In this document: piece after piece, positions 1-64,000 of the stretch
Layout of the letters: the number at the start of each line of letters is the position of its first letter
How positions within the stretch are numbered: the stretch's first letter is position 1
From: Candidatus Poribacteria bacterium
GTDB lineage: Bacteria > Poribacteria > WGA-4E > WGA-3G
Direction: 5' to 3'
Assembly: GCA_022821965.1 (NCBI GenBank)
Contig: JAJECN010000017.1
Span: forward strand, 1-64,000
DNA length: 64,000 nt
Notes under the pieces: generated by a model
Told to the model about the DNA's origin: nothing
The model's input: the letters and a program-made list of their open reading frames with translations, nothing else
Databases searched by the model: none
Program-made: the position numbers and the translations under genes

Positions 1-505
1 CTGACAACTGATAAAATATCCATTAGGTATCCTCTCCTATAAAAAGTTAAGGCTTTGTTGTTCTTAGGAAAGGATACCCCTTTTCCGCTTCTCTTTCAAC
101 ACATATCACTCAATACCCCCTGCCAAAATATTTACACACCCTTATTATACCATTTCTGAATAAATACGTCTCATTAACGAAAGGTATCCGGTTCGTCTAA
201 CTTGTTTTTTCCTGAAAAATTATGGTATATGCCAATAGGTACATTCAGACTTTTATAACTATTACTTTACAAAATACAAAAATTGGTTTATTGTGACTGT
301 AACGCAAGTGGTTTCTTGTAGCACACAGACGAACAGTCTACGCTACAAAACTCCTGTGAAGAATAGTTCCCTTTCAATTTCAATAAGAAAAGGTATCTGC
401 ACACCTATAACGAACGTTGTGTGTTTCAATAAGGTGTCTCAGATGCTTTCCCCACCCCAGAGGGGTGCTATATCTATAAAGAGGTGGCAACTTGCGTTAT
501 ATGTT

Positions 506-546
506 CATAATTTGCCATAATTTGCTTAATTATGCACATAATTTGC
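506..546. promoter_or_regulatory. Three CATAATTTGC direct repeats, operator-like
   Basis: The 10-bp sequence CATAATTTGC occurs at 506-515, 516-525 and 537-546. The starts are 10 and 21 bases apart, close to one and two DNA turns. The last copy overlaps the presumed -35 box at 543-548. This geometry suggests cooperative binding of a regulator that controls the TonB-receptor promoter. The regulator is not identified, and the AT-rich context makes chance repeats easier. Confidence 0.5.
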
Positions 547-571
547 TTAATGGCGTACCATTGAGTATAAT
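543..571 (+). promoter_or_regulatory. Putative sigma70 promoter of first TonB receptor
   Basis: TTGCTT (543-548) and a perfect TATAAT (566-571) are separated by 17 bases. Transcription would start near 578, giving a leader of about 265 nt before the receptor start at 844. That is long enough to hold regulatory structure, such as the hairpin at 740-764. Confidence 0.5.
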
Positions 572-739
572 TATAGTACATCCTTAAGTGGAAGCATAAG
601 TTATTAACTGCGCTTTTGTGTTTTCCATACGACTTAGATTCTTATTTCTGAATGTAAGGGTGTTGCTTTCATCATAGGTTTCACTCTCATTGCATTCAAT
701 TTTTACGGATTGCGACCCGAAAGATGGAAAGATACCACG

Positions 740-764
740 CCTGAAGCTCCAGCGGGGCGACAGG
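740..764 (+). promoter_or_regulatory. Hairpin in leader of first TonB receptor
   Basis: CCTG (740-743) pairs with CAGG (761-764), and GCTCC (746-750) with GGGGC (754-758, one wobble), around a 3-nt loop and a small internal loop. No known riboswitch consensus was recognised in the leader, and a cobalamin box in particular was not seen. Confidence 0.3.
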
Positions 765-843
765 TGTATAGGAAGTTTATTAGGTTATATAGCAGTTTTC
801 AAAGTTTGACCTTCACGTCAAAATTATTAAAGGGGAAGATTGT

Positions 844-3555
844 ATGTATTACAGTAAATACATTAAACCGATTGTTTTCGCGCTCAGCATTATTATCGGC
901 ATTTTGGTGTGCACGTTTGCACCAGTTATAGCAGATGAACACGCCGAAGAACCGGAAGAAGCAGAAACTACGAGCGAGGCAGAAGCAACTGAAGAAGCGT
1001 CCGAAGCGGCTGCTCCTGTGAAGCTTGAGAGTCTTGTTATCGTGGGTACCCGTGCGCAACCGCGTTCTGTCTTAGACTCGGCAGTACCGATTGATATTGT
1101 GTCAAATGAATCTTTTGAGAAGCAGGGCGGCGCGGATCTGCCGGATCTGCTGAGAACTTTGGTGCCATCTTATAACGTCAATACACAGCCGATTAGCGAT
1201 GCGTCAACAGTGGTGCGTCCGGCGAATTTACGGGGACTTGCCCCAGACCATACGTTGGTGCTCGTCAATAACAAGCGGCGCCACCGTGCCGCAGTGATTC
1301 ACTGGCTCGGAAATGGTCTGTCTGATGGCTCACAGGGACCTGACCTGGCACCTATTCCGGCGATTGCTCTGCAACAGGTAGAGATCCTCCGTGATGGCGC
1401 ATCCGCACAATATGGGTCAGACGCTATTGCGGGTGTGATGAATTTTCGATTGAAGGACAACTATGAAGGCGGGTCGTTTGAATTTAAACCCGGTATCTAC
1501 CAATTCGGCGACGGACGGCAATTTGCGCTCGCCGGCAACATCGGTTTAGGGAATCCAGACGCGTGGAGTAGCCTCAGTTTTGAATACGGTGGCGCAGATC
1601 CGACCATCCGCTCTGTCCAACGTAATGATGCCATCAAATTGATTAACGCAGGCAATTTTAGTGTGAAAGACCCCGCGCAAATTTGGGGACAGCCGATTAT
1701 AGAGAATGATGTCAAATTGTTTGCCAACTACGGTGCCACCCTCACGGATGACATCGATTTCTATGGACATGCCAACTACGCCCGCAAGCGCGTTGAAGGT
1801 GGGTTCTATTTCCGTAACCCGAATACCCGCGGCGGTGTGTTTACTTCGTCGGGTGGCAAGACGTTGCTCGTCGGTGATATGCGGGGTTTGACAACCGAGA
1901 TGGCGGATTGGGAAGCCCGAAAGGCGGCGTGGGAAGCCGAAAATGCGGCAGCAGTGGAAGCCGGGGAGACATTTGCCGAACTGTCACCTCACGATGCTGA
2001 CGATATCCCGATAACCAATGATGTCCCTGATCCCACAAGGTTGCAAGCCGTCAAGAATGACCCAAATCTATTCACATTCCAGGAGATGTTCCCAGGGGGA
2101 TTCACACCCAGATTTGGTGCATTCATGTGGGATAGTTCCGTCGTCGTTGGCGTTAAAGGCACCGCTTTGGAAGAAGCGTTAGGCAAACCCTTAACGTGGG
2201 ATCTGAGTGGCTCTTTTGGACGGAACCATGCTGATTTCTTTATCTTCAATACCGTCAATGCTTCTCTCGGACCCGATACACCGACATATTTTGATCCGGG
2301 CGACTATATCCAGACGGATTATAACCTCAACTTCGATGTAACCTATCCGCTCAGCGACATGGTGTTCCTCGCTTCTGGTTTGGAATATCGGGACGAAGGA
2401 TTTGAAATCATAGAGGGCGAACGCGAGTCGCATCAGATCGGACCCCTCGCAGCGCAAGGCTTCACGGCTGCCTCCAACGGATTTTCCGGGTTCAGCCCTG
2501 TTGCGGCAGGCAAGTGGCACCGTTACAACGTCGCAGCGTATCTGGAAACTGAAATCAGACCGATTGATCCGCTCCTGATCGCCCTGGCTGTGCGCGCTGA
2601 ACAATTTGAGATTTTCGGTGGTACCCTGAACTACAAAGCCGCTGCAAACTACAAGGTTACGGAAACAATGCGGTTACGCGGAAGTTATAGTACTGGGTTC
2701 CGCGCGCCGACACCCGGGCAGCAAAATACGTTCAACATTACCACTGAATACGATTTTGAGAAGGGTGATCTCGTTAATAAAGGAACAATTCCTTCCACCA
2801 ACCCTGCTGTCGATGTTGTGACAGGTAAGGAAGATAACTCGCTTGACCCGGAAACATCAAATAACTTCACAGGTGGATTTACCGTTGATATTTTGGGCGT
2901 AAACTTCACGATGGACTTTTTTGATATTCGGCTGAAAAACCGGTTATCGGTGTCACAACACTTTGCATTAACTGACGCGCAGAAGGCAGATCTCATCGCC
3001 GCAGGTGTGACCAGTGCAGCGAATCTGCAAACATTCCAGTTCTTTATCAATGACTTCTCTACTACAACCAATGGTATTGACTTTGTCGTTACAGCACCAA
3101 TACCCAATGGAAACATAATCGCCGTGTATAACTTCACGAACACCACAGTTACCGATCACAATCCGGACACGCTGGACGACCATCGAATCCGGGAACTGCA
3201 AGAGAATTTACCCACACACCGTGCCAGCCTGACTGGCGTTTATTCCATAACGGATGCGTGGGGAGTGCTCGGGCGCGCCAGTTATTTCAGCGGTTGGTTC
3301 GATTCTGAAGATTACTTGCAAAATCCAGAGATGGAAGGCGTTGGAGAATACACTGGAAGGGTTATTTTTGACTTAGAAACCACTTACACCGTAGGGGCCG
3401 GATTGGCACTCACGCTCGGTGGAAGAAATATCCTGAATACCTTTCCCGATGAAAATCCGAATGGTGCTGATTCCGTCGGTAACAAGTATGGGCAGTTCAG
3501 TCCGTTCGGTTTTGATGGGGCGTTCTGGTATGCCAAAGTCGGATACAGTTTCTAA
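844..3555 (+). CDS. TonB-dependent outer-membrane receptor
   Basis: This 903-residue protein is a ligand-gated outer-membrane barrel of the TonB-dependent family, taking up a scarce ligand with energy from TonB-ExbBD. A signal peptide ends near A30 and is followed by an unusual Glu/Ala-rich linker (about 31-58). A TonB-box-like stretch precedes GTRAQPRS, and the plug domain (about 65-210) includes LRGLAPDHTLVLVN and RDGASAQYGSDAIAGVMN. The rest is beta-barrel ending in aromatic FWYAKVGYSF, as expected for outer-membrane insertion. A second Ala/Glu-rich insert lies around residues 345-380. GGGGAAG upstream serves as ribosome site. The next gene is a close paralogue, so the pair arose by duplication. 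The substrate is unknown; no transporter or siderophore gene lies beside it. Confidence 0.93.
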   Translation: MYYSKYIKPIVFALSIIIGILVCTFAPVIADEHAEEPEEAETTSEAEATEEASEAAAPVKLESLVIVGTRAQPRSVLDSAVPIDIVSNESFEKQGGADLPDLLRTLVPSYNVNTQPISDASTVVRPANLRGLAPDHTLVLVNNKRRHRAAVIHWLGNGLSDGSQGPDLAPIPAIALQQVEILRDGASAQYGSDAIAGVMNFRLKDNYEGGSFEFKPGIYQFGDGRQFALAGNIGLGNPDAWSSLSFEYGGADPTIRSVQRNDAIKLINAGNFSVKDPAQIWGQPIIENDVKLFANYGATLTDDIDFYGHANYARKRVEGGFYFRNPNTRGGVFTSSGGKTLLVGDMRGLTTEMADWEARKAAWEAENAAAVEAGETFAELSPHDADDIPITNDVPDPTRLQAVKNDPNLFTFQEMFPGGFTPRFGAFMWDSSVVVGVKGTALEEALGKPLTWDLSGSFGRNHADFFIFNTVNASLGPDTPTYFDPGDYIQTDYNLNFDVTYPLSDMVFLASGLEYRDEGFEIIEGERESHQIGPLAAQGFTAASNGFSGFSPVAAGKWHRYNVAAYLETEIRPIDPLLIALAVRAEQFEIFGGTLNYKAAANYKVTETMRLRGSYSTGFRAPTPGQQNTFNITTEYDFEKGDLVNKGTIPSTNPAVDVVTGKEDNSLDPETSNNFTGGFTVDILGVNFTMDFFDIRLKNRLSVSQHFALTDAQKADLIAAGVTSAANLQTFQFFINDFSTTTNGIDFVVTAPIPNGNIIAVYNFTNTTVTDHNPDTLDDHRIRELQENLPTHRASLTGVYSITDAWGVLGRASYFSGWFDSEDYLQNPEMEGVGEYTGRVIFDLETTYTVGAGLALTLGGRNILNTFPDENPNGADSVGNKYGQFSPFGFDGAFWYAKVGYSF

Positions 3556-3595
3556 AACCTATTCATGAAAAGTGATAGGTCTACTTTTCACAAAG

Positions 3596-3616
3596 GGCGC
3601 GGTTTTTAACCGCGCC
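3596..3616. repeat. 9-bp perfect palindrome with 3-nt loop
   Basis: Arms GGCGCGGTT (3596-3604) and AACCGCGCC (3608-3616) flank TTT. It sits 40 bases after the first TonB receptor and could end or stabilise its transcript, but no U-tract follows. It shares length and architecture with the palindromes at 55151 and 56678, with compensatory base changes. Confidence 0.75.
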
Positions 3617-3699
3617 TATTCAATTTATATAGGTCGTGTATATAAATTATGCTTTAGATGACGGTGTTTTCTTAACTAAAAAATGAAGGAGTTTCATTT

Positions 3700-6285
3700 A
3701 TGAAAGTCGGGCTTACTTTTAAAACGTTACTGCTTCTGATGCATGGTGTTTTAGTTATTTTTATAGGTTTGGCATCTACGGCAGTAGCACAAGAATCTGA
3801 ACAGGAGGTCATAACGCTTGAGGGGGTGGTTGTGGTCGGGACGCGTGCGAAACCGCGTTCGGTTCTTGAATCTGCTGTCCCGATTGATGTCTTACCAAGT
3901 GATGATTTCGTCAAACAGGGAAGCACGGATTTGCCAGACCTGTTGAGAAACTTAGTCCCATCTTACAACGTTAATGCGCAGCCAATCGCCGATGCGGCTA
4001 CTGTCGTCCGCCCAGCGAATCTACGCGGGTTGGCACCAGATCACACATTGTTACTGGTTAATGGTAAACGCCGCCACCGTGCCTCCGTAATTGCTTGGCT
4101 CGGAAATGGATTGTCCGATGGCGCACAGGGGGCGGATCTTTCTCCTATCCCTTCCATCGCACTGAAACAGGTGGAGGTGCTACGAGATGGTGCATCGGCG
4201 CAATACGGTTCCGATGCGATCGCGGGAGTCATGAACCTGCAGCTCAAAGACAGTTATGAAGGCGGATCTTTTGAAATCAAACCGGGTATTTTCCAAGCGG
4301 GTGATGGTCTTACGTACACCCTCGCTGGGAATATCGGTTTGGGGCGCGAAGATCTCTGGACGAATCTCAGTGTAGAATACGGCGGCATGAACGAGACAGA
4401 CCGCTCGGTACAACGGGATGATGCCGCCGCGCTTATCAGTGTCGGAAATACGGATGTTGCTGACCCTGCCCAACCGTGGGGGCACCCTATTATTAGAAAC
4501 GACATCAAGCTTTTTGCAAACTATGGGGCAAGCATTACCGATGACATTAAGTTCTACGGTCACGCGAACTATGCACAGAAGGAAGTTGAAGGGGGTTTCT
4601 ACTTCCGAAATCCCAATACCCGCCCCGCTGTGTTTAGTAATGATGATGGGGAAACCTTACTTGTTGGACGATTGTCTGGTGAAGGTGAAGTTCCTGTAGT
4701 GAAAATAACCAACAATGTCCCTGATCCGGTTGCCTTGCAACAGGTTCTCTCTGACCCGAATCTTTTCACATTCCAAGAACTTTTTCCCGGTGGGTTTACC
4801 CCTCGTTTCGGTGCTGATACCCAAGATACTTCGCTCCTCGTTGGTCTGAAGGGAACGGTTTTGGCGGAGGTCGGGTGGGATTTGAGTGCTTCCTATGGAC
4901 GGCACGCCTCCGATTTCTTTATCAGGAATACAGTCAATGCCTCGCTTGGACCGGACACACCGACTGAATTTGACCCAGGAGATTATATCCAAGCGGATAC
5001 GAACATTAATCTTGACTTAACCTATCCGCTACACGATATGGTGTTCCTCGCCTCTGGACTGGAATATCGAACAGAAACCTTTGAGATTGTGCAGGGGCAG
5101 ATTGAGTCTTGGAAGATCGGTCCGTTGGCAAGCCAAGGATTTAGTTCAGGATCCAATGGGTTCCCTGGCTTCAGTGATATTGCCGAAGGGAATTGGACCC
5201 GTTCTAACTTCGCTGGTTATTTGGAAAGCGAATTGAGACCTCTTGACTTCTGGACGGTTAATGCTGCGGTCCGTGGTGAGTACTTTGACGATTTTGGGAG
5301 TACAGTCAACTACAAAATTGCAACGAACTATGGCATTGCCGACACGTTCAAAGAATTGCTTTCAATTGATCCTGTTATTGACTTAAGGGTGCGTGGTAGT
5401 TACAGCACCGGTTTCAGAGCACCGACACCCGGGCAGCAGAATGCCTTTAACGTCACAACGGAGTTCGGTGAAAACAATACATTAGTCAATAAAGGGACGA
5501 TTCCCTCTACGCATGCTGCCGCTGGTTTGGTGGGTGGTAAGGCACTTGAACCGGAGAAGTCAAAGAATTTCACGTTTGGAACGGTTGTCAGCCACACTAT
5601 CGCGAGTATCACTGTTGATTATTTCAACATCAAAGTGGAAGATCGGTTGGCTCCGTCGAAAGACTTCCAGCGGGGTCAAGATATTACTGAGGCACAGATT
5701 CAGCAGCTCGTCGCTGAAGGTATTACGAGTGCCGGGAATTTACAGGAATTCCGATTCTTTACCAATGAATTTGAAACAAGCACTCAAGGTTTTGATGTGA
5801 TTCTTACAGCACCTATACTGGACGGTGCACTCAGTCTCGCCTATAACTACACGGGGACCACAGTAACCAAGCGTAATCCTGATATCCTTGACGACACGCG
5901 TGTCCGTTTATTAGAGGAGGGGGTTCCTCGCCATCGTGGCAATGTGACCCTAACACAAGGCATTGGTGACAGTTTAGGTGTATTAGGGAGGGTCAATTAT
6001 TACGGTCCTTGGTACGAGAATGCTGTAGGCGCGCAAACCTATGACGATGCGATTCTCGTGGACCTTGAGGTCAGTTATGCACTCGTCGAAAACTTGGGAA
6101 TCACGGTTGGCGTGAATAATGTCCTCAATGTTGAACCGGATAATATTACTTCGGCAGAGGGACCTGACGTGCCCTACGATATTAAAGAATTTCCTGCCAG
6201 AATCGTTGGTCGACCTTTCGGCGAGTATAGTCCGTATGGATTTGGCGGTGCGTTCTGGTATACCAAAGTTGGCTATAGTTTTTAG
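3700..6285 (+). CDS. TonB-dependent outer-membrane receptor, paralogue
   Basis: This 861-residue TonB-dependent receptor has the same layout as its upstream neighbour. The signal peptide ends near residue 30 (STAVAQE), a TonB-box-like ITLEGVVVVGTR follows, the plug is nearly co-linear with the first copy (LRGLAPDHTLLLVNGKRRHR, RDGASAQYGSDAIAGVMN), and a long barrel ends in FWYTKVGYSF. It lacks the acidic N-terminal linker and the Ala/Glu insert of the first copy, which explains most of the length difference. GAAGGAG precedes the ATG. A 144-bp gap with the palindrome at 3596 separates the two genes. Keeping two diverged copies suggests related but distinct ligands, which is inference. Confidence 0.93.
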   Translation: MKVGLTFKTLLLLMHGVLVIFIGLASTAVAQESEQEVITLEGVVVVGTRAKPRSVLESAVPIDVLPSDDFVKQGSTDLPDLLRNLVPSYNVNAQPIADAATVVRPANLRGLAPDHTLLLVNGKRRHRASVIAWLGNGLSDGAQGADLSPIPSIALKQVEVLRDGASAQYGSDAIAGVMNLQLKDSYEGGSFEIKPGIFQAGDGLTYTLAGNIGLGREDLWTNLSVEYGGMNETDRSVQRDDAAALISVGNTDVADPAQPWGHPIIRNDIKLFANYGASITDDIKFYGHANYAQKEVEGGFYFRNPNTRPAVFSNDDGETLLVGRLSGEGEVPVVKITNNVPDPVALQQVLSDPNLFTFQELFPGGFTPRFGADTQDTSLLVGLKGTVLAEVGWDLSASYGRHASDFFIRNTVNASLGPDTPTEFDPGDYIQADTNINLDLTYPLHDMVFLASGLEYRTETFEIVQGQIESWKIGPLASQGFSSGSNGFPGFSDIAEGNWTRSNFAGYLESELRPLDFWTVNAAVRGEYFDDFGSTVNYKIATNYGIADTFKELLSIDPVIDLRVRGSYSTGFRAPTPGQQNAFNVTTEFGENNTLVNKGTIPSTHAAAGLVGGKALEPEKSKNFTFGTVVSHTIASITVDYFNIKVEDRLAPSKDFQRGQDITEAQIQQLVAEGITSAGNLQEFRFFTNEFETSTQGFDVILTAPILDGALSLAYNYTGTTVTKRNPDILDDTRVRLLEEGVPRHRGNVTLTQGIGDSLGVLGRVNYYGPWYENAVGAQTYDDAILVDLEVSYALVENLGITVGVNNVLNVEPDNITSAEGPDVPYDIKEFPARIVGRPFGEYSPYGFGGAFWYTKVGYSF

Positions 6286-6305
6286 GAATCATACAGTTCA
6301 TATTT

Positions 6306-6342
6306 CGTGTTGCGAAGCGGTTTAAAACCGTTGCTCAACGCG
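6306..6342. repeat. Nested palindrome after second TonB receptor
   Basis: CGTGTTG (6306-6312) can pair with CAACGCG (6336-6342, with wobble) and encloses the palindrome CGGTTTAAAACCG (6318-6330). A T-rich stretch follows about 15 bases later, so it may act as a terminator. It resembles the other GCGG-TTT/AAA-CCGC palindromes in the window. Confidence 0.5.
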
Positions 6343-6406
6343 AAAAGCAGTCTTTATATTATTTTTTCATCTTTATGCTATTCTTTCAAAAGTGAGGTAA
6401 TTAATA

Positions 6407-7243
6407 ATGAGCAATCAGCCCAGAGATGCAGAATATACAATGGGGCGCAGCGAAGGAGAAACAGAACGCTTAATCGAACAATCACAACTTTATGACGATG
6501 TGACGCGACGCTTTTTTCTCAGGAGCGGCATCGCTGAGGGGATGAAAGTCCTTGATGTTGGGAGTGGTGCTGGTGATGTGGCACTCACCGCCGCTGAATT
6601 TGTTGGTCCCGAGGGAAAAGTTGTCGGCGTAGATGTCAACCCTGATGTTCTCAAAACCGCGCAAGAACGAGCCGATGCAGCAGGCTTTACAAACGTTGAA
6701 TTCATTGCCGGTGATGCCCGAACGCTTGAACTTCCAGACGACTTTGATGCTGTCGTCGGTAGACTTGTCCTGCTCTATATGGCAGACCCAGCAGATGCCC
6801 TGAGGCATTTGGCAACGCGCCTACGTCCCGGTGGAATCGTCGCCTTTCAGGATACTGAACTCGCGCTCTACCGAACGGTTATACATCCGGATACACCTTT
6901 GATAAACCAGTTGGTTGAATGGGGGCTTACAGTGTTTGAACGTTCAGGGGCACATCTCAGCATGGGTATGGAACTTTACAGCGTATTCGTTGATGCCGGT
7001 TTGCCCGAACCGACCTTACATTTTGAGGCACCCATGGGCGGTCCTGCAGGCTGGCCCGGGTTTGAGTATCTCGCCAACAGCTTTCGGAGTCTTGTCCCAT
7101 TGATGGAGGCGTACGGCATTGCCACCGCTGAAGAGATAGACATTGACACACTTGCGGATCGGATTCAAGCGGAGGTCACGACATCAAAACGACCGCTTCT
7201 TTTGCCACCGCACATCACAGCGCATGCCGCCCTACCGACGTAA
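6407..7243 (+). CDS. Class I SAM-dependent methyltransferase
   Basis: This 278-residue protein has the Rossmann core of class I methyltransferases. VLDVGSGAGDVAL (about 47-59) is the SAM-binding motif I, and GVDVNPDVL and FIAGDARTLELPDDFDAVV match motifs II and III. The C-terminal third, ending KRPLLLPPHITAHAALPT, is shared with the next gene and is probably a substrate lid. It is UbiE/menG-like in the core, but the target cannot be read from sequence. GTGAGGTA lies upstream of the ATG. It is followed 13 bases later by a clear paralogue. Confidence 0.85.
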   Translation: MSNQPRDAEYTMGRSEGETERLIEQSQLYDDVTRRFFLRSGIAEGMKVLDVGSGAGDVALTAAEFVGPEGKVVGVDVNPDVLKTAQERADAAGFTNVEFIAGDARTLELPDDFDAVVGRLVLLYMADPADALRHLATRLRPGGIVAFQDTELALYRTVIHPDTPLINQLVEWGLTVFERSGAHLSMGMELYSVFVDAGLPEPTLHFEAPMGGPAGWPGFEYLANSFRSLVPLMEAYGIATAEEIDIDTLADRIQAEVTTSKRPLLLPPHITAHAALPT

Positions 7244-7256
7244 AAGGGTTCCATGT

Positions 7257-8117
7257 ATGGCGAAAGATCACGCAGAAAACTTGTACACGTCAAATAGTGA
7301 TGCTACCTATACATTAGGACGAACGTCACACGAAACGACTCGTCTCATTGAGCAGTCAAGAATCTATGGAGACTCAACGCAACGTCTCTGCAAACGAGCC
7401 GGTCTAACGAAAGGCATGCGGGTGCTTGAAATCGGTAGTGGTGCCGGTGATGTTGCACTCATGCTTGCTGAACTCGTTGGGCAAGAGGGACAGGTTGTCG
7501 GTGTAGATGTCAATTCGGTAATTCTGAAAACCGCACGCCAGCGTGCAACCGAAGCAGGCATGCGGAACATTCAATTTATTGCAGGCGATGCGCGAACGCT
7601 TGCTTTCGCGGATAAATTTGACGCTATTGTCGGGCGATTTGTCTTGATGTATATGGCGGATCCGGGAAAAGCATTTGCTAAACTCGTAACGCATTTGAAT
7701 CCGAGCGGTATCGTCGCATTTCAGGAGCCCGAATACACGCTTTACCCCGCACTCTCACATCCGGACACGCCTCTCATGAACCAACTTGTTACGTGGATCT
7801 TGGACGTGTTTGAACATTCAGGAGCACATCTGGACATGGGAATCGGTCTCTATCGCGCTTTTGTTGACGCAGGTTTGCCCCCACCAACGATGCATCTTGA
7901 GTCTCCAATTGGTGTCGCCAAAACATGGGCGGGTTACCGATATATGGCGACTATTTTCCAAAGTCTCCTTCCGCTCTTAGAGAAGTACGGACTTGCGACG
8001 GCCGAGCAGGTAGATGTCAATACGTTAGCCGCACGTCTTCGGCAAGAGGTCCTCACATCGAAACGTCCGTTTTTCTTACCGCTACATGTGACAGCACATG
8101 CCGTACTTCCAACCTAA
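7257..8117 (+). CDS. Class I SAM-dependent methyltransferase, paralogue
   Basis: This is a 286-residue methyltransferase strongly similar to the preceding gene throughout, with motif I VLEIGSGAGDVALM and the same closing KRPFFLPLHVTAHAVLPT. The frame is open further upstream (to 7143), but that extension overlaps the preceding gene and is rich in Arg and His. The ATG at 7257 has AAAAGGG at 7242-7248 and starts at MAKDHAEN, just ahead of the conserved region. The tandem copies are probably co-transcribed and may act on related substrates. Confidence 0.85.
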   Translation: MAKDHAENLYTSNSDATYTLGRTSHETTRLIEQSRIYGDSTQRLCKRAGLTKGMRVLEIGSGAGDVALMLAELVGQEGQVVGVDVNSVILKTARQRATEAGMRNIQFIAGDARTLAFADKFDAIVGRFVLMYMADPGKAFAKLVTHLNPSGIVAFQEPEYTLYPALSHPDTPLMNQLVTWILDVFEHSGAHLDMGIGLYRAFVDAGLPPPTMHLESPIGVAKTWAGYRYMATIFQSLLPLLEKYGLATAEQVDVNTLAARLRQEVLTSKRPFFLPLHVTAHAVLPT

Positions 8118-8250
8118 ATTGCTTGTTTGCTTAAGGCACTGCTTGAGGAAAAAAAGTCGCAACATGCATTGACTACTGATGGAGACCGATGGTTGACTGC
8201 TGACAACTGAAAATCGACAACTTATAACCATAAAAAAATGTGGTTTTTGG

Positions 8251-8279
8251 TTGATATGCAAATTGAAATGTGGTATAAT
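8251..8279 (+). promoter_or_regulatory. Sigma70 promoter of the rpsF operon
   Basis: TTGATA (8251-8256), a 17-base spacer and TATAAT (8274-8279) make a near-consensus promoter. Transcription would begin near 8286, immediately before the structured leader. Confidence 0.8.
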
Positions 8280-8303
8280 TATATAAACTAAATTAACTTA
8301 ACG

Positions 8304-8405
8304 GAATACCATCTAACCTGTAATCGCGCTTTTGTCGCGCTTGCGTCGGATGGGATTCACTTAATTAATCTCTGCTCCCTGCTTTTGTTGTGATCGCAGT
8401 GGAGC
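8304..8405 (+). promoter_or_regulatory. Structured leader of rpsF, candidate r-protein autoregulatory site
   Basis: GAATACCATC (8304-8313) pairs with GATGGGATTC (8349-8358) with one internal mismatch, enclosing a small GC hairpin (CGCG/CGCG). A second hairpin pairs GCTCC-CTGC (8374-8382) with GCAG-GGAGC (8396-8405, one bulged T). Leaders of rpsF operons in many bacteria bind the S6:S18 complex. The position fits, but I could not match that motif's consensus with confidence. Confidence 0.45.
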
Positions 8406-8432
8406 CATTAGTCCGAAGAGAGGCACGAAAAT

Positions 8433-8903
8433 TTGAAACCTTACGAACTCCTGCTTATCATCACGCCCGACTACGATGAAAATGAAGCAGAGGCTCTTAC
8501 GAATCAAGTAAAGGGCATCATTGAAAACGGGGGGACTCTTCTGAAAGTTGATCCCTGGGGCAAGAAACGACTCGCCTATCCAATCCGGAAACGGAGTGAA
8601 GGCTATTATGTACTCTACATTTTTGAGTGCGCAACGAGTTTTGTCGCTGAACTGAACCAATCCTTGCATGTCATTGAACCCATTTTGCGCTATATGGTCG
8701 TCCAATACGAGGATGATATTGAGAAGTTGAAAGCGGAACTCACCGGCGAGACAGGCGAGGATAAGGAATCGACATCGGATGAGAAATCCATATCGGAGGA
8801 AGAATCAACACCGAGTGAAGATTCGACATCGGGTGATGATACAGCGACTGAAGAGACAACAGATGATGATGCAGCGGCTGAAGATGCAACAGAATCTGCC
8901 TAA
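8433..8903 (+). CDS. rpsF: 30S ribosomal protein S6 with acidic tail
   Basis: S6 is a primary 16S-rRNA-platform protein that pairs with S18. The first 95 residues are typical: MKPYELLLIITPDYDE at the start, then WGKKRLAYPIRKRSEGYYVLY and a closing MVVQYED strand. The start is TTG at 8433 with GAGAGG 10 bases upstream; no ATG fits. At 156 residues it is longer than usual. The last 50 or so residues are almost only Glu, Asp, Ser, Thr and Ala and look like imperfect short repeats, so they are probably disordered. It heads the rpsF-ssb-rpsR-rplI-dnaB operon. Confidence 0.96.
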   Translation: MKPYELLLIITPDYDENEAEALTNQVKGIIENGGTLLKVDPWGKKRLAYPIRKRSEGYYVLYIFECATSFVAELNQSLHVIEPILRYMVVQYEDDIEKLKAELTGETGEDKESTSDEKSISEEESTPSEDSTSGDDTATEETTDDDAAAEDATESA

Positions 8904-8986
8904 ATAAGCGTCAGCCAAATTTAAACGAGTTTTTGGCTTGTAGGCGAGGTCAAAGCACCTAAGCTTACATATAGGAAGGAGAAACC

Positions 8987-9454
8987 ATGGCAAGTTACAA
9001 CAAGGTCATTCTGATGGGGAACCTTACACGCGATCCCGAAATGAAATTTCTGCCAAGTGGAACATCAGTCGTAAATTTTGGACTCGCTGTGAGTGAGCGT
9101 TACACCGATCGGCAGTCGGGTGAACAGAAAGAGTCTGTCTGTTTTGTTGATGTTGCCGCTTGGGGTAGGCAAGCGGAAATTGTGAACGAGTACCTCAGTA
9201 AAGGCAGCCCTGTTTTTCTCGAAGGGAGTCTTAAATTTGACTCTTGGGAAGCCGATGACGGGACCAAACGGAACAAACTCTCTGTTACAGCGTTTCGAAT
9301 TCAATTAATCGGTGGGCGACGTGACAGCGATCAAATGGATGGTGGTTACACTGATGCCCAACCTGCAGCTGCACCGGCGGAATCTACGCCTTACCAACAA
9401 GCACCTGCACCGAGCAGCGCACCTTCCACAACGGAAGACGACATCCCGTTTTAA
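8987..9454 (+). CDS. ssb: Single-stranded DNA-binding protein
   Basis: SSB coats single-stranded DNA during replication and repair and recruits partners through its tail. This 155-residue protein has the OB-fold start MASYNKVILMGNLTRDPE, then ESVCFVDVAAWGRQAE, a Pro/Ala/Gln-rich linker and the acidic tip EDDIPF that binds partner proteins. AGGAAGGAG lies just upstream of the ATG. Its place between rpsF and rpsR is a widely conserved arrangement. Confidence 0.97.
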   Translation: MASYNKVILMGNLTRDPEMKFLPSGTSVVNFGLAVSERYTDRQSGEQKESVCFVDVAAWGRQAEIVNEYLSKGSPVFLEGSLKFDSWEADDGTKRNKLSVTAFRIQLIGGRRDSDQMDGGYTDAQPAAAPAESTPYQQAPAPSSAPSTTEDDIPF

Positions 9455-9471
9455 GTGAGAAAAGTGTTCGT

Positions 9472-9502
9472 GGGAGAGCCATTGTTATACAGAGGCTCTC
9501 CC
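9472..9502 (+). promoter_or_regulatory. Hairpin between ssb and rpsR (first)
   Basis: GGGAGAGCC (9472-9480) and GGCTCTCCC (9494-9502) form a perfect 9-bp stem with a 13-nt loop, 17 bases after the ssb stop. No U-tract follows, so an mRNA stability or processing element is more likely than a strong terminator. Confidence 0.6.
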
Positions 9503-9529
9503 GCGTTCCCTTGTTTAACCTTCCAATAG

Positions 9530-9575
9530 AAGTATTGGATATAGCGCATCAGAACTGCTTTGATGCGCAATACTT
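9530..9575 (+). promoter_or_regulatory. Long bulged hairpin before rpsR (second)
   Basis: AAGTATT (9530-9536) pairs with AATACTT (9569-9575), and GCGCATCA (9544-9551) with TGATGCGC (9561-9568), leaving a 7-nt bulge on the 5' side only. It ends just before the ribosome site (AAAGGAA) of rpsR, so folding could gate rpsR translation. Confidence 0.55.
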
Positions 9576-9597
9576 TAGAAAAAGGAACTGAATTGAT

Positions 9598-9798
9598 ATG
9601 GCATTCCGTCGCAGGCAGCGCTACAACAAAATTGAGTCTTTCGACTACAAAGACGTAGATATGCTGCGAAAATTTATTAATGAACGTGGTAAAATTGTGA
9701 GTCGCCGGGTTACAGGACTATCGGCGAAACAACAGCGAATGGTGACGCGTGCAGTGAAGCGCGCACGCAATATGGCACTGTTGCCATTTACACGATAA
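9598..9798 (+). CDS. rpsR: 30S ribosomal protein S18
   Basis: This small basic protein of 66 residues binds S6 in the 30S platform. The conserved signature is present: [19 protein letters not shown], then [20 protein letters not shown] and [20 protein letters not shown] precedes the ATG. The length is slightly short of the family norm (about 70-75) but complete at both ends. Confidence 0.97.
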
Positions 9799-9860
9799 AA
9801 GTAGGGCTTCAGGCACAATGGGACTGGTTTCCCTACAAAAAATAGTTTAGGTTTTCAATT

Positions 9861-10307
9861 ATGGAAGTGATTCTAAAGAAAAGTGTTGAAGGGCTCGGTG
9901 TACCGGGCGATGTATTGAAGGTCGCAGATGGCTATGCACGCAACTACCTCCTCCCGATGCAGCTGGCGGTGCATGCAACGGAACGGAATCGTCGCCACCT
10001 CGAGCATGAGAAGCGAGTAATTGACCACCAGGAAGCGAAAGATAAAGAGCACGCACAGGAAATCGCTGCACAGATGGCTGATGTTACATGCACACTGAGT
10101 AGACGTGCTGGCGAAAACGACCGGCTTTTTGGGTCTGTTACCTCTATGGATATTGCTGAGGTTGTACGGGCTCAGGGCTTCGACTTGGAACGCCGAGTCT
10201 TTGAACTCGTAGAACCGATTCGTGAACTCGGTGTGTTTATGGTGCCCGTCAGGTTGCATACGGATGTTGTTGTTGAACTCCGTGTTGTTGTTGAACGTGA
10301 AGAATAA
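9861..10307 (+). CDS. rplI: 50S ribosomal protein L9
   Basis: L9 (148 residues) binds 23S rRNA at the base of the L1 stalk. The N-terminal domain is typical: MEVILKKSVEGLGVPGDVLKVADGYARNYLLP. A charged connecting helix follows (about 45-75), then the C-terminal domain with GENDRLFGSVTSMDIAEVV. It ends 2 bases before dnaB, implying translational coupling. A GTAGGG/CCCTAC inverted repeat lies in the short gap between rpsR and this gene. Confidence 0.97.
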   Translation: MEVILKKSVEGLGVPGDVLKVADGYARNYLLPMQLAVHATERNRRHLEHEKRVIDHQEAKDKEHAQEIAAQMADVTCTLSRRAGENDRLFGSVTSMDIAEVVRAQGFDLERRVFELVEPIRELGVFMVPVRLHTDVVVELRVVVEREE

Positions 10308-10309
10308 TT

Positions 10310-11641
10310 ATGCAGGCACAAGCGGTTGATACCCTCTCTGACAAAGAAGCTGAACAAGCAGTACTCGGCGCGATGATGACTGAAAAGTCGGTCATTCCTC
10401 CCGTAATTGCCCTGCTTGGGCATAATTCTGACGCCTTTTTCACGACCGACCATCAGCTTATCTACGCAGCTATCCTCGCTGTATATGAACGCGTTAGCAA
10501 TGCCGATCCGCTTCTTGTTGCCGATGAACTGAAACGCACAAATCAGATCAATCGGGCGGGGGGTGCTGGCTATCTGTATGAACTCCAAGCTCCTATTGTA
10601 GAGACAGAGAGTACGGAATTTTATGCCGATATTTTGCATGAGAAAGCGACGCGCCGGCAGCTGATTCAGGCAGGAAGCCAGATTCGCGAACTCGCCCAAG
10701 ATGAAACTGTAGAGCTTACAGAGGTGCTCAATCAATCGCAGGAAGCTGTCTTTGAACTCGGACAAAATGAATCCGAACGTGGATTTCATCCTATCCGGCC
10801 ACTGATTACAACGAGTATAGATGCTATAGAAAAACTCTACCACAAAGCCGATCGTTTTTTGGGCGTACCGACCGGCTTTATGGATTTCGACCACATGACA
10901 TCCGGGCTGCAGCCCGGTAATTTTATTATCATTGCCGCGCGACCAAGTATGGGAAAAACAACATTGGTGCTAAATATGGCGCAAAACATTGCCCTTGAAC
11001 AGGAGCGGCCAGTTGCCATCTTTAGCCTTGAGATGCCCGCGCAGGATATCGTCATGAGGATGTTAGCCGCCGAATCCCACATTGACTTTGGACGGCTCCG
11101 AACCGGTAATTTCAGTGAAGATTATTGGAGACCCTTAACCGAAGGCGCAAGTCGGTTGGCTGAAGCTCCTATCCTCATTAACGATAACCGGGGACTTACC
11201 GTTCAGGGACTACGCGCCGAAGGACGACGGTTGAAAGGCGAACACAGTGAGCTCGCTCTCATTATCGTTGACTATCTGCAGTTGCTCAGAGGGACGGGTA
11301 GATATAATGCGCGTGAACAGGAGATCTCCGAAATATCACGTTCCTTGAAGGTACTTGCCTGGGAACTCAATGTTCCAATTATCGCTTGTTCACAGTTGAG
11401 CCGTGAAGTTGAACGGCGGCCAGACAAGCAACCGCAACTTTCAGATTTACGCGAATCTGGAGCCATTGAACAGGATGCTGATCTTGTTGCCTTTTTGTAT
11501 CGTGAAGATTATTATGAAGAGGAAGAGGTCGGAGACAGGGTTGAGGCGAACCTCATGATTAAAAAACAGCGTAACGGGCCAACTGGAACAGTCGTTCTTT
11601 ATTTTACGAAAAAACAGATGCGATTTGAAAATCCTAATTAA
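10310..11641 (+). CDS. dnaB: Replicative DNA helicase DnaB
   Basis: DnaB is the hexameric 5'-3' helicase at the replication fork. The 443-residue protein has the N-terminal primase-binding domain (SDKEAEQAVLGAMM at the start), a linker, and the RecA-like domain. It shows Walker A ARPSMGKTT near residue 215, the Walker B strand LALIIVDYLQLL, and SQLSREVERRPDKQPQLSDL followed by DLRESGAIEQDAD. No intein is present. The start lies 2 bases from rplI, at the end of the conserved ribosomal-protein cluster. Confidence 0.97.
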   Translation: MQAQAVDTLSDKEAEQAVLGAMMTEKSVIPPVIALLGHNSDAFFTTDHQLIYAAILAVYERVSNADPLLVADELKRTNQINRAGGAGYLYELQAPIVETESTEFYADILHEKATRRQLIQAGSQIRELAQDETVELTEVLNQSQEAVFELGQNESERGFHPIRPLITTSIDAIEKLYHKADRFLGVPTGFMDFDHMTSGLQPGNFIIIAARPSMGKTTLVLNMAQNIALEQERPVAIFSLEMPAQDIVMRMLAAESHIDFGRLRTGNFSEDYWRPLTEGASRLAEAPILINDNRGLTVQGLRAEGRRLKGEHSELALIIVDYLQLLRGTGRYNAREQEISEISRSLKVLAWELNVPIIACSQLSREVERRPDKQPQLSDLRESGAIEQDADLVAFLYREDYYEEEEVGDRVEANLMIKKQRNGPTGTVVLYFTKKQMRFENPN

Positions 11642-11649
11642 ACAAAAAT

Positions 11650-12474
11650 ATGGATCAGCAATCCACTAAAAGTGAAGCCTCTGGTGGTTTCCGTGATTTG
11701 ATTAAGATTCGGTTGCATAATGTGCTTTCCGAGATAGGACAAGCCTTTACGCTCTTTTTTCAAACCCTTATTCAAATTTTCCGTCCTCCCTTTCAGTTTG
11801 ATCTGTTAATTAAGCAATTATTGTTAATCGGTTTCAATTCTCTGGCTGTCGTTATTGTCTCAGGGTTTTTCACCGGAATGGTGCTCGGTGTTCAAGGGTA
11901 CATTCAACTCAAACCTTATGCGGTGGAAGGTTCAGTCGCGCGGTTTGTCTGTGTCTCAGTCGTGAAGGAACTCGGACCGATGATAACCGCATTCGTGCTT
12001 GCCGGACGTATCGGCGCATCAATTACTGCTGAACTTTCGACGATGAAGGTTACCGAGCAAATTGATGCACTTGAGGTAATGGGCACAAATCCGGTCAAAT
12101 ATTTGGTAGTACCGCGTTTTCTCGCGTGTTCTATGATGCTACCGACGCTTACTATCTACTCAACATTTGCTGGCATCGCTGGTGGTTTTATTGCTGTTGT
12201 TGCCCTATTTGATGTAAATGGCTACTTTTTTCTCTTAGAAGTCCAAAAGAATCTTTTTGTTGGAAGTGTTCTCATTAGTTTAATTAAAGCAACCTCTTTC
12301 GGGATGGCAATTGCTGCAGTTGGGTGCTATAAGGGGTTTACTATCTCGACAGCGGGTGGTGCTGAAGGTGTTGGCACTGCTACAACCGGTTCCGCTGTTA
12401 TTTCACTTGTTGCTATTCTTGTACTGGATTTTGTTTTAAATCATATCCTCTTTAACGTCCTGGGATTGGTATAA
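11650..12474 (+). CDS. mlaE: MlaE-family lipid ABC transporter permease
   Basis: This 274-residue integral membrane protein is the permease of the Mla-type system moving phospholipids between inner and outer membranes. It has about five hydrophobic segments. Family landmarks are VKELGPMITAFVLAGRIGASITAELSTMKVTEQIDALEVMG and the C-terminal hydrophobic helix that closes at LFNVLGLV. It follows dnaB by 8 bases with only a weak ribosome site, then comes the ATPase and the MCE protein, giving the usual E-F-D order. No MlaB or MlaC gene is present here. Confidence 0.93.
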   Translation: MDQQSTKSEASGGFRDLIKIRLHNVLSEIGQAFTLFFQTLIQIFRPPFQFDLLIKQLLLIGFNSLAVVIVSGFFTGMVLGVQGYIQLKPYAVEGSVARFVCVSVVKELGPMITAFVLAGRIGASITAELSTMKVTEQIDALEVMGTNPVKYLVVPRFLACSMMLPTLTIYSTFAGIAGGFIAVVALFDVNGYFFLLEVQKNLFVGSVLISLIKATSFGMAIAAVGCYKGFTISTAGGAEGVGTATTGSAVISLVAILVLDFVLNHILFNVLGLV

Positions 12475-12569
12475 TCAGCGCGGATTTGACAAAAGTTTCA
12501 CCCGATGGGGACATCGCACCCGCGAGAATAAATGTACCTTGTTTCATATCTTGTGCTAAGGCGAAAAAT

Positions 12570-13349
12570 ATGATTTCGATTAAAAATGTCACCAAAAATT
12601 TTGGAGGCAAAAACGTTTTAAACGGACTGAGTCTTGAAATTTCGCGTGGTGAGACGCTCGTAGTTATGGGGCAAAGCGGGTGTGGTAAAAGTGTACTTCT
12701 CAAAATTATCACAGGGTTGATTTCTGCCGATTCCGGTGAAATCTGGTTTGATGGCACAGAAATATCAAAACTGAAAACTAAAAAAATGAATATCCTCCGC
12801 CGAAAAATCGGGATGCTGTTTCAGTCTGCCGCCCTTTTTGACTCGATGACTGTCGCGGAAAACATCGCTTTTATGCTTGATCAACATACCGATCTTAGCA
12901 AACAAGAGATGCGTAAGGTTGTTGATGAGAAGCTCAGCCTTGTTGATTTAGAGGGAGTCCAAGACTTACGGCCAGCCGAATTAAGCGGCGGCATGCGGAA
13001 ACGAGTTGGCCTTGCACGGGCACTCGCGTTTGAACCGGAAGTTATTTTTTATGATGAACCCACAACTGGACTCGATCCGGTTACCTGCACTGAAATCAAT
13101 CAACTTATCAGAGACCTCCACGAAAGGCTGCGAGTCACCTCCGTTGTGGTAACGCATGATATGCACAGTGCTTTCAGTGTTGCAACACGGATGGCTATGA
13201 TTCATGAAGGTGAAAAGATTGCAGACGGAAGGCCAGATGAGATCATCAACATCGACAACCCCATTTTGCAACAGTTCATCCTATTTGGAGCACCAGACCA
13301 GATTCTCAACATGGAAAATCCCATTTTGAAAACATATTTGGGGAGATAG
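12570..13349 (+). CDS. mlaF: MlaF-family ABC transporter ATPase
   Basis: This is the ATPase of the lipid transporter, 259 residues. Walker A is MGQSGCGKSVLLK, the Q-loop is MLFQSAALFDSMTVAEN, the signature is LSGGMRKRVGLARAL, Walker B is VIFYDEPTTGLDP, and the switch histidine is in VVTHDM. The frame is open back to 12486, but homology begins at MISIKNVTKNFGG. The ATG at 12570 has AAGG 8 bases upstream. The tail carries a small internal duplication (DNPILQQF and ENPILKTY), unusual for the family. Confidence 0.93.
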   Translation: MISIKNVTKNFGGKNVLNGLSLEISRGETLVVMGQSGCGKSVLLKIITGLISADSGEIWFDGTEISKLKTKKMNILRRKIGMLFQSAALFDSMTVAENIAFMLDQHTDLSKQEMRKVVDEKLSLVDLEGVQDLRPAELSGGMRKRVGLARALAFEPEVIFYDEPTTGLDPVTCTEINQLIRDLHERLRVTSVVVTHDMHSAFSVATRMAMIHEGEKIADGRPDEIINIDNPILQQFILFGAPDQILNMENPILKTYLGR

Positions 13350-13355
13350 GAGAGT

Positions 13356-14918
13356 ATGAACTTCTGGACCGCATCCGTAAAAGTCGGTGTAATGATTCTA
13401 ATCGCGATCGTCTTTTTGACAATCCTTCTTACAAATGCTGAGAATTGGCCGTGGGCGACTGCTGGCGATGAATTAACTTTTCAATTTCGATCTGTCAATG
13501 GGCTTTATGTCGGGGCAGGGGTCTACCTATCTGGTGTCTCGATCGGTAAAGTGACGGCTATTGAACTCCGTCCTGAGGCTGATAATGTTCACATCAAGGC
13601 GAAAGTCAAAAACGGATTTGAATGGTTAAGGGAGGACTGTGGTGCCAGAATTTCTATGAACGGGTTCGTCGGTGAGATTTATATTGCCCTTGATAATGGA
13701 CCCATCGGGAACCCGCTTTTAAAACCAGCGAATCTACCGATTGTCGGAAAAGACCCGGTTAATGCCTTGGAACTTCTTGAACAGACAAGTGCCGGTATGA
13801 CGCAAGCAATTGAGCTCACATCTGCTGCGAATGAGGTGCTTCAAGCAAATCAAGAAGCAATTCAGCTCGCCATCAAGGAAATTCGGGAAGTTGTTGCGAT
13901 CACTGGCAAAACTATTGAAAAATTAAGTGCTGATTCTGAGGAAACAGTGCGGACCTTGACACAACTCGCTTTAGAAAATGATAAGCGATTTCAGGAGACG
14001 CTCGTAAAGGTGAACAACCTGCTCACGCAGCTTGAAGGCGATTCTCTCATGGTCAGCAGCCACGTGTCTGACATTACACGTGAGGTCTTGCGATTGCTCA
14101 ATCAGAATTCGCCGAAACTCAATACTATTTTTACGGATGTCCGAGCAACGACATCAGAATTCCGACAGATAGCACAGAATTTTCGGATGGATTTCAACAC
14201 GTTAGCTGCTCAGGTTTCCGCCCTCGTTTCGCAAAGTAGCGAGGCTATTAAAACGGGAGAAGCCAACATTGAACCAATCTTAGAAAATCTACGGACAACA
14301 ACAGCCGCAGTCGCCTCATTGGAGGCAAACGTCAGTCGTCTCCTTGACACACTGAACGAAGGAGATGGCTCCTTTGCACAACTCCTAAATACATCGGAAC
14401 CGCTTGAAGATGTCCAGCGAACCTTGCAAGATTTCGGTCAAGCGATGAACGCAGTAACAGAGCTCTCTCAACAAACCGAAAAACGATTACAGACTTTTGA
14501 ACTCCCACAAGTCAGATGGGATTACGAACTCCGCTATTTAAGTCTTGAAGAGCGACTCTATAACGAATTGGCATTTTCATTATTCCAGCGACCCAATGCA
14601 CGGTATAGGTTCGGGGTGGGTATTCGGGACGAGAAGGCTCGATTTGAATTTCAGTATGAACACGATGTGACCGATTTTCTCCGCGCACGTGCCGGAGTCA
14701 TGCGTGCTAAAGTCGGGGCTGGCTTGGATTTGTGGTTGTGGTCCCGACGCTTCGGTATCAGTGTGGAGGGCGTGGGATTGACGAGTAAGGAACCGGAACT
14801 GAACACAGAAGTGGCATTCCGGTTTTTCCGATACGGACAATTCCTTGTTGGTGCTGAAAATTTGACCGGTGAACGGCGGTGGACAACAGGATTCCGTTTT
14901 TTCACAGGTGAGTGGTAG
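13356..14918 (+). CDS. mlaD: MlaD/MCE protein with C-terminal barrel-like domain
   Basis: This 520-residue protein is the substrate-binding MCE component. An N-terminal membrane anchor (about 7-26) is followed by one MCE domain (about 35-115, with VNGLYVGAGVYLSGVSIGKV and ISMNGFVGEIYIALDNG). Next comes a long helical stretch (about 130-375) rich in heptads, and a C-terminal region (about 385-520) of alternating hydrophobic strands with aromatic girdles. It ends TTGFRFFTGEW, as in outer-membrane barrels. Classical E. coli MlaD is about 180 residues and ends after the MCE domain. The extra parts suggest a bridge from inner to outer membrane. AGGAGAG precedes the ATG. Confidence 0.88.
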   Translation: MNFWTASVKVGVMILIAIVFLTILLTNAENWPWATAGDELTFQFRSVNGLYVGAGVYLSGVSIGKVTAIELRPEADNVHIKAKVKNGFEWLREDCGARISMNGFVGEIYIALDNGPIGNPLLKPANLPIVGKDPVNALELLEQTSAGMTQAIELTSAANEVLQANQEAIQLAIKEIREVVAITGKTIEKLSADSEETVRTLTQLALENDKRFQETLVKVNNLLTQLEGDSLMVSSHVSDITREVLRLLNQNSPKLNTIFTDVRATTSEFRQIAQNFRMDFNTLAAQVSALVSQSSEAIKTGEANIEPILENLRTTTAAVASLEANVSRLLDTLNEGDGSFAQLLNTSEPLEDVQRTLQDFGQAMNAVTELSQQTEKRLQTFELPQVRWDYELRYLSLEERLYNELAFSLFQRPNARYRFGVGIRDEKARFEFQYEHDVTDFLRARAGVMRAKVGAGLDLWLWSRRFGISVEGVGLTSKEPELNTEVAFRFFRYGQFLVGAENLTGERRWTTGFRFFTGEW

Positions 14919-14996
14919 TATTAGCAGTGTGCTGTTGGGAAGCAAAACATCCGGTTTCAAGCCACGTCAATAGCAGCGTGATTGGTAACATCGCAG

Positions 14997-16358
14997 ATGG
15001 CACGAGAGAAACGTAAATTTGTTTGTCAAGAATGTGGATATACAACACCAAAAACACTCGGACGGTGTCCGAGTTGTAGAAGTTGGCAAAGTTTTGCCGA
15101 AGAGATAGAGACCCTTGACACGCCATCAAAACATCGCGGGATCGGACAAGCCGCTCGTGGTCCTGAACCTATCTCGAAAGTTACAGCGAGCGACGTAGAA
15201 CGACATCTAACGCAGATGTTAGAGTTTGACAGGGTACTCGGCGGCGGAATCGTGCCGGGCTCTGTGGTTCTCATCGGTGGTGATCCAGGAATAGGCAAGT
15301 CTACATTGTTGCTTCAAGCTGGTAACGCTTTGAGCCAGAACTATGGAGATGTACTTTACGTTTCTGGTGAGGAATCTGTTAGCCAGACGAAACTCCGAGC
15401 AAATCGGCTCGGTGTCGTCTCTGATACGCTCTATGTCCTGTGTGAAAACAATTTGGAGCAGATTCAAAAATATATTGAAGAGCGGGAACCGAAGGTCGTC
15501 ATCGTAGATTCTATTCAGACGGTTTATTTATCGAATATTCCGTCTGCCCCCGGAAGCGTTACGCAGATTCGTGAGTGTGCTGGCCATCTCTTGATTTGTG
15601 CAAAAAATCGGAATATCCCAGTATTTCTCGTTGGACATGTAACAAAAGAAGGCGCACTCGCTGGTCCTCGGGTCTTGGAACACATGGTGGATACCGTCCT
15701 CTATTTTGAGGGCGAGCAGCATCACATCTATCGTATCCTCCGAGCCATTAAGAATCGATTCGGTTCGACGAACGAACTCGGTATCTTTGAGATGCAGAGC
15801 ACAGGTCTCGCAGATGTGATGAATCCATCGGAGCTTTTTCTAAGCAACAGAGACGAAGAAGTTTCAGGTTCTGTCGTCGTTTCAAGCATGGAGGGCACCC
15901 GACCATTGCTCATGGAGGTCCAGGCACTCGTTGTGCCTACCCATCACGGAAATCCTCGTAATACGGCAACTGGCGTGGATCGGCATCGGATTGCTCTACT
16001 CATTGCTGTACTCAATAAACGCGTCGGGATTGATGTAGGCGATGCTGATGTCTTTGTTAACATTACGGGTGGGTTACGCATTGATGAACCCGGCATTGAT
16101 CTCGGTGTCCTTATGGCGATATGCTCAAGCCATCGGGATATTCCGGTGGACAGGCACACTGCTGTGATTGGAGAGGTTGGACTTGGGGGTGAGATTCGGC
16201 CCGTAACACATGTTGAGAGACGAATTCGGGAAGCCGCAAAATTGGGATTCAGACGCGTGATCTTTCCCGAATATAACCGTAAAGGCTTAGAAATTGATGA
16301 AGATATTGAACTTGTGGGTGTTAGTGACGTATATGACAGTTTGAGTGCTTTATTATAA
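14997..16358 (+). CDS. radA: DNA repair protein RadA
   Basis: RadA (453 residues) helps branch migration in recombination. It starts with a four-Cys zinc finger (CQECGY and CPSCRSW), then a RecA-like core with Walker A GGDPGIGKST, the RadA-specific KNRFGST motif, and a C-terminal Lon-protease-like domain (about 270-450). The ATG at 14997 is chosen because the finger starts at once. A TTG at 14982 would add five residues, and neither has a strong ribosome site. The region that follows (PIN-TRAM, ispD, ispF, cysS) matches a common gene order, without disA. Confidence 0.95.
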   Translation: MAREKRKFVCQECGYTTPKTLGRCPSCRSWQSFAEEIETLDTPSKHRGIGQAARGPEPISKVTASDVERHLTQMLEFDRVLGGGIVPGSVVLIGGDPGIGKSTLLLQAGNALSQNYGDVLYVSGEESVSQTKLRANRLGVVSDTLYVLCENNLEQIQKYIEEREPKVVIVDSIQTVYLSNIPSAPGSVTQIRECAGHLLICAKNRNIPVFLVGHVTKEGALAGPRVLEHMVDTVLYFEGEQHHIYRILRAIKNRFGSTNELGIFEMQSTGLADVMNPSELFLSNRDEEVSGSVVVSSMEGTRPLLMEVQALVVPTHHGNPRNTATGVDRHRIALLIAVLNKRVGIDVGDADVFVNITGGLRIDEPGIDLGVLMAICSSHRDIPVDRHTAVIGEVGLGGEIRPVTHVERRIREAAKLGFRRVIFPEYNRKGLEIDEDIELVGVSDVYDSLSALL

Positions 16359-16486
16359 TATTATTCATGATTTTTTGGTAATTGTGAGGTCTAAGCGTGA
16401 ACGTTGTTGAATTAGCGCACTTACGCGGAGCACCGAAAATCTAAACGCAGATGCTTACAACCAAAAATATTTTGTAAGTATGGATA

Positions 16487-16520
16487 AAAACAGCAGCTGT
16501 GAAGTGGCAGCACTGTTTTT
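16487..16520 (+). terminator. Putative intrinsic terminator after radA
   Basis: AAAACAG (16487-16493) pairs with CTGTTTT (16513-16519). A second stem GCTG/CAGC lies within, and the stem runs into a T-tract. It lies 128 bases after the radA stop and before the PIN-TRAM gene. A second small stem CTTACAA/TTGTAAG is at 16454-16478. Confidence 0.5.
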
Positions 16521-16544
16521 CAAGTTACGCTTTTCAAGTTACGC
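16517..16544. repeat. 14-bp perfect tandem duplication
   Basis: TTTTCAAGTTACGC occurs twice without spacing (16517-16530 and 16531-16544), directly before the ribosome site of the PIN-TRAM gene. It looks like a recent slippage or duplication event. Confidence 0.85.
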
Positions 16545-16558
16545 TTGGAGTACAAAAA

Positions 16559-17587
16559 ATGAAAATTTGGGGCATTCGTGTTTTTTTTATAATTGCAAGT
16601 GTCGGCAGTTGCTATCTCATCTACGGTGAGTTGTTCGCTGTAATTGCTGGACTTATTGCGGCACTTTTCCTTGTTGGGGCAGAATTTTGCCTACATATAC
16701 CCAGTCTACGTAGCATTATCACGGCACTAATGGGACTCTTTATAGGTTTATTAGTTTCTTTTGCTGTGCTATCTTTTCTTCCACAATTTAATGGTCATCT
16801 AAAGATAGCGGTTGTTCTCAGCCTCGGTTACGTGGGTATAATGAGTGGATATCATTTCCCTACAACGTTGGATCTAACCCAATTTCTGCAGTCAAAGGTT
16901 CCTGCTCGATCTGGCGAATCACGCGCATCTCAAATCGCAAGTAACTTCAAAATTTTAGACACAAGTGTTATCATTGATGGCAGAATTCTCGAAATCTGTC
17001 AGACGAAATTTATTGAAGGCACACTTGTCATTCCGCGATTTGTTCTCAATGAGTTACAACATATTGCTGATTCAACGGAACCACTTCGTAGAAATAAGGG
17101 ACGGCGTGGTTTTGATATCCTCCGCGCACTTCAGACCAATCCTGCAATTGAGGTTGAAATCTCGGAGGAAGAGGTACCTCATCTGCCAGAAGTCGATGCG
17201 AAGTTAGTTCATCTCGCTCAGCAGCGAGGTGCGACAATCATCACAAACGATTTAAATCTCAACAAAGTCGCCGAATTGCAGAGTGTAAAGGTTCTCAATA
17301 TCAACGAGTTATCAAATGCCGTCCGTCCTGTCGTCATTGCCGGTGAGGCGATCCAAGTCCTTCTCCTTAAAGAGGGGAAAGAACCGAATCAAGGGGTTGG
17401 TTACCTTGACGATGGGACAATGGTCATCGTTGAAGACGGAAAGCCGTACATTGGGAGTACACTTAACGTTGAGGTTACGCAGATGCTACGGACGAGTGCG
17501 GGGCAAATGATTTTCACGCGAATCAAAGAACATGAAATGGACATTGATGAACAGCAAGGTATGCACCCTTATTCCCGCAGCTGGTAA
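16559..17587 (+). CDS. Membrane PIN-TRAM domain protein (YacL-like)
   Basis: This is a 342-residue protein of the PIN/TRAM family known as YacL in Firmicutes. About four membrane helices (about 1-110) anchor a PIN ribonuclease-fold domain (about 135-255) with acidic residues in ILDTSVIIDGRI and TIITNDLNLNKVA. A TRAM RNA-binding domain (about 265-335) follows. Longer starts exist (16499), but the ATG at 16559 has GGAG at the right spacing and begins the first helix. It is a predicted membrane-attached RNase. It sits between radA and ispD, as in Bacillus. Confidence 0.88.
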   Translation: MKIWGIRVFFIIASVGSCYLIYGELFAVIAGLIAALFLVGAEFCLHIPSLRSIITALMGLFIGLLVSFAVLSFLPQFNGHLKIAVVLSLGYVGIMSGYHFPTTLDLTQFLQSKVPARSGESRASQIASNFKILDTSVIIDGRILEICQTKFIEGTLVIPRFVLNELQHIADSTEPLRRNKGRRGFDILRALQTNPAIEVEISEEEVPHLPEVDAKLVHLAQQRGATIITNDLNLNKVAELQSVKVLNINELSNAVRPVVIAGEAIQVLLLKEGKEPNQGVGYLDDGTMVIVEDGKPYIGSTLNVEVTQMLRTSAGQMIFTRIKEHEMDIDEQQGMHPYSRSW

Positions 17588-18248
17588 GGGGAGCCGGATG
17601 GCGCATTCCGTTAAAAAGCCTTACTTACAACTGGCACAAAAACCGATTTTGGCGCATACGATTCAGCGGTTTGAGGAAAATAGTGCTGTAGATGCAATTT
17701 TCGTCATTGTTGACCAAGCCGATTTTAGTGAGTGTCACGCCACCGTGTTGCAGCCCTACGCTTTTACGAAGGTGCAGAAACTTGTTGACGGAGGGGAGAC
17801 CCGACAGATGTCTGTCTACAATGGTATACGCGCCTTGTCAGCGGATGTCGATTTTGTGATTGTCCATGATGGCGTGCGTCCTTTTGTGACAGATGAAGTC
17901 ATTTTCGCATGTCTCGCAGCGGCAGATGAATGTGGTGCTGCTGTTGCTGCTGTTCCAGTCAAGGACACAATCAAGATCGCTAACACGGACGGGGTCATTG
18001 TTGAAACACCGGCACGTGAGCAGCTTTGGGCGGTGCAAACACCCCAGGTCTTTCGGAAATCTCTTTTGGAGGAGGCACATCAAGCAGCGCAAGCGCGGCA
18101 GCTCGCGGCAACCGATGATGCCTCTCTTGTCGAACAACTCGGCTTTCCTGTCAAATTGGTCAAGGGAAGCTACGCGAATGTGAAGATAACTACGCCCGTT
18201 GATTTACAGATTGCTGAAGTATTACTCTCGGATGCCACACTTTGGTAG
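17547..18248 (+). CDS. ispD: 2-C-methyl-D-erythritol 4-phosphate cytidylyltransferase
   Basis: IspD transfers CMP to methylerythritol phosphate in the non-mevalonate isoprenoid pathway. The 233-residue protein has the nucleotide-binding LIPAAGKGSRM, the VHDGVRPFV acidic motif and PVKDTIK, all family landmarks. The gene overlaps the 3' end of the PIN-TRAM gene by 41 bases from the ATG at 17547; an ATG at 17532 would increase that to 56. Overlap implies coupled translation. ispF follows, as usual. Confidence 0.95.
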   Translation: MNSKVCTLIPAAGKGSRMAHSVKKPYLQLAQKPILAHTIQRFEENSAVDAIFVIVDQADFSECHATVLQPYAFTKVQKLVDGGETRQMSVYNGIRALSADVDFVIVHDGVRPFVTDEVIFACLAAADECGAAVAAVPVKDTIKIANTDGVIVETPAREQLWAVQTPQVFRKSLLEEAHQAAQARQLAATDDASLVEQLGFPVKLVKGSYANVKITTPVDLQIAEVLLSDATLW

Positions 18249-18306
18249 GTAGTTTTTGCTTCCGCCTTCTGCATGAGTCTACTGTGATGGAAATGTGCGA
18301 GAAAAG

Positions 18307-18780
18307 ATGCGAATAGGTATTGGGTACGACGTTCATCGATTAGTCCCTGATCGGAGATTGATTTTGGGCGGCGTTGAGATCACATATCATTTGGGATTGT
18401 TGGGACATTCAGACGCGGATGTTCTAACACACGCAATTGTGGATGCAATTTTAGGCGCAGCCGCACTCGGTGATATTGGAACACATTTTCCTGATACAGA
18501 TGATCGTTATGAAGGGATGGACAGTCTTATTTTTTTGGCTGATGCTGCTACGAAGATAGGACAGTGTGGCTACCAGATTGAAAATGTAGATAGTACAGTT
18601 ATCGTACAGTCCCCGAAATTGGCTCCCTACATTTCGGAGATGCGCGCGAAACTTGCAGAAACGCTTAATATTGACATAGCGCAGATAAACGTTAAGGCGA
18701 CCACAGCCGAAGAATTAGGCGTTGTTGGCGAAGGAAACGCGATTGTCGCTCACGCTATCGCCTGCCTTTCCAGGCTATAA
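18307..18780 (+). CDS. ispF: 2-C-methyl-D-erythritol 2,4-cyclodiphosphate synthase
   Basis: IspF (157 residues) makes the cyclic diphosphate of the isoprenoid pathway and works as a trimer with zinc. It begins MRIGIGYDVHRL, where the Asp and His are metal ligands. HSDADVLTHAI supplies another metal His, and TTAEELGVVGEGNAI is the nucleotide-site signature. The ATG at 18307 is preferred because the family starts there. A GTG at 18295 would add four residues. Confidence 0.96.
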   Translation: MRIGIGYDVHRLVPDRRLILGGVEITYHLGLLGHSDADVLTHAIVDAILGAAALGDIGTHFPDTDDRYEGMDSLIFLADAATKIGQCGYQIENVDSTVIVQSPKLAPYISEMRAKLAETLNIDIAQINVKATTAEELGVVGEGNAIVAHAIACLSRL

Positions 18781-18824
18781 TATCTTTTGTGAACAGTGTC
18801 AACAGGAGTCTGACATATAGAAAA

Positions 18825-20246
18825 ATGGGAATAAAAATCTATAACTCAATGAGCCGACAGGTGGAAGATTTTGTCCCCCTAAACCCCGAACAAGTGTCGA
18901 TTTACAGTTGCGGTCCGACTGTTTACGATTACATTCACATGGGCAACGCACGCACCGCTTTAGTGACAGATATTATTCGACGCTATCTGGCATATAGAGG
19001 ATACAACGTCAAACTGGTCCAAAATTTGACGGATATTGATGATAAGATTATTAATCGTGCAGCAGAGGTAGGGGTCAGCGCAAAGCAGCTTGCACATGAG
19101 AACGGCGAAGCGTTCTTTGAAGACTCGCAACGTCTCGGTATCCACCCCGCAGATGTACACCCGAAAGCGACTGAACACATCCCTGAGATGATAAGTCTAA
19201 TTCAGACGCTGCTTGACAAGGGGGCGGCTTATGTCATTGATGGAAGTGTTTATTACCGCGTGAATCAGTTTGCTGAGTACGGGAAACTTTCCAATCGAAA
19301 ACCGGAAGATTTACTGGCGGGGGCACGCGTTGAAGTTGATGAGCGGAAGGAGGATCCGCGTGATTTTGATATGTGGAAAGCCGCTAAGCCGGGTGAACCT
19401 GCTTGGGAGAGTCCATGGGGGAGAGGCAGACCCGGATGGCATATAGAATGTTCCGCTATGGCGATGAAGCATCTCGGTGAAACGATTGATATTCACGCAG
19501 GTGGGGAAGACTTGCTGTTCCCACACCATGAAAATGAGATCGCACAGAGTGAATTAGCCACCGGATGCACTTTCGCTCGTTACTGGGTACATGTCGCTTT
19601 TCTAAAAATTGATGGCACACGGATGGGCAAATCAGAGCAGAACTTTATTCTCCTCCGAGACGCTCTCGACAATTATCCCACCGAAGTGATTCGTCATTTC
19701 TTGGTTTCGGCACACTACCGACACCCGCTTGATTACAATCCGGAGAGTTTGACGAAATCGGAAGGGGCACTTAGGCGTTTGAACAATTGTTTGGACGCTC
19801 TAAAAAAGTACGAAGGGCAATTTGAAGAGAACGGAATAGAAACCTCATCCCTTCAGGACGCGGTCCAGGTGATGAAATCGCAGTTTACCGCTGCGATGGA
19901 TACAGACTTCAACACAGCACAGGCACTCGGTGCTATTTTCACCCTCGTCGGTGAAGTCAACAGATCGCTCAGTGCTTCCAATAAAGCATATGCCCCCGCC
20001 CTCGCGCAAGCGTATCAGGCATTGACTGAAACCTGTGAGGTGCTTGGGATTTACAACTTGGATGCCCAAGATAGTAGTAATGTGGAGCAACACGACCAAC
20101 TCGTCGATCTCCTTTTGGAAATAAGGCAGGATGCTCGAAGCCGTAAAGATTGGGACACGTCCGACAAAATTCGAGACAGGCTTAAAGAACTCAACATTGA
20201 AATTCAGGACACCCGTGAAGGTGCCACTTGGAAAATTGTATCGTAA
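18825..20246 (+). CDS. cysS: Cysteinyl-tRNA synthetase
   Basis: CysS (473 residues) charges tRNA-Cys. The zinc-site Cys and the HIGH-equivalent lie in YSCGPTVYDYIHMGNAR. A second zinc cluster is in WHIECSAMAM and GGEDLLFPHHENEIAQ, and the KMSKS-equivalent is RMGKSEQNF. A GTG start at 18789 is possible, but homology begins near MGIKIYNSMSRQ. AGGAG (18803-18807) is a little distant. It closes the radA-to-cysS block. Confidence 0.95.
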   Translation: MGIKIYNSMSRQVEDFVPLNPEQVSIYSCGPTVYDYIHMGNARTALVTDIIRRYLAYRGYNVKLVQNLTDIDDKIINRAAEVGVSAKQLAHENGEAFFEDSQRLGIHPADVHPKATEHIPEMISLIQTLLDKGAAYVIDGSVYYRVNQFAEYGKLSNRKPEDLLAGARVEVDERKEDPRDFDMWKAAKPGEPAWESPWGRGRPGWHIECSAMAMKHLGETIDIHAGGEDLLFPHHENEIAQSELATGCTFARYWVHVAFLKIDGTRMGKSEQNFILLRDALDNYPTEVIRHFLVSAHYRHPLDYNPESLTKSEGALRRLNNCLDALKKYEGQFEENGIETSSLQDAVQVMKSQFTAAMDTDFNTAQALGAIFTLVGEVNRSLSASNKAYAPALAQAYQALTETCEVLGIYNLDAQDSSNVEQHDQLVDLLLEIRQDARSRKDWDTSDKIRDRLKELNIEIQDTREGATWKIVS

Positions 20247-20313
20247 TATGAGTGAACAGAAGGTTTGGCGCACGAAGGCTTCTGCCTGAGTGCGGTATCA
20301 AAGGAGTAAAAAG

Positions 20314-20955
20314 ATGATTTATCGATTCACTGTCCTCTTTGCACTGTTCTGCTTGGTTTCCGTTCTTCTAACAGGATGCAGCGCACTCTTTTCAGAACAG
20401 GAATGGAGCGAAAATTATGCCCTTATGGAAGGTGTACAGTCAACAGTTCCACAAGCAATTGATGGTAAGTTAAACACTATGGGTGAAACGACTTTCCCCT
20501 CCGGTATGGAAGGGGTTATGGGTGGCAATGCTGCATCGCAAGTTATAATTACGTTGCCAGAAAAAAAGGTTATCCGTCGCATTGTAATTCACTCGGATAA
20601 TTTGTCGCAGTTTGATGTTTACGCCGATAAGGGCAGCATCGCAGTTGATGCAGACTGGCAGCTCATTAAAGATGTGAAGAGTGTCAAAGAGCATCCGATT
20701 AAGGTTTCGCTATTGATTCCGTTCCCGACAGATCGAATTCGGTTGCGTGTTTTGGGCACCAAAGATGACGCGCTTCTGAATCGGCAGCGACGCGCAAGAT
20801 CAGGTGGATTCCGTGGATGGGATGCGAATCGCCGCGCAGCTGCTAAAATCCGGGAAATTGAACTTTACGGCTATAAGACCGCTGATCAGGTGGAAGAGGA
20901 ACAGGCTACCGATAAGCGTGAAAAAGAACTTGATGATTTACTCCAATTGGAGTAA
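20314..20955 (+). CDS. Lipoprotein with discoidin-like domain
   Basis: This is a 213-residue exported lipoprotein: a hydrophobic signal ends in the lipobox LLTGC with Cys22. The mature part resembles a galactose-binding/discoidin-like beta-sandwich: IDGKLNTMGET, then VIITLPEKKVIRRIVIHSDN, FDVYADKG and a final KIREIELYGY strand. The end is acidic and Lys/Glu-rich. AAGGAG with a 7-base gap fixes the ATG. It is followed by a second lipoprotein of the same plan, so the pair probably arose by duplication. Ligand and role are unknown. Confidence 0.75.
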   Translation: MIYRFTVLFALFCLVSVLLTGCSALFSEQEWSENYALMEGVQSTVPQAIDGKLNTMGETTFPSGMEGVMGGNAASQVIITLPEKKVIRRIVIHSDNLSQFDVYADKGSIAVDADWQLIKDVKSVKEHPIKVSLLIPFPTDRIRLRVLGTKDDALLNRQRRARSGGFRGWDANRRAAAKIREIELYGYKTADQVEEEQATDKREKELDDLLQLE

Positions 20956-21063
20956 CATGGAGAAAAACACCAACAAGGTGGCTGGTTCACAACATCACTT
21001 TAACTTTATATTATACTTTAGTGGACGGCATCAGCACCGTTCTAAGCAACAAGGAGGCAATAT

Positions 21064-21654
21064 ATGCGTTTTGGATTATTCGCAATAATCCTCTGTGTGG
21101 TGGTTGGAATGTCTGGCTGTATTCTCGCGTCAAATCCTGCGATTAACCGGAGCAAAAACATCGCGCTTGACGCTACAAGCGAGGATACCAAGTTCCATGA
21201 CGACAATATCCACACCCGAGGAGAAACCGGTCCTATTCTCGAAGATGAGAAGGATGAGGCATCACAACGGGAATCAGATAACTATACCGAGGCTGTTCTC
21301 AGATGGCGGCAGCCTCAGACGATTCAACAAGTCGTGGTGAAAGCCGAACCTGGTCAATTAGAATTCTTTGCGGTTCAGTACGCGAATGAAGATGGTGAAT
21401 GGGTCACGGTCAAACAGGTACGCGACAATATGCGTCCAATTTACACGTTTACTTTGAATAAGCCGATTGTGACAACTAAGTTTCGCCTCAAGGTTCCGCG
21501 CCGTTGGGATTCGCGGCGGGTCGGCGGGCAGAAACGCTCAACCCGTGGTGAAACTGGAGCACCCAGCGCACAGGAATATAAGAAGATTCAAGAGATTGAA
21601 CTCTATTACGCACTCCCACCAGATCCGATGGAAGCTGGAACAGTGGAACAGTAG
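21064..21654 (+). CDS. Lipoprotein, related to its neighbour
   Basis: This 196-residue lipoprotein has the lipobox GMSGC with Cys19 and a strong AAGGAGG ribosome site. It shares with the previous gene the ordering of a LRWRQPQTIQQVVVKAEPG strand, an FAVQYANEDGEW strand, the charged RRWDSRRVGGQ loop and a final KIQEIELYYA strand. The fold is probably the same discoidin-like sandwich. No enzyme residues are seen; a binding or envelope-structural role is inferred. Confidence 0.7.
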   Translation: MRFGLFAIILCVVVGMSGCILASNPAINRSKNIALDATSEDTKFHDDNIHTRGETGPILEDEKDEASQRESDNYTEAVLRWRQPQTIQQVVVKAEPGQLEFFAVQYANEDGEWVTVKQVRDNMRPIYTFTLNKPIVTTKFRLKVPRRWDSRRVGGQKRSTRGETGAPSAQEYKKIQEIELYYALPPDPMEAGTVEQ

Positions 21655-21683
21655 CAGAGTCGCTGTCAGTCATTGGAGGAATG

Positions 21684-21790
21684 GTTATCAGTTATCAGTT
21701 ATCAGTTATCAGTTAAGAAGATTCTTGTAACTGATGGCTGACGACTGACAACTGACGACTCCGAAAACTGACAACTGATAACTGACAACT
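21684..21790. repeat. GTTATCA tandem repeat with inverted downstream copies
   Basis: GTTATCA is repeated 4.6 times head to tail (21684-21715). Between 21728 and 21790 a run of TGATGGCTGACGACTGACAACTGA-like units follows, including TGATAAC, the reverse complement of the first repeat. The two halves could fold into a long hairpin. Related degenerate units are found at 1-16, about 8171-8216, 34771-34795 and 60717-60741, so this is an interspersed repeat family. Confidence 0.8.
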
Positions 21791-21797
21791 ATTAAAA

Positions 21798-23009
21798 ATG
21801 CTGTCTAACGAGACGATTAGTCTAATTCATTTAAATCTAATTCCAGGTGTCGGACTAAAAACCGTTCAAATCTTGCGCGACGTTTTTGGGAGCGCGGAAA
21901 GGGCACTTCAGGCGACACCGGACGAACTGAAAAAGAACAATCAACTTTCGCCGACGGTCTGTGATCTCTTAACTCACAAACCCGTTTTGTATCCTATAGA
22001 ACGTGAACTTGAGTTAATACACAAATACGGTTGTCAGGTTATAACGCTCTATGATGCTGCATATCCATCCCACTTGAAGCAGATTGATACCCCACCACTT
22101 GTGTTGTATGTCAAAGGGGAACTGGTGCCAGAAGACGCACTTAGTATTTCCTTCGTCGGTTCCCGAAATGCAAAGGACTATGGGCGAAAGGTGAGTTACC
22201 GCTTGAGTTACCAGCTCGCGCAGCGCGGCTTAACAATCGTTAGCGGATTTGCCAAAGGTATTGATACCTCAGCGCATCGCGGCGCATTTGAAGCGGGTGG
22301 TAGAACAATCGCGGTGATGGGAAACGGATTAAGTCTTATCTATCCTGCAACAAACAAGGACCTTGCTGAGAAAATTACAGAATCCGGTGCGTTGATTTCT
22401 GAATTCCCAATGGATGCCAAACCGAAACCGAGAAATTTTCCACGTCGTAACCGCATCATTAGCGGTCTGACCCTCGGAACTGTTGTTGTAGAAGCATCAA
22501 ACCGTAGTGGAGCATTGATTACCGCACGCCTCGCAGGTGAACAAGGCAGAGAAGTCTTCGCTGTACCCGGAGAAATCTTTTCAGAACTCTCAACCGGCAC
22601 GCACAGATTGATTAATAACGGCGCGAAGCTTATCAACACCGTGGACGATCTACTCAATGAACTCCCGCCGTATGTATTAAGTCAGGTACAGTCCGAGGCA
22701 TCACCTGTGCCGGATATGGAGACAGAACCTACGCAAGGGGCATCTGTTGAGAAGAGTACTGCTGAACCTGTATCTCCGCAACCTTCCGTTGAAGCGCAGC
22801 AACCTGTTCCTACGCCTCCTCCACCGGATTTAACCCCAGATGAAAAGACTATTTTTGATGCTATCGAAGTGCCATCCTCACATATTGATACCATCGTTCG
22901 GACGACGCAACTACCGATTAGTCAGGTTTCAAGTGTCCTTTTGATGCTGGAGCTTAAGGGAGTCGTTCAACAATTGCCGGGAAAACAATTCGCTAAGGCA
23001 AGTCAATAA
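21798..23009 (+). CDS. dprA: DNA-processing protein DprA
   Basis: DprA (403 residues) loads RecA on incoming single-stranded DNA during transformation. It has an N-terminal helix-hairpin-helix region (LNLIPGVGLKTVQILRD), then the Rossmann-like DprA fold (about 110-290) with FVGSRNAKDYGRK, IVSGFAKGIDTSAHRGA and NRIISGLTLGTVVVEA. A Pro/Glu-rich linker (about 295-345) precedes a C-terminal winged helix, as in long DprA forms. The tandem GTTATCA repeat lies just upstream, and no clear ribosome site is visible. Confidence 0.95.
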   Translation: MLSNETISLIHLNLIPGVGLKTVQILRDVFGSAERALQATPDELKKNNQLSPTVCDLLTHKPVLYPIERELELIHKYGCQVITLYDAAYPSHLKQIDTPPLVLYVKGELVPEDALSISFVGSRNAKDYGRKVSYRLSYQLAQRGLTIVSGFAKGIDTSAHRGAFEAGGRTIAVMGNGLSLIYPATNKDLAEKITESGALISEFPMDAKPKPRNFPRRNRIISGLTLGTVVVEASNRSGALITARLAGEQGREVFAVPGEIFSELSTGTHRLINNGAKLINTVDDLLNELPPYVLSQVQSEASPVPDMETEPTQGASVEKSTAEPVSPQPSVEAQQPVPTPPPPDLTPDEKTIFDAIEVPSSHIDTIVRTTQLPISQVSSVLLMLELKGVVQQLPGKQFAKASQ

Positions 23010-23090
23010 CTTATTTCACAACAAAGGCAGAATTACAAAAAATAAATGGAGTGGAACAATCAATGGAGGGATGGCGATTTTTTGGAGAAG

Positions 23091-23219
23091 ATGAGAACCA
23101 TGTTTACGATCGTGCAGAAAGGAACAATCCTTACGGTCAATGGCAAGAAAAGCAAGCACAGCGAAGAAAAACACGACGCGCGAACCGTGGGAGAGTACCT
23201 AAAAACACTTAACTTTTGA
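23091..23219 (+). CDS. Possible small ORF ahead of PBECR-like gene
   Basis: A 42-codon frame starts at ATG 23091 (or 23100, which has GGAG at better spacing) and ends TGA at 23217-23219. It overlaps a possible TTG start of the next gene by three bases. The translation contains KGTILTVNGKK and ARTVGEYLKTLNF, which look protein-like. A different-frame ORF of 49 codons (23063-23212) overlaps it and is richer in Arg and Gln. At most one is real; neither family is recognised. Confidence 0.3.
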   Translation: MRTMFTIVQKGTILTVNGKKSKHSEEKHDARTVGEYLKTLNF

Positions 23220-23263
23220 AGCCTGATGAGAGGCTAAACCAAATCATCTGTTGTAAACGAACT

Positions 23264-23593
23264 ATGGCATTTTTTCCGTGTCCTTACCTGAATAGTGATG
23301 TTGAATTGACAGATGAACGGGAACATCATATTACTTTACGCCATCCAGATCTTCTACCAAGTTATCGGGAATGCATTCATGATACATTAGTGCTTCCAGA
23401 TGAAGTTCGTCGAAGTTCTCGCATTGGAAACGCTCGATTATTTAGCCGCTGGTTTGAGTGGTTACGTGGTGGTAAATACGTTGTAGTTGTTGTAATCAGT
23501 GATTTAGTTCCAACAGAACGTCATTGGGTTGTCACTGCTTACATGGCTAGAAGACTCGCGAAAGGAGGAAATGTTGAATGGGAACGAACCTGA
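23264..23593 (+). CDS. PBECR-like small putative nuclease
   Basis: This is a 109-residue protein from the ATG at 23264 (the frame is open to a TTG at 23216). FPCPYLNSDVELTDEREHHITLRHPDLLPSY, then LPDEVRRSS, LFSRWF, GKYVVVVVISD and HWVVTAYMARRL match my memory of a widespread prokaryotic family. I associate that family with barnase/EndoU/ColicinE5/RelE-like folds. The His in EHHITLRH and the RHW/TAY end are the conserved points. It overlaps the DUF2283 gene by 16 bases, a pairing often seen in toxin-antitoxin-like loci. The function is untested. Confidence 0.6.
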   Translation: MAFFPCPYLNSDVELTDEREHHITLRHPDLLPSYRECIHDTLVLPDEVRRSSRIGNARLFSRWFEWLRGGKYVVVVVISDLVPTERHWVVTAYMARRLAKGGNVEWERT

Positions 23594-23814
23594 CCTTCCA
23601 GTATGACAGAGATGCCGATATTTTGTACGTAAATACTTGTGCGCCATACGCAGAGCAAGAGAGTGAAGAGCTTGCTGATGAAATTATCGCACGCTTCAAC
23701 CCAGACACGGGTGACATCGAAAACCTTGAAGTTTTGTTTTTCTCCACGCGCTTATTGCGCGAAGAGTTATTTCATTTACCTATTTCCGCCCGTTTGCAGT
23801 TAAACAAAGAGTGA
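23578..23814 (+). CDS. DUF2283 family protein
   Basis: This 78-residue protein has the DUF2283 pattern: a first strand with YDRDADILYVN, an acidic middle ELADEIIARFNPDTGDIENLEVLFFS, and a closing LPISARLQL. It overlaps the PBECR-like gene by 16 bases and has AAAGGAGG at 23562-23569. This suggests coupled translation as a partner, perhaps the antidote. It ends 19 bases before tsaD. Confidence 0.75.
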   Translation: MGTNLTFQYDRDADILYVNTCAPYAEQESEELADEIIARFNPDTGDIENLEVLFFSTRLLREELFHLPISARLQLNKE

Positions 23815-23833
23815 TGAGATTTACCATAGAAAC

Positions 23834-24892
23834 ATGAAGATACTTGGCATTGACACCTCATGTGATGAAACCGCTGCTGCAGTTGTTGCTGATGGCAGAG
23901 AAGTGCTTTCTAATGTTGTTGCTTCACAGGTTGAAGCGCACCAAGAATACGGTGGCGTTGTACCGGAACTCGCATCCCGTAAACATATTGAAGCGATCAA
24001 CTATATCGTGAGTAGGGCGTTGGCAGAAGCGGAGGTCCCATTTAAAGATTTGGAAGCGATAGCGGTAACGAATCGTCCCGGATTAATCGGTGCCTTGCTC
24101 GTCGGGGTTGCGGCGGCGAAAAGCCTTGCCTATTGCCACAATCTTCCGTTGCTCGGTATCAACCATATTGAAGGGCATATCTACGCTAACTATATGGTGC
24201 ATGATACCCTAACATTTCCGCATATCTGCCTCACGGTTTCTGGAGGACACACACAACTCGTTGAAGTTCACGAAGGGTGGCAATACAAGGTATTGGGTGG
24301 TACACAAGACGATGCCGCCGGTGAGGTCTATGATAAGGTCGCGAAATATCTCGGACTCGGTTTCCCCGGCGGTAAAGTCATTGACGATCTTGCACAAAAA
24401 GGCAACCCATCGGCGATAAAATTTCCCAGACCGATGCGAAACAGCGGGGACTATCAATTCAGTTTTAGCGGCATCAAAACGTCAGTACGTTATTTTGTAG
24501 AGAAAGCACGGCGCGCAGGTATACTTGTGGAAGGTCAAAACGGGAAGGCCGAGGACACAAATCCTGATATGGTAACTGTTGAAGACATTGCCGCGAGTTT
24601 TCAAGCTGCTGTTGTTGATGTGCTTGTTTACAAATCACTCCATGCAGCCAAAGCTACCGGTGCTAAGGCAATAACACTAACTGGTGGAGTTGCTGCAAAT
24701 AGCGAACTTCGAGCTTCACTGAAAGCTGCCGCTACAGAGATCGGTGCTGAAGTCTACTACCCACCGATGAATTTGTGTACGGATAACGGCGCGATGATCG
24801 CGGGGATTGCTTACCAAAAATATCAGCAGGGACTTCGAGATGGGCTTTCTCTGAATGCCGCTGCGAACGGATCTATTACGCAAAGGAAATAA
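23834..24892 (+). CDS. tsaD: tRNA threonylcarbamoyladenosine transferase TsaD
   Basis: TsaD (352 residues) transfers the threonylcarbamoyl group to A37 of ANN-decoding tRNAs. It begins MKILGIDTSCDETAAAVV, with the metal-binding NHIEGH motif at about 113-118 (usually HMEGH), the ATP-site SGGHTQLV, PRPM and SFSGIKTSV, and TGGVAANSELR then CTDNGAMIA at the end. The likely partner gene for the same modification (tsaC-like) follows 200 bases later. Confidence 0.96.
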   Translation: MKILGIDTSCDETAAAVVADGREVLSNVVASQVEAHQEYGGVVPELASRKHIEAINYIVSRALAEAEVPFKDLEAIAVTNRPGLIGALLVGVAAAKSLAYCHNLPLLGINHIEGHIYANYMVHDTLTFPHICLTVSGGHTQLVEVHEGWQYKVLGGTQDDAAGEVYDKVAKYLGLGFPGGKVIDDLAQKGNPSAIKFPRPMRNSGDYQFSFSGIKTSVRYFVEKARRAGILVEGQNGKAEDTNPDMVTVEDIAASFQAAVVDVLVYKSLHAAKATGAKAITLTGGVAANSELRASLKAAATEIGAEVYYPPMNLCTDNGAMIAGIAYQKYQQGLRDGLSLNAAANGSITQRK

Positions 24893-25037
24893 ATCGCACG
24901 CGCTGTGCCAACGTAGCTGCAAATTAACCCGAAACCTATCTGGAAAGTCGGGAGTGTTCTGAAGTGGAAGTCCTGTGCAGGTTTCTCATCTGCTTTCGAT
25001 AGAGACTATAGCCCGTAACGTAGTGGAGGGCGGATCT

Positions 25038-25086
25038 ACGGAGAGGATCGTTGTTTATTCAAATCACCTCACCGAACCGCAAGGAA
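25038..25086. repeat. Interspersed repeat, copy A
   Basis: The sequence from ACGGAGAGG to CACCTCACCGAACCGC and AAGGAA is the reverse complement, with a few differences, of 33614-33662. It lies directly before the tsaC-like gene and supplies part of its AAGGAA leader. The preceding 90 bases also align loosely to the other copy's flank (TATAGCCCG/TAAGCCC). An upstream CCCGA/TCGGG hairpin (24930-24953) is in the same gap. Confidence 0.7.
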
Positions 25087-25094
25087 ATTAAAAA

Positions 25095-25706
25095 ATGGAA
25101 TGTGGTGTCTGTTTTGAAGCAGTAGAGTCCTTGAAATCAGGTGGTATTGTCGCTATTCCTACTGACACAGTCTACGGGTTAGGTGCCGACCCCTTTAATG
25201 CGAGTGCCGTGCAAAAACTCTACACATTCAAGGGACGACCGGACGGGAAACCGATTCCGCTTATCCTCAGTTCGGTTGAAGATATCCATAGCGTCGCTCA
25301 GAACTTACCCGGATTTTTCTTCCATCTCACAGATCGATTTTGGCCCGGCGGTCTGACGATCGTCGTTGAAAGCAAAGACTTATTGCCGGTGTTGACAGCT
25401 GGGGGGAACACTGTCGGGGTACGGATTCCCGATAATCCGCTGCTTTTGCAAATCCTCCGAGCCTTTGGGGGCCCGATGGCGATAACAAGTGCGAATGTCT
25501 CTGGAGAACCGCCAGCCACCTCTATCCAAGAGATTGGCGAAGAGCTCGCATCACGAATTGATGTGATCGTTGATGGCGGTAAAACGCCGGGACCTGTCCC
25601 TTCAACAGTTTATGATATTTCTGTCTCACCGCCTATCATCCGACGGCACGGCGTGATTTCAGAAGAAACTCTCGCCAAGGAGTTTGCGTGCTACAACAAG
25701 CATTAA
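25095..25706 (+). CDS. tsaC: L-threonylcarbamoyladenylate synthase (TsaC/Sua5 family)
   Basis: This protein makes threonylcarbamoyl-AMP from threonine, bicarbonate and ATP, the substrate for TsaD. The 203-residue length fits the short TsaC form, without the Sua5 extension. Landmarks are GGIVAIPTDTVYGLGADP, FKGRPDGKPIPLI, FWPGGLTIV, VGVRIPD and ITSANVSGEPPA. The same modification is served by tsaD just upstream; tsaB and tsaE are not in the window. The end overlaps the next gene by 19 bases. Confidence 0.94.
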   Translation: MECGVCFEAVESLKSGGIVAIPTDTVYGLGADPFNASAVQKLYTFKGRPDGKPIPLILSSVEDIHSVAQNLPGFFFHLTDRFWPGGLTIVVESKDLLPVLTAGGNTVGVRIPDNPLLLQILRAFGGPMAITSANVSGEPPATSIQEIGEELASRIDVIVDGGKTPGPVPSTVYDISVSPPIIRRHGVISEETLAKEFACYNKH

Positions 25707-26272
25707 AACAAATCCTTCAATTCTTAGCCACTCCGACCGGAAATTGGGTGATATTTGGCTTGGTTAGTTTTGTCGCATTAGCGATCGTCTATAACAGAAA
25801 AAAGCAGATTCCGGGGCTGACCGTGGAGGTTATTCCCGAGGATACGTGGTTTATCAACCGCGATGATAACCACCGCCTCGCTATCGTTGTGTCGTTGCAC
25901 CTGATTAACAAATCAAGCGCACCTATTCGCATCCGAAAATGCAAACTGAGTGGGTATTCACCCAAACCACCCCCTGAGCAGTTGCTTTTACAAGGACACG
26001 ATACGAGCGTTGAACTTGAGTATCCAAAGCATGATCTCTTTGTTGATGTCGGCGCGCACCCATCTGAGCATACTTCCGAATACGTTCTCAATCCTTACAC
26101 AGAACAACGTATGTGGGTTTTTTATCACTCCGGCATTGTTACAATGACGAATATGCTTCGCGCACCGATTGTGATCGCGGATGTAAATCGGAAGCGCAAG
26201 TCTATCCAGATAGCTGTGCCTCGCAATATGGAGCAGATTCAACTCTATCGCGAGGCAGCAATGCGGTGGTGA
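25688..26272 (+). CDS. Membrane-anchored protein of unknown function
   Basis: This is a 194-residue protein starting at GTG 25688, with AAGGAG at 25677-25682 inside tsaC. One transmembrane segment (about 18-35) is followed by a soluble beta-rich domain with VVSLHLINKSSAPIRIRKC, a pattern seen in Ig-like adhesion or immunity folds. No catalytic motif is seen. The 19-base overlap with tsaC implies coupled translation. It ends one base before the converging oxidoreductase gene. Confidence 0.6.
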   Translation: MLQQALKQILQFLATPTGNWVIFGLVSFVALAIVYNRKKQIPGLTVEVIPEDTWFINRDDNHRLAIVVSLHLINKSSAPIRIRKCKLSGYSPKPPPEQLLLQGHDTSVELEYPKHDLFVDVGAHPSEHTSEYVLNPYTEQRMWVFYHSGIVTMTNMLRAPIVIADVNRKRKSIQIAVPRNMEQIQLYREAAMRW

Positions 26273-26273
26273 T

Positions 26274-27317
26274 TTAAGCCAGTTCGGACAGTTTAACGGT
26301 CCTGCCACCTGCCTCTGCCGACATATCGGCAGCAAAAACAACGCGATGCGTTTCAAACGCCGTGTCAAAATCGGTCAGTGGCATCGGTTCGTTTTGCCTG
26401 ACGCTATCTACAAACGCTTGGAATTGTGGTTCGTATGGATGGTCGCTGACATCACCAGAGTCGATGAGCGAGGTCTCAAGTGTGCTCCATCTGCTTTTGT
26501 CCATGCCTTTAAGTTTCGCGGAATAGATACGGTTATCAAGCAGACTCCCCTCGCTTCCAACGAGATGGATGTGGAAATAGTAGGGCTGTAAACAATCGAC
26601 ACAGGAGGTGACTTTCCCAATCTTTCCGCCGCCTTCAAACTTAAGGAGGCTTACGCTCGTTGTTTTATACTCATAAGGCTCGAAATCGGCACCTGTGGAT
26701 TGTGTGTGATAGCCCGTTACCTCTTCGACGTTTCCATCCATAAAGAAGAGGAGTGCATCGAGCGCATGACAGCCAGCAGTAAGTAGGGTACTACCCCCGA
26801 AGTCCTTTTTGATGTTCCATTCGTATTGTCCATACCAGGGACCAATACCGTGGTAGTAGTCAACTTCAGCGTAGTGGAGTTCACCGAGCAATCCATTGTC
26901 AATGACGGAGCGGATCATCGTGAAGTGCGCGCTATACCGGCACTCAAAGCAGACACAAACGTTGACCCCTGTACTTTTAACAGCATCACGGATAGCTTTC
27001 GCCTCTTGGTATGTAAGACAGATCGGTTTTTCTATGATGAGATGTTTTCCCGCTTCTGCAGCGGCGATGGCTTGTTCAGCGTGAAAAGGGTGTGGCGTAC
27101 AAATATCAATGATATGTACATCCGGATCGGCAAGCATCTTATCAAAATCGGTATATGCCTTGAGAGGTGTCCCATAAGTCTCTGCCAATACGGATTCATC
27201 GTGTTCTCGGCGTGAGCAGATAGCGGTGACATCTGAACCTGTAACCGCTTTGAAGGCTTCAATATGAGCACCGGCTACCCAGCCAAGCCCGACGATTCCA
27301 ACGTTTAAGTTATCCAT
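26274..27317 (-). CDS. Gfo/Idh/MocA-family oxidoreductase
   Basis: This is a 347-residue NAD(P)-dependent oxidoreductase likely acting on a sugar or inositol. The N-terminal Rossmann fold has [17 protein letters not shown], then [16 protein letters not shown] and the nicotinamide-site IIEKPICLT. The C-terminal domain has the usual [24 protein letters not shown] is 7 bases before the ATG. It converges on the preceding plus-strand gene with one base between the stops. The substrate cannot be read from sequence. Confidence 0.9.
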
Positions 27318-29135
<1,818 letters not shown>

Positions 29136-29311
29136 CTATTATTTGGACGCTTCTTTCACTATGCTGCGACCACTGATGACACACTGCTCATGTAAAGAAC
29201 ATAGACGTGCAAGTTGCGGAGACCGTTCAAATTCACTGGAAACCTGCCCGAAACGAAATGGATGGGTTTTTGCTTGGGCGTTTCTTTAGCCAAGGAGGCA
29301 ATAATTAAAAA

Positions 29312-29860
29312 ATGAAAGTTAACGAAGAAATGTCTTTTTGGGATAGACTCTATATCCCCGCGTTGATTAAGGGGATGCTTACCACATTGAGGCATATCCC
29401 GAAAAAGAAATTGACGTATCAGTACCCCGAAGATCCGAGAAGTGTGGATGAACGGAACGATCGGTATCGTGGCATTCACAAACTGACGACAACAGAAAAA
29501 GATGAGATCAAATGCGTAGCATGTTTCTTATGCGCAACTGCTTGCCCTGCTGATTGTATCACGATTCAGGCGGCACCGGCACCGGAAGGTTGGCAAACCA
29601 AGGAAGGTTATCAGCGCGAAAAGTACCCTGATGTTTTTGAAATCAACATGCTGCGTTGTATCTTTTGTGGGTATTGTGTAGAGGCTTGCCCTGAAGATGC
29701 CATCCGGATGACAGGCTTAACGCTCCCGCAATACTTTCGTGAACGTCAACAAGAGGGAGAAAGCCTGGGAAGCTCCCGTAGTGACTTCATATTTGATCGG
29801 GATATGCTTGTTGCTAACAACGACATCCCGCAAGACGGACTTAGTGTCGAAGCGAAGTAA
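29312..29860 (+). CDS. nuoI: NADH-quinone oxidoreductase subunit I
   Basis: NuoI (182 residues) is the peripheral-arm subunit of complex I carrying two [4Fe-4S] clusters. Both clusters are visible: CVACFLCATACP and CIFCGYCVEACP, each C-x2-C-x2-C-x3-C-P. The N-terminal FWDRLYIPALIKGMLTTLRHI is the family's membrane-facing helix. AAGGAGG precedes the ATG. It is alone here: no other nuo gene lies nearby, so the complex I operon is split or this is an extra copy. Confidence 0.93.
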   Translation: MKVNEEMSFWDRLYIPALIKGMLTTLRHIPKKKLTYQYPEDPRSVDERNDRYRGIHKLTTTEKDEIKCVACFLCATACPADCITIQAAPAPEGWQTKEGYQREKYPDVFEINMLRCIFCGYCVEACPEDAIRMTGLTLPQYFRERQQEGESLGSSRSDFIFDRDMLVANNDIPQDGLSVEAK

Positions 29861-30442
29861 GTGGACCGGTCAACGAAATTGATGGCACCTTATGCTCCCT
29901 TCCCGAATAAGAAGTATGATATTATATACGCGGATCCGCCGTGGGACTATAAGGGGCAGCTCCAACACACGGGGGGTGGCGGCAAAGACAGTGGCGGCGC
30001 AATTCGACATTATCCGACTGTACCCGTATCGGAGATGAAAACGTGGGATGTTGCTTCGATCAGCAAAGAGAATTGCCTGCTTTTTATGTGGAGTTCCTCT
30101 CCACATCTCGATCAGGCGATTCAGCTTGGCAAGGCATGGGGGTTTCGGTGGGCAACGGTTGCCTTCGTCTGGGATAAGCAACGTCCAAATCCTGGTTTCT
30201 ATACGGTAAGCCAGTGTGAATTATGTCTCGTTTTTAAACGTGGCAGAATCCCGCAACCGCGAGGTGCCAGAAATATGAGGCAACTCGTTCAGGTTAAAAG
30301 GACACGCCATTCTGAAAAACCGGATGCAGTGCGTGAACGAATTGAGAAAATGTTTCCAGACCAATGTAAAATCGAATTGTTCGCGCGAAAACAGTACCAA
30401 GGTTGGGAGGCATGGGGACTCGAAGTTCTCGAGGCTTCGTGA
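29861..30442 (+). CDS. MT-A70 family N6-adenine methyltransferase
   Basis: This 193-residue methyltransferase uses SAM to methylate adenine N6. It has DPPW at residues 25-28 in DIIYADPPWDYKG, the feature of the MT-A70 clade, and later VAFVWDKQRPNPGFYTVSQCELCLVFKRG with EKPDAVRERIEKMFP. The GTG start at 29861 abuts the nuoI stop, suggesting translational coupling. No restriction endonuclease or partner lies next to it, so it is probably an orphan DNA methyltransferase. Confidence 0.85.
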   Translation: MDRSTKLMAPYAPFPNKKYDIIYADPPWDYKGQLQHTGGGGKDSGGAIRHYPTVPVSEMKTWDVASISKENCLLFMWSSSPHLDQAIQLGKAWGFRWATVAFVWDKQRPNPGFYTVSQCELCLVFKRGRIPQPRGARNMRQLVQVKRTRHSEKPDAVRERIEKMFPDQCKIELFARKQYQGWEAWGLEVLEAS

Positions 30443-30803
30443 AATCTGATGTGCCGTTGGCACATCAACTTAACCGATAACGCAGGAGCAGAAATATAAA
30501 TTTTTTAGTTATAATTTCGGTTGATATAAGCAGAGCACACGAAACTATAGAGGGTACCTCCAGCTAAAGTTGGGGTTATATCTATATCATCGAACTTTCA
30601 TAACCACCACAGCTTTAAGGGGTGTCCTATACGAAAATGGGGCACATTTTCTGTTTCATACGCTGTCAACCTACGAATTTATTTCACCGACCGGGCATAG
30701 CGGTTTTCGTTAAACGTTAAAATAAAACCGCTATGTTTTCACCGATCATTCACAAATTTATTTGCCTAAAATTACTTGAAAGGCACACAATCGAATCGAC
30801 CCA
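30443..30803. other. Intergenic region with hairpins, no gene
   Basis: A 12-bp perfect inverted repeat (30696-30707 CATAGCGGTTTT, 30724-30735 AAAACCGCTATG) with a 16-nt loop lies 70 bases before the next gene. It could be a terminator or a mobile palindrome. A weaker hairpin of the type ACCTCC...GGGGT followed by TATATCTATA (about 30555-30590) resembles 453-480. TTGATA (30521) and ACTATA (30544) give a weak promoter. No open frame is convincing. Confidence 0.55.
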
Positions 30804-33605
30804 ATGCAAGGATTATCGCTTAATTTTCGTTCAGAAACGCTTTTCGCGTTGACTGATAAAATCAAATCCAGTATTGAGGGACGGATGAGTTGGGGAGATA
30901 CCTTTGGCTTAGGACTCGGTGTGAAATCAGATAAACATCTGATTGTTTGGACACCGAAGCAGAGTTCAGAAGGCGACATTCTACCCGGTTTCGACTCAGA
31001 AGATGGCGAACTTACAGTAAAGATGCGACCCCGTCCGGGGGCATGGGTTTCTTGGATCGACGAAGCAAAAGTCACTGCCGAGACCAGCAACGACTATGAC
31101 AGGGTCCATAGAAGCATACAAGAATTGGAACGGAATGCACGCCAGATTACAGATTTTGCCGATGGTGTTGTTTCCGAAATCGCCATTCAAAACCTCGGGA
31201 AAACCCTGACACTTTCCGAACTCACTCAAGAAGTTTTGAAAGCACGGCTAACAATACCGAGCACCATCAAAACTGGTGGTTATGTGCTCACAAAGGTTGA
31301 TGACGTTGAGACTGACGGAATATCCGTTGCTAATGTTATCATCCCAGAGCAAACCCACATTCATCGCGTCCATCTCAATGAAGACGTTCTTTTTGATCAA
31401 ATACTAACCGAGAACTATAATTTACTCCTTGTAGTTCTTAGAACCCATATTAAGCAGTACCCTGACCTAATTGATTTGGGATACAGTTTAACGCTTCATA
31501 CTCGGTTGTCTGATGTTTTGGCTGATGAAGATGGGGAGACACCGGAGGCAGTTAAAGACCTTGATCCCGTTCAGGTGCTTGCTACAGCGGCGGTTTACGA
31601 TCCTCTTGAACCGGAGACGCTTCAGTTCATGCCTATCGCGTTCGACGCACCCGCTGAGGAAATTGAGACCGCGATTAGCGAGAGTTCAAAGAAAATCGAA
31701 GCGTACACGGTGAAAGCCAATCAGCACGCCTACCAACTCATGGCGCAGTTTCAACAGCGTGTCGAAACCCGTTTGAAAGCACTTGTGCTTGGACCTGGAC
31801 AGCGCGTCCATAATAAGGTGTGGGATGATCTGGTGATCCGTGAACTGCAGAATACGATGATCGCTTTTGTCAAATTCTATGCCGAATATCTCACTGAACA
31901 TTTTGATGAGGAAGTCGCAGTGCCGAAAACTGATGCACTTTCACAGAATATTGACCCCATGATAGAGTTTTGGCAGCTACAGGATAATCAGCAGTTAACG
32001 CTGAATCACCTCATTCAATCCTCTTACAAATTGGCGAATCAGGTACTTGATCGAGCAGCAGGGTTGTTTCATAATCTGGTGTTTGAACAGGATTTCATTG
32101 AAACCGCGCTTGTCAAGCAGGTTGAACTCTCAACTTTTGAGAACAACGAACGCTTAGACGAAATTTACTTGCCGAAGTGGACGCGCGGGGCAGTCCGTGA
32201 AAAAATGGCTGGTATTGCGCTTCGCTCGACTTTACATGCCACCCAAGTCGAGCGGTTGACAACCATCTGGCTGGAATTGCTGGAACTCGCGAACTTCGCA
32301 AGTCAGCACAAGCAAGATTTTGAAAATGTAATTCAACCGTTAGTCGATCTCCTCTTAGCGGCCAAAACCGTGCAAACGCAGCGACGGGGTCAGCAGGCAC
32401 AGCAACGCGGCACTACCGCTTTTCCCGGTTTTGAAATCCCTGATGACGCTTTTGAACAACTACTTGATCATGTAAAGTTGTATTTACCAACTATAAAGCA
32501 GTGGTTGGAAAATATCCCCCCAACGGTGGATCAGGAACAGCATTACGCAACTTTGTGGACATTAGTGCTTGATGGTAAACTCCGCGAACGACTTCTTGCG
32601 AATGTTCAACCTACTTGTGATATTAATCTCAGTGTACCAGACCAGACAAAGAGGTTAATCAACCTTATGTTGGGAAGCACACTGATTATCCAAGCTGAAA
32701 AGGACCGCAAGTCGATAGAACGCAACCTAAATCGGGCGATTATCTCGAAGACCGGACATGAGTTGTCGAATATCACCACGGCTTCGATGCTTGCTATTCA
32801 TGGCGATACCCTGCTTGCAATACTCCACGAAGAATTGCTCGGTTATCACGGCACCTTAGTGAAGCGGGCGAATAGACTCACGAATGCAGCACCCCAAAAA
32901 GGGAAAAAGCGGAAACGTAGGCAGTCACAGAATGGCGATACAGCGAATGCTGAAGCAGTTGAGGCGGAACAACAGAAAGTTGAGGAACTCATGATTTTCC
33001 TCAGACCCTATCGCCAAGAGGAGGTTATCGCCATCTTAGCGGACGCTGGACTTGACCCGCGCGCGACGAATCTTGAAGAGATCCGCAAGCAGCAAGTACT
33101 TAGCTTTGATGTAAGTGATTTGCCGCCAATAGGTGAAACGTGGCTTGGTGATAGTAAGAGTGTTGAAGATTATCCAAATTTGCGGGTGTTCCTCCTACAA
33201 AATCAGCTGCCGGTCTCGACAACCGGTAGGTTGCTTATGGGATTACGGCAGCAATTTCCAGATGAACTCTTCAATCACGTCTTGGGGCTTATCCAAGAGG
33301 TTAAAGCACTTCAAGAGGACGATTATAAAGGGGATCTGCTTGATCAGTTTGTCACCTACATCTCCGAAAAGGTCTGGCGATGGGAATTAACCCAGATTAC
33401 GGAAACCGAACTCCCGCTCTTCTTGAAAGAGAAGGTCCTCGCTTCGGCGATCTGCTATGAAAAAGAGGTCGATACTTTGCTTGAGTACGTTGAGCGTTAC
33501 GATGACTTGCTATCTACTAAACTGGTAGCAGGTTCAGAAATGGACAACCACCGTCAATACATTGAGGAGCAGTTTCAGGCAATCGTTGAAACCCTTTTGG
33601 TGTAA
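30804..33605 (+). CDS. Large protein of unknown function, mostly helical
   Basis: This is a 933-residue protein that I do not recognise. There is no signal peptide or membrane helix, so it is probably cytoplasmic. The N-terminal 90 residues (GLSLNFRSETLFALTDKIKS, RPRPGAWVSWIDE) look like a small beta-rich domain. The rest is long amphipathic helices (about 95-690), then a Lys/Arg linker QKGKKRKRRQSQNG (about 698-712), then a helical C-terminal domain (about 725-933). No ATPase or nuclease motif was found. The ribosome site is weak (GAAAGG at 30777, too distant). The nearest copy of interspersed repeat B follows it. Confidence 0.75.
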   Translation: MQGLSLNFRSETLFALTDKIKSSIEGRMSWGDTFGLGLGVKSDKHLIVWTPKQSSEGDILPGFDSEDGELTVKMRPRPGAWVSWIDEAKVTAETSNDYDRVHRSIQELERNARQITDFADGVVSEIAIQNLGKTLTLSELTQEVLKARLTIPSTIKTGGYVLTKVDDVETDGISVANVIIPEQTHIHRVHLNEDVLFDQILTENYNLLLVVLRTHIKQYPDLIDLGYSLTLHTRLSDVLADEDGETPEAVKDLDPVQVLATAAVYDPLEPETLQFMPIAFDAPAEEIETAISESSKKIEAYTVKANQHAYQLMAQFQQRVETRLKALVLGPGQRVHNKVWDDLVIRELQNTMIAFVKFYAEYLTEHFDEEVAVPKTDALSQNIDPMIEFWQLQDNQQLTLNHLIQSSYKLANQVLDRAAGLFHNLVFEQDFIETALVKQVELSTFENNERLDEIYLPKWTRGAVREKMAGIALRSTLHATQVERLTTIWLELLELANFASQHKQDFENVIQPLVDLLLAAKTVQTQRRGQQAQQRGTTAFPGFEIPDDAFEQLLDHVKLYLPTIKQWLENIPPTVDQEQHYATLWTLVLDGKLRERLLANVQPTCDINLSVPDQTKRLINLMLGSTLIIQAEKDRKSIERNLNRAIISKTGHELSNITTASMLAIHGDTLLAILHEELLGYHGTLVKRANRLTNAAPQKGKKRKRRQSQNGDTANAEAVEAEQQKVEELMIFLRPYRQEEVIAILADAGLDPRATNLEEIRKQQVLSFDVSDLPPIGETWLGDSKSVEDYPNLRVFLLQNQLPVSTTGRLLMGLRQQFPDELFNHVLGLIQEVKALQEDDYKGDLLDQFVTYISEKVWRWELTQITETELPLFLKEKVLASAICYEKEVDTLLEYVERYDDLLSTKLVAGSEMDNHRQYIEEQFQAIVETLLV

Positions 33606-33613
33606 TTTTAATG

Positions 33614-33662
33614 TTCCTTGCGGTTCGGTGAGGTAGGTTGTGTAAGAATCGTTCCTCTCCGT
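33614..33662. repeat. Interspersed repeat, copy B (inverted)
   Basis: TTCCTTGCGGTTCGGTGAGGT at the left end is the reverse complement of the right end of copy A (25038-25086); both end in GGAGAGG/CCTCTCC. It lies 8 bases after the 933-residue gene. Confidence 0.7.
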
Positions 33663-33800
33663 GTATCCAGCCCGGCGCGATGCTTGGGCTTACAATCTCT
33701 GGTCAAAGAGCCGAAAGCCGAACACCGTGAGGCTTAGATTCTGAAAAGGAGGTTTTTGCAAACCCTACCTGAACAACTGCAAGGAAAATTTAAAAAAAAA

Positions 33801-34712
33801 ATGAAAATAGCTTTATTGGGCAACAGTCAGTTAGCCGTCTCGACTGCCTGGGGCTTAAGTCAATTAGAGTCGGTGCGTGAAATCGTATTTGTGTCGGATG
33901 CGACATCGAAAAAAAACAGGTTCGTTCCTCCAAAAGAGGGCGCACCCGGAAACTTCCGAGATCTTGTGGAAGCAAACGCTTTAAGTGGCAGTGATGCTGC
34001 GATTTCCTTTTCCGATTCGTTAGACAGCCTGTCTGGCGCGGATGTGATTGTGTTGATGCCTCCGATGGGGCAATCTGGTTTCCGTTCTCCTCAAGCCGCG
34101 AAGACAACAAGTATTGCCCTTACTCGACGATTTGTAACTGGAATTCAGCAACATGCATTAGATGCCAAGATTCTGGTGGCAATGTCACCCACCAATTACA
34201 TCGCTTCGTGGATTCATCAGACACTTGGCGGCGGACAAATTATTGGTCTCGGAAACGGGGCTGCTACGGCGCACCTAACCGCTGAAATTGCAAAACGTGT
34301 TGAGGTCTCAGTTCAGGATGTGATGGCTCTGGCAATCGGGAGCGACCAAGAGACGTACCCTCTCCCGCAATACTGCCGAGTAAACGGTATACCGCTTCCA
34401 CAACTGATGTCTGAAGCTGACATCGAAAGCCTCTGTGAAGCCGTTGCGCAGCGTTGCCCATATACCACCAGCGACCAATGGACATTGGTGAGCCATATCT
34501 TGCAGGTTGTTTCAGCCATTGCCCTTGATAAAAGACGGGTGATGAGTGTTGGCACCCACATATCAGCGGGTGACACGTCGGTTTATCTGAACGTTCCAGC
34601 GCAAGTAGGATACGATGGCGTTGCTTCTATTGTCCCGCTTGAGTTGACTGAACAACAACGCCAGCAATTTAGACAATTGGTCGTGCAGAGTGCCGAAGAC
34701 CAAACACCGTAA
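33801..34712 (+). CDS. Malate/lactate dehydrogenase-like protein, likely inactive
   Basis: This 303-residue protein has the lactate/malate dehydrogenase fold: MKIALLGNSQLAVSTAW (the GxGxxG loop degenerate), GADVIVLMPP, the VAMSPTNYIASWI strand, and SVQDVMALAIGSDQETYPLPQYCRVNGIPLP. In active enzymes the last segment carries G-x-H-G-D; here the His is Asp182, and the nearby substrate-binding Arg residues are not seen. It may be a pseudo-enzyme or binding protein. A TTG at 33756 close behind a strong AAAGGAGG would add 15 residues and must be considered. A poly-A run of ten lies at 33791-33801. Confidence 0.7.
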   Translation: MKIALLGNSQLAVSTAWGLSQLESVREIVFVSDATSKKNRFVPPKEGAPGNFRDLVEANALSGSDAAISFSDSLDSLSGADVIVLMPPMGQSGFRSPQAAKTTSIALTRRFVTGIQQHALDAKILVAMSPTNYIASWIHQTLGGGQIIGLGNGAATAHLTAEIAKRVEVSVQDVMALAIGSDQETYPLPQYCRVNGIPLPQLMSEADIESLCEAVAQRCPYTTSDQWTLVSHILQVVSAIALDKRRVMSVGTHISAGDTSVYLNVPAQVGYDGVASIVPLELTEQQRQQFRQLVVQSAEDQTP

Positions 34713-34737
34713 CATTTTCGATGTTTAGTCATTGTAG

Positions 34738-34764
34738 GTTGGGTTGAACGGAGTGAAACCCAAC
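34738..34764. repeat. GTTGGGTT/AACCCAAC palindromic element
   Basis: GTTGGGTT (34738-34745) and AACCCAAC (34757-34764) flank an 11-base loop GAACGGAGTGA. The type GTAGGTTGGGTT...AACCCAAC is a common intergenic repeat in several bacterial groups. A degenerate CTGACTGCCGATGGCTGA unit follows (34781-34798). Confidence 0.7.
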
Positions 34765-34811
34765 GATTTGCTAACTGCTGACTGCCGATGGCTGACCGGT
34801 AAAATAAAACC

Positions 34812-35918
34812 ATGAGAGAAATATACCAAAAAATCCCAGAACTAATTGAATCCGCTCAAGTCGGTGCCTACTGTACTGTTGTGGAAACGAAGGGGTCAAC
34901 GCCACAAAAGCCCGGCTCGAAACTCTTGATTCTCCCCGATTTGCGGAATATCGGCACACTCGGTGGTGGCTGTGTTGAGGCTGAAGCACGTCGGCAGGCA
35001 ATAGGGTTGATGCAGGACGGTGTGCCACGGCTCCTTGAGTTTCAATTGGATAGCGATTACGGCTGGGACGATGGACTCATCTGCGGCGGGAATATGAAAA
35101 TCTTCATTGATCTGCCCAAAACACGCGCCGAAGCAGAAATGTTTGAGCGGCTCCAAGCACTGAACAATGAGAAAACGCCGATCGTCTCTGCAACGGTTGT
35201 GTCCAGTGCTAAGCAGGGCATTGATGTCGGCATGAAGATGATCTTCGCTACCACAGGTGAACGCATCGGCACATTGGGCGATCCTGCTTTGGAAGCGGCA
35301 GTCGAGGAGCAGACTTCTGAGATACTGAAGAAGAACCGCGCAGGCTTGTTTAGCGAGAACGAGACAGCATCCGTCTTTTTAGAGCCATTACAACCGCGCC
35401 CGACGCTACTCATCGCGGGGGCAGGGCACGTTGGACAGGCGCTCTGTCATCTCGGTAGTTGGTTGGATTTTGACATCGCTATTGTTGACGATCGCGCTGA
35501 CTTTGCTTCCACTGAACGGTTGCCGGAAGCAGACGAGATTATCATCGGCGATATCGCTACGGAACTTCAAAACTATCCGATTACACCGCTGACGTATGTG
35601 GTGATTGTCACCCGTGGGCACCAGCACGATGAATCGGCATTACACAGTGTTGTTGAATCGGATGCCGGATACATCGGCTTGATAGGGAGTCGTCGCAAAA
35701 TTAAACTGATATTCGACGATCTAATGGAGGCGGGAATTTCCAAAGAGAGGCTCCAACAGGTTTATGCACCCATCGGGCTGGATATTAACTCGAAAACCGT
35801 GCCAGAAATTGCTGTCAGTATCGCATCGCAACTTATCCAGGTCCGTAATGCCGCTGACACTGTTCAAACTTTTGATACACAGCCCGTACGAATGCCTACC
35901 GTTAAAGTAGTGGGATGA
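34812..35918 (+). CDS. XdhC/CoxI family protein
   Basis: This is a 368-residue protein of the XdhC/CoxI family, which helps insert or sulfurate the molybdenum cofactor of xanthine-dehydrogenase-type enzymes. The N-terminal XdhC domain has TVVETKGSTPQKPGSKLLI and TLGGGCVEAE, and the C-terminal NAD-type Rossmann domain has LIAGAGHVGQALCHLG and YIGLIGSRRKIK. No xanthine or CO dehydrogenase gene is beside it, so its client lies elsewhere. The next gene begins 7 bases on. Confidence 0.88.
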   Translation: MREIYQKIPELIESAQVGAYCTVVETKGSTPQKPGSKLLILPDLRNIGTLGGGCVEAEARRQAIGLMQDGVPRLLEFQLDSDYGWDDGLICGGNMKIFIDLPKTRAEAEMFERLQALNNEKTPIVSATVVSSAKQGIDVGMKMIFATTGERIGTLGDPALEAAVEEQTSEILKKNRAGLFSENETASVFLEPLQPRPTLLIAGAGHVGQALCHLGSWLDFDIAIVDDRADFASTERLPEADEIIIGDIATELQNYPITPLTYVVIVTRGHQHDESALHSVVESDAGYIGLIGSRRKIKLIFDDLMEAGISKERLQQVYAPIGLDINSKTVPEIAVSIASQLIQVRNAADTVQTFDTQPVRMPTVKVVG

Positions 35919-35924
35919 TAAAAG

Positions 35925-36275
35925 ATGAGCGATATTCATATAACAGAGAAAAAAAATTATACACTTTCCGAAGTTATTGACCTTGTGAAGCAGACGCTGG
36001 ACCCCGTAAGCGAAAAATCTGTGCATAACGAACTTCGGTATTCCTCCACCGATGTTTACTGGCTGCTGTATGACATGCTCCAGTATGTAAATAGAAATGT
36101 TCCGGGTGAATTTATCCTGCTACAGACCCAAAAGGGAATTTATCGGGTAACATACGCGGAAGAAGATTCGGCAAAGCAGAAATCGGATAGGAAACTCAAG
36201 GCTGAGGTAAACCGAACGGCGCGTTATCTTGAGGAGCTGACTGGTCGAAAGCCATCATGGGGTGACAAAGAGTAG
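35925..36275 (+). CDS. Small protein of unknown function
   Basis: This is a 116-residue hydrophilic protein, probably cytoplasmic, not recognised. It has a conserved-looking core KSVHNELRYSSTDVYWLLYDMLQYVNRN and a Lys/Arg-rich tail SDRKLKAEVNRTARYLEELTG. The first half resembles a winged helix or helix-turn-helix in length and spacing, without certainty. It is seven bases behind the XdhC gene and likely co-transcribed. Confidence 0.5.
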   Translation: MSDIHITEKKNYTLSEVIDLVKQTLDPVSEKSVHNELRYSSTDVYWLLYDMLQYVNRNVPGEFILLQTQKGIYRVTYAEEDSAKQKSDRKLKAEVNRTARYLEELTGRKPSWGDKE

Positions 36276-36331
36276 ATGCTGATAATAGCATTCCCAACGA
36301 GTGGCGTGTTATGAAATAAGGAGAGTATTTC

Positions 36332-37234
36332 GTGAACCATGAACCTAAAGTAACAGTTGAAGATATTGAGATGTCCATGGACGCATTAGACGTTCAAAAA
36401 GCCGCAGACATCTTTGAAGAACACGGATGTCTCGTCGTTCGGGGTCTGATGGGACCCTATATCAAAGCACTTCATCAGGATATTGAGGCGGCCGCAGCGG
36501 AATCTATATCATTGCTTGACAAGGCAGAACGGATCGTTGAAGGGTGGCGCACGCCGAACGGCACGCTCTTCCTGCCAGCACCAGAAGGTTACGAGCGCGA
36601 CAAACAGATTATGGTCCTGTCGGTAGGTTATCAGACGAGCGCGGCGTTTTTCCAATCCGCTTTTGATGAAACGACAGCCAATATCGTCGAGGCGATCTTG
36701 GGACCGAATGTGGAGATCTTTGGCAACGGTCAGTGCCTCTATAAGGAACCTGTCGGTGGACACCCGAAACACCTACATCAAGATTCTGCCTACTTTGAAC
36801 ACCGCTATCAAGGACCCGTCGGCATCCTGAGTTATGTTGTAGACACCGACTTGGTGAATGGGGCGTTACACGTCGTACCGGGTTCACACAAACTTGGACA
36901 ACTCAAGCATATTGACACGTTCTCGCACCTCGGTCTGGCGGAAGATGAGTGGCCCTGGGAAAGCGCGCTTCCAGTCGAAGGCAAAGCCGGTGATTCAATC
37001 TTCTTCAACGTCAAGACCGTACACGGTTCCAAACAGAACATGTCCGACAAACCGCGTCCGATCTTCATCAACCGCTACCGCCGAACAGATGACTTTGTAA
37101 TCATCGGTGGGACAACCACAGCAAATCGGGCGGAGGCAGAGAAACGCGCTGCCGCGGCTGAGGAAGCAAAGAAATCTAATAGTGATCGAGGCTTGATGTT
37201 GCGAGGATTCCGTCCCTTTGATTCACAGGATTAA
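36332..37234 (+). CDS. Phytanoyl-CoA dioxygenase family oxygenase
   Basis: This is a 300-residue Fe(II)/2-oxoglutarate oxygenase of the PhyH group. The metal triad is visible: H149-Q150-D151 in LHQDSAYF and the distal His at about 231 in TVHGSKQN. A 2-oxoglutarate Arg is probably in RPIFINRYRR. GTG at 36332 has AAGGAG at 36318-36323, and no ATG fits. The substrate is unknown; the family hydroxylates various lipids and small molecules. Three more members are in this window. Confidence 0.9.
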   Translation: MNHEPKVTVEDIEMSMDALDVQKAADIFEEHGCLVVRGLMGPYIKALHQDIEAAAAESISLLDKAERIVEGWRTPNGTLFLPAPEGYERDKQIMVLSVGYQTSAAFFQSAFDETTANIVEAILGPNVEIFGNGQCLYKEPVGGHPKHLHQDSAYFEHRYQGPVGILSYVVDTDLVNGALHVVPGSHKLGQLKHIDTFSHLGLAEDEWPWESALPVEGKAGDSIFFNVKTVHGSKQNMSDKPRPIFINRYRRTDDFVIIGGTTTANRAEAEKRAAAAEEAKKSNSDRGLMLRGFRPFDSQD

Positions 37235-37263
37235 ACTTATTTTTCTAAGTGTTTTAACCCGCT

Positions 37264-37290
37264 AAATCCCCCGTACCAGAGGGATTTTAT
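37264..37290. terminator. Hairpin between converging genes
   Basis: AAATCCC (37264-37270) pairs with GGGATTT (37281-37287) around a 10-nt loop and runs into TATTGT. It lies between the plus-strand oxygenase and the minus-strand DUF420 gene and is a plausible terminator for the plus strand. Confidence 0.55.
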
Positions 37291-37318
37291 TGTCTGAAGG
37301 GGCACAGTTTTTTCTGTC

Positions 37319-37735
37319 CTACAATTGATACAGCATCAGATAGATAATCACGCCTGTTACCGAGACATACAGCCAAATCGGAAAGGTAATTTTCGCAATA
37401 CGACGGTGGGCATCAAACCGTTCGCGCCACGCCAAGTAAAGCGTACGTAACGCCAACGGCACAATGACAAACGCCAAAAGGATGTGTGAAATCAGGATAG
37501 TAAAGTAGACAGGTCGGATCCATCCCTGCTGCGTGAACGGCTTTGATCCAGCGTGATAGTGGTAAATAACATAAGAAACGAGAAAAAGCACAGACACACC
37601 AAAAGCCGCGAGCATGCAGTTTTTATGTGCCGTGATTTTCCGCTGCCGAATGAGGATATACCCGATTGTCAGCAGGATACCGCTGATTGTGTTTAACGTC
37701 GCGTTGACTGTAGGCAGATCTGAGATCTCAAGCAC
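37319..37735 (-). CDS. DUF420 membrane protein (CtaM/YozB-like)
   Basis: This 138-residue protein has four hydrophobic segments and the DUF420 pattern: LPTVNATLNTISGILL at the start, then HKNCMLAAFG, a histidine-bearing VIYHYH, and FPIWLYVSVTGVIIYLMLY at the end. In Firmicutes CtaM/YozB proteins are needed for aa3-type oxidase. The frame is open to 37822, but GTG at 37735 has AAAGGAG five bases upstream (in the short gap after the next gene's stop), which fixes the start. It is downstream of two oxygenases in a minus-strand operon. Confidence 0.8.
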   Translation of the reverse strand: MLEISDLPTVNATLNTISGILLTIGYILIRQRKITAHKNCMLAAFGVSVLFLVSYVIYHYHAGSKPFTQQGWIRPVYFTILISHILLAFVIVPLALRTLYLAWRERFDAHRRIAKITFPIWLYVSVTGVIIYLMLYQL

Positions 37736-37752
37736 ATCTTCTCCTTTCGTCG

Positions 37753-38631
37753 TTACCGGGGCCACCGGTAGGCTTGTGCCCCCTTTGAATTCTCTAACGC
37801 AAATTCCCACCGTTGACACCACGTTTCATATTGCGTGTTACCGGCTTCAGGTCGCAAACGACTCCGCATGAGAAATGCGGGATAGAAAGGGCGACCCGTC
37901 GGTTGATAAACGTCGTGGTAACGCAGATCGAAACTCCACCGGACACTCTCCGATTCATTCGGTTTCGCACTGTGGAGCGTGTAATTGTGGAACAGAATAA
38001 CGCCACCTGCCCGAATCGGCAGGACCTTCGGCGTGAGATCAGTCGGTTGATTTTCTGACAGTACTTCCAATCCATTCTCGGTCCAGTCATGTTTGTAAAG
38101 TCCCATCTTATGACTCCCTGGCATCACTTGTAGACATCCGTTTTCCAAAGTCGCATCCACAATCGGAATCCAGACAGTTAGCATAAAGTACGGGTCCGTA
38201 TCGGGCCAACACACGCCTGCATCCTGATGCCAAGGTGTGGGTCCTCGCTGTGAACGCTGTTTCGGCAAGACAGCGCGGATGTGTTGGATCGGATTACAGA
38301 TAATCTCGGAACCGATGAATGACTCCGCGATGTCGAGGATTTTAGGGTTCTTGAGGAAGTTGAACGTGGCTTCGCCGCGCGCTTGCATGATATCCAGATT
38401 TGCCGTTATCTCCTGTGCTTCCTTTGAGAGATGGAGCAATCGTTCCGTAAAGGATTTATCGGCGTATGTATCGCTAACTTTCCCTTCGGCGTGCAATTTC
38501 TCGGCACGTTCTGCGATAATGCCCTCGTATTCAGCTATCACCGGACCCAAATCGTTTTCATCAAGCGCATCTTCAAGCAGTAGATATCCGTTGTCGTGAA
38601 AGAAGGAAACTTGAGATTCGGTTAAACGCAT
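37753..38631 (-). CDS. Phytanoyl-CoA dioxygenase family oxygenase
   Basis: This is a 292-residue PhyH-type oxygenase. Metal ligands: H135-Q136-D137 in WHQDAG and the distal His in TLHSAKPN. RWSFDLRYHDVYQPTGRPF carries the likely 2-oxoglutarate Arg. The ATG at 38631 has AAGGAGG 8 bases upstream. A longer reading to 38691 would overlap the next gene and is unsupported. Part of the minus-strand run of hydrolase, oxygenase, oxygenase and DUF420. Confidence 0.9.
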   Translation of the reverse strand: MRLTESQVSFFHDNGYLLLEDALDENDLGPVIAEYEGIIAERAEKLHAEGKVSDTYADKSFTERLLHLSKEAQEITANLDIMQARGEATFNFLKNPKILDIAESFIGSEIICNPIQHIRAVLPKQRSQRGPTPWHQDAGVCWPDTDPYFMLTVWIPIVDATLENGCLQVMPGSHKMGLYKHDWTENGLEVLSENQPTDLTPKVLPIRAGGVILFHNYTLHSAKPNESESVRWSFDLRYHDVYQPTGRPFYPAFLMRSRLRPEAGNTQYETWCQRWEFALENSKGAQAYRWPR

Positions 38632-38656
38632 AATTGCGTCCTCCTTGCGTTGTGTA

Positions 38657-39460
38657 CTATCCCCATCGCTGTTCAGGTGGATCGAAGACAAATCCGTGGA
38701 AAAACTTCCGCTGTTCGGATGAGAGTTCCTTATTGTAGAAATCTTTAGGATACCCCCAATGTTCTTGTGAGGCGATCATCCACGGGTGTTCATAAGCATA
38801 ATAGAGCATTTCACGGCAGCTGTCCGATTTGGTAAAGATACCAGCGGAGTGCCAGACGGCGTTATGGAACAGAATCGCACTCCCGGGTGGCGCACAGACC
38901 TCAAGCGCACCCGGATATTCATAAGGATACCGCAGGTCTTCGTGGTTCGGATCGTACATCGCCGTGTGGCTGCCCGGTATGAGCCACAGATTTCCCTGTC
39001 CGCCTTCTGTCATATCTGTCAGATAGTAGCCGATTTTGAGCTGCAAAAACGGAATTGGACGTAGGTTACGATAGCCTTCATCGTGTCCATCGATGTGCCA
39101 GCCCATCGAACGTTCCATTAAATCCGAAGCGTGTTCAATGATCGCATCCGAGGCATGATGGTGCGGCATCTTATTGAGCAATCCTGTGACGTACGGCAGA
39201 ATCGGTTGCCAATCGAGAAGTTCCAAGAACGCTGGATGATCGCCCAGGATATAGAAGATACGGGTGCTTTTCTCGCCGTGAATGTGTGTCATACCGGTTT
39301 GGGGTAACCCTTTCTCCTCAAGTTCACGCCGGTTCTCAATGACTTCAGCGAGAGCACTCCTGAGTGTTGCAACATGTGAAGGCGCGAGGAAATCTTCTAA
39401 GACGAGATAGCCGTTATTTTCAAAGAAAAATTTTTCGGCATCGGTCAGTTCGTGTGGCAT
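38657..39460 (-). CDS. Phytanoyl-CoA dioxygenase family oxygenase
   Basis: This is a 267-residue PhyH oxygenase with H122-I123-D124 in WHIDGHDEG, a NLWLIPGSHTAMYDP loop and the distal His in VWHSAGIF. AAAGAGGG lies 9 bases before the ATG. It is 25 bases upstream of the next oxygenase in the same operon. The two are only distantly alike, so they likely serve different substrates or steps. Confidence 0.9.
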   Translation of the reverse strand: MPHELTDAEKFFFENNGYLVLEDFLAPSHVATLRSALAEVIENRRELEEKGLPQTGMTHIHGEKSTRIFYILGDHPAFLELLDWQPILPYVTGLLNKMPHHHASDAIIEHASDLMERSMGWHIDGHDEGYRNLRPIPFLQLKIGYYLTDMTEGGQGNLWLIPGSHTAMYDPNHEDLRYPYEYPGALEVCAPPGSAILFHNAVWHSAGIFTKSDSCREMLYYAYEHPWMIASQEHWGYPKDFYNKELSSEQRKFFHGFVFDPPEQRWG

Positions 39461-39494
39461 ATCGTAAACCCTCTTTCTGGCATTGGTGAGGTTC

Positions 39495-40466
39495 TCAATT
39501 TAAATCGAACAACGCTATGGCATTTTCACCAAAAATTCGTGCTTTATCTGCTTCAGGGATGGGTAACGCTTCAATCAAACGGACAAACCGTGGCATATCC
39601 ACCCACGGGTGGTCTGTCCCAAAGAGCAGGCGAGCCGCACCGGAATACTCGTATGCATACTGCAGTGCTTGTGTTGATGGCGATACAGTGTCCAGATAGA
39701 TACGTTGCAGATATGCACTCGGTGGTTGTGTGATGTTTTCTCTGGCTCTGCCCAATACTTCCGTTTGGTGGTCAATCCTGCCGCTCATGTAGGGTAAAAT
39801 ACCGCCAACGTGTGGCATCACAATTTGCAGGTGTGAGTGGCGTTCAAGAATCCCGCTCAAGATTAATCGCAACAGCGCAAAACTGTTATCCACCTGTAAG
39901 CCCATCATACCAATCATCCAGTGGTCTTTGATTGCATCGCCCCATGTCGGAACGGTGGGATGCATCACAATCGGCATCTGGAGTGTTTCGGTATGCGCAT
40001 AGACAGGTTCAAACTGTGGTGCATCAACGGGTTCACCACCGATATGGGAATAGAGCATTATCCCACGAAACCCCATCTGTTTCACCCGATCCATCTCTGT
40101 GATTGCTTCGTCTGGGTTCTGCCACGGCAGGCATGCCAATCCTGCAAACCGATCTGGATGTGTGTCTACAAGTTCAGCGATAGCATCGTTGATCGCTTGC
40201 GCTCCCTTGTTCCCTAATTCGGGTGCGAGCATACACGGTGGGGGGATATTAGTGCTGAGCAGTGCCATGTCAATCTCTGCTTCGTCCATGTCTTTAAGTT
40301 TCCGCTTCGGATCGTAGGCATCGTCTTGTAAACGAAAGGTCTGGACATCGCCGTACGTAACGACTGCCTCACTGCCGCGACGGATAACTTGCGGAGGGTG
40401 TGGGTTCTGCGCGAGGATTTCGATATAAGCGTCTGGAAATATATGGCTCTGGCAATCGATTCGCAT
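39495..40466 (-). CDS. ACMSD-like amidohydrolase family protein
   Basis: This is a 323-residue TIM-barrel metal-dependent hydrolase of the ACMSD/amidohydrolase-2 group. MRIDCQSHIFP is the first metal site; in most relatives it is DxHxH, here the first His is Gln6 and the second is His8. Further ligands are in PIVMHPTV, IVMPHVGG and LLFGTDHPW. Decarboxylases of this family act on aromatic or aminomuconate-type acids. It starts the minus-strand operon with the oxygenases, consistent with a catabolic route; the substrate is unknown. Confidence 0.85.
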   Translation of the reverse strand: MRIDCQSHIFPDAYIEILAQNPHPPQVIRRGSEAVVTYGDVQTFRLQDDAYDPKRKLKDMDEAEIDMALLSTNIPPPCMLAPELGNKGAQAINDAIAELVDTHPDRFAGLACLPWQNPDEAITEMDRVKQMGFRGIMLYSHIGGEPVDAPQFEPVYAHTETLQMPIVMHPTVPTWGDAIKDHWMIGMMGLQVDNSFALLRLILSGILERHSHLQIVMPHVGGILPYMSGRIDHQTEVLGRARENITQPPSAYLQRIYLDTVSPSTQALQYAYEYSGAARLLFGTDHPWVDMPRFVRLIEALPIPEADKARIFGENAIALFDLN

Positions 40467-40577
40467 TTTTTGAGTTAAAAATGTGTCATTTTTATATATC
40501 CTTTAGTATGCCATGTCTAACTCTTTTTTATCAAGGAATCTTTTTGAAATACAAAGACACTTCACTCTTTCGTAGGA

Positions 40578-40633
40578 GGGATTTCCGAATCCCGACTCTT
40601 CACTTCCTATTGGCGAGGCTTCCGAACCTCGCC
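40578..40633. repeat. Two small palindromes in tandem
   Basis: GGGATT-TCCG-AATCCC (40578-40593) and, 18 bases on, GGCGAGG (40612-40618) with CCTCGCC (40627-40633) form two hairpins. The first closely matches 51218-51233 including its flanks (GTAG, CGACTC), and the second matches the palindrome family at 55151 and 56678. Confidence 0.7.
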
Positions 40634-40689
40634 ATTGCATTTCGGAAAAATTCTTGCGTTTCGAGACAGTTAGTGTTATCATATAAAAT

Positions 40690-41187
40690 ATGATGGTTAA
40701 TTCTCAAGAAAAAGCGTACCGCGTTTACATTGATGCAATGATACCGAGTTATCTTGTTGCACCGTTGAGTCGCAACCAAAAAATATCCGAATAGCAAAGA
40801 ATCACACGTGAATTTTGGCAGGATTCCCGTTTTGAGTTCGTTTTGTCGAATTATGTCATTGACGAGATATCAATGGGTGATAGAAGTCAAGCAACCAATA
40901 GGCTACAAGCAGTTGCAGGGGTCCCTATTATAATTGTACGGCGTTTTGATTTAGCGTTTGCAGAACAATTGATTTATCAAAAGGCATTTCCGCAGGGCGC
41001 GCTTACTGATGCCATCCACATAGCTGTTACGGCAAGGCGTGCTATTCCGTATTTGGCAATATGGAATTTTACGCATCTTGCAAACCCAAATACGCGGTCA
41101 AAAGTTGAACAAATTTGTCACCAAGCGGGTTATTCGCCACCCCGTATTGATACCCCAGAGGCGATATTGGAGGAAACAAATGTGTAA
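40690..41187 (+). pseudogene. PIN-domain (VapC-like) gene with an in-frame amber codon
   Basis: Reading from ATG 40690 gives YIDAMIPSYLV, the start of a PIN ribonuclease with its first acidic residue (D15), then TAG at 40792-40794 (codon 35). The same frame continues without other stops to TAA at 41185 and contains QRITREFWQDSRFEFVLS, DEISMGDRSQATNRL, TDAIHIAVTARRAIPYLAIWNFTHLAN and NTRSKVEQI, all typical of a VapC-like family. A single base change (for example from CAG or CGG) explains it. The remaining part could be expressed from a later start, such as ATG 40873. Confidence 0.75.
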
Positions 41188-41371
41188 CGATCCTGCTAAA
41201 GATATCTTAGAGGCAAAAGAGCGTCTCGCCGCGCTGTTTGGAGACTTAGAGACGTATATGGAATTTATGACAAAAAAACAAGAAAGGGAGATGAAGGAAG
41301 GGAAGAAAAAATACATAGATTTACCAATTGTTCGCGTAAAGAGACCTGAAAAGTCTGAGGTTCAAGAATAA
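41180..41371 (+). CDS. Small partner of the PIN gene
   Basis: This 63-residue charged helical protein, starting MCNDPAKDILEAKERLAALFG, overlaps the PIN frame by 8 bases. GGAGG at 41169-41173 is its ribosome site. Small proteins of this type (KERL, then Glu/Lys-rich) often follow this PIN class and are presumed antitoxins. Here its toxin is broken, so it may be a relic. Confidence 0.55.
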   Translation: MCNDPAKDILEAKERLAALFGDLETYMEFMTKKQEREMKEGKKKYIDLPIVRVKRPEKSEVQE

Positions 41372-41507
41372 TAGTTCTGACGGATATGCTGAAAAATCAG
41401 ATGTCGTGGGTGAGCTCCCTATGCCTCGCCCTTTTTGTGTTTGCTGGACGAAGTTTGTAGTACTATGATTTAAAGCATGAAGACCGATTCTCAATATAGG
41501 AGCTTGT

Positions 41508-44500
41508 ATGAAAGCGTGGAAACATTTTATCGTTGTTAGTTGTCTGTTGTTGTTCAGTATGAGTGTGCATGCCCAAGAAAATCTCGCCCAACAAGTGTTC
41601 ACAATCTTCCAACAGAACTGTTTGAACTGCCACGGGGAACACGGTGCCTATACGGAACAACTCATCATTGAACATACAGCGTTAGTCGCATCCGGCGGAG
41701 CAATAATTCCGGGAAATCCTCAAGCTTCCGAGTTCTATCAGCGGTTGATTGAAACTGCACCGGAAAAACGGATGCCGCTCAACGCACCACCGCTATCACA
41801 AGCGGCGATTGACACGATCCGGGAGTGGATCGCTATAGGGGCACCAGATTGGAGAGACACCTTTGAACCAGACGGACCCTTCATCACACCCAAGGAAATG
41901 CTTGAAACGATTGAGAATCACGTCAACTCACTCTCCCCGTTTGACCGCCCCTTCGCACGCTATTTTACGCTAACTCATCTCTATAACGCTCGCGAAACAA
42001 TTGAGGCACTCCTCGCCTATCGACGCGCACTCTCAAAACTCGTGAATAGCCTCTCTTGGGGACGTAAGGTTACGAACCCACAACCCATTGATTCAGAAGA
42101 AACAATCTTCTATATTGACCTCCGAGACTACGAATGGGAGATCGGAACCAATCGGTGGACACTAATTGAGGCGGAATACCCTTATGGGATTGAGTTCAAC
42201 GCGCCAACACAGACAACACTCCGTGAAAAATTAACAAACCTACGTGAAGCAATGAATTGCGAAGTGCCGTTCGTGCATGTGGACTGGTTCCTTGCGACAG
42301 CATCTTTGCCACCGCTCTATCACGACATTCTGGGGCTTCCTGAGACGGATCGGGAGTTGGAAACACGGCTTGAGGTGAACGTTGTCGAAAACCTTCGGAA
42401 CGCAGCGGGCAGGCGCGTCTGGCGTGCGGGTTTCAACGATTCTGGTGTATCCAATCACAACCGAGTTGTGGAACGCCATGAGTCACGATACGGTGCGTAT
42501 TGGAAAAGCTACGACTTTGCCGGAAGTGTCGGCACACAGCATATCTTTACACACCCACTCTCCTTCACACATGATGGCGGCGAGATTATTTTTAATCTCC
42601 CGAACGGTTTACAGGCGTATTATTTGGCAGATGCCGGAGGTAACCGACTTAATGAAGCACCAATAAGCATCGTTCGGAACCCGGCTGCCAGCGATCCAAC
42701 CGTCCGTAATGGTCTTTCTTGTATCGGATGCCATACGGAGGGAATGAAAGACTTTGAAGACCAGGTGCGTGGTGTTGTTGAACAGAACGTCAACCCACCC
42801 TTTGACAAAGACCGGGCATTGCGACTCTATACGGAGCAAGCGACGATGAATGCGCTTGTGGCAGAGGATACCGAGCGTTACCGGCAAGCACTCGAAGAAA
42901 CAGGCGGTGTGTTTGGTGGTATTGAGCCGATTCAGCGTTTCCATGAAGCCTTCCAAGGTCCCGTGGATGTGGCGCATGCTGCAGCCGCTGTCGGATTGGA
43001 AACAGTGGAATTCCTCACACAGATCCGTGAGAAACAGAGCTTAAAAAACTTAGGACTACAAACCCTCACAGATGTGAACGGCACGGTAAAACGGGATGCG
43101 TGGACATCTAACTTTGACGACGTGATTTCTGCGCTCAATACCCCTGATAGCACGCTACCACCAGTCGTACAGCGTCCAGAGCATATCCCTGGAGAATCTG
43201 TTTACATTCCAGATCCGAACTTACGTGTGGTCATCGAAGAAGCACTCGACAAAGCACCTGATGCCTTGATTACAGCGGCGGATATGGCAACACTGACGGA
43301 ACTTAATGCAGAAAACATGGATATCAGTGATATAACGGGCCTTGAGTTTGCAACAAATCTAACTGTATTAAGAATCGGTCAAAACCCTTTATCAGATATC
43401 TCACCCCTCGCCTCTTTGACAAGATTGCGTCATATACGGCTTCACAATACTGAAGTCTCTGACCTTTCACCTCTTGCATCCTTGCGCAATCTTGAAGAAC
43501 TAAATGTCGCAGCAACTCGTATATCAAGTCTCGCACCGTTAGCTGGGCTCAAAAATCTGAAAAAGTTAGAAACCATACATTCTGATATTTCCGATCTCTC
43601 GCCCCTGGTAGGATTGACAAACTTAACAATATTGCTCTTATATGACTGCAAAGCAACTGACCTATCCCCCTTAAAAGACTTAACAAAACTGAGATGGCTC
43701 GGTTTTCCGCATACCAATAATATCACTGACTTCTCCCCCTTGTCGGGATTAACAGAGTTGAGGCATCTTGACCTATTCCATACTGAGATTTCGGATCTTT
43801 CCCCGTTAACGAAACTGATTAACTTAGAAACGCTAATACTAGACTCAAACCGTATTGTGGATGTCTCGCCACTCGCTTCCTTGCACAACTTGAAGACTTT
43901 ATACCTGCATGTCAACAACATAGAGGATTTCTCGCCTTTAGATGGTATACGCAAAAAAACAGAGGTATTCACATGGCACAGAAACCCGGGCTATCCACAA
44001 GGGGGTCCCAAAATTGAGGGATCCTGGTTATGGTTGATGTTACAAAGTCATTGGACGGAAGGAACGGATCAAATAGATCATTTATCAAAAGCATCCAATG
44101 GAAAAGTTACGGAACAGCAGATTGCTACTCTTGGTGCGGCGGACGGAGAGAGGATTGGTGATAGCGTATGGTTAAAAGGCACACTTGAGCCTTATCATTA
44201 TGATGATCCCAATAGAAACTCTAACAACCTTCGGAGATTGCTGTTACCTGAAGAAGAAGTTGTTGAATTTAAATCCCCTTGGTTTGAGGTTTATAGCACT
44301 ATTACCTTGTATTCTCCACGGACACAGCACACGAGAATATTTATAGGTGCCGCGGCCTCCCCTCGAAAAGTTTTACTCAATGGTGAGTTAGTCTACCACT
44401 ACGAACACTATGTTCATCGAGATGCATACAATACTGATTACCAGGATTTTTTCTCTACCACACTGCGAAAAGGGAAGAATGTGTTGTTAGTACATCATAA

Positions 44501-45602
44501 GTACAACACGCGGCAGCCAATGGGTTTCTTTTTTGGATTTGAACCTGGTACCGAATATAGCGTAGTCAACCCCAGTGTCGGGTACACCTTCTCTGCGCCA
44601 AAAATTCATGTCGGTGATACATTTACCCTTGACCTTAGTGCAGAAAACGTATTTGATTTAGCAGGCTGGCAATTTGATATTGCATTCGATCCTACAGTGC
44701 TTGAAGCGGTTGAGGTAAACGAAGGCGATTTCCTGAAAACAGGCGGCGCGACCTTCTTTCAGGAAGGAACAATTGATAACGCCACAGGCAAAATTACCAA
44801 ACTGAGTTCAGCAAGACTCAGCGAAGACGGGGTCAGCGGTAAAGGAACGCTTCTGTCGGTGACATTCACAGCAAAAACAGCTGGACAGACACAGTTGAAA
44901 CTCGAAAACTTTCAACTCGCTGCTATCACGGGTGTGCCTATCCCCGCGGGACCACATGAGGTTGTCATTACTGTAGAAGGGCGACTCGCTACTGGGGATG
45001 TGAATCGAGATGGACAGGTGAACATCTTGGATATGGTGCTTGTTGCTCGACACTTCGGAAAAACCGTGCCCCCTGACTCGAATGTAGACCTGAATGGTGA
45101 TGGTGTTGTCAATATCCAGGACCTTATCATCGTGGCATCAAATCTCGGTGAATCAACCGTATCAGCCGCACCTTCCATGACAGCAGAGGAATTGAATCCT
45201 GCGATGATACAGGCGTGGATAGCACAAGCACAGATTGAAAACGACGGTTCACTTGCCTTCCAACAGGGTATCGCGAACCTGCAACGCCTCTTAGCATTGT
45301 TGATTCCTGACGAGACAGCACTGCTGCCGAACTATCCAAATCCGTTCAACCCGGAGACATGGATGCCGTATCAACTCTCCGAACCGGCGGAGGTTACATT
45401 GACGATTTATGCTGTCAATGGAACAAAGGTTCGCACTTTAGCATTGGGATTAATGCCTGCGGGTATCTATCAAAGTCGTAGCCGTGCAGCATATTGGGAT
45501 GGCAGAAATAACGTCGGTGAACCCGTTGCGAGTGGTGTCTATTTTTATACGCTTACCGCAGGAGAGTTCACATCGACACGCAAAATGTTGATCCGCAAGT
45601 AG
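41508..45602 (+). CDS. Secreted multidomain protein: cytochrome c, LRR, cohesin, dockerin
   Basis: This 1364-residue exported protein has a signal peptide to about A22. Two CxxCH haem sites are seen: C38-H42 (CLNCH) and C405-H409 (CIGCH), the first in a Planctomycete-type cytochrome c domain. About nine internalin-type 22-residue LRRs occupy roughly 595-830 (SDISPLASLTRLRHIRLHNT). A jelly-roll-like part (about 880-1020) leads to a cohesin-like domain (about 1033-1160) and a dockerin-like pair of Ca loops (GDVNRDGQVN, DLNGDGVVN; about 1163-1213). The end (LPNYPNPFNP, GVYFYTLTAGEF) is a FlgD/type 9-like sorting module. Function is unknown; a surface redox or binding role is inferred. Confidence 0.85.
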   Translation: MKAWKHFIVVSCLLLFSMSVHAQENLAQQVFTIFQQNCLNCHGEHGAYTEQLIIEHTALVASGGAIIPGNPQASEFYQRLIETAPEKRMPLNAPPLSQAAIDTIREWIAIGAPDWRDTFEPDGPFITPKEMLETIENHVNSLSPFDRPFARYFTLTHLYNARETIEALLAYRRALSKLVNSLSWGRKVTNPQPIDSEETIFYIDLRDYEWEIGTNRWTLIEAEYPYGIEFNAPTQTTLREKLTNLREAMNCEVPFVHVDWFLATASLPPLYHDILGLPETDRELETRLEVNVVENLRNAAGRRVWRAGFNDSGVSNHNRVVERHESRYGAYWKSYDFAGSVGTQHIFTHPLSFTHDGGEIIFNLPNGLQAYYLADAGGNRLNEAPISIVRNPAASDPTVRNGLSCIGCHTEGMKDFEDQVRGVVEQNVNPPFDKDRALRLYTEQATMNALVAEDTERYRQALEETGGVFGGIEPIQRFHEAFQGPVDVAHAAAAVGLETVEFLTQIREKQSLKNLGLQTLTDVNGTVKRDAWTSNFDDVISALNTPDSTLPPVVQRPEHIPGESVYIPDPNLRVVIEEALDKAPDALITAADMATLTELNAENMDISDITGLEFATNLTVLRIGQNPLSDISPLASLTRLRHIRLHNTEVSDLSPLASLRNLEELNVAATRISSLAPLAGLKNLKKLETIHSDISDLSPLVGLTNLTILLLYDCKATDLSPLKDLTKLRWLGFPHTNNITDFSPLSGLTELRHLDLFHTEISDLSPLTKLINLETLILDSNRIVDVSPLASLHNLKTLYLHVNNIEDFSPLDGIRKKTEVFTWHRNPGYPQGGPKIEGSWLWLMLQSHWTEGTDQIDHLSKASNGKVTEQQIATLGAADGERIGDSVWLKGTLEPYHYDDPNRNSNNLRRLLLPEEEVVEFKSPWFEVYSTITLYSPRTQHTRIFIGAAASPRKVLLNGELVYHYEHYVHRDAYNTDYQDFFSTTLRKGKNVLLVHHKYNTRQPMGFFFGFEPGTEYSVVNPSVGYTFSAPKIHVGDTFTLDLSAENVFDLAGWQFDIAFDPTVLEAVEVNEGDFLKTGGATFFQEGTIDNATGKITKLSSARLSEDGVSGKGTLLSVTFTAKTAGQTQLKLENFQLAAITGVPIPAGPHEVVITVEGRLATGDVNRDGQVNILDMVLVARHFGKTVPPDSNVDLNGDGVVNIQDLIIVASNLGESTVSAAPSMTAEELNPAMIQAWIAQAQIENDGSLAFQQGIANLQRLLALLIPDETALLPNYPNPFNPETWMPYQLSEPAEVTLTIYAVNGTKVRTLALGLMPAGIYQSRSRAAYWDGRNNVGEPVASGVYFYTLTAGEFTSTRKMLIRK

Positions 45603-45629
45603 AGCGGCAATGGTAGAGCAGTAAAAAAG

Positions 45630-45667
45630 TAGGGTGGAAGTTAAATGCCTTCCGCCCTATTTGTCTT
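45630..45667 (+). terminator. Intrinsic terminator of the multidomain gene
   Basis: TAGGGTGGAAG (45630-45640) pairs with CTTCCGCCCTA (45649-45659) with one G-U wobble around an 8-nt loop, followed by TTTGTCTTT. It sits 28 bases after the stop codon. Confidence 0.75.
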
Positions 45668-45730
45668 TAACGGACACGCTGTAAAAGTTTTGCCCTTCCA
45701 GACTTTTTATGTTATTGTATAAAGCAAAGC

Positions 45731-45823
45731 CTGAAAATATGTAGACAGTTGGTCAGTAAACGAATCCTCCACCACCGCTGGCGAGAGTGTTTTTGCTGGG
45801 GTGTTTCCCCTAGTATCCTCGCC
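45731..45823. repeat. Long palindromic element, copy 1
   Basis: The 5' part (GAAAATATG, ACAGTT, GTCAG, CCGCTGGCGAG) is homologous to 55103-55151. Outer arms GGCGAG (45780-45785) and CTCGCC (45818-45823) enclose an extra GGGG/CCCC hairpin (45798-45810). It is near the first WD40 gene; copy 2 lies behind the last one. Confidence 0.7.
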
Positions 45824-45886
45824 TCTCTACAAAGTATGGTGCCTAATTTCCAATCAAACGCTATGATGCAGGGCTAAGGAGAAAAC

Positions 45887-47782
45887 GTGACGAACCGCAA
45901 ATATTTCATCATAAACATCGGTCTCCTACTAATATTCACCGTAGAGGGTCAAGATGTTAATGCACAACAACAACTACCTTTCGGTGCCAAAGCCCAACTC
46001 AGTATCAATAAAGGCACGATAAGCGACGTAGCGTTCACACCAGACGGCACGCAAATCGCAGTTGCAAGTAGCATCGGTATTTGGCTATATGATGTTGCTA
46101 CAGGTACTGAAACCGCCTTGGAACCCGCAACGCCGTTTGGTGTTTCGGCGATTGCCTTCTCACCCGATGGCAAGACGCTTGCGACCGGCAGTGAGGAAGG
46201 CGCAATTTGGTTACGGCATATAGATATAGGCGCAATTAGGCATTTTCCGCCCGTGCATACACGAAGAATTCTTTCAGTTGCGTTTTCACCGGATGCTAAG
46301 ACGTTCGCCAGCGGGAGTCGTGATGGAACAATTGGATTGTGGGATACAGAAACAGGTAAACTGCGTAGACACCTCACTGGACATACGGATGCCGTCAACA
46401 TCGTTGCGCTTTCACCCGATGGCAAGACGCTCGCCAGCGGGAGTTCAGACGAGACGGTGCGTTTATGGAATCCAGAAACGGGTGAACTCTGGTATACCTT
46501 TCTTGAACATAAGAACAATAAAAACGAGGTTTTTGTTACGGAATTGGCGTTCTCACCCGATGGAAAAAAAATTGCCAGTGGCGCGACGGAGTGGCCAACA
46601 CTTTATGTATGGGATATAAAAACCGGTAAAGTGCTGCTGGAGCATCATTCACATAACTGGTCGGTTGACGCTTTAGCATTCTCTCCAGATGGGACAAAAC
46701 TCGCTGTAGGTGGAGATTCAAACGCGGTTGAATGGTTAGATGTGAAGTGGAGAGCCACTGGTCCCACTATGTTTCCGACAGATCATCCGGGTTGGGTGAG
46801 TGCACTGGCATTCTCACCAGACGGCAAAACGCTTACGACAATGACGCGAGATGGCACAATCCGATTTTGGAATACGACTAACGGCGATCAAAGCTCTCCC
46901 CCCATAGGACACAAGAACCTTGGAAATGTGTTAGCGTTTTCGCCCGATAGTCGGACGCTTGCCACGGGGAACGCTGACGATACCATCCGTTTATGGGATA
47001 TTGATAGCGGAAAACAAACGTTGATTCGTCCTTTAGGCATGGGAACTCCAACGACATTGGCATTCTCACCGGATGAACGCACACTCGCCTGCGGAAGTTC
47101 TAATAATACGATCCATTTATGGGACATCGGTCTCAATGAACAGGTTTTGATTCGCCATGAGGACATGAAAGCTCCAACGACATTGGCGTTTTCATCGGAT
47201 AGCACCACACTCGCCAGTGCAGGGTTGTCTCAGAGAATTTGGTGGTGGGATGTCCGAAGCGGTGAGGTACTCGGAGCTCATAGAATAATTGATGAAGTAC
47301 CCTCTAAAATGGTTGCGTTTTCGCCAGACGGGACAATCCGCGCAAGTGTGGACCGAAATAACGTCGTCCGCCTGTGGGATACGATCAATAGCGAATTGAT
47401 ATCCGCTTTTATTGGAGATACACATCATGTGATGGCAGTCGCGTTCTCGCCGGATGGAAGTCTATTCGCGAGTGGTGGATCGGATGCGTTTTTACTGTGG
47501 GATGTGCGTCGTCGCCGAAGGATCGCGACTTCCGATGGAGACCATCATTCAATATGGACCTTAGCATTTTCGCCCGACGGGAAAATACTGGTAAGTGGGT
47601 GTATTGCTGGTAAAGTACAGGTATGGGATGTCGCCACTGCTGCCCACCTTGGAACGCTCATAGATGATACCGAGCCAGTTAATGCCGTTGCGTTTTCACC
47701 CGATGGCCAGGTGCTTGCCAGTTGGAGTGCTGGGGGCGCAATTCTGCTATGGGATTGGGATAAAATCCGTCCAGATCAATAA
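45887..47782 (+). CDS. Exported WD40-repeat protein
   Basis: This is a 631-residue protein with a signal peptide (cleavage near DVNAQQQ) and then about 14 WD40 repeats of roughly 40 residues, forming two seven-bladed propellers. Each repeat carries FSPDGKTLASGS and a closing LWD or similar. GTG at 45887 with AAGGAG is the start. The N-terminal module (GTISDVAFTPDGTQIAVASSIGIWLYD) also begins the two WD40 proteins at 51377 and 53266. WD40 propellers bind partners; no enzyme is attached. It differs from those two in having a signal peptide, so it is exported. Confidence 0.88.
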   Translation: MTNRKYFIINIGLLLIFTVEGQDVNAQQQLPFGAKAQLSINKGTISDVAFTPDGTQIAVASSIGIWLYDVATGTETALEPATPFGVSAIAFSPDGKTLATGSEEGAIWLRHIDIGAIRHFPPVHTRRILSVAFSPDAKTFASGSRDGTIGLWDTETGKLRRHLTGHTDAVNIVALSPDGKTLASGSSDETVRLWNPETGELWYTFLEHKNNKNEVFVTELAFSPDGKKIASGATEWPTLYVWDIKTGKVLLEHHSHNWSVDALAFSPDGTKLAVGGDSNAVEWLDVKWRATGPTMFPTDHPGWVSALAFSPDGKTLTTMTRDGTIRFWNTTNGDQSSPPIGHKNLGNVLAFSPDSRTLATGNADDTIRLWDIDSGKQTLIRPLGMGTPTTLAFSPDERTLACGSSNNTIHLWDIGLNEQVLIRHEDMKAPTTLAFSSDSTTLASAGLSQRIWWWDVRSGEVLGAHRIIDEVPSKMVAFSPDGTIRASVDRNNVVRLWDTINSELISAFIGDTHHVMAVAFSPDGSLFASGGSDAFLLWDVRRRRRIATSDGDHHSIWTLAFSPDGKILVSGCIAGKVQVWDVATAAHLGTLIDDTEPVNAVAFSPDGQVLASWSAGGAILLWDWDKIRPDQ

Positions 47783-47830
47783 TCGCCACCTACAATTTAC
47801 ACCCTTCATCACAGACACACAATTGATCAC

Positions 47831-50800
47831 CTATCTGCCCCGCGACTGAGGCCATTTGATCACATAGTTAGACGGCACCTCACGCACGAACATGGACGTG
47901 GAACGATCCCGATCCCCGGTGCGATACGTCGTAGACGACAGATAGAGTTGGTTTTGCGCTCGGGTCATGCCGACATAGAAAAGACGACGCTCCTCTTCAA
48001 TCTCCGCTTCTGTAATATTCTGTTTCCACATCGGGAAACTTCCCTCCTCCATGCCGAGAATGATAACAATTGGAAATTCTGTCCCTTTCGCTGCGTGCAA
48101 TGTCATTAATGTTAACTGCTCCGTCTCGTCGTCGATTTCATCAATGTTGGTAAGCAGTTTCTGATAATCCAAAAAGTTGGTGAGTCGATGTTCATCACTC
48201 AGTGATTCAAAGTGGAGAACCGCGTTCATGAAATGAACGTGGTGTCTTCGCCACTCAGCGTCTTCTGGGAATTCTGGGACGGTGTTATCTTGTAATTCTT
48301 CCATAAAGGCTGTTGTTTGCACTGCCTCTGTTGTCTCAAGTGGGAGGCGATCCGGCAGGACAGCGTTATGTGTCTGGACGAAACGTTTCGCTGCAGTGAG
48401 GAATACTTCAGTCTCGGTTAAGGGGTCTCCTTTAGCGGCTTCTGATTCGGATGCCTCAGTTTTCGCAAGGATACCAAGCCCAACGAGCGGTAACAATTCG
48501 GTAAGTGATTTCACCTCGCGCTTGTAAGCATCAATTTTGATGAGTTCTTTGAAGATTTCACGGTTGACTCTCACATCCTCCAAGGCGTTGTGTAAACGGT
48601 CGTGTTCAATGCCAAATTTTTCAGCAAGTGCTCCCATGTTACATCTTTGCCGTGGGAAAAGCCTGCGCGCCGTGGCAAGTGTATCGTAATGTGGCGAGGA
48701 TAATCCTCTTTTCAGATACCGTATGAGATCACGGGCAAGGATCGGATTATCATATTCTGCCACGTTGTGCCCAATCAAAATCCTATTCTGAATGAACCCA
48801 AAGAATTCAGGCAGGACCATTTCAATCCCGGGGGCATCTTTGACGGTTTCTGCATCAATTTGGTTAATGCGCGTGGCTGACCGTGGGATGTGTCCACCCG
48901 GTGGTTTTACCAAACGATAGTATCGCTCGACCTCATCCCCGATTACGCTGAGACGGTGGGCAGCGATCTCAACGATTTCCGCTGTTTTTGGATTGATACC
49001 GGTGGTTTCGAGATCATAGACAACCATATCTGCCATATTTGGGCTCTCAAAGCGGTTAACAAGACGTTGACAGAGCTTAAGTGCCGCGATGCTCCGAATC
49101 CCTTCGATTTCAAGGTGAATCGCATCTGTGTTTGTTGTATCTGCTGTACCGATAAGAATTGTCCGGGCATCCCGTCCACTTTCCCCGATCTCCTCAAAAT
49201 CACCGATCAATAGATGGACACCGTCTTCGTTTTGTGTGGGGTTGTTTCCGTCAGGTGGCAGAAATTGGAGTTGTGCTGTCTGCTTCAGATAAGTTTCAAG
49301 CGTCTGATGGATAATATGTGCTGCACAGTACTCATCAATTCCGTAACTGGCAGTAATCTGAATCGGTTCTTCGAGGTCGATGGCACTGTAGAGGACATCC
49401 TGAGCGGTTGCCAGATTCGGCAGTTCGTGCTGTTTTTCGATGACCTCCAGTTCTTCACTGCGATACGGAGAACGGGAAAGCTCCAAAGTATCAAAGAGTT
49501 TCAAGATGATTTTATCGGTCTTTTCGCTTTCAATTTCAGTCGATAATTTCTCAATTTGGGTCCAGAATTGACGGACGTTTCGGCGGGTCACAGGACCGAC
49601 ATCCTGTGGATATGCCTCAATATTTCTCAAGAGTTCTACGAATTCAATGTCTTCGCGCTGCGCGAGCCATTTGAGACGCACCCATGTTAAGTCATCAATA
49701 CAGGTCTCAGGGAAATTGATGGCGCGCTCAAGGTCTTGCGGGAGTTGCCACTGAATGAAACGGAGATACGCGAGGATGTCTTTACTACCCCCTTCTCCAA
49801 AGGAATTCGTTGATTGAATCCGCTGGAATTTGATGTCAGCATGTAACAACTGCTCTGCTAAGACATCTGCAAGTCTGTGTGTTCGGTAGAAGACAGCGAT
49901 ATCGCGATAGGAATACTTCCGTTGCGTTACCAAGTTCTGGATGACTTGAATGATGCCGTGTGCTTCCGCTACCGGAGTATCAAAGGTGTAGTGAAAAATA
50001 TCCCGTCCCGCATCTTTGTGGCTTCTAAGGGTGTGCTGTTTCTGTCGCTCCGGATTTCGTGAGATAACTTCCTCCGCGGCGCGCAAAATCTTCTCGCTAC
50101 ACCGATAATGATCGTCCAATTCGAGTGTTCGTGGGTTGAAATCGGCTCTGAAGTCGTCAATATATTGTGGGTTCGAGCCTCGCCAGCTGTAGATCGCCTG
50201 ATCTTCGTCAGCAACGACCATCAAATTTTGTTCTGGTGGGGCACAGAGCAGCTGGAGGAGGCGATACTGCACGCGGTTCACATCGTGAAATTCGTCAACG
50301 AGGATATAGGCGATTTCTCTGTGATAGTCTTTCAGTACCTCTGGCACCTGTTCAAATAATTCAACGGCTTTCACAAGGAGATCGTCGAAATCGAGCGCAT
50401 CGTATTCGGCGAGTTTGTCCTGATAGTTTCGCAGTACGCTTCGGATGTTTTCGACAGTTCCCGGATCATGAATGTCCGTTCCCTCTGCTGCATCAACTGG
50501 GTCTTGTAATTTGCATTTGGCATCGCTGATGATGTTGCGTAGCAACCATGGAGGATAGGCATCAGCGTCGAGATTTGCCTCTCGGACACTCTCTGTTAAG
50601 ATTTCGTCTTGGAGTTCTTGATCGAAAATGGTGAAGTTTTCGCTTAAGCCGATTTGCAGTGCGTGCTTTCGGAGGATACTGACGCAAAATGCATGGAAGG
50701 TGCTGACCTTAATGTTGGAACCGTGCGGTTCGCCGATCTCATCGTTAACGCGTTCCTGCATCTCTTGCGCGGCTTTGTTCGTAAAGGTAATCGCAAGGAT

Positions 50801-50959
50801 ATTTTCCGGCTTGATGCCGTGATGACGAATCAAGTAGGCGATGCGGTGTGTGATGACTTTCGTTTTCCCTGTACCGGGACCTGCGATAACGAGAAGGGGA
50901 CCATTTTTATGTATTACAGCTTCTTTCTGTTTTTCATTTAATTCGTGAAGAATGTTCAT
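47831..50959 (-). CDS. UvrD-family helicase with embedded DnaQ-like exonuclease
   Basis: This 1042-residue SF1 helicase has Walker A AGPGTGKTKV (about 26-35), the motif LAITFTNKAAQEMQERV, DEFHDVNRVQ, VVADEDQAIYSWRGS and the 2A motif TLMTLHAAKGTEF (about 951). Between them, at about 643-808, lies a complete DEDDh exonuclease: VVYDLETTGINP, HNVAEYDNP and HNALEDVRVN. UvrD and PcrA are typically 700-750 residues, so the insert explains the length. It would couple 3'-5' unwinding with nuclease activity. AGGGAAA lies before the ATG at 50959. It lies between two WD40 genes and is not in an operon with them. Confidence 0.88.
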   Translation of the reverse strand: MNILHELNEKQKEAVIHKNGPLLVIAGPGTGKTKVITHRIAYLIRHHGIKPENILAITFTNKAAQEMQERVNDEIGEPHGSNIKVSTFHAFCVSILRKHALQIGLSENFTIFDQELQDEILTESVREANLDADAYPPWLLRNIISDAKCKLQDPVDAAEGTDIHDPGTVENIRSVLRNYQDKLAEYDALDFDDLLVKAVELFEQVPEVLKDYHREIAYILVDEFHDVNRVQYRLLQLLCAPPEQNLMVVADEDQAIYSWRGSNPQYIDDFRADFNPRTLELDDHYRCSEKILRAAEEVISRNPERQKQHTLRSHKDAGRDIFHYTFDTPVAEAHGIIQVIQNLVTQRKYSYRDIAVFYRTHRLADVLAEQLLHADIKFQRIQSTNSFGEGGSKDILAYLRFIQWQLPQDLERAINFPETCIDDLTWVRLKWLAQREDIEFVELLRNIEAYPQDVGPVTRRNVRQFWTQIEKLSTEIESEKTDKIILKLFDTLELSRSPYRSEELEVIEKQHELPNLATAQDVLYSAIDLEEPIQITASYGIDEYCAAHIIHQTLETYLKQTAQLQFLPPDGNNPTQNEDGVHLLIGDFEEIGESGRDARTILIGTADTTNTDAIHLEIEGIRSIAALKLCQRLVNRFESPNMADMVVYDLETTGINPKTAEIVEIAAHRLSVIGDEVERYYRLVKPPGGHIPRSATRINQIDAETVKDAPGIEMVLPEFFGFIQNRILIGHNVAEYDNPILARDLIRYLKRGLSSPHYDTLATARRLFPRQRCNMGALAEKFGIEHDRLHNALEDVRVNREIFKELIKIDAYKREVKSLTELLPLVGLGILAKTEASESEAAKGDPLTETEVFLTAAKRFVQTHNAVLPDRLPLETTEAVQTTAFMEELQDNTVPEFPEDAEWRRHHVHFMNAVLHFESLSDEHRLTNFLDYQKLLTNIDEIDDETEQLTLMTLHAAKGTEFPIVIILGMEEGSFPMWKQNITEAEIEEERRLFYVGMTRAQNQLYLSSTTYRTGDRDRSTSMFVREVPSNYVIKWPQSRGR

Positions 50960-51376
50960 CGGGTTTCCCTCCGTACATTCTATCGAGAGAAATTTATGCG
51001 TTTTTTAAAGTCGATGTGATATAGTGTTTGCATCGAGACATATTGTGCTGATAAAGCAACTCACTACTGCGAATAACCTGCGATTATTATACCCTATTCA
51101 ACCTGAAAAAGCAAGGCATTTTTGAGTATAAATGAGGCTGTGGGCTTCATTTTTTAAGCGTTAAATGGGAAGTCCTGAACCCAAAATTTGCTAAGGTGAT
51201 TTCGTTCTTTTGTAGAAGGGAATTCCGATTCCCGACTCATCTATATGGGAGTGACCGTCCGATGGCGACTTTTCAACTTTGCCAATTTTTTATGAATTTT
51301 CGTATGATGAGTTGGGTTAAAAGGAAATACTTGATACTGTTGCACTAATGACCCTAAAAAAATCCGTGATAAACAC
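50960..51376. other. Intergenic region between divergent helicase and WD40 genes
   Basis: The region holds a palindrome GGGAATTCCGATTCCC (51218-51233) and an imperfect TCGATG/CATCGA inverted repeat (about 51013-51038) near the likely helicase promoter. No gene or strong promoter was found. The WD40 gene at 51377 lacks a good ribosome site. Confidence 0.5.
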
Positions 51377-53218
51377 ATGAACCCACAAAATCCACAACCC
51401 TACACACAGTGGGAACTCCCCCAAGGTGTGTTAGCACGTCTCGGCAAAGGCGCGATAGCGGATATTCAGTATTCGCCAGATGGGACCCGTCTCGCTGTTG
51501 CCACTTATATCGGCGTTTGGCTCTACGATGCACGCGCCTACACCGAGCTTGCCCTTCTTAAATATGGACAGGATCAGGGGACCACTTCGATCGCATTTTC
51601 GCGTGATGGTACAACCCTTGTGAACGAAAATAGGAATAATACAATCTCGCTATGGGATGTTCACAGCGGACAGTGGCGCTCCACAATGACATTCCGAGAT
51701 GATGAAGATGAGATCTGGTCGTTTGTCGTCTCGCCGGATGGGAATACCCTCATCAGCGCAGGATTCGGCGGAAAAATCCAATTTTGGGACCTTCACATAG
51801 GTCGTTTGCACTTTGAGATCGTCGGACATGCGTATCCTATCACAACCTTGGCGTTGTCACCGGATGGCAAAATCCTTGCGAGCGGCAGTAATGACTTCAC
51901 CATCAAGCTCTGGGATGCCCAAAATGGAAGGCATCTCTCCACACTCACAGGACATACACATAATGTTATGGCGTTGGCGTTCTCTCCCAACGGTATGAAT
52001 CTCGTCAGTGGTAGTCGGGACAAGACGCTCTGCTTATGGGATACCACTACCGGCGAAAAATTAGAAAATCTCGCCACAGACATCGGTGTTGTCGGTAATC
52101 TGGAGTTTTCACCCGATGGAACATTCCTCGCGAGTGGGGGTGGTGACCGGACCATTCGACTCTGGAACGCCGATACAGGCACCGAACAAGCAACTCTCAC
52201 CGGACATAAAGATGGTATTTGCGGTATCTCTTTCTCTCCCGATGGAAAAACGATTGCCAGTGCCAGTGGTGATCATACCATTCGTTTTTGGGATCTTGCT
52301 ACCGGTGCAGAAAAGGCAATTATTGACGGACATATCGAGTGGATTAACTCCGTGGCGTTCTCTCCTGATGGTAGTCTCCTCGCCAGTGGTAGTGATGACG
52401 AAAGGCTTCGGTTGTGGGATTTGTACACCTACACTGAATCTCAAACCCTCAACGGCCATGAATATCTGATTGAGGATGTCGCGTTTTCTCCGGATGGTGA
52501 AATCCTCGCAAGTGCAAGTCAAGATGAAAGGATTTGCTTGTGGAATGTGAATGCTGGCACCGAGACAGCGATCTTGGATCATACGGATACGGTTACCGCA
52601 TTGGCGTTTGTTCCGAATGGGACAACCCTCGCGAGCGGCAGTGAAGACAACGTTGTTCGATTATGGGATATTGACACCGGAGACCAATTGGCAGTTTTAA
52701 CAGGTCATACCGATATTGTTACGACAGTAGCATTCTCGCCGAACGGAAGAATCCTTGCGAGTGGCAGTGAAGATAACACAATTCGATTATGGAATGCGAC
52801 CACTGGTCATTATCTCGCTTTGCTTACAGGCCATACCGATGTTGTTAAGGCGGTTGCGTTTTCACCGGATGGAAACATTCTTGCCAGCGGGAGTTCGGAC
52901 AACACCATTAGACTCTGGGATGTGAACAATTGTCAGCATATTGCTACCCTTACGGGGCATACCGATGCTGTTGAGACCGTCGCGTTTTCGCCAGATGGAC
53001 GCACGCTTATGAGCGGCGGTGATGCTGAGGACAACACGATCCGTTTATGGGATCCTGTCACCAACCAGCAGTGTGCAATCATTAAGAACTTTAGGGTTCA
53101 CACATTGGCATTCAGTCCCGATGGTAGAACCCTTGCCAGCGGCAGTGCTGACGGCACCATCCTCATCTGGGACCTCGCAACGGTTGAAGCTACGTACGGT
53201 TTAGCCTATTCTATTTAG
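51377..53218 (+). CDS. WD40-repeat protein
   Basis: This is a 613-residue cytoplasmic-looking protein (no signal peptide) built almost wholly of about 14 WD40 repeats, e.g. LAFSPDGKTLASGSNDFTIKLWD. They predict two seven-bladed propellers. The first blade is divergent (RLGKGAIADIQYSPDGTRLAVATYIGVWLYD) and is shared with the neighbouring paralogue. Repeats 8-13 are very alike in DNA, showing recent internal amplification. The start ATG 51377 has weak ribosome-site support. No catalytic domain is fused. Confidence 0.88.
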   Translation: MNPQNPQPYTQWELPQGVLARLGKGAIADIQYSPDGTRLAVATYIGVWLYDARAYTELALLKYGQDQGTTSIAFSRDGTTLVNENRNNTISLWDVHSGQWRSTMTFRDDEDEIWSFVVSPDGNTLISAGFGGKIQFWDLHIGRLHFEIVGHAYPITTLALSPDGKILASGSNDFTIKLWDAQNGRHLSTLTGHTHNVMALAFSPNGMNLVSGSRDKTLCLWDTTTGEKLENLATDIGVVGNLEFSPDGTFLASGGGDRTIRLWNADTGTEQATLTGHKDGICGISFSPDGKTIASASGDHTIRFWDLATGAEKAIIDGHIEWINSVAFSPDGSLLASGSDDERLRLWDLYTYTESQTLNGHEYLIEDVAFSPDGEILASASQDERICLWNVNAGTETAILDHTDTVTALAFVPNGTTLASGSEDNVVRLWDIDTGDQLAVLTGHTDIVTTVAFSPNGRILASGSEDNTIRLWNATTGHYLALLTGHTDVVKAVAFSPDGNILASGSSDNTIRLWDVNNCQHIATLTGHTDAVETVAFSPDGRTLMSGGDAEDNTIRLWDPVTNQQCAIIKNFRVHTLAFSPDGRTLASGSADGTILIWDLATVEATYGLAYSI

Positions 53219-53265
53219 GTTTTTTATCAATAGGATTTGCGCACTAAAAACATTATTTAGACGAC

Positions 53266-55077
53266 ATGGACTTACAAACACCACAATCCTATACACAATG
53301 GGGACTTCCCTCAGGTGCCAAAGCCCGCATTGGCAAAGGTACGATAGGACATATTTCGTATTCACCGGATGGAACACAACTTGCCGTTACCGGTTCCATG
53401 GGTATCTGGTTGTACGATGTGCACACGTGTGCCGAAGTCGCTTTTCTGAGGCCCGGGCAGAATCAGAGCACTCCCGCGCTCCCGCTTTCATGGGGTGGCA
53501 CAACCCTCGTCGACGTAAATGCGGACAGTACGATTTCACTGTGGGATACGCACACTGGGGAACGTCGCATTACCGCTGAAGATGTTTGGGCAGACGCACT
53601 CTCACCGGATGGCACAACACTTGTAAGTGCAGGGTGGGATAAGACAATCCGTTTTTGGGACAGCCGCACAGGTCGTCTCCTTTTCAATGTCATCGGGCAT
53701 ACCGGGGCAGTTAACGCGTTGGCGTTCTCACCGGATGGCAAGACGCTCGCGAGTGGTAGTGAAGACCAGACGATTCGGCTCTGGGATGCACATAACGGTA
53801 GGCATCTCGCCACGTTCACTGAGCATACAGATTGGGTTGAGACGTTGGCATACTCCCCCAACGGTATGATTCTTGTAAGTCGAAGCAGGAACGGAACGCT
53901 CTGTTTATGGGATGTCACTACCGGTAAAAAGCAAGCGACCTTCGCTACGGACTCGAGCAGGTTCGTCGGTCATTTAGCATTTTCACCGGATGGCACCCTA
54001 ATCGCGAGTGGTGGTAGCGGTCATACGGTTCGGCTTTGGAACGCGGATACAGGCACCGAAGCAGCGACCTTCACAGGGCACGAAGATGTGGTCCATGCTA
54101 CAGCGTTCTCCCCCGATGGGACAACGCTCGCCAGCGCAGGTGGGGACAGCACCATCCGATTCTGGGATCTTACCAGCGGCACTGAAAAGGCGATCATTAC
54201 AGGACATTGGGAATGGGTAGGTTCTGTCGCGTTCTCGCCTGACGGAAGCCTGCTCGCCAGCGGCAGTAACGACAAAACGCTTCGATTGTGGGACACGCAA
54301 ACCTATACTGAGGCTATGGCTTTCAACGGACATCTCAAATTTATTGATCAAGTCGCATTTTCCCCTGATGGCATGACGCTTGCCAGTGCCAGTCGAGATG
54401 ACAGGATTTTTGTGTGGGATATGAACACCGGTACCGATCGCGCGATCTTGCAAGGGCATACGGAGATGACGCGCACATTGGCATTCGCACCCAACGGCAC
54501 GATACTTGCCAGTGGTGGCGACGATAACACCGTCCGATTATGGGATGTTGATACCGGGAACCAATTAGCGGTCTTAACCGGACATACCAGCCGAGTCGAT
54601 ACAGTCGCGTTTTCCCCTGATGGCAGGACGCTCGCCAGTTCCAGTGCTGATGAGACGATTCGATTGTGGAATGCCATCACAGGTCACTATATTACTGACC
54701 TTAGAGGACATATGGATATGGTTGAAACGGTGACGTTTTCGCCGGATAGTAGAATTCTCGTCAGTGGAAGTTCAGATGAGACCATTCGGTTCTGGGATCC
54801 ACATAATTGTCAGCATTTATCAACCGTAACCGTGCCGAGTCACGTTTATGCGGTGGTATTTTCGCCTGATGGCAGCATCCTTGCCAGTGCCGGTCAGGAC
54901 GAAAAAATCCGCTTATGGGACCCTGGCACCGGCAATCTGCGAGCGGTCCTGGATGGACACGCTTCTGATGTCGACGCGTTGGCGTTCAGCCCTGATGGTA
55001 GAACGTTTGTCAGCGGCAGTGCTGACGGCACCATCCTCATCTGGGATCTCGCCAGCGTTGAAGCGACGTATAATTGA
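53266..55077 (+). CDS. WD40-repeat protein, paralogue of the previous
   Basis: This 603-residue protein has the same layout as the gene 47 bases upstream: start MDLQTPQSYTQWGLPSGAKA against MNPQNPQPYTQWELPQGVLA, about 14 WD40 repeats, and the same ending ADGTILIWDLASVEATY. The pair is a tandem gene duplication. It is preceded only by a weak AT-rich leader. It probably forms two propellers for protein binding; the partners are unknown. Confidence 0.88.
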   Translation: MDLQTPQSYTQWGLPSGAKARIGKGTIGHISYSPDGTQLAVTGSMGIWLYDVHTCAEVAFLRPGQNQSTPALPLSWGGTTLVDVNADSTISLWDTHTGERRITAEDVWADALSPDGTTLVSAGWDKTIRFWDSRTGRLLFNVIGHTGAVNALAFSPDGKTLASGSEDQTIRLWDAHNGRHLATFTEHTDWVETLAYSPNGMILVSRSRNGTLCLWDVTTGKKQATFATDSSRFVGHLAFSPDGTLIASGGSGHTVRLWNADTGTEAATFTGHEDVVHATAFSPDGTTLASAGGDSTIRFWDLTSGTEKAIITGHWEWVGSVAFSPDGSLLASGSNDKTLRLWDTQTYTEAMAFNGHLKFIDQVAFSPDGMTLASASRDDRIFVWDMNTGTDRAILQGHTEMTRTLAFAPNGTILASGGDDNTVRLWDVDTGNQLAVLTGHTSRVDTVAFSPDGRTLASSSADETIRLWNAITGHYITDLRGHMDMVETVTFSPDSRILVSGSSDETIRFWDPHNCQHLSTVTVPSHVYAVVFSPDGSILASAGQDEKIRLWDPGTGNLRAVLDGHASDVDALAFSPDGRTFVSGSADGTILIWDLASVEATYN

Positions 55078-55102
55078 GTCCAGCCCTGTTGTGTCGTAAA
55101 AT

Positions 55103-55171
55103 CCGAAAATATGTTTACAGTTCGTCAGGGAACAAGAATCCACCGCCGCTGGCGAGGATTGTATCCTCGCC
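55103..55171. repeat. Long palindromic element, copy 2
   Basis: CCGAAAATATG to CCGCCGCTGGCGAG aligns with copy 1 at 45731. It ends in a perfect palindrome with arms GGCGAGGAT (55151-55159) and ATCCTCGCC (55163-55171) around TGT. Confidence 0.75.
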
Positions 55172-55286
55172 CTTGCGTTGGTGTATAGGTAATTAGGGGT
55201 TACTATAATCCTCATGTAACCCTGCCGGCTTGCTGCTATTGTTTGTCCTTTAACCTCGCAAGACTAACCTCTGTATATGTAACGGC

Positions 55287-55435
55287 ACACATCGTGTATC
55301 GTTAATATTTTACGTATGACGATAGATATAAGGCGTGTAATTGACACTTTAACGCGACCTATGCAGTAAACACGCCTATAGAGACAAATTGCATAGGTCT
55401 TGATTTTGAATATCTAATGACACACGGCGTGTGTC
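55287..55435 (+). promoter_or_regulatory. Structured leader with possible pseudoknot, upstream of BMP lipoprotein
   Basis: TATCGT (55297-55302) pairs with ACGATA (55319-55324). AGGCGTGT (55331-55338) is a perfect match for ACACGCCT (55370-55377), and GACCTATGCA (55356-55365) for TGCATAGGTC (55390-55399). The last two pairs interlace, as in an H-type pseudoknot. GACACAC/GTGTGTC (55419-55435) is a 7-bp hairpin around GGC, 21 bases before the ATG, close to the ribosome site. The topology suggests a cis-acting RNA, but a cluster of DNA repeats cannot be excluded. Confidence 0.5.
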
Positions 55436-55456
55436 TACTGCTTTGAAAGGAATAGA

Positions 55457-56611
55457 ATGAAATATTTGAACGTGTTGAGAAACACAATCTTTTTGGGAAT
55501 ATTAACCTTTTTAATCTATCTTTGTGGCTGTGAACGGGTTCAGGATATGCTTCCTCCCGATCAATCCGGGATGATGGATGCAACCTCGATTCGGGTGAGT
55601 TTCGTATATCCCGGCGATTGCCTTGGTGATTCCTCTTACTGTGATGTACTCTATAATGGTGCGCAGAAAGCGAAGATGGAGCTTGGGATTGATGTCGTCG
55701 AAATGGAGAGCAACACTGAGACGTGGGACACGCGCTTACAAGAAGCCGCTCAGACATCAGGTTTAGTCATCACTTCGGGTTACCAGATGGCGGCCCCTGT
55801 TTCACGCGTGGCACCAGAGTTTCCTGAAGTTATGTTTGTCATTTTTGATGCTGCGGTGGATTTGTCCAATGTAGTCTCTTTCACCCATAGAGTAAACGAA
55901 GGCACTTTCCTACTCGGGGCGATCGCTGGCTTAAAAACGCAAACTGGAAAGGTCGGTTACCTCGGCGGCGCGAATGTTCCGTTACTCCACGAATTTGAAG
56001 CAGGTTACCTTGCTGGGGTCAAAGCCGTCAATCCAGACGCTGAAATTATGAGAGGTTATGTTGCCGATGATCAACAAGGTTTCTACGATCCTGTCAGAGG
56101 ACACGAGATTGCGGCTGCCCAGTATGAAAGTGGTGTTGACGTGATTTACGCGATGGCGGACCAATCGGGATTTGGTGCTGTTGAAGCCGCGAAGACAGCG
56201 GAAAACAGATATGTGATATGGAACTATATTGATATTACCGAGGTCGCACCGGGTATAATTCTAACAGGACTACGTGTAGGAATTGATGTATCAGCGTTCA
56301 ATGTTATTCAAGAGTTCACAGCTGGTAATCTGATGGCTGGTGTTCGTTCCGTTGGTCTTGCTGAAGACAATGTTGGCTATCTACTGACCGATGGCAATAG
56401 AGGTTTGATCTCTGATGACATCTTAGAAAAAGTCGAAGCACTGAAAGCAAGCATCATAGCTGGCGAAATTACTGTGCCAGTGGTCCCGGAAACTGGAGTT
56501 CAAGGCACAGTTGTACCGCCGTCAACATCGGAAGATGATGACGCAGCTACGGAACCGAATGTTGAAGGCACAGTTATAGCACCAGTGGTAGGTGGCACAG
56601 AGATGCCATAA
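55457..56611 (+). CDS. BMP-family substrate-binding lipoprotein
   Basis: This is a 384-residue lipoprotein: signal ending in the lipobox YLCGC (Cys25), then a periplasmic-binding fold of the BMP/Med/PnrA family: IRVSFVYPGDCLGDSSYCD, LVITSGYQMAAPV, VMFVIFDAAVD, the signature GTFLLGAIAG and GKVGYLGG, and NYIDITEVAPGIILTGLRVGIDVS. Family members bind nucleosides for ABC importers. No permease or ATPase gene lies nearby. The C-terminal 45 residues carry a small duplication (GTVVPP/GTVIAP). AAAGGA lies five bases before the ATG; the structured leader precedes it. Confidence 0.87.
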   Translation: MKYLNVLRNTIFLGILTFLIYLCGCERVQDMLPPDQSGMMDATSIRVSFVYPGDCLGDSSYCDVLYNGAQKAKMELGIDVVEMESNTETWDTRLQEAAQTSGLVITSGYQMAAPVSRVAPEFPEVMFVIFDAAVDLSNVVSFTHRVNEGTFLLGAIAGLKTQTGKVGYLGGANVPLLHEFEAGYLAGVKAVNPDAEIMRGYVADDQQGFYDPVRGHEIAAAQYESGVDVIYAMADQSGFGAVEAAKTAENRYVIWNYIDITEVAPGIILTGLRVGIDVSAFNVIQEFTAGNLMAGVRSVGLAEDNVGYLLTDGNRGLISDDILEKVEALKASIIAGEITVPVVPETGVQGTVVPPSTSEDDDAATEPNVEGTVIAPVVGGTEMP

Positions 56612-56677
56612 CGAAGGTCTTCACTCTTGCTTTAGAAATTATCAATCGAAGTTATTTCGTTTACTCCATGTATTGCT

Positions 56678-56698
56678 GGCGAGGTTTTCAACCTCGCC
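56678..56698. repeat. 9-bp perfect palindrome with 3-nt loop
   Basis: Arms GGCGAGGTT (56678-56686) and AACCTCGCC (56690-56698) flank TTC. It lies between the converging BMP and oxygenase genes and could end transcription from either side; a short T-run follows on the plus strand. Confidence 0.75.
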
Positions 56699-56706
56699 AC
56701 TTTTAA

Positions 56707-57507
56707 TCACGGCTTAGTGTCGGTATTAACAGGTGATTCGTCGTTGTTAAGGAACCTTTCAATTGTGTTAATCGTTGCTGGACTCGTGCGGAAGTCGGCA
56801 ACCCACGGTTCACGGAAGTATGCCTGCTTTTCACGTGGTAAAGCAGCAAGCACTTCGGGGGGTGTCTTCAGCCGATGCCAGTGCGTTGCGAGATGCGCGT
56901 AGGCGTTTAGAACTGCCACGCGTGGTGCCTCCCGTTGCCAAACAGGACCGGCATGACAGAGGTTTTCCGTAAAGAAGATTGCGCTCCCCGCTGGGCATTC
57001 ATACGACATCAGGAACGGACTCCGTTTCCCTGCCTCTAACGACATATGATCTGCGTGCATCGGAAAGTTAGACTTGTGGCTGCCCGCTATGAAATGTGTT
57101 GCCCCATCATTTTTGGTGACATCCGTGAGTTCAAAGACGACGCGCACCATCCCCGCATGAATCCGTCCGTTGTTGACGCGGTACCCGAAGATCGGATCGC
57201 CCTGTTGCGGTCCACCGCCGTGAAGTCCACCGTGTTCCTGTCCCTTTTGACGCCAGACAGAGGAGCAGTTTTCTAACCGAACATCGGGTCCGATAATTTC
57301 GTGTAGGACATCAAGGACTTTTGGATGATCAATGAGGACACTCGCGGGACCGCCCGGCACAGCGCGATGTTCTGGCGGTAGAGATTCTGGATTGTGATGT
57401 ATCCGCTCAATCTGCTCAACGATTGCGTCCACTTCGTCGCGTTCAAGGATCGCCGGACGCACGAGAAATCCGCTCAAGTCAAATCGAAATTTTTCTTCAT
57501 CGGTCAT
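56707..57507 (-). CDS. PhyH-like oxygenase with HxG in place of HxD
   Basis: This is a 266-residue PhyH-family protein: GATHFIAGSHKSNFP and ENLCHAGPVW (distal metal His) align with the other oxygenases, as does RVAVLNAYAH. At the usual HxD site it has H96-G97-G98 (LHGGGPQQGD). HxG or HxA at this point is known from Fe(II)/2-oxoglutarate halogenases, where halide replaces the carboxylate. The Asp two residues later in GDP is a poor replacement. AAGGAG lies upstream of the ATG at 57507, within the 3' end of the nuclease gene. Confidence 0.85.
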   Translation of the reverse strand: MTDEEKFRFDLSGFLVRPAILERDEVDAIVEQIERIHHNPESLPPEHRAVPGGPASVLIDHPKVLDVLHEIIGPDVRLENCSSVWRQKGQEHGGLHGGGPQQGDPIFGYRVNNGRIHAGMVRVVFELTDVTKNDGATHFIAGSHKSNFPMHADHMSLEAGKRSPFLMSYECPAGSAIFFTENLCHAGPVWQREAPRVAVLNAYAHLATHWHRLKTPPEVLAALPREKQAYFREPWVADFRTSPATINTIERFLNNDESPVNTDTKP

Positions 57508-57510
57508 GGG

Positions 57511-58029
57511 TTACATCTCCTTCATTACTGAGGCGAGGTTCTTTGGTTCGCCACATTTACGTCTCTTAATTGTTGGTTTCTGCCTAAGGAAGCGGATCTT
57601 AGCACGTTCAAGTTTGTAGCGTTGCGACTTATCTATGCCTTTACCATAGAACAAGACAGGAATGCATGTGATTTTGAGTACCTTTAGTGCTTCTATTGCG
57701 GGCTCAGACAATTTCTCAAATACATCCGCCACGAAGTCAGCCGCTCCTTGCAATTGGTCGGTTACCATTGAGGCTTTGAAAGTGCCGCTCTTGAGTTCTA
57801 TAAGAACAACAGCTAGACTGTTTTGAGTGCCATCTTCGCAAAAGAGAATATAGTCACATCGTTTTGTGTTGATTTTACGTAGTTCAAACTCACATTCAAG
57901 ATTTACGATGACCCGATCGGCTGGAACATCAGTTAGATATACACGGCACCCATCTCCACTGCAAGTTCTACTAATGCATTCTTGATTGACTTGCTTCCCG
58001 ATTTCTGCGAGAAGCTCCTTTAATCCCAC
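57511..58029 (-). CDS. Putative PD-(D/E)XK nuclease-fold protein
   Basis: This 172-residue protein shows D59 in RCDYILFCEDG, then E78-L-K80 in VVLIELKSG and Q92 in DQLQGAADF, the order and spacing of the PD-(D/E)XK nuclease fold. An N-terminal cysteine set (CISRTCSGDGC) may bind metal. The C-terminal half has basic stretches (RAKIRFLRQKPTIKRRK). It overlaps the ATPase gene by 10 bases, indicating a functional pair. Its last codons are encoded by a degenerate copy of the local GGCGAGG palindrome. No closer family is recognised. Confidence 0.6.
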   Translation of the reverse strand: MGLKELLAEIGKQVNQECISRTCSGDGCRVYLTDVPADRVIVNLECEFELRKINTKRCDYILFCEDGTQNSLAVVLIELKSGTFKASMVTDQLQGAADFVADVFEKLSEPAIEALKVLKITCIPVLFYGKGIDKSQRYKLERAKIRFLRQKPTIKRRKCGEPKNLASVMKEM

Positions 58030-59513
58030 TCGTTGTCCTCCCTGTTGACTGCTTCGAGTAGATCTTGGAGGTTAACAGAGCTGTCATAAAGTTTATCAGC
58101 TACGTCTTCGTAATCTTTCGGTTCTATGCCTTCAGTGGGGTCAAATGGAATATGTTTCACTATCCCGTCCTTTTGGAACCACCATGTCCCTACTTCTTTC
58201 GACAACAGCCAATTTGATGGTGCCATCTTTTCCACTTTCCGTACACCTTTTCGCTTGAGTTCGCCTATCCGAATCAGATTCGCTATTTCTTTGAGAAGCC
58301 AATCGCTGTGCGTTGTCACAATGACGCGTACACCGGCGCGAACTAAGCCAGCAAGGGTTAATGCGATTTCAGTTTGTGCCCCGGGGTGCAGGTGTGCCTC
58401 CGGTTCCTCAATAATAAGAGTGTCACCGGGGTGAATACCACCGCGAAGAAATAGGACTAAAGGAGCAAGTTCGGATACCATTGATGAAACGCGAGTAAGT
58501 CTAACCGCTTCTTTAACTTCCCCTGGGTGATAGAGAAATTCTGGGTATCCACCGGGAACGGGTTGCATGAGAATCTTTCCGGCAAGTACATTTGATTCTA
58601 GGGTATCAGCAAGATATGCTACACTATTATCAGGGGCGCCGGTTTCATTGTAGAGTATGAGTTTTTGCATGAAGTCTGCTATCACCCCTGAAAAGGTTGG
58701 CACCTCCAAGGGAGCCAGGCCCGCGCGAGTTGCACCACTAACAACGGAACTCGCAATAACACGGTGGCTCTGCATTATACCGCTCCGCGCAGCTGGTAGG
58801 TAATACCTTTCTCTTTTTTTTAGGTCAAGTCCAGGAAAAATTTCAGGACAATGCTTGAGGGATTCTTCGAAACCGAGGTTTTCTTTTCCTGTAAGAAATA
58901 CTATGTTTTCGTTGAGATAGCCCTCTACAGCGGAATCCGATTTGGCAGTTTTTGTTATGTTGAAGTTCCACAAATCTTGACTCTCTTCGCGTGCTTCCGA
59001 GACAATTTCCATCTCATCGGTTTGATTATCGGTTTGTTGAATCAGTTCGGAAATTGAAGCGATATCGAAGCAGCGTCTAAGTTCAATCTCTAAATCGTGT
59101 CCGAGGAATTTTGAATCTTTGAAGCTGTGTGCTGTTAACTTGCGGATTTCTTGTGGCAGGTCAGAGAATGTGAAAGGTCTACCGCTCGTTTCCAACTTGG
59201 AAACTATATCCTGAGCCTCCTCTTCGGACGACTTAAAAGCAGCAGATAAGCCCTTTTGAGAACCATAGCTCATTTTTGCAAGCGTTCTGAAAGTTTCCGG
59301 CAAAGGTAGTCGAGAGAAACCGTTAAAAATACCGTGTAACGTATAGATGAGCGTAGAGAAATAGGTTTTGCCTGTATTACTCGGACCGACAAACACTGTC
59401 AATGGCCGGAGGTCTATTGTGGCATCTGCTATCGGACCGAAGTTTTTGACACTGATTTCAACATTCGGATATTTAGAAATTTCTTGGGTCTCAGACGTTT
59501 TTGTTTCGCTCAT
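58020..59513 (-). CDS. AAA ATPase of the AAA15/OLD-like type
   Basis: This is a 497-residue P-loop ATPase: Walker A GPSNTGKT at residues 43-50 in LRPLTVFVGPSNTGKTYFST, then RERYYLPAARSG, and Walker B TLIIEEPEAHLHPGAQ with VTTHSDWLLKEI (about 360-415). There is no C-terminal TOPRIM domain, unlike OLD nucleases. Relatives of this ATPase type act as sensors in systems such as PARIS and Septu, where a second gene supplies the effector. AGGGAG lies 8 bases before the ATG at 59513. The nuclease gene overlaps its end by 10 bases, and its start overlaps the DUF1611 gene by 23. Confidence 0.8.
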   Translation of the reverse strand: MSETKTSETQEISKYPNVEISVKNFGPIADATIDLRPLTVFVGPSNTGKTYFSTLIYTLHGIFNGFSRLPLPETFRTLAKMSYGSQKGLSAAFKSSEEEAQDIVSKLETSGRPFTFSDLPQEIRKLTAHSFKDSKFLGHDLEIELRRCFDIASISELIQQTDNQTDEMEIVSEAREESQDLWNFNITKTAKSDSAVEGYLNENIVFLTGKENLGFEESLKHCPEIFPGLDLKKRERYYLPAARSGIMQSHRVIASSVVSGATRAGLAPLEVPTFSGVIADFMQKLILYNETGAPDNSVAYLADTLESNVLAGKILMQPVPGGYPEFLYHPGEVKEAVRLTRVSSMVSELAPLVLFLRGGIHPGDTLIIEEPEAHLHPGAQTEIALTLAGLVRAGVRVIVTTHSDWLLKEIANLIRIGELKRKGVRKVEKMAPSNWLLSKEVGTWWFQKDGIVKHIPFDPTEGIEPKDYEDVADKLYDSSVNLQDLLEAVNREDNEWD

Positions 59514-60585
59514 TAGAATTTCTCCCTATTTCCCTATGCACCTTCTGAACAGCATCCACCAGTTTATCTGCCCCAAACCGCACGACATCTGTTGCCGGCA
59601 ATCCGGTCTCTGCCTCTGTTTTAAGTATTGCCTCGCGTGCTTCATCTTCAGACAAATCAAAGCAATTCAACGCGAGTCCAATCACTTTAGCGGGTTTTAT
59701 GGGTGCAGCCATCGCTTCATACTGTGCGATCATCTCAGTGAGTGAGGGCAACGGCACCGTGTATCGGGCAACCGTATCCCGCGAGGGTTGGTGACAGAAG
59801 ATCATCGCATCTGGTAGGCTGCCGTGCAACAGACTTAAGGTCACGCCTGAATACCCCGGATGTACGAGCGAACCCTGTCCTTCAACAATAAGCAAGTCGT
59901 GATTTTCCGCACCTTCAAGCACAATCTGCTCCGCTGCACCAGCAGTGAAGTCAGAGACGACGGCATCAATCGCAATACCCCATCCCCATACCATAATCCC
60001 ATTTTGCCCCGTTGGACAGAATTCAGCGTTGACCTCACGAGCTCGCAATGCACGTGTGACCTCTATCCCAGATAACATTTTACCGACACGGCAATCTGAA
60101 CCCACCGTCAGAATAACTGTAGCATCGACATCGTTGGCTTTGCACGTCGCTACGGGGAGATCGGCAGGCGGTTTTCGAGCATCCCATAGGAGCGCATCGT
60201 GTGCTGCTGCAAGTTCCGAGAGTTCCGCATCTTCACTCAGAAATTGATGTAAACCGCTCATGACGTGTAAGGGGTTTTGTATCGCTTCTCGGAGGATTGC
60301 GCGCCAAGCATGAGGTAACTCACCGCCAGGAGGCGCAATGCCAATCGCAAGCATCGTCGGGTTAAACTGCATCGCTTCGGCGAGGTCTCGGACAATTGGA
60401 ATCCCTTCACCAATCTCAATAATTTCGCTGGTATCTCGTCCCGCATTGGCACTATCAATGACAGCCACCACATTATCAGGGAGGTAGCGCACAAGGACTG
60501 TGGCAGTCTTTGATTCAAGAACACCGAACGAGCCTTCGGCAAGAATGGCGATTTTGTGTGATTTCGGTTGTAGTTGCTTTACCAT
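59491..60585 (-). CDS. DUF1611 (DgcN-like) protein
   Basis: This is a 364-residue DUF1611 protein, an N-terminal Rossmann-like domain and a P-loop-like domain with VGSDCRVGKMLSG, CPTGQNGIMVWGWGI and LLIVEGQGSLVHPGYSG. The family includes DgcN, implicated in D-glutamate metabolism as an N-acetyltransferase, together with an epimerase. No epimerase neighbour is visible here. The start codon is ATG 60585. It heads the four-gene minus-strand run with the ATPase, nuclease and oxygenase. Confidence 0.85.
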   Translation of the reverse strand: MVKQLQPKSHKIAILAEGSFGVLESKTATVLVRYLPDNVVAVIDSANAGRDTSEIIEIGEGIPIVRDLAEAMQFNPTMLAIGIAPPGGELPHAWRAILREAIQNPLHVMSGLHQFLSEDAELSELAAAHDALLWDARKPPADLPVATCKANDVDATVILTVGSDCRVGKMLSGIEVTRALRAREVNAEFCPTGQNGIMVWGWGIAIDAVVSDFTAGAAEQIVLEGAENHDLLIVEGQGSLVHPGYSGVTLSLLHGSLPDAMIFCHQPSRDTVARYTVPLPSLTEMIAQYEAMAAPIKPAKVIGLALNCFDLSEDEAREAILKTEAETGLPATDVVRFGADKLVDAVQKVHREIGRNSNERNKNV

Positions 60586-60700
60586 TTTTTATCCACCGTT
60601 TCGGGGAGGATAGGATACATCTGTAGACTAACACAAATCACAATCAATTTCAAGTGATGAGAAGATTAACACGCGCGTCTTTCAGTTTTATGTGGGATGG

Positions 60701-60741
60701 ATTTCCAAATCCTCACTTCTGATTGCTGATGGCTGACTGCC
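60701..60741. repeat. Degenerate palindrome and CTGA-type repeat
   Basis: GGATTTCCAAATCC (60701-60714) is a palindrome related to GGGATTTCCGAATCCC at 40578. It is followed by CTGATTGCTGATGGCTGA (60719-60736), a unit of the family at 21731-21790. Confidence 0.55.
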
Positions 60742-60750
60742 GACAGCCAA

Positions 60751-61629
60751 TTATAGAAATTGCCGGAGATACCTGCCACCGAGCGCAAAACCATCTAACC
60801 CTGGCGCACCGCGATCCTCGTTTTCGACACAGAGGACATAGTCATAGCTGGATTCCTGCAATGCACCGGTGATAGTCCCCCAATTCAATTGACCGCGTCC
60901 GGGCACACGATATTGCCACCACCAGTTCCCAATGATACCTTGCCGAAATTTCATCTGTGGGCTGATTTCGCAATCCTTCACATCGGCGTAATACCACTTG
61001 CCGTTGAACATACGGATTGCATCCTCAGCCGGTAGAATGCCCATCCATAGCCAATGAGACGGGTCGCAGGACAACCCCAGCGAATCTGACGGGATCGCGT
61101 CGAGGATACGTTCCCACATTTCAGGATTACAAGCGATGTTGCCCATGCGTACGGCGCAATCGAGTGCAAGCTGCACGCCTTTCTCTTCGGCAAAACGGAC
61201 GACAGGTGTCCACATCTCCTTGAATCGCCCGACGAGTTCAACCGACCTGTCCCCCGGATTTCCCGGTTCTGAAGAGAACTGCCCATAGAAGTGCCAACTT
61301 ACGGGACTGCCAGCGTAGGTGACCACGACTGGCGCACCGAGAATAGAAGTCGCTTCGATTGCCTGTGTCAAGGCATCGCGCGCTTTCTCCCGTGTTTCCG
61401 GGTCATCGTCAAGTAGGTTACAGTGCGATGTCAAGGCGGCGAGGTAGATGCCATGGCTATCTAAAATTTCCTTGACCTCTTCGCCACCAGATTGTATAAT
61501 GACACTCGGTTCAACAACGCCGGTGGCGTTAGGACGGATTGCGTCAAATCCGTTAGCTTTTGCCCACGCTGCGCATTCGGCAAGGCTCCAACCGCCGTCG
61601 CCTGCGCTGGTGCTGAAACTTAAATCCAT
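60751..61629 (-). CDS. Sugar phosphate isomerase/epimerase-like protein
   Basis: This is a 292-residue TIM-barrel protein of the xylose-isomerase-like family: DLSFSTSAGDGGWSLAECAAWAKANGFDAI, VQLALDCA, GLSCDPSHWLWMGI and DYVLCVENED supply acidic and His metal ligands. AAGGGA is 6 bases upstream of the ATG. It diverges from the endonuclease III-like gene with a 39-base gap. Such enzymes in related bacteria work on inositol or sugar derivatives; the substrate is unknown. Confidence 0.85.
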   Translation of the reverse strand: MDLSFSTSAGDGGWSLAECAAWAKANGFDAIRPNATGVVEPSVIIQSGGEEVKEILDSHGIYLAALTSHCNLLDDDPETREKARDALTQAIEATSILGAPVVVTYAGSPVSWHFYGQFSSEPGNPGDRSVELVGRFKEMWTPVVRFAEEKGVQLALDCAVRMGNIACNPEMWERILDAIPSDSLGLSCDPSHWLWMGILPAEDAIRMFNGKWYYADVKDCEISPQMKFRQGIIGNWWWQYRVPGRGQLNWGTITGALQESSYDYVLCVENEDRGAPGLDGFALGGRYLRQFL

Positions 61630-61668
61630 AATTTTCCCTTTTCCTACAGCATTGAGGACTTTTTACGT

Positions 61669-62346
61669 ATGCAAATTCTATGTGAAGAGAATATTACCGA
61701 ACAACTATTTTCGCTTTATAATCAACTTCTTGCGCAACACGGGCATCGCAAGTGGTGGCCCGCAGATACGCCATTTGAGGTGGCACTCGGTGCGATCCTA
61801 ACGCAAGCGACATCGTGGCGCAATGTCGAAAAAGCGATGGAAAATCTCAAAAGTGCCGGTGCTTTTACACCCGAAGAAATAGCTTCCATCAGCCAAGCCA
61901 CATTGGAGCGGTTAATCCGACCCTCGCGTTACTTCCGCATGAAAGCGCAGAAAGTCCGAGCGTTTGTGGAGTACATCGCCGAGCGTCCCATGCACGTAAT
62001 GTTTAAGCAAGATGTCCCTGAATTACGTGAAGAACTGCTCTCCATCTACGGGGTCGGTCCTGAGACTGCGGATACGATTATCCTCTACGCTGCTGGTAAA
62101 CCGAGTTTTGTTGTTGATTCCTATACCTATAGACTCTTCTCGCGACTGGGGTGGGTTACTGGGAACTATAACTATGAGAAACTCCGCGCCCTATTTATGG
62201 ACAATCTCCCCCACGATGTCGATCTCTTCAACGAATATCATGCGTTAATCGTTGGGCACGGTGCGAGAATCTGTCATAAGAAAACACCGAACTGTCAAGA
62301 GTGTCGTCTACGGGAATCGTGTGCCTATTACGAGGCGTCTGAGTGA
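61669..62346 (+). CDS. Endonuclease III-related glycosylase (MagIII-like)
   Basis: This is a 225-residue HhH-GPD protein with LLSIYGVGPETADTIILYAAGKPSFVVDSYTYR. The catalytic Asp is D150 in VVDSY. The Lys that gives Nth its lyase activity is replaced here by Glu132 (GPET). The C-terminal [4Fe-4S] cluster is C-x6-C-x2-C-x5-C in CHKKTPNCQECRLRESC. This variant matches a subgroup that includes the MagIII 3-methyladenine glycosylase, so a monofunctional glycosylase is more likely than an Nth bifunctional one. GAGGA lies upstream of the ATG. Confidence 0.85.
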   Translation: MQILCEENITEQLFSLYNQLLAQHGHRKWWPADTPFEVALGAILTQATSWRNVEKAMENLKSAGAFTPEEIASISQATLERLIRPSRYFRMKAQKVRAFVEYIAERPMHVMFKQDVPELREELLSIYGVGPETADTIILYAAGKPSFVVDSYTYRLFSRLGWVTGNYNYEKLRALFMDNLPHDVDLFNEYHALIVGHGARICHKKTPNCQECRLRESCAYYEASE

Positions 62347-62379
62347 CGAATGAATAAGCCGGTTGCAATCGGCATGCCG

Positions 62380-64000
<1,621 letters not shown>

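Follow-up and report, generated by a model that had tools for sequence, protein, structure and literature searches.

A conserved pseudoknotted leader of apparent mobile-palindrome origin upstream of a BMP-family lipoprotein gene in Poribacteria

Where new structured regulatory RNAs come from is still unsettled, since riboswitches and comparable leaders are in most cases so old that their source can no longer be recognized. The segment ahead of a BMP-family lipoprotein gene in Candidatus Poribacteria raises this question at a single locus: do the inverted repeats found there form a conserved fold, from what were they built, and what might the fold do for the gene that follows?

A composite fold ahead of the BMP gene

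We analyzed one 64,000-nucleotide stretch of a Candidatus Poribacteria genome (the window), in which a composite leader consisting of a hairpin (P1), two interlaced helices (A and B) arranged as an H-type pseudoknot, and a second hairpin (P3) lies upstream of the lipoprotein gene. The features are as follows.

55278–55443, + strand: whole conserved composite leader (145-bit match to covariance model R1; an orthologous leader present in 17 of the 21 species)
55280–55304, + strand: hairpin P1, a REP-like unit, with arms 55280–55290 (TAACGGCACAC) and 55294–55304 (GTGTATCGTTA) (95.5% of cells paired; reached by 12/400 simulations)
55315–55353, + strand: second REP-like unit, degenerate; helix A takes its left arm from the right half of this unit
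55331–55338, + strand: helix A 5' arm, AGGCGTGT (93.5% of cells paired; 1/400 simulations)
55370–55377, + strand: helix A 3' arm, ACACGCCT (basis as for the 5' arm)
55356–55365, + strand: helix B 5' arm, GACCTATGCA (3/400 simulations; covariation above 500/500 shuffles; inverted repeat family)
55390–55399, + strand: helix B 3' arm, TGCATAGGTC (basis as for the 5' arm)
55419–55435, + strand: hairpin P3, near the ribosome site, with arms 55419–55426 (GACACACG) and 55428–55435 (CGTGTGTC) (94.3% of cells paired; 0/400 simulations)
55419–55441, − strand: REP copy GCAGTAGACACACGCCGTGTGTC with 3 mismatches, the sole REP copy within the window
55446–55451, + strand: Shine-Dalgarno-like AAAGGA, read from the sequence, 10 nt after P3 and 5 nt ahead of the ATG
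55457–56611, + strand: BMP/PnrA-like substrate-binding lipoprotein gene, 384 aa (Pfam Bmp, E = 1.5e-48)

The original prediction had described a structured leader at 55287–55435, and this observation is confirmed. Helices A (8 bp) and B (10 bp) are both perfect and interlace as had been claimed, and the hairpin near the ribosome site is where it had been placed. None of 1,500 dinucleotide shuffles of 55287–55435 contained interlaced perfect helices of at least 8 and at least 10 bp, while any helix of at least 10 bp occurred in 17 of the 1,500; the nested-only fold gives z = −2.6. The loops in the window measure ∼17, 4, and 12 nt, which we take to make an H-type pseudoknot sterically possible. 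Two points need correction. The conserved first hairpin is P1, which begins seven bases ahead of 55287, and a TATCG/CGATA pairing within 55298–55324 is not kept in orthologs.

Conservation of the leader and of its pairing

A protein search of 60 genomes yielded 21 BMP orthologs including the window's own, all from one genus; the others are 74–79% identical to the window protein, and the named records holding them are all Poribacteria. The leader lies upstream of the BMP gene in 17 of these 21 congeneric species, intact in 15 and interrupted by insertions in two. In one interrupted case (G018) a short element is inserted within the leader, and in the other (G005) an insertion splits the leader, and the BMP gene itself falls into two frames. 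One of the intact leaders (G016) is ∼430 bases from the BMP gene start. The insertions that part leader and gene in G005 (locus L130) and G016 (L133) look IS200/IS605-like by eye. Four orthologs (G011, G021, G022, and G028) have no leader; because of these and the two interrupted copies, the leader is not essential. Presence of the leader is most simply ancestral on the gene tree, with a few losses, and a late gain is less parsimonious.

We built a covariance model from 14 leaders and searched the 60 genomes. Full-length copies occur at the BMP ortholog alone, one per genome, and outside the genus no match of comparable strength was found; the whole leader is thus ruled out as a mobile element. 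Rfam gave no match at gathering thresholds and chance-level matches alone in a permissive search, in agreement with the earlier remark that no known riboswitch family was recognizable.

Across 14 sequences, 93.1% of the pair cells hold standard pairs, a value that falls to 24–53% when the partners are slid by 1–3 columns. Double changes are seen at 10 pairs across the fold. Four such pairs lie in helix B, whose covariation score exceeds that of all 500 shuffles; covariation in helix A is weak under simple shuffling (28/500 reach the observed score). Because related sequences can mislead simple pair counts, we used a tree-aware null in which the change counts of each column were kept and the changes were placed randomly on the gene tree (400 runs). 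Pairing in these simulations was 81.9±2.3% (sd), and none of the 400 reached the observed 93.1%; helix by helix, the observed value was reached in 12 runs for P1, 1 for A, 3 for B, and none for P3. The leader pairing is clearly constrained under this null, and the covariation check among homologs, which had been proposed in advance, bears out a structured leader that is linked with the BMP gene.

Paired columns changed 0.8–1.9 times each, compared with 2.3 for unpaired columns and 2.6 for third codon positions of the BMP gene. Changes away from Watson-Crick pairs led to G-U 35 times versus 18 times to A-C. This bias favors folding of the + strand, modestly so, since 12 of 400 simulations reach the excess.

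Resemblance of leader parts to dispersed repeats

In a search of the window's own genome, the P3 hairpin recurs elsewhere. The dispersed REP repeat is a 34-bp GTAG-headed palindrome (GTTACGGCACACGGMGTGTGCCTACTACTTTTAA; other strand, GTAGTAGGCACACKCCGTGTGCCGTAAC), and the family consensus is GTAGTAGGCACACKCCGTGTGCC, from which the copy in the window departs by the three mismatches noted above. The genome holds 37 copies at up to 3 mismatches, compared with 0 for a control pattern, and the repeat was found in 31 of 36 genomes, often clustered. Tandem clusters of up to ∼8 consecutive copies are present at four loci of relatives (L126, L127, L131, and L132; genomes G028, G038, and G032). A gene for a RAYT-like (REP-associated) transposase is found in the window's own genome (locus L138, 1225–1866, G000:C6; NCBIfam REP_Tyr_transpos NF047646, E = 2.2e-15, below the model's curated cut-off), with three REPs before it and one after it. 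These four REPs, which belong to the RAYT locus and not to the leader window, share one orientation.

Other parts of the leader resemble the same repeat. The left part of P1 equals REP units of relatives, and P1 aligns to the REP in the ortholog consensus. The stretch of the consensus that runs from P1 to B, and with it the left arm of A, reaches a REP score of 37, versus 14.7±2.8 for shuffles (p = 3e-4). The window's own inner copy is more diverged than the consensus and does not display the match by itself (p = 0.42), so that a REP origin of the inner part is argued from the orthologs. P1, P3, and the left arm of A hence resemble the dispersed REP in sequence. A composition of five tandem REP units was also considered. 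The consensus as a whole does align to five units, but the segment from B to B' matches no better than shuffles (p = 0.37), and it was reassigned to a MITE for that reason.

The ortholog consensus of the B 5' arm (AGGACTTACGCA) is identical to a MITE-type inverted repeat. The arms of B in orthologs, GGACTTACGCA and TGCGTAAGTCC, equal the terminal inverted repeats of short elements that are scattered through these genomes and mostly TA-flanked. As in these Poribacterial MITEs, TA follows the right arm of B; unlike in them, the pair in the window has diverged from the repeat yet is complementary, and the inside of the segment pairs outward with a REP half to give helix A. In the leader, ACTTTAA, a candidate target-site duplication, stands on both sides of the B segment. 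The later insertion in the G018 leader has the same element ends, lies at the neighboring ACTTT, and is flanked by ACTTT. No ortholog was found with P1 and P3 but without B, as an empty site would look. These resemblances, noticed after the fact, suggest a MITE origin of helix B. The parts of the leader are most readily understood in the order REP, REP, MITE, REP, in which helix A would join a REP half to a stretch inside the MITE.

GTAG-headed REPs accompanied by a RAYT gene are a known arrangement (Nunvar et al. 2010, PMC2817692; Di Nocera et al. 2013, PMC3733652). The Poribacterial repeats share with it the GTAG head, a palindrome interrupted by a short unpaired middle, copies dispersed between genes, clustering, and a RAYT adjoining copies. 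They differ from those descriptions in that three degenerate units and another element combine into a single fold, which different species keep at the same gene, and in that the REPs around the Poribacterial RAYT all have the same orientation. We found Poribacteria named in neither paper. In the literature that we searched, where subscription journals are sparsely covered, we found no account of such a leader or of REPs in Poribacteria. What is new here is that parts of a leader apparently derive from mobile palindromes still present in the same genomes.

Is retention of a REP ahead of a gene unusual? As a control, we took two other genes of the same genome that have a close upstream REP and scanned their orthologs within 300 bases. 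An upstream REP was found in 2 of 30 genomes for one gene and in 3 of 30 for the other, the own genome included, and the proteins of both control genes are better conserved than the BMP protein. Retention of the BMP composite in 17 of 21 contrasts strongly with these values, though two controls are few. Since species hardly ever share the REP ahead of either control gene, the composite at the BMP gene looks exapted. The original prediction had named scattered occurrence of the sequence, without relation to BMP genes, as an observation that would count against it; the hairpins by themselves are scattered in this way, and the whole fold is not. The source material, REPs with a RAYT as well as MITE-like elements, persists in the same genomes as the leader. 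With this surviving source, 15 intact leaders, and four orthologs without a leader, the step from palindromes to leader becomes testable.

Possible roles of the leader

We think it probable that the BMP mRNA has a structured 5' leader of REP/MITE derivation, which tunes its translation or stability. In this reading, a cluster of roughly three REP palindromes of the RAYT type would have come to sit ahead of the Poribacterial BMP gene, and a short GGACTTACGCA-bounded inverted-repeat element would have inserted into the spacer of one REP. Selection would then have kept the cluster and reshaped it into a folded 5' leader comprising P1, the A/B pseudoknot, and P3, of which P3 and the pseudoknot, in the transcript, would most likely set ribosome loading or mRNA stability. 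The fold, the constraint on its pairing, its tie to the BMP gene, and the REP resemblance of three of its parts are observed; transcription of the whole element and an effect on translation or stability are what we infer, and P1 may lie outside the transcript.

Searches of the leader for regulatory parts revealed no terminator-like site downstream on the + strand and no obvious aptamer core, and a comparison of orthologs revealed no conserved partner of the Shine-Dalgarno site. Sequestration of that site by the B 3' arm (UCCU against AGGA) seemed plausible by eye and was rejected: the best duplex partner is not the same in all orthologs, some of which leave the site open while others close it. 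We prefer tuning of ribosome loading or mRNA stability over a sequestered-start switch because neither a terminator nor a conserved Shine-Dalgarno partner was found.

The same searches bear on the proposal of a ligand-responsive RNA, in which the pseudoknot would bind a nucleoside or another BMP substrate and switch expression. The leader shares with pseudoknotted riboswitches and other structured leaders among the Rfam cis-regulatory RNAs an H-type pseudoknot, a hairpin near the ribosome site, and a transport-related gene, and a conserved pseudoknot ahead of a substrate-binding protein gene, in a structured leader found at one gene class, is what this proposal would predict. Unlike those RNAs, it has no Rfam match and appears to originate from mobile repeats. 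An expression platform, in the form of a terminator or conserved Shine-Dalgarno pairing, was not found, and the conserved unpaired stretches are AU-rich and partly accounted for by REP ancestry. Ligand response is thus not supported so far and seems to us distinctly improbable; we hold the same of a BMP-substrate riboswitch born within one genus from REPs and a MITE, its pseudoknot formed by cross-pairing of formerly separate mobile units. The structural half of the original prediction is supported and its interpretation as a whole partly so.

Two further readings would dispense with a regulatory RNA in part or altogether. P1 is the slowest-changing part of the leader, a long palindrome with an invariant AT-rich stretch behind it, and of all the helices it fares worst against the tree-aware null (12/400), as would be expected if P1, and perhaps P3, were an operator for a DNA-binding protein and A/B alone were transcribed or relevant at all. 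Such an element would need neither the kept interlaced pairing nor changes in A and P3 that lead to G-U rather than A-C, and we regard it as unlikely. The leader could also be a passive remnant of mobile palindromes that clustered long ago, with pairing that is simply inherited, given that its parts are or resemble such palindromes and that four orthologs have lost it and two have it interrupted. Against this, unpaired columns change at nearly the third-codon rate and paired ones do not, the pairing lies above every simulation that keeps the per-column change counts, and other REPs are lost between the same species; a remnant therefore carries little weight with us. Tuning of the BMP mRNA by a folded leader remains our preferred reading.

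The neighborhood of the BMP gene displays two further features. Beyond it lie two adjacent genes on the − strand (57511–58029 and 58020–59513) that resemble a candidate anti-phage pair of the PD-T4-4/PDC-M47 type (ATPase, E = 4e-38; small partner, E = 1.6e-7). On the other side, tandem WD40-repeat genes (51377–53218 and 53266–55077, + strand) stand between a UvrD-like helicase gene (47831–50959, − strand) and the BMP gene. The WD40 pair looks like an insertion, because in several relatives the BMP gene apparently adjoins the helicase gene directly.
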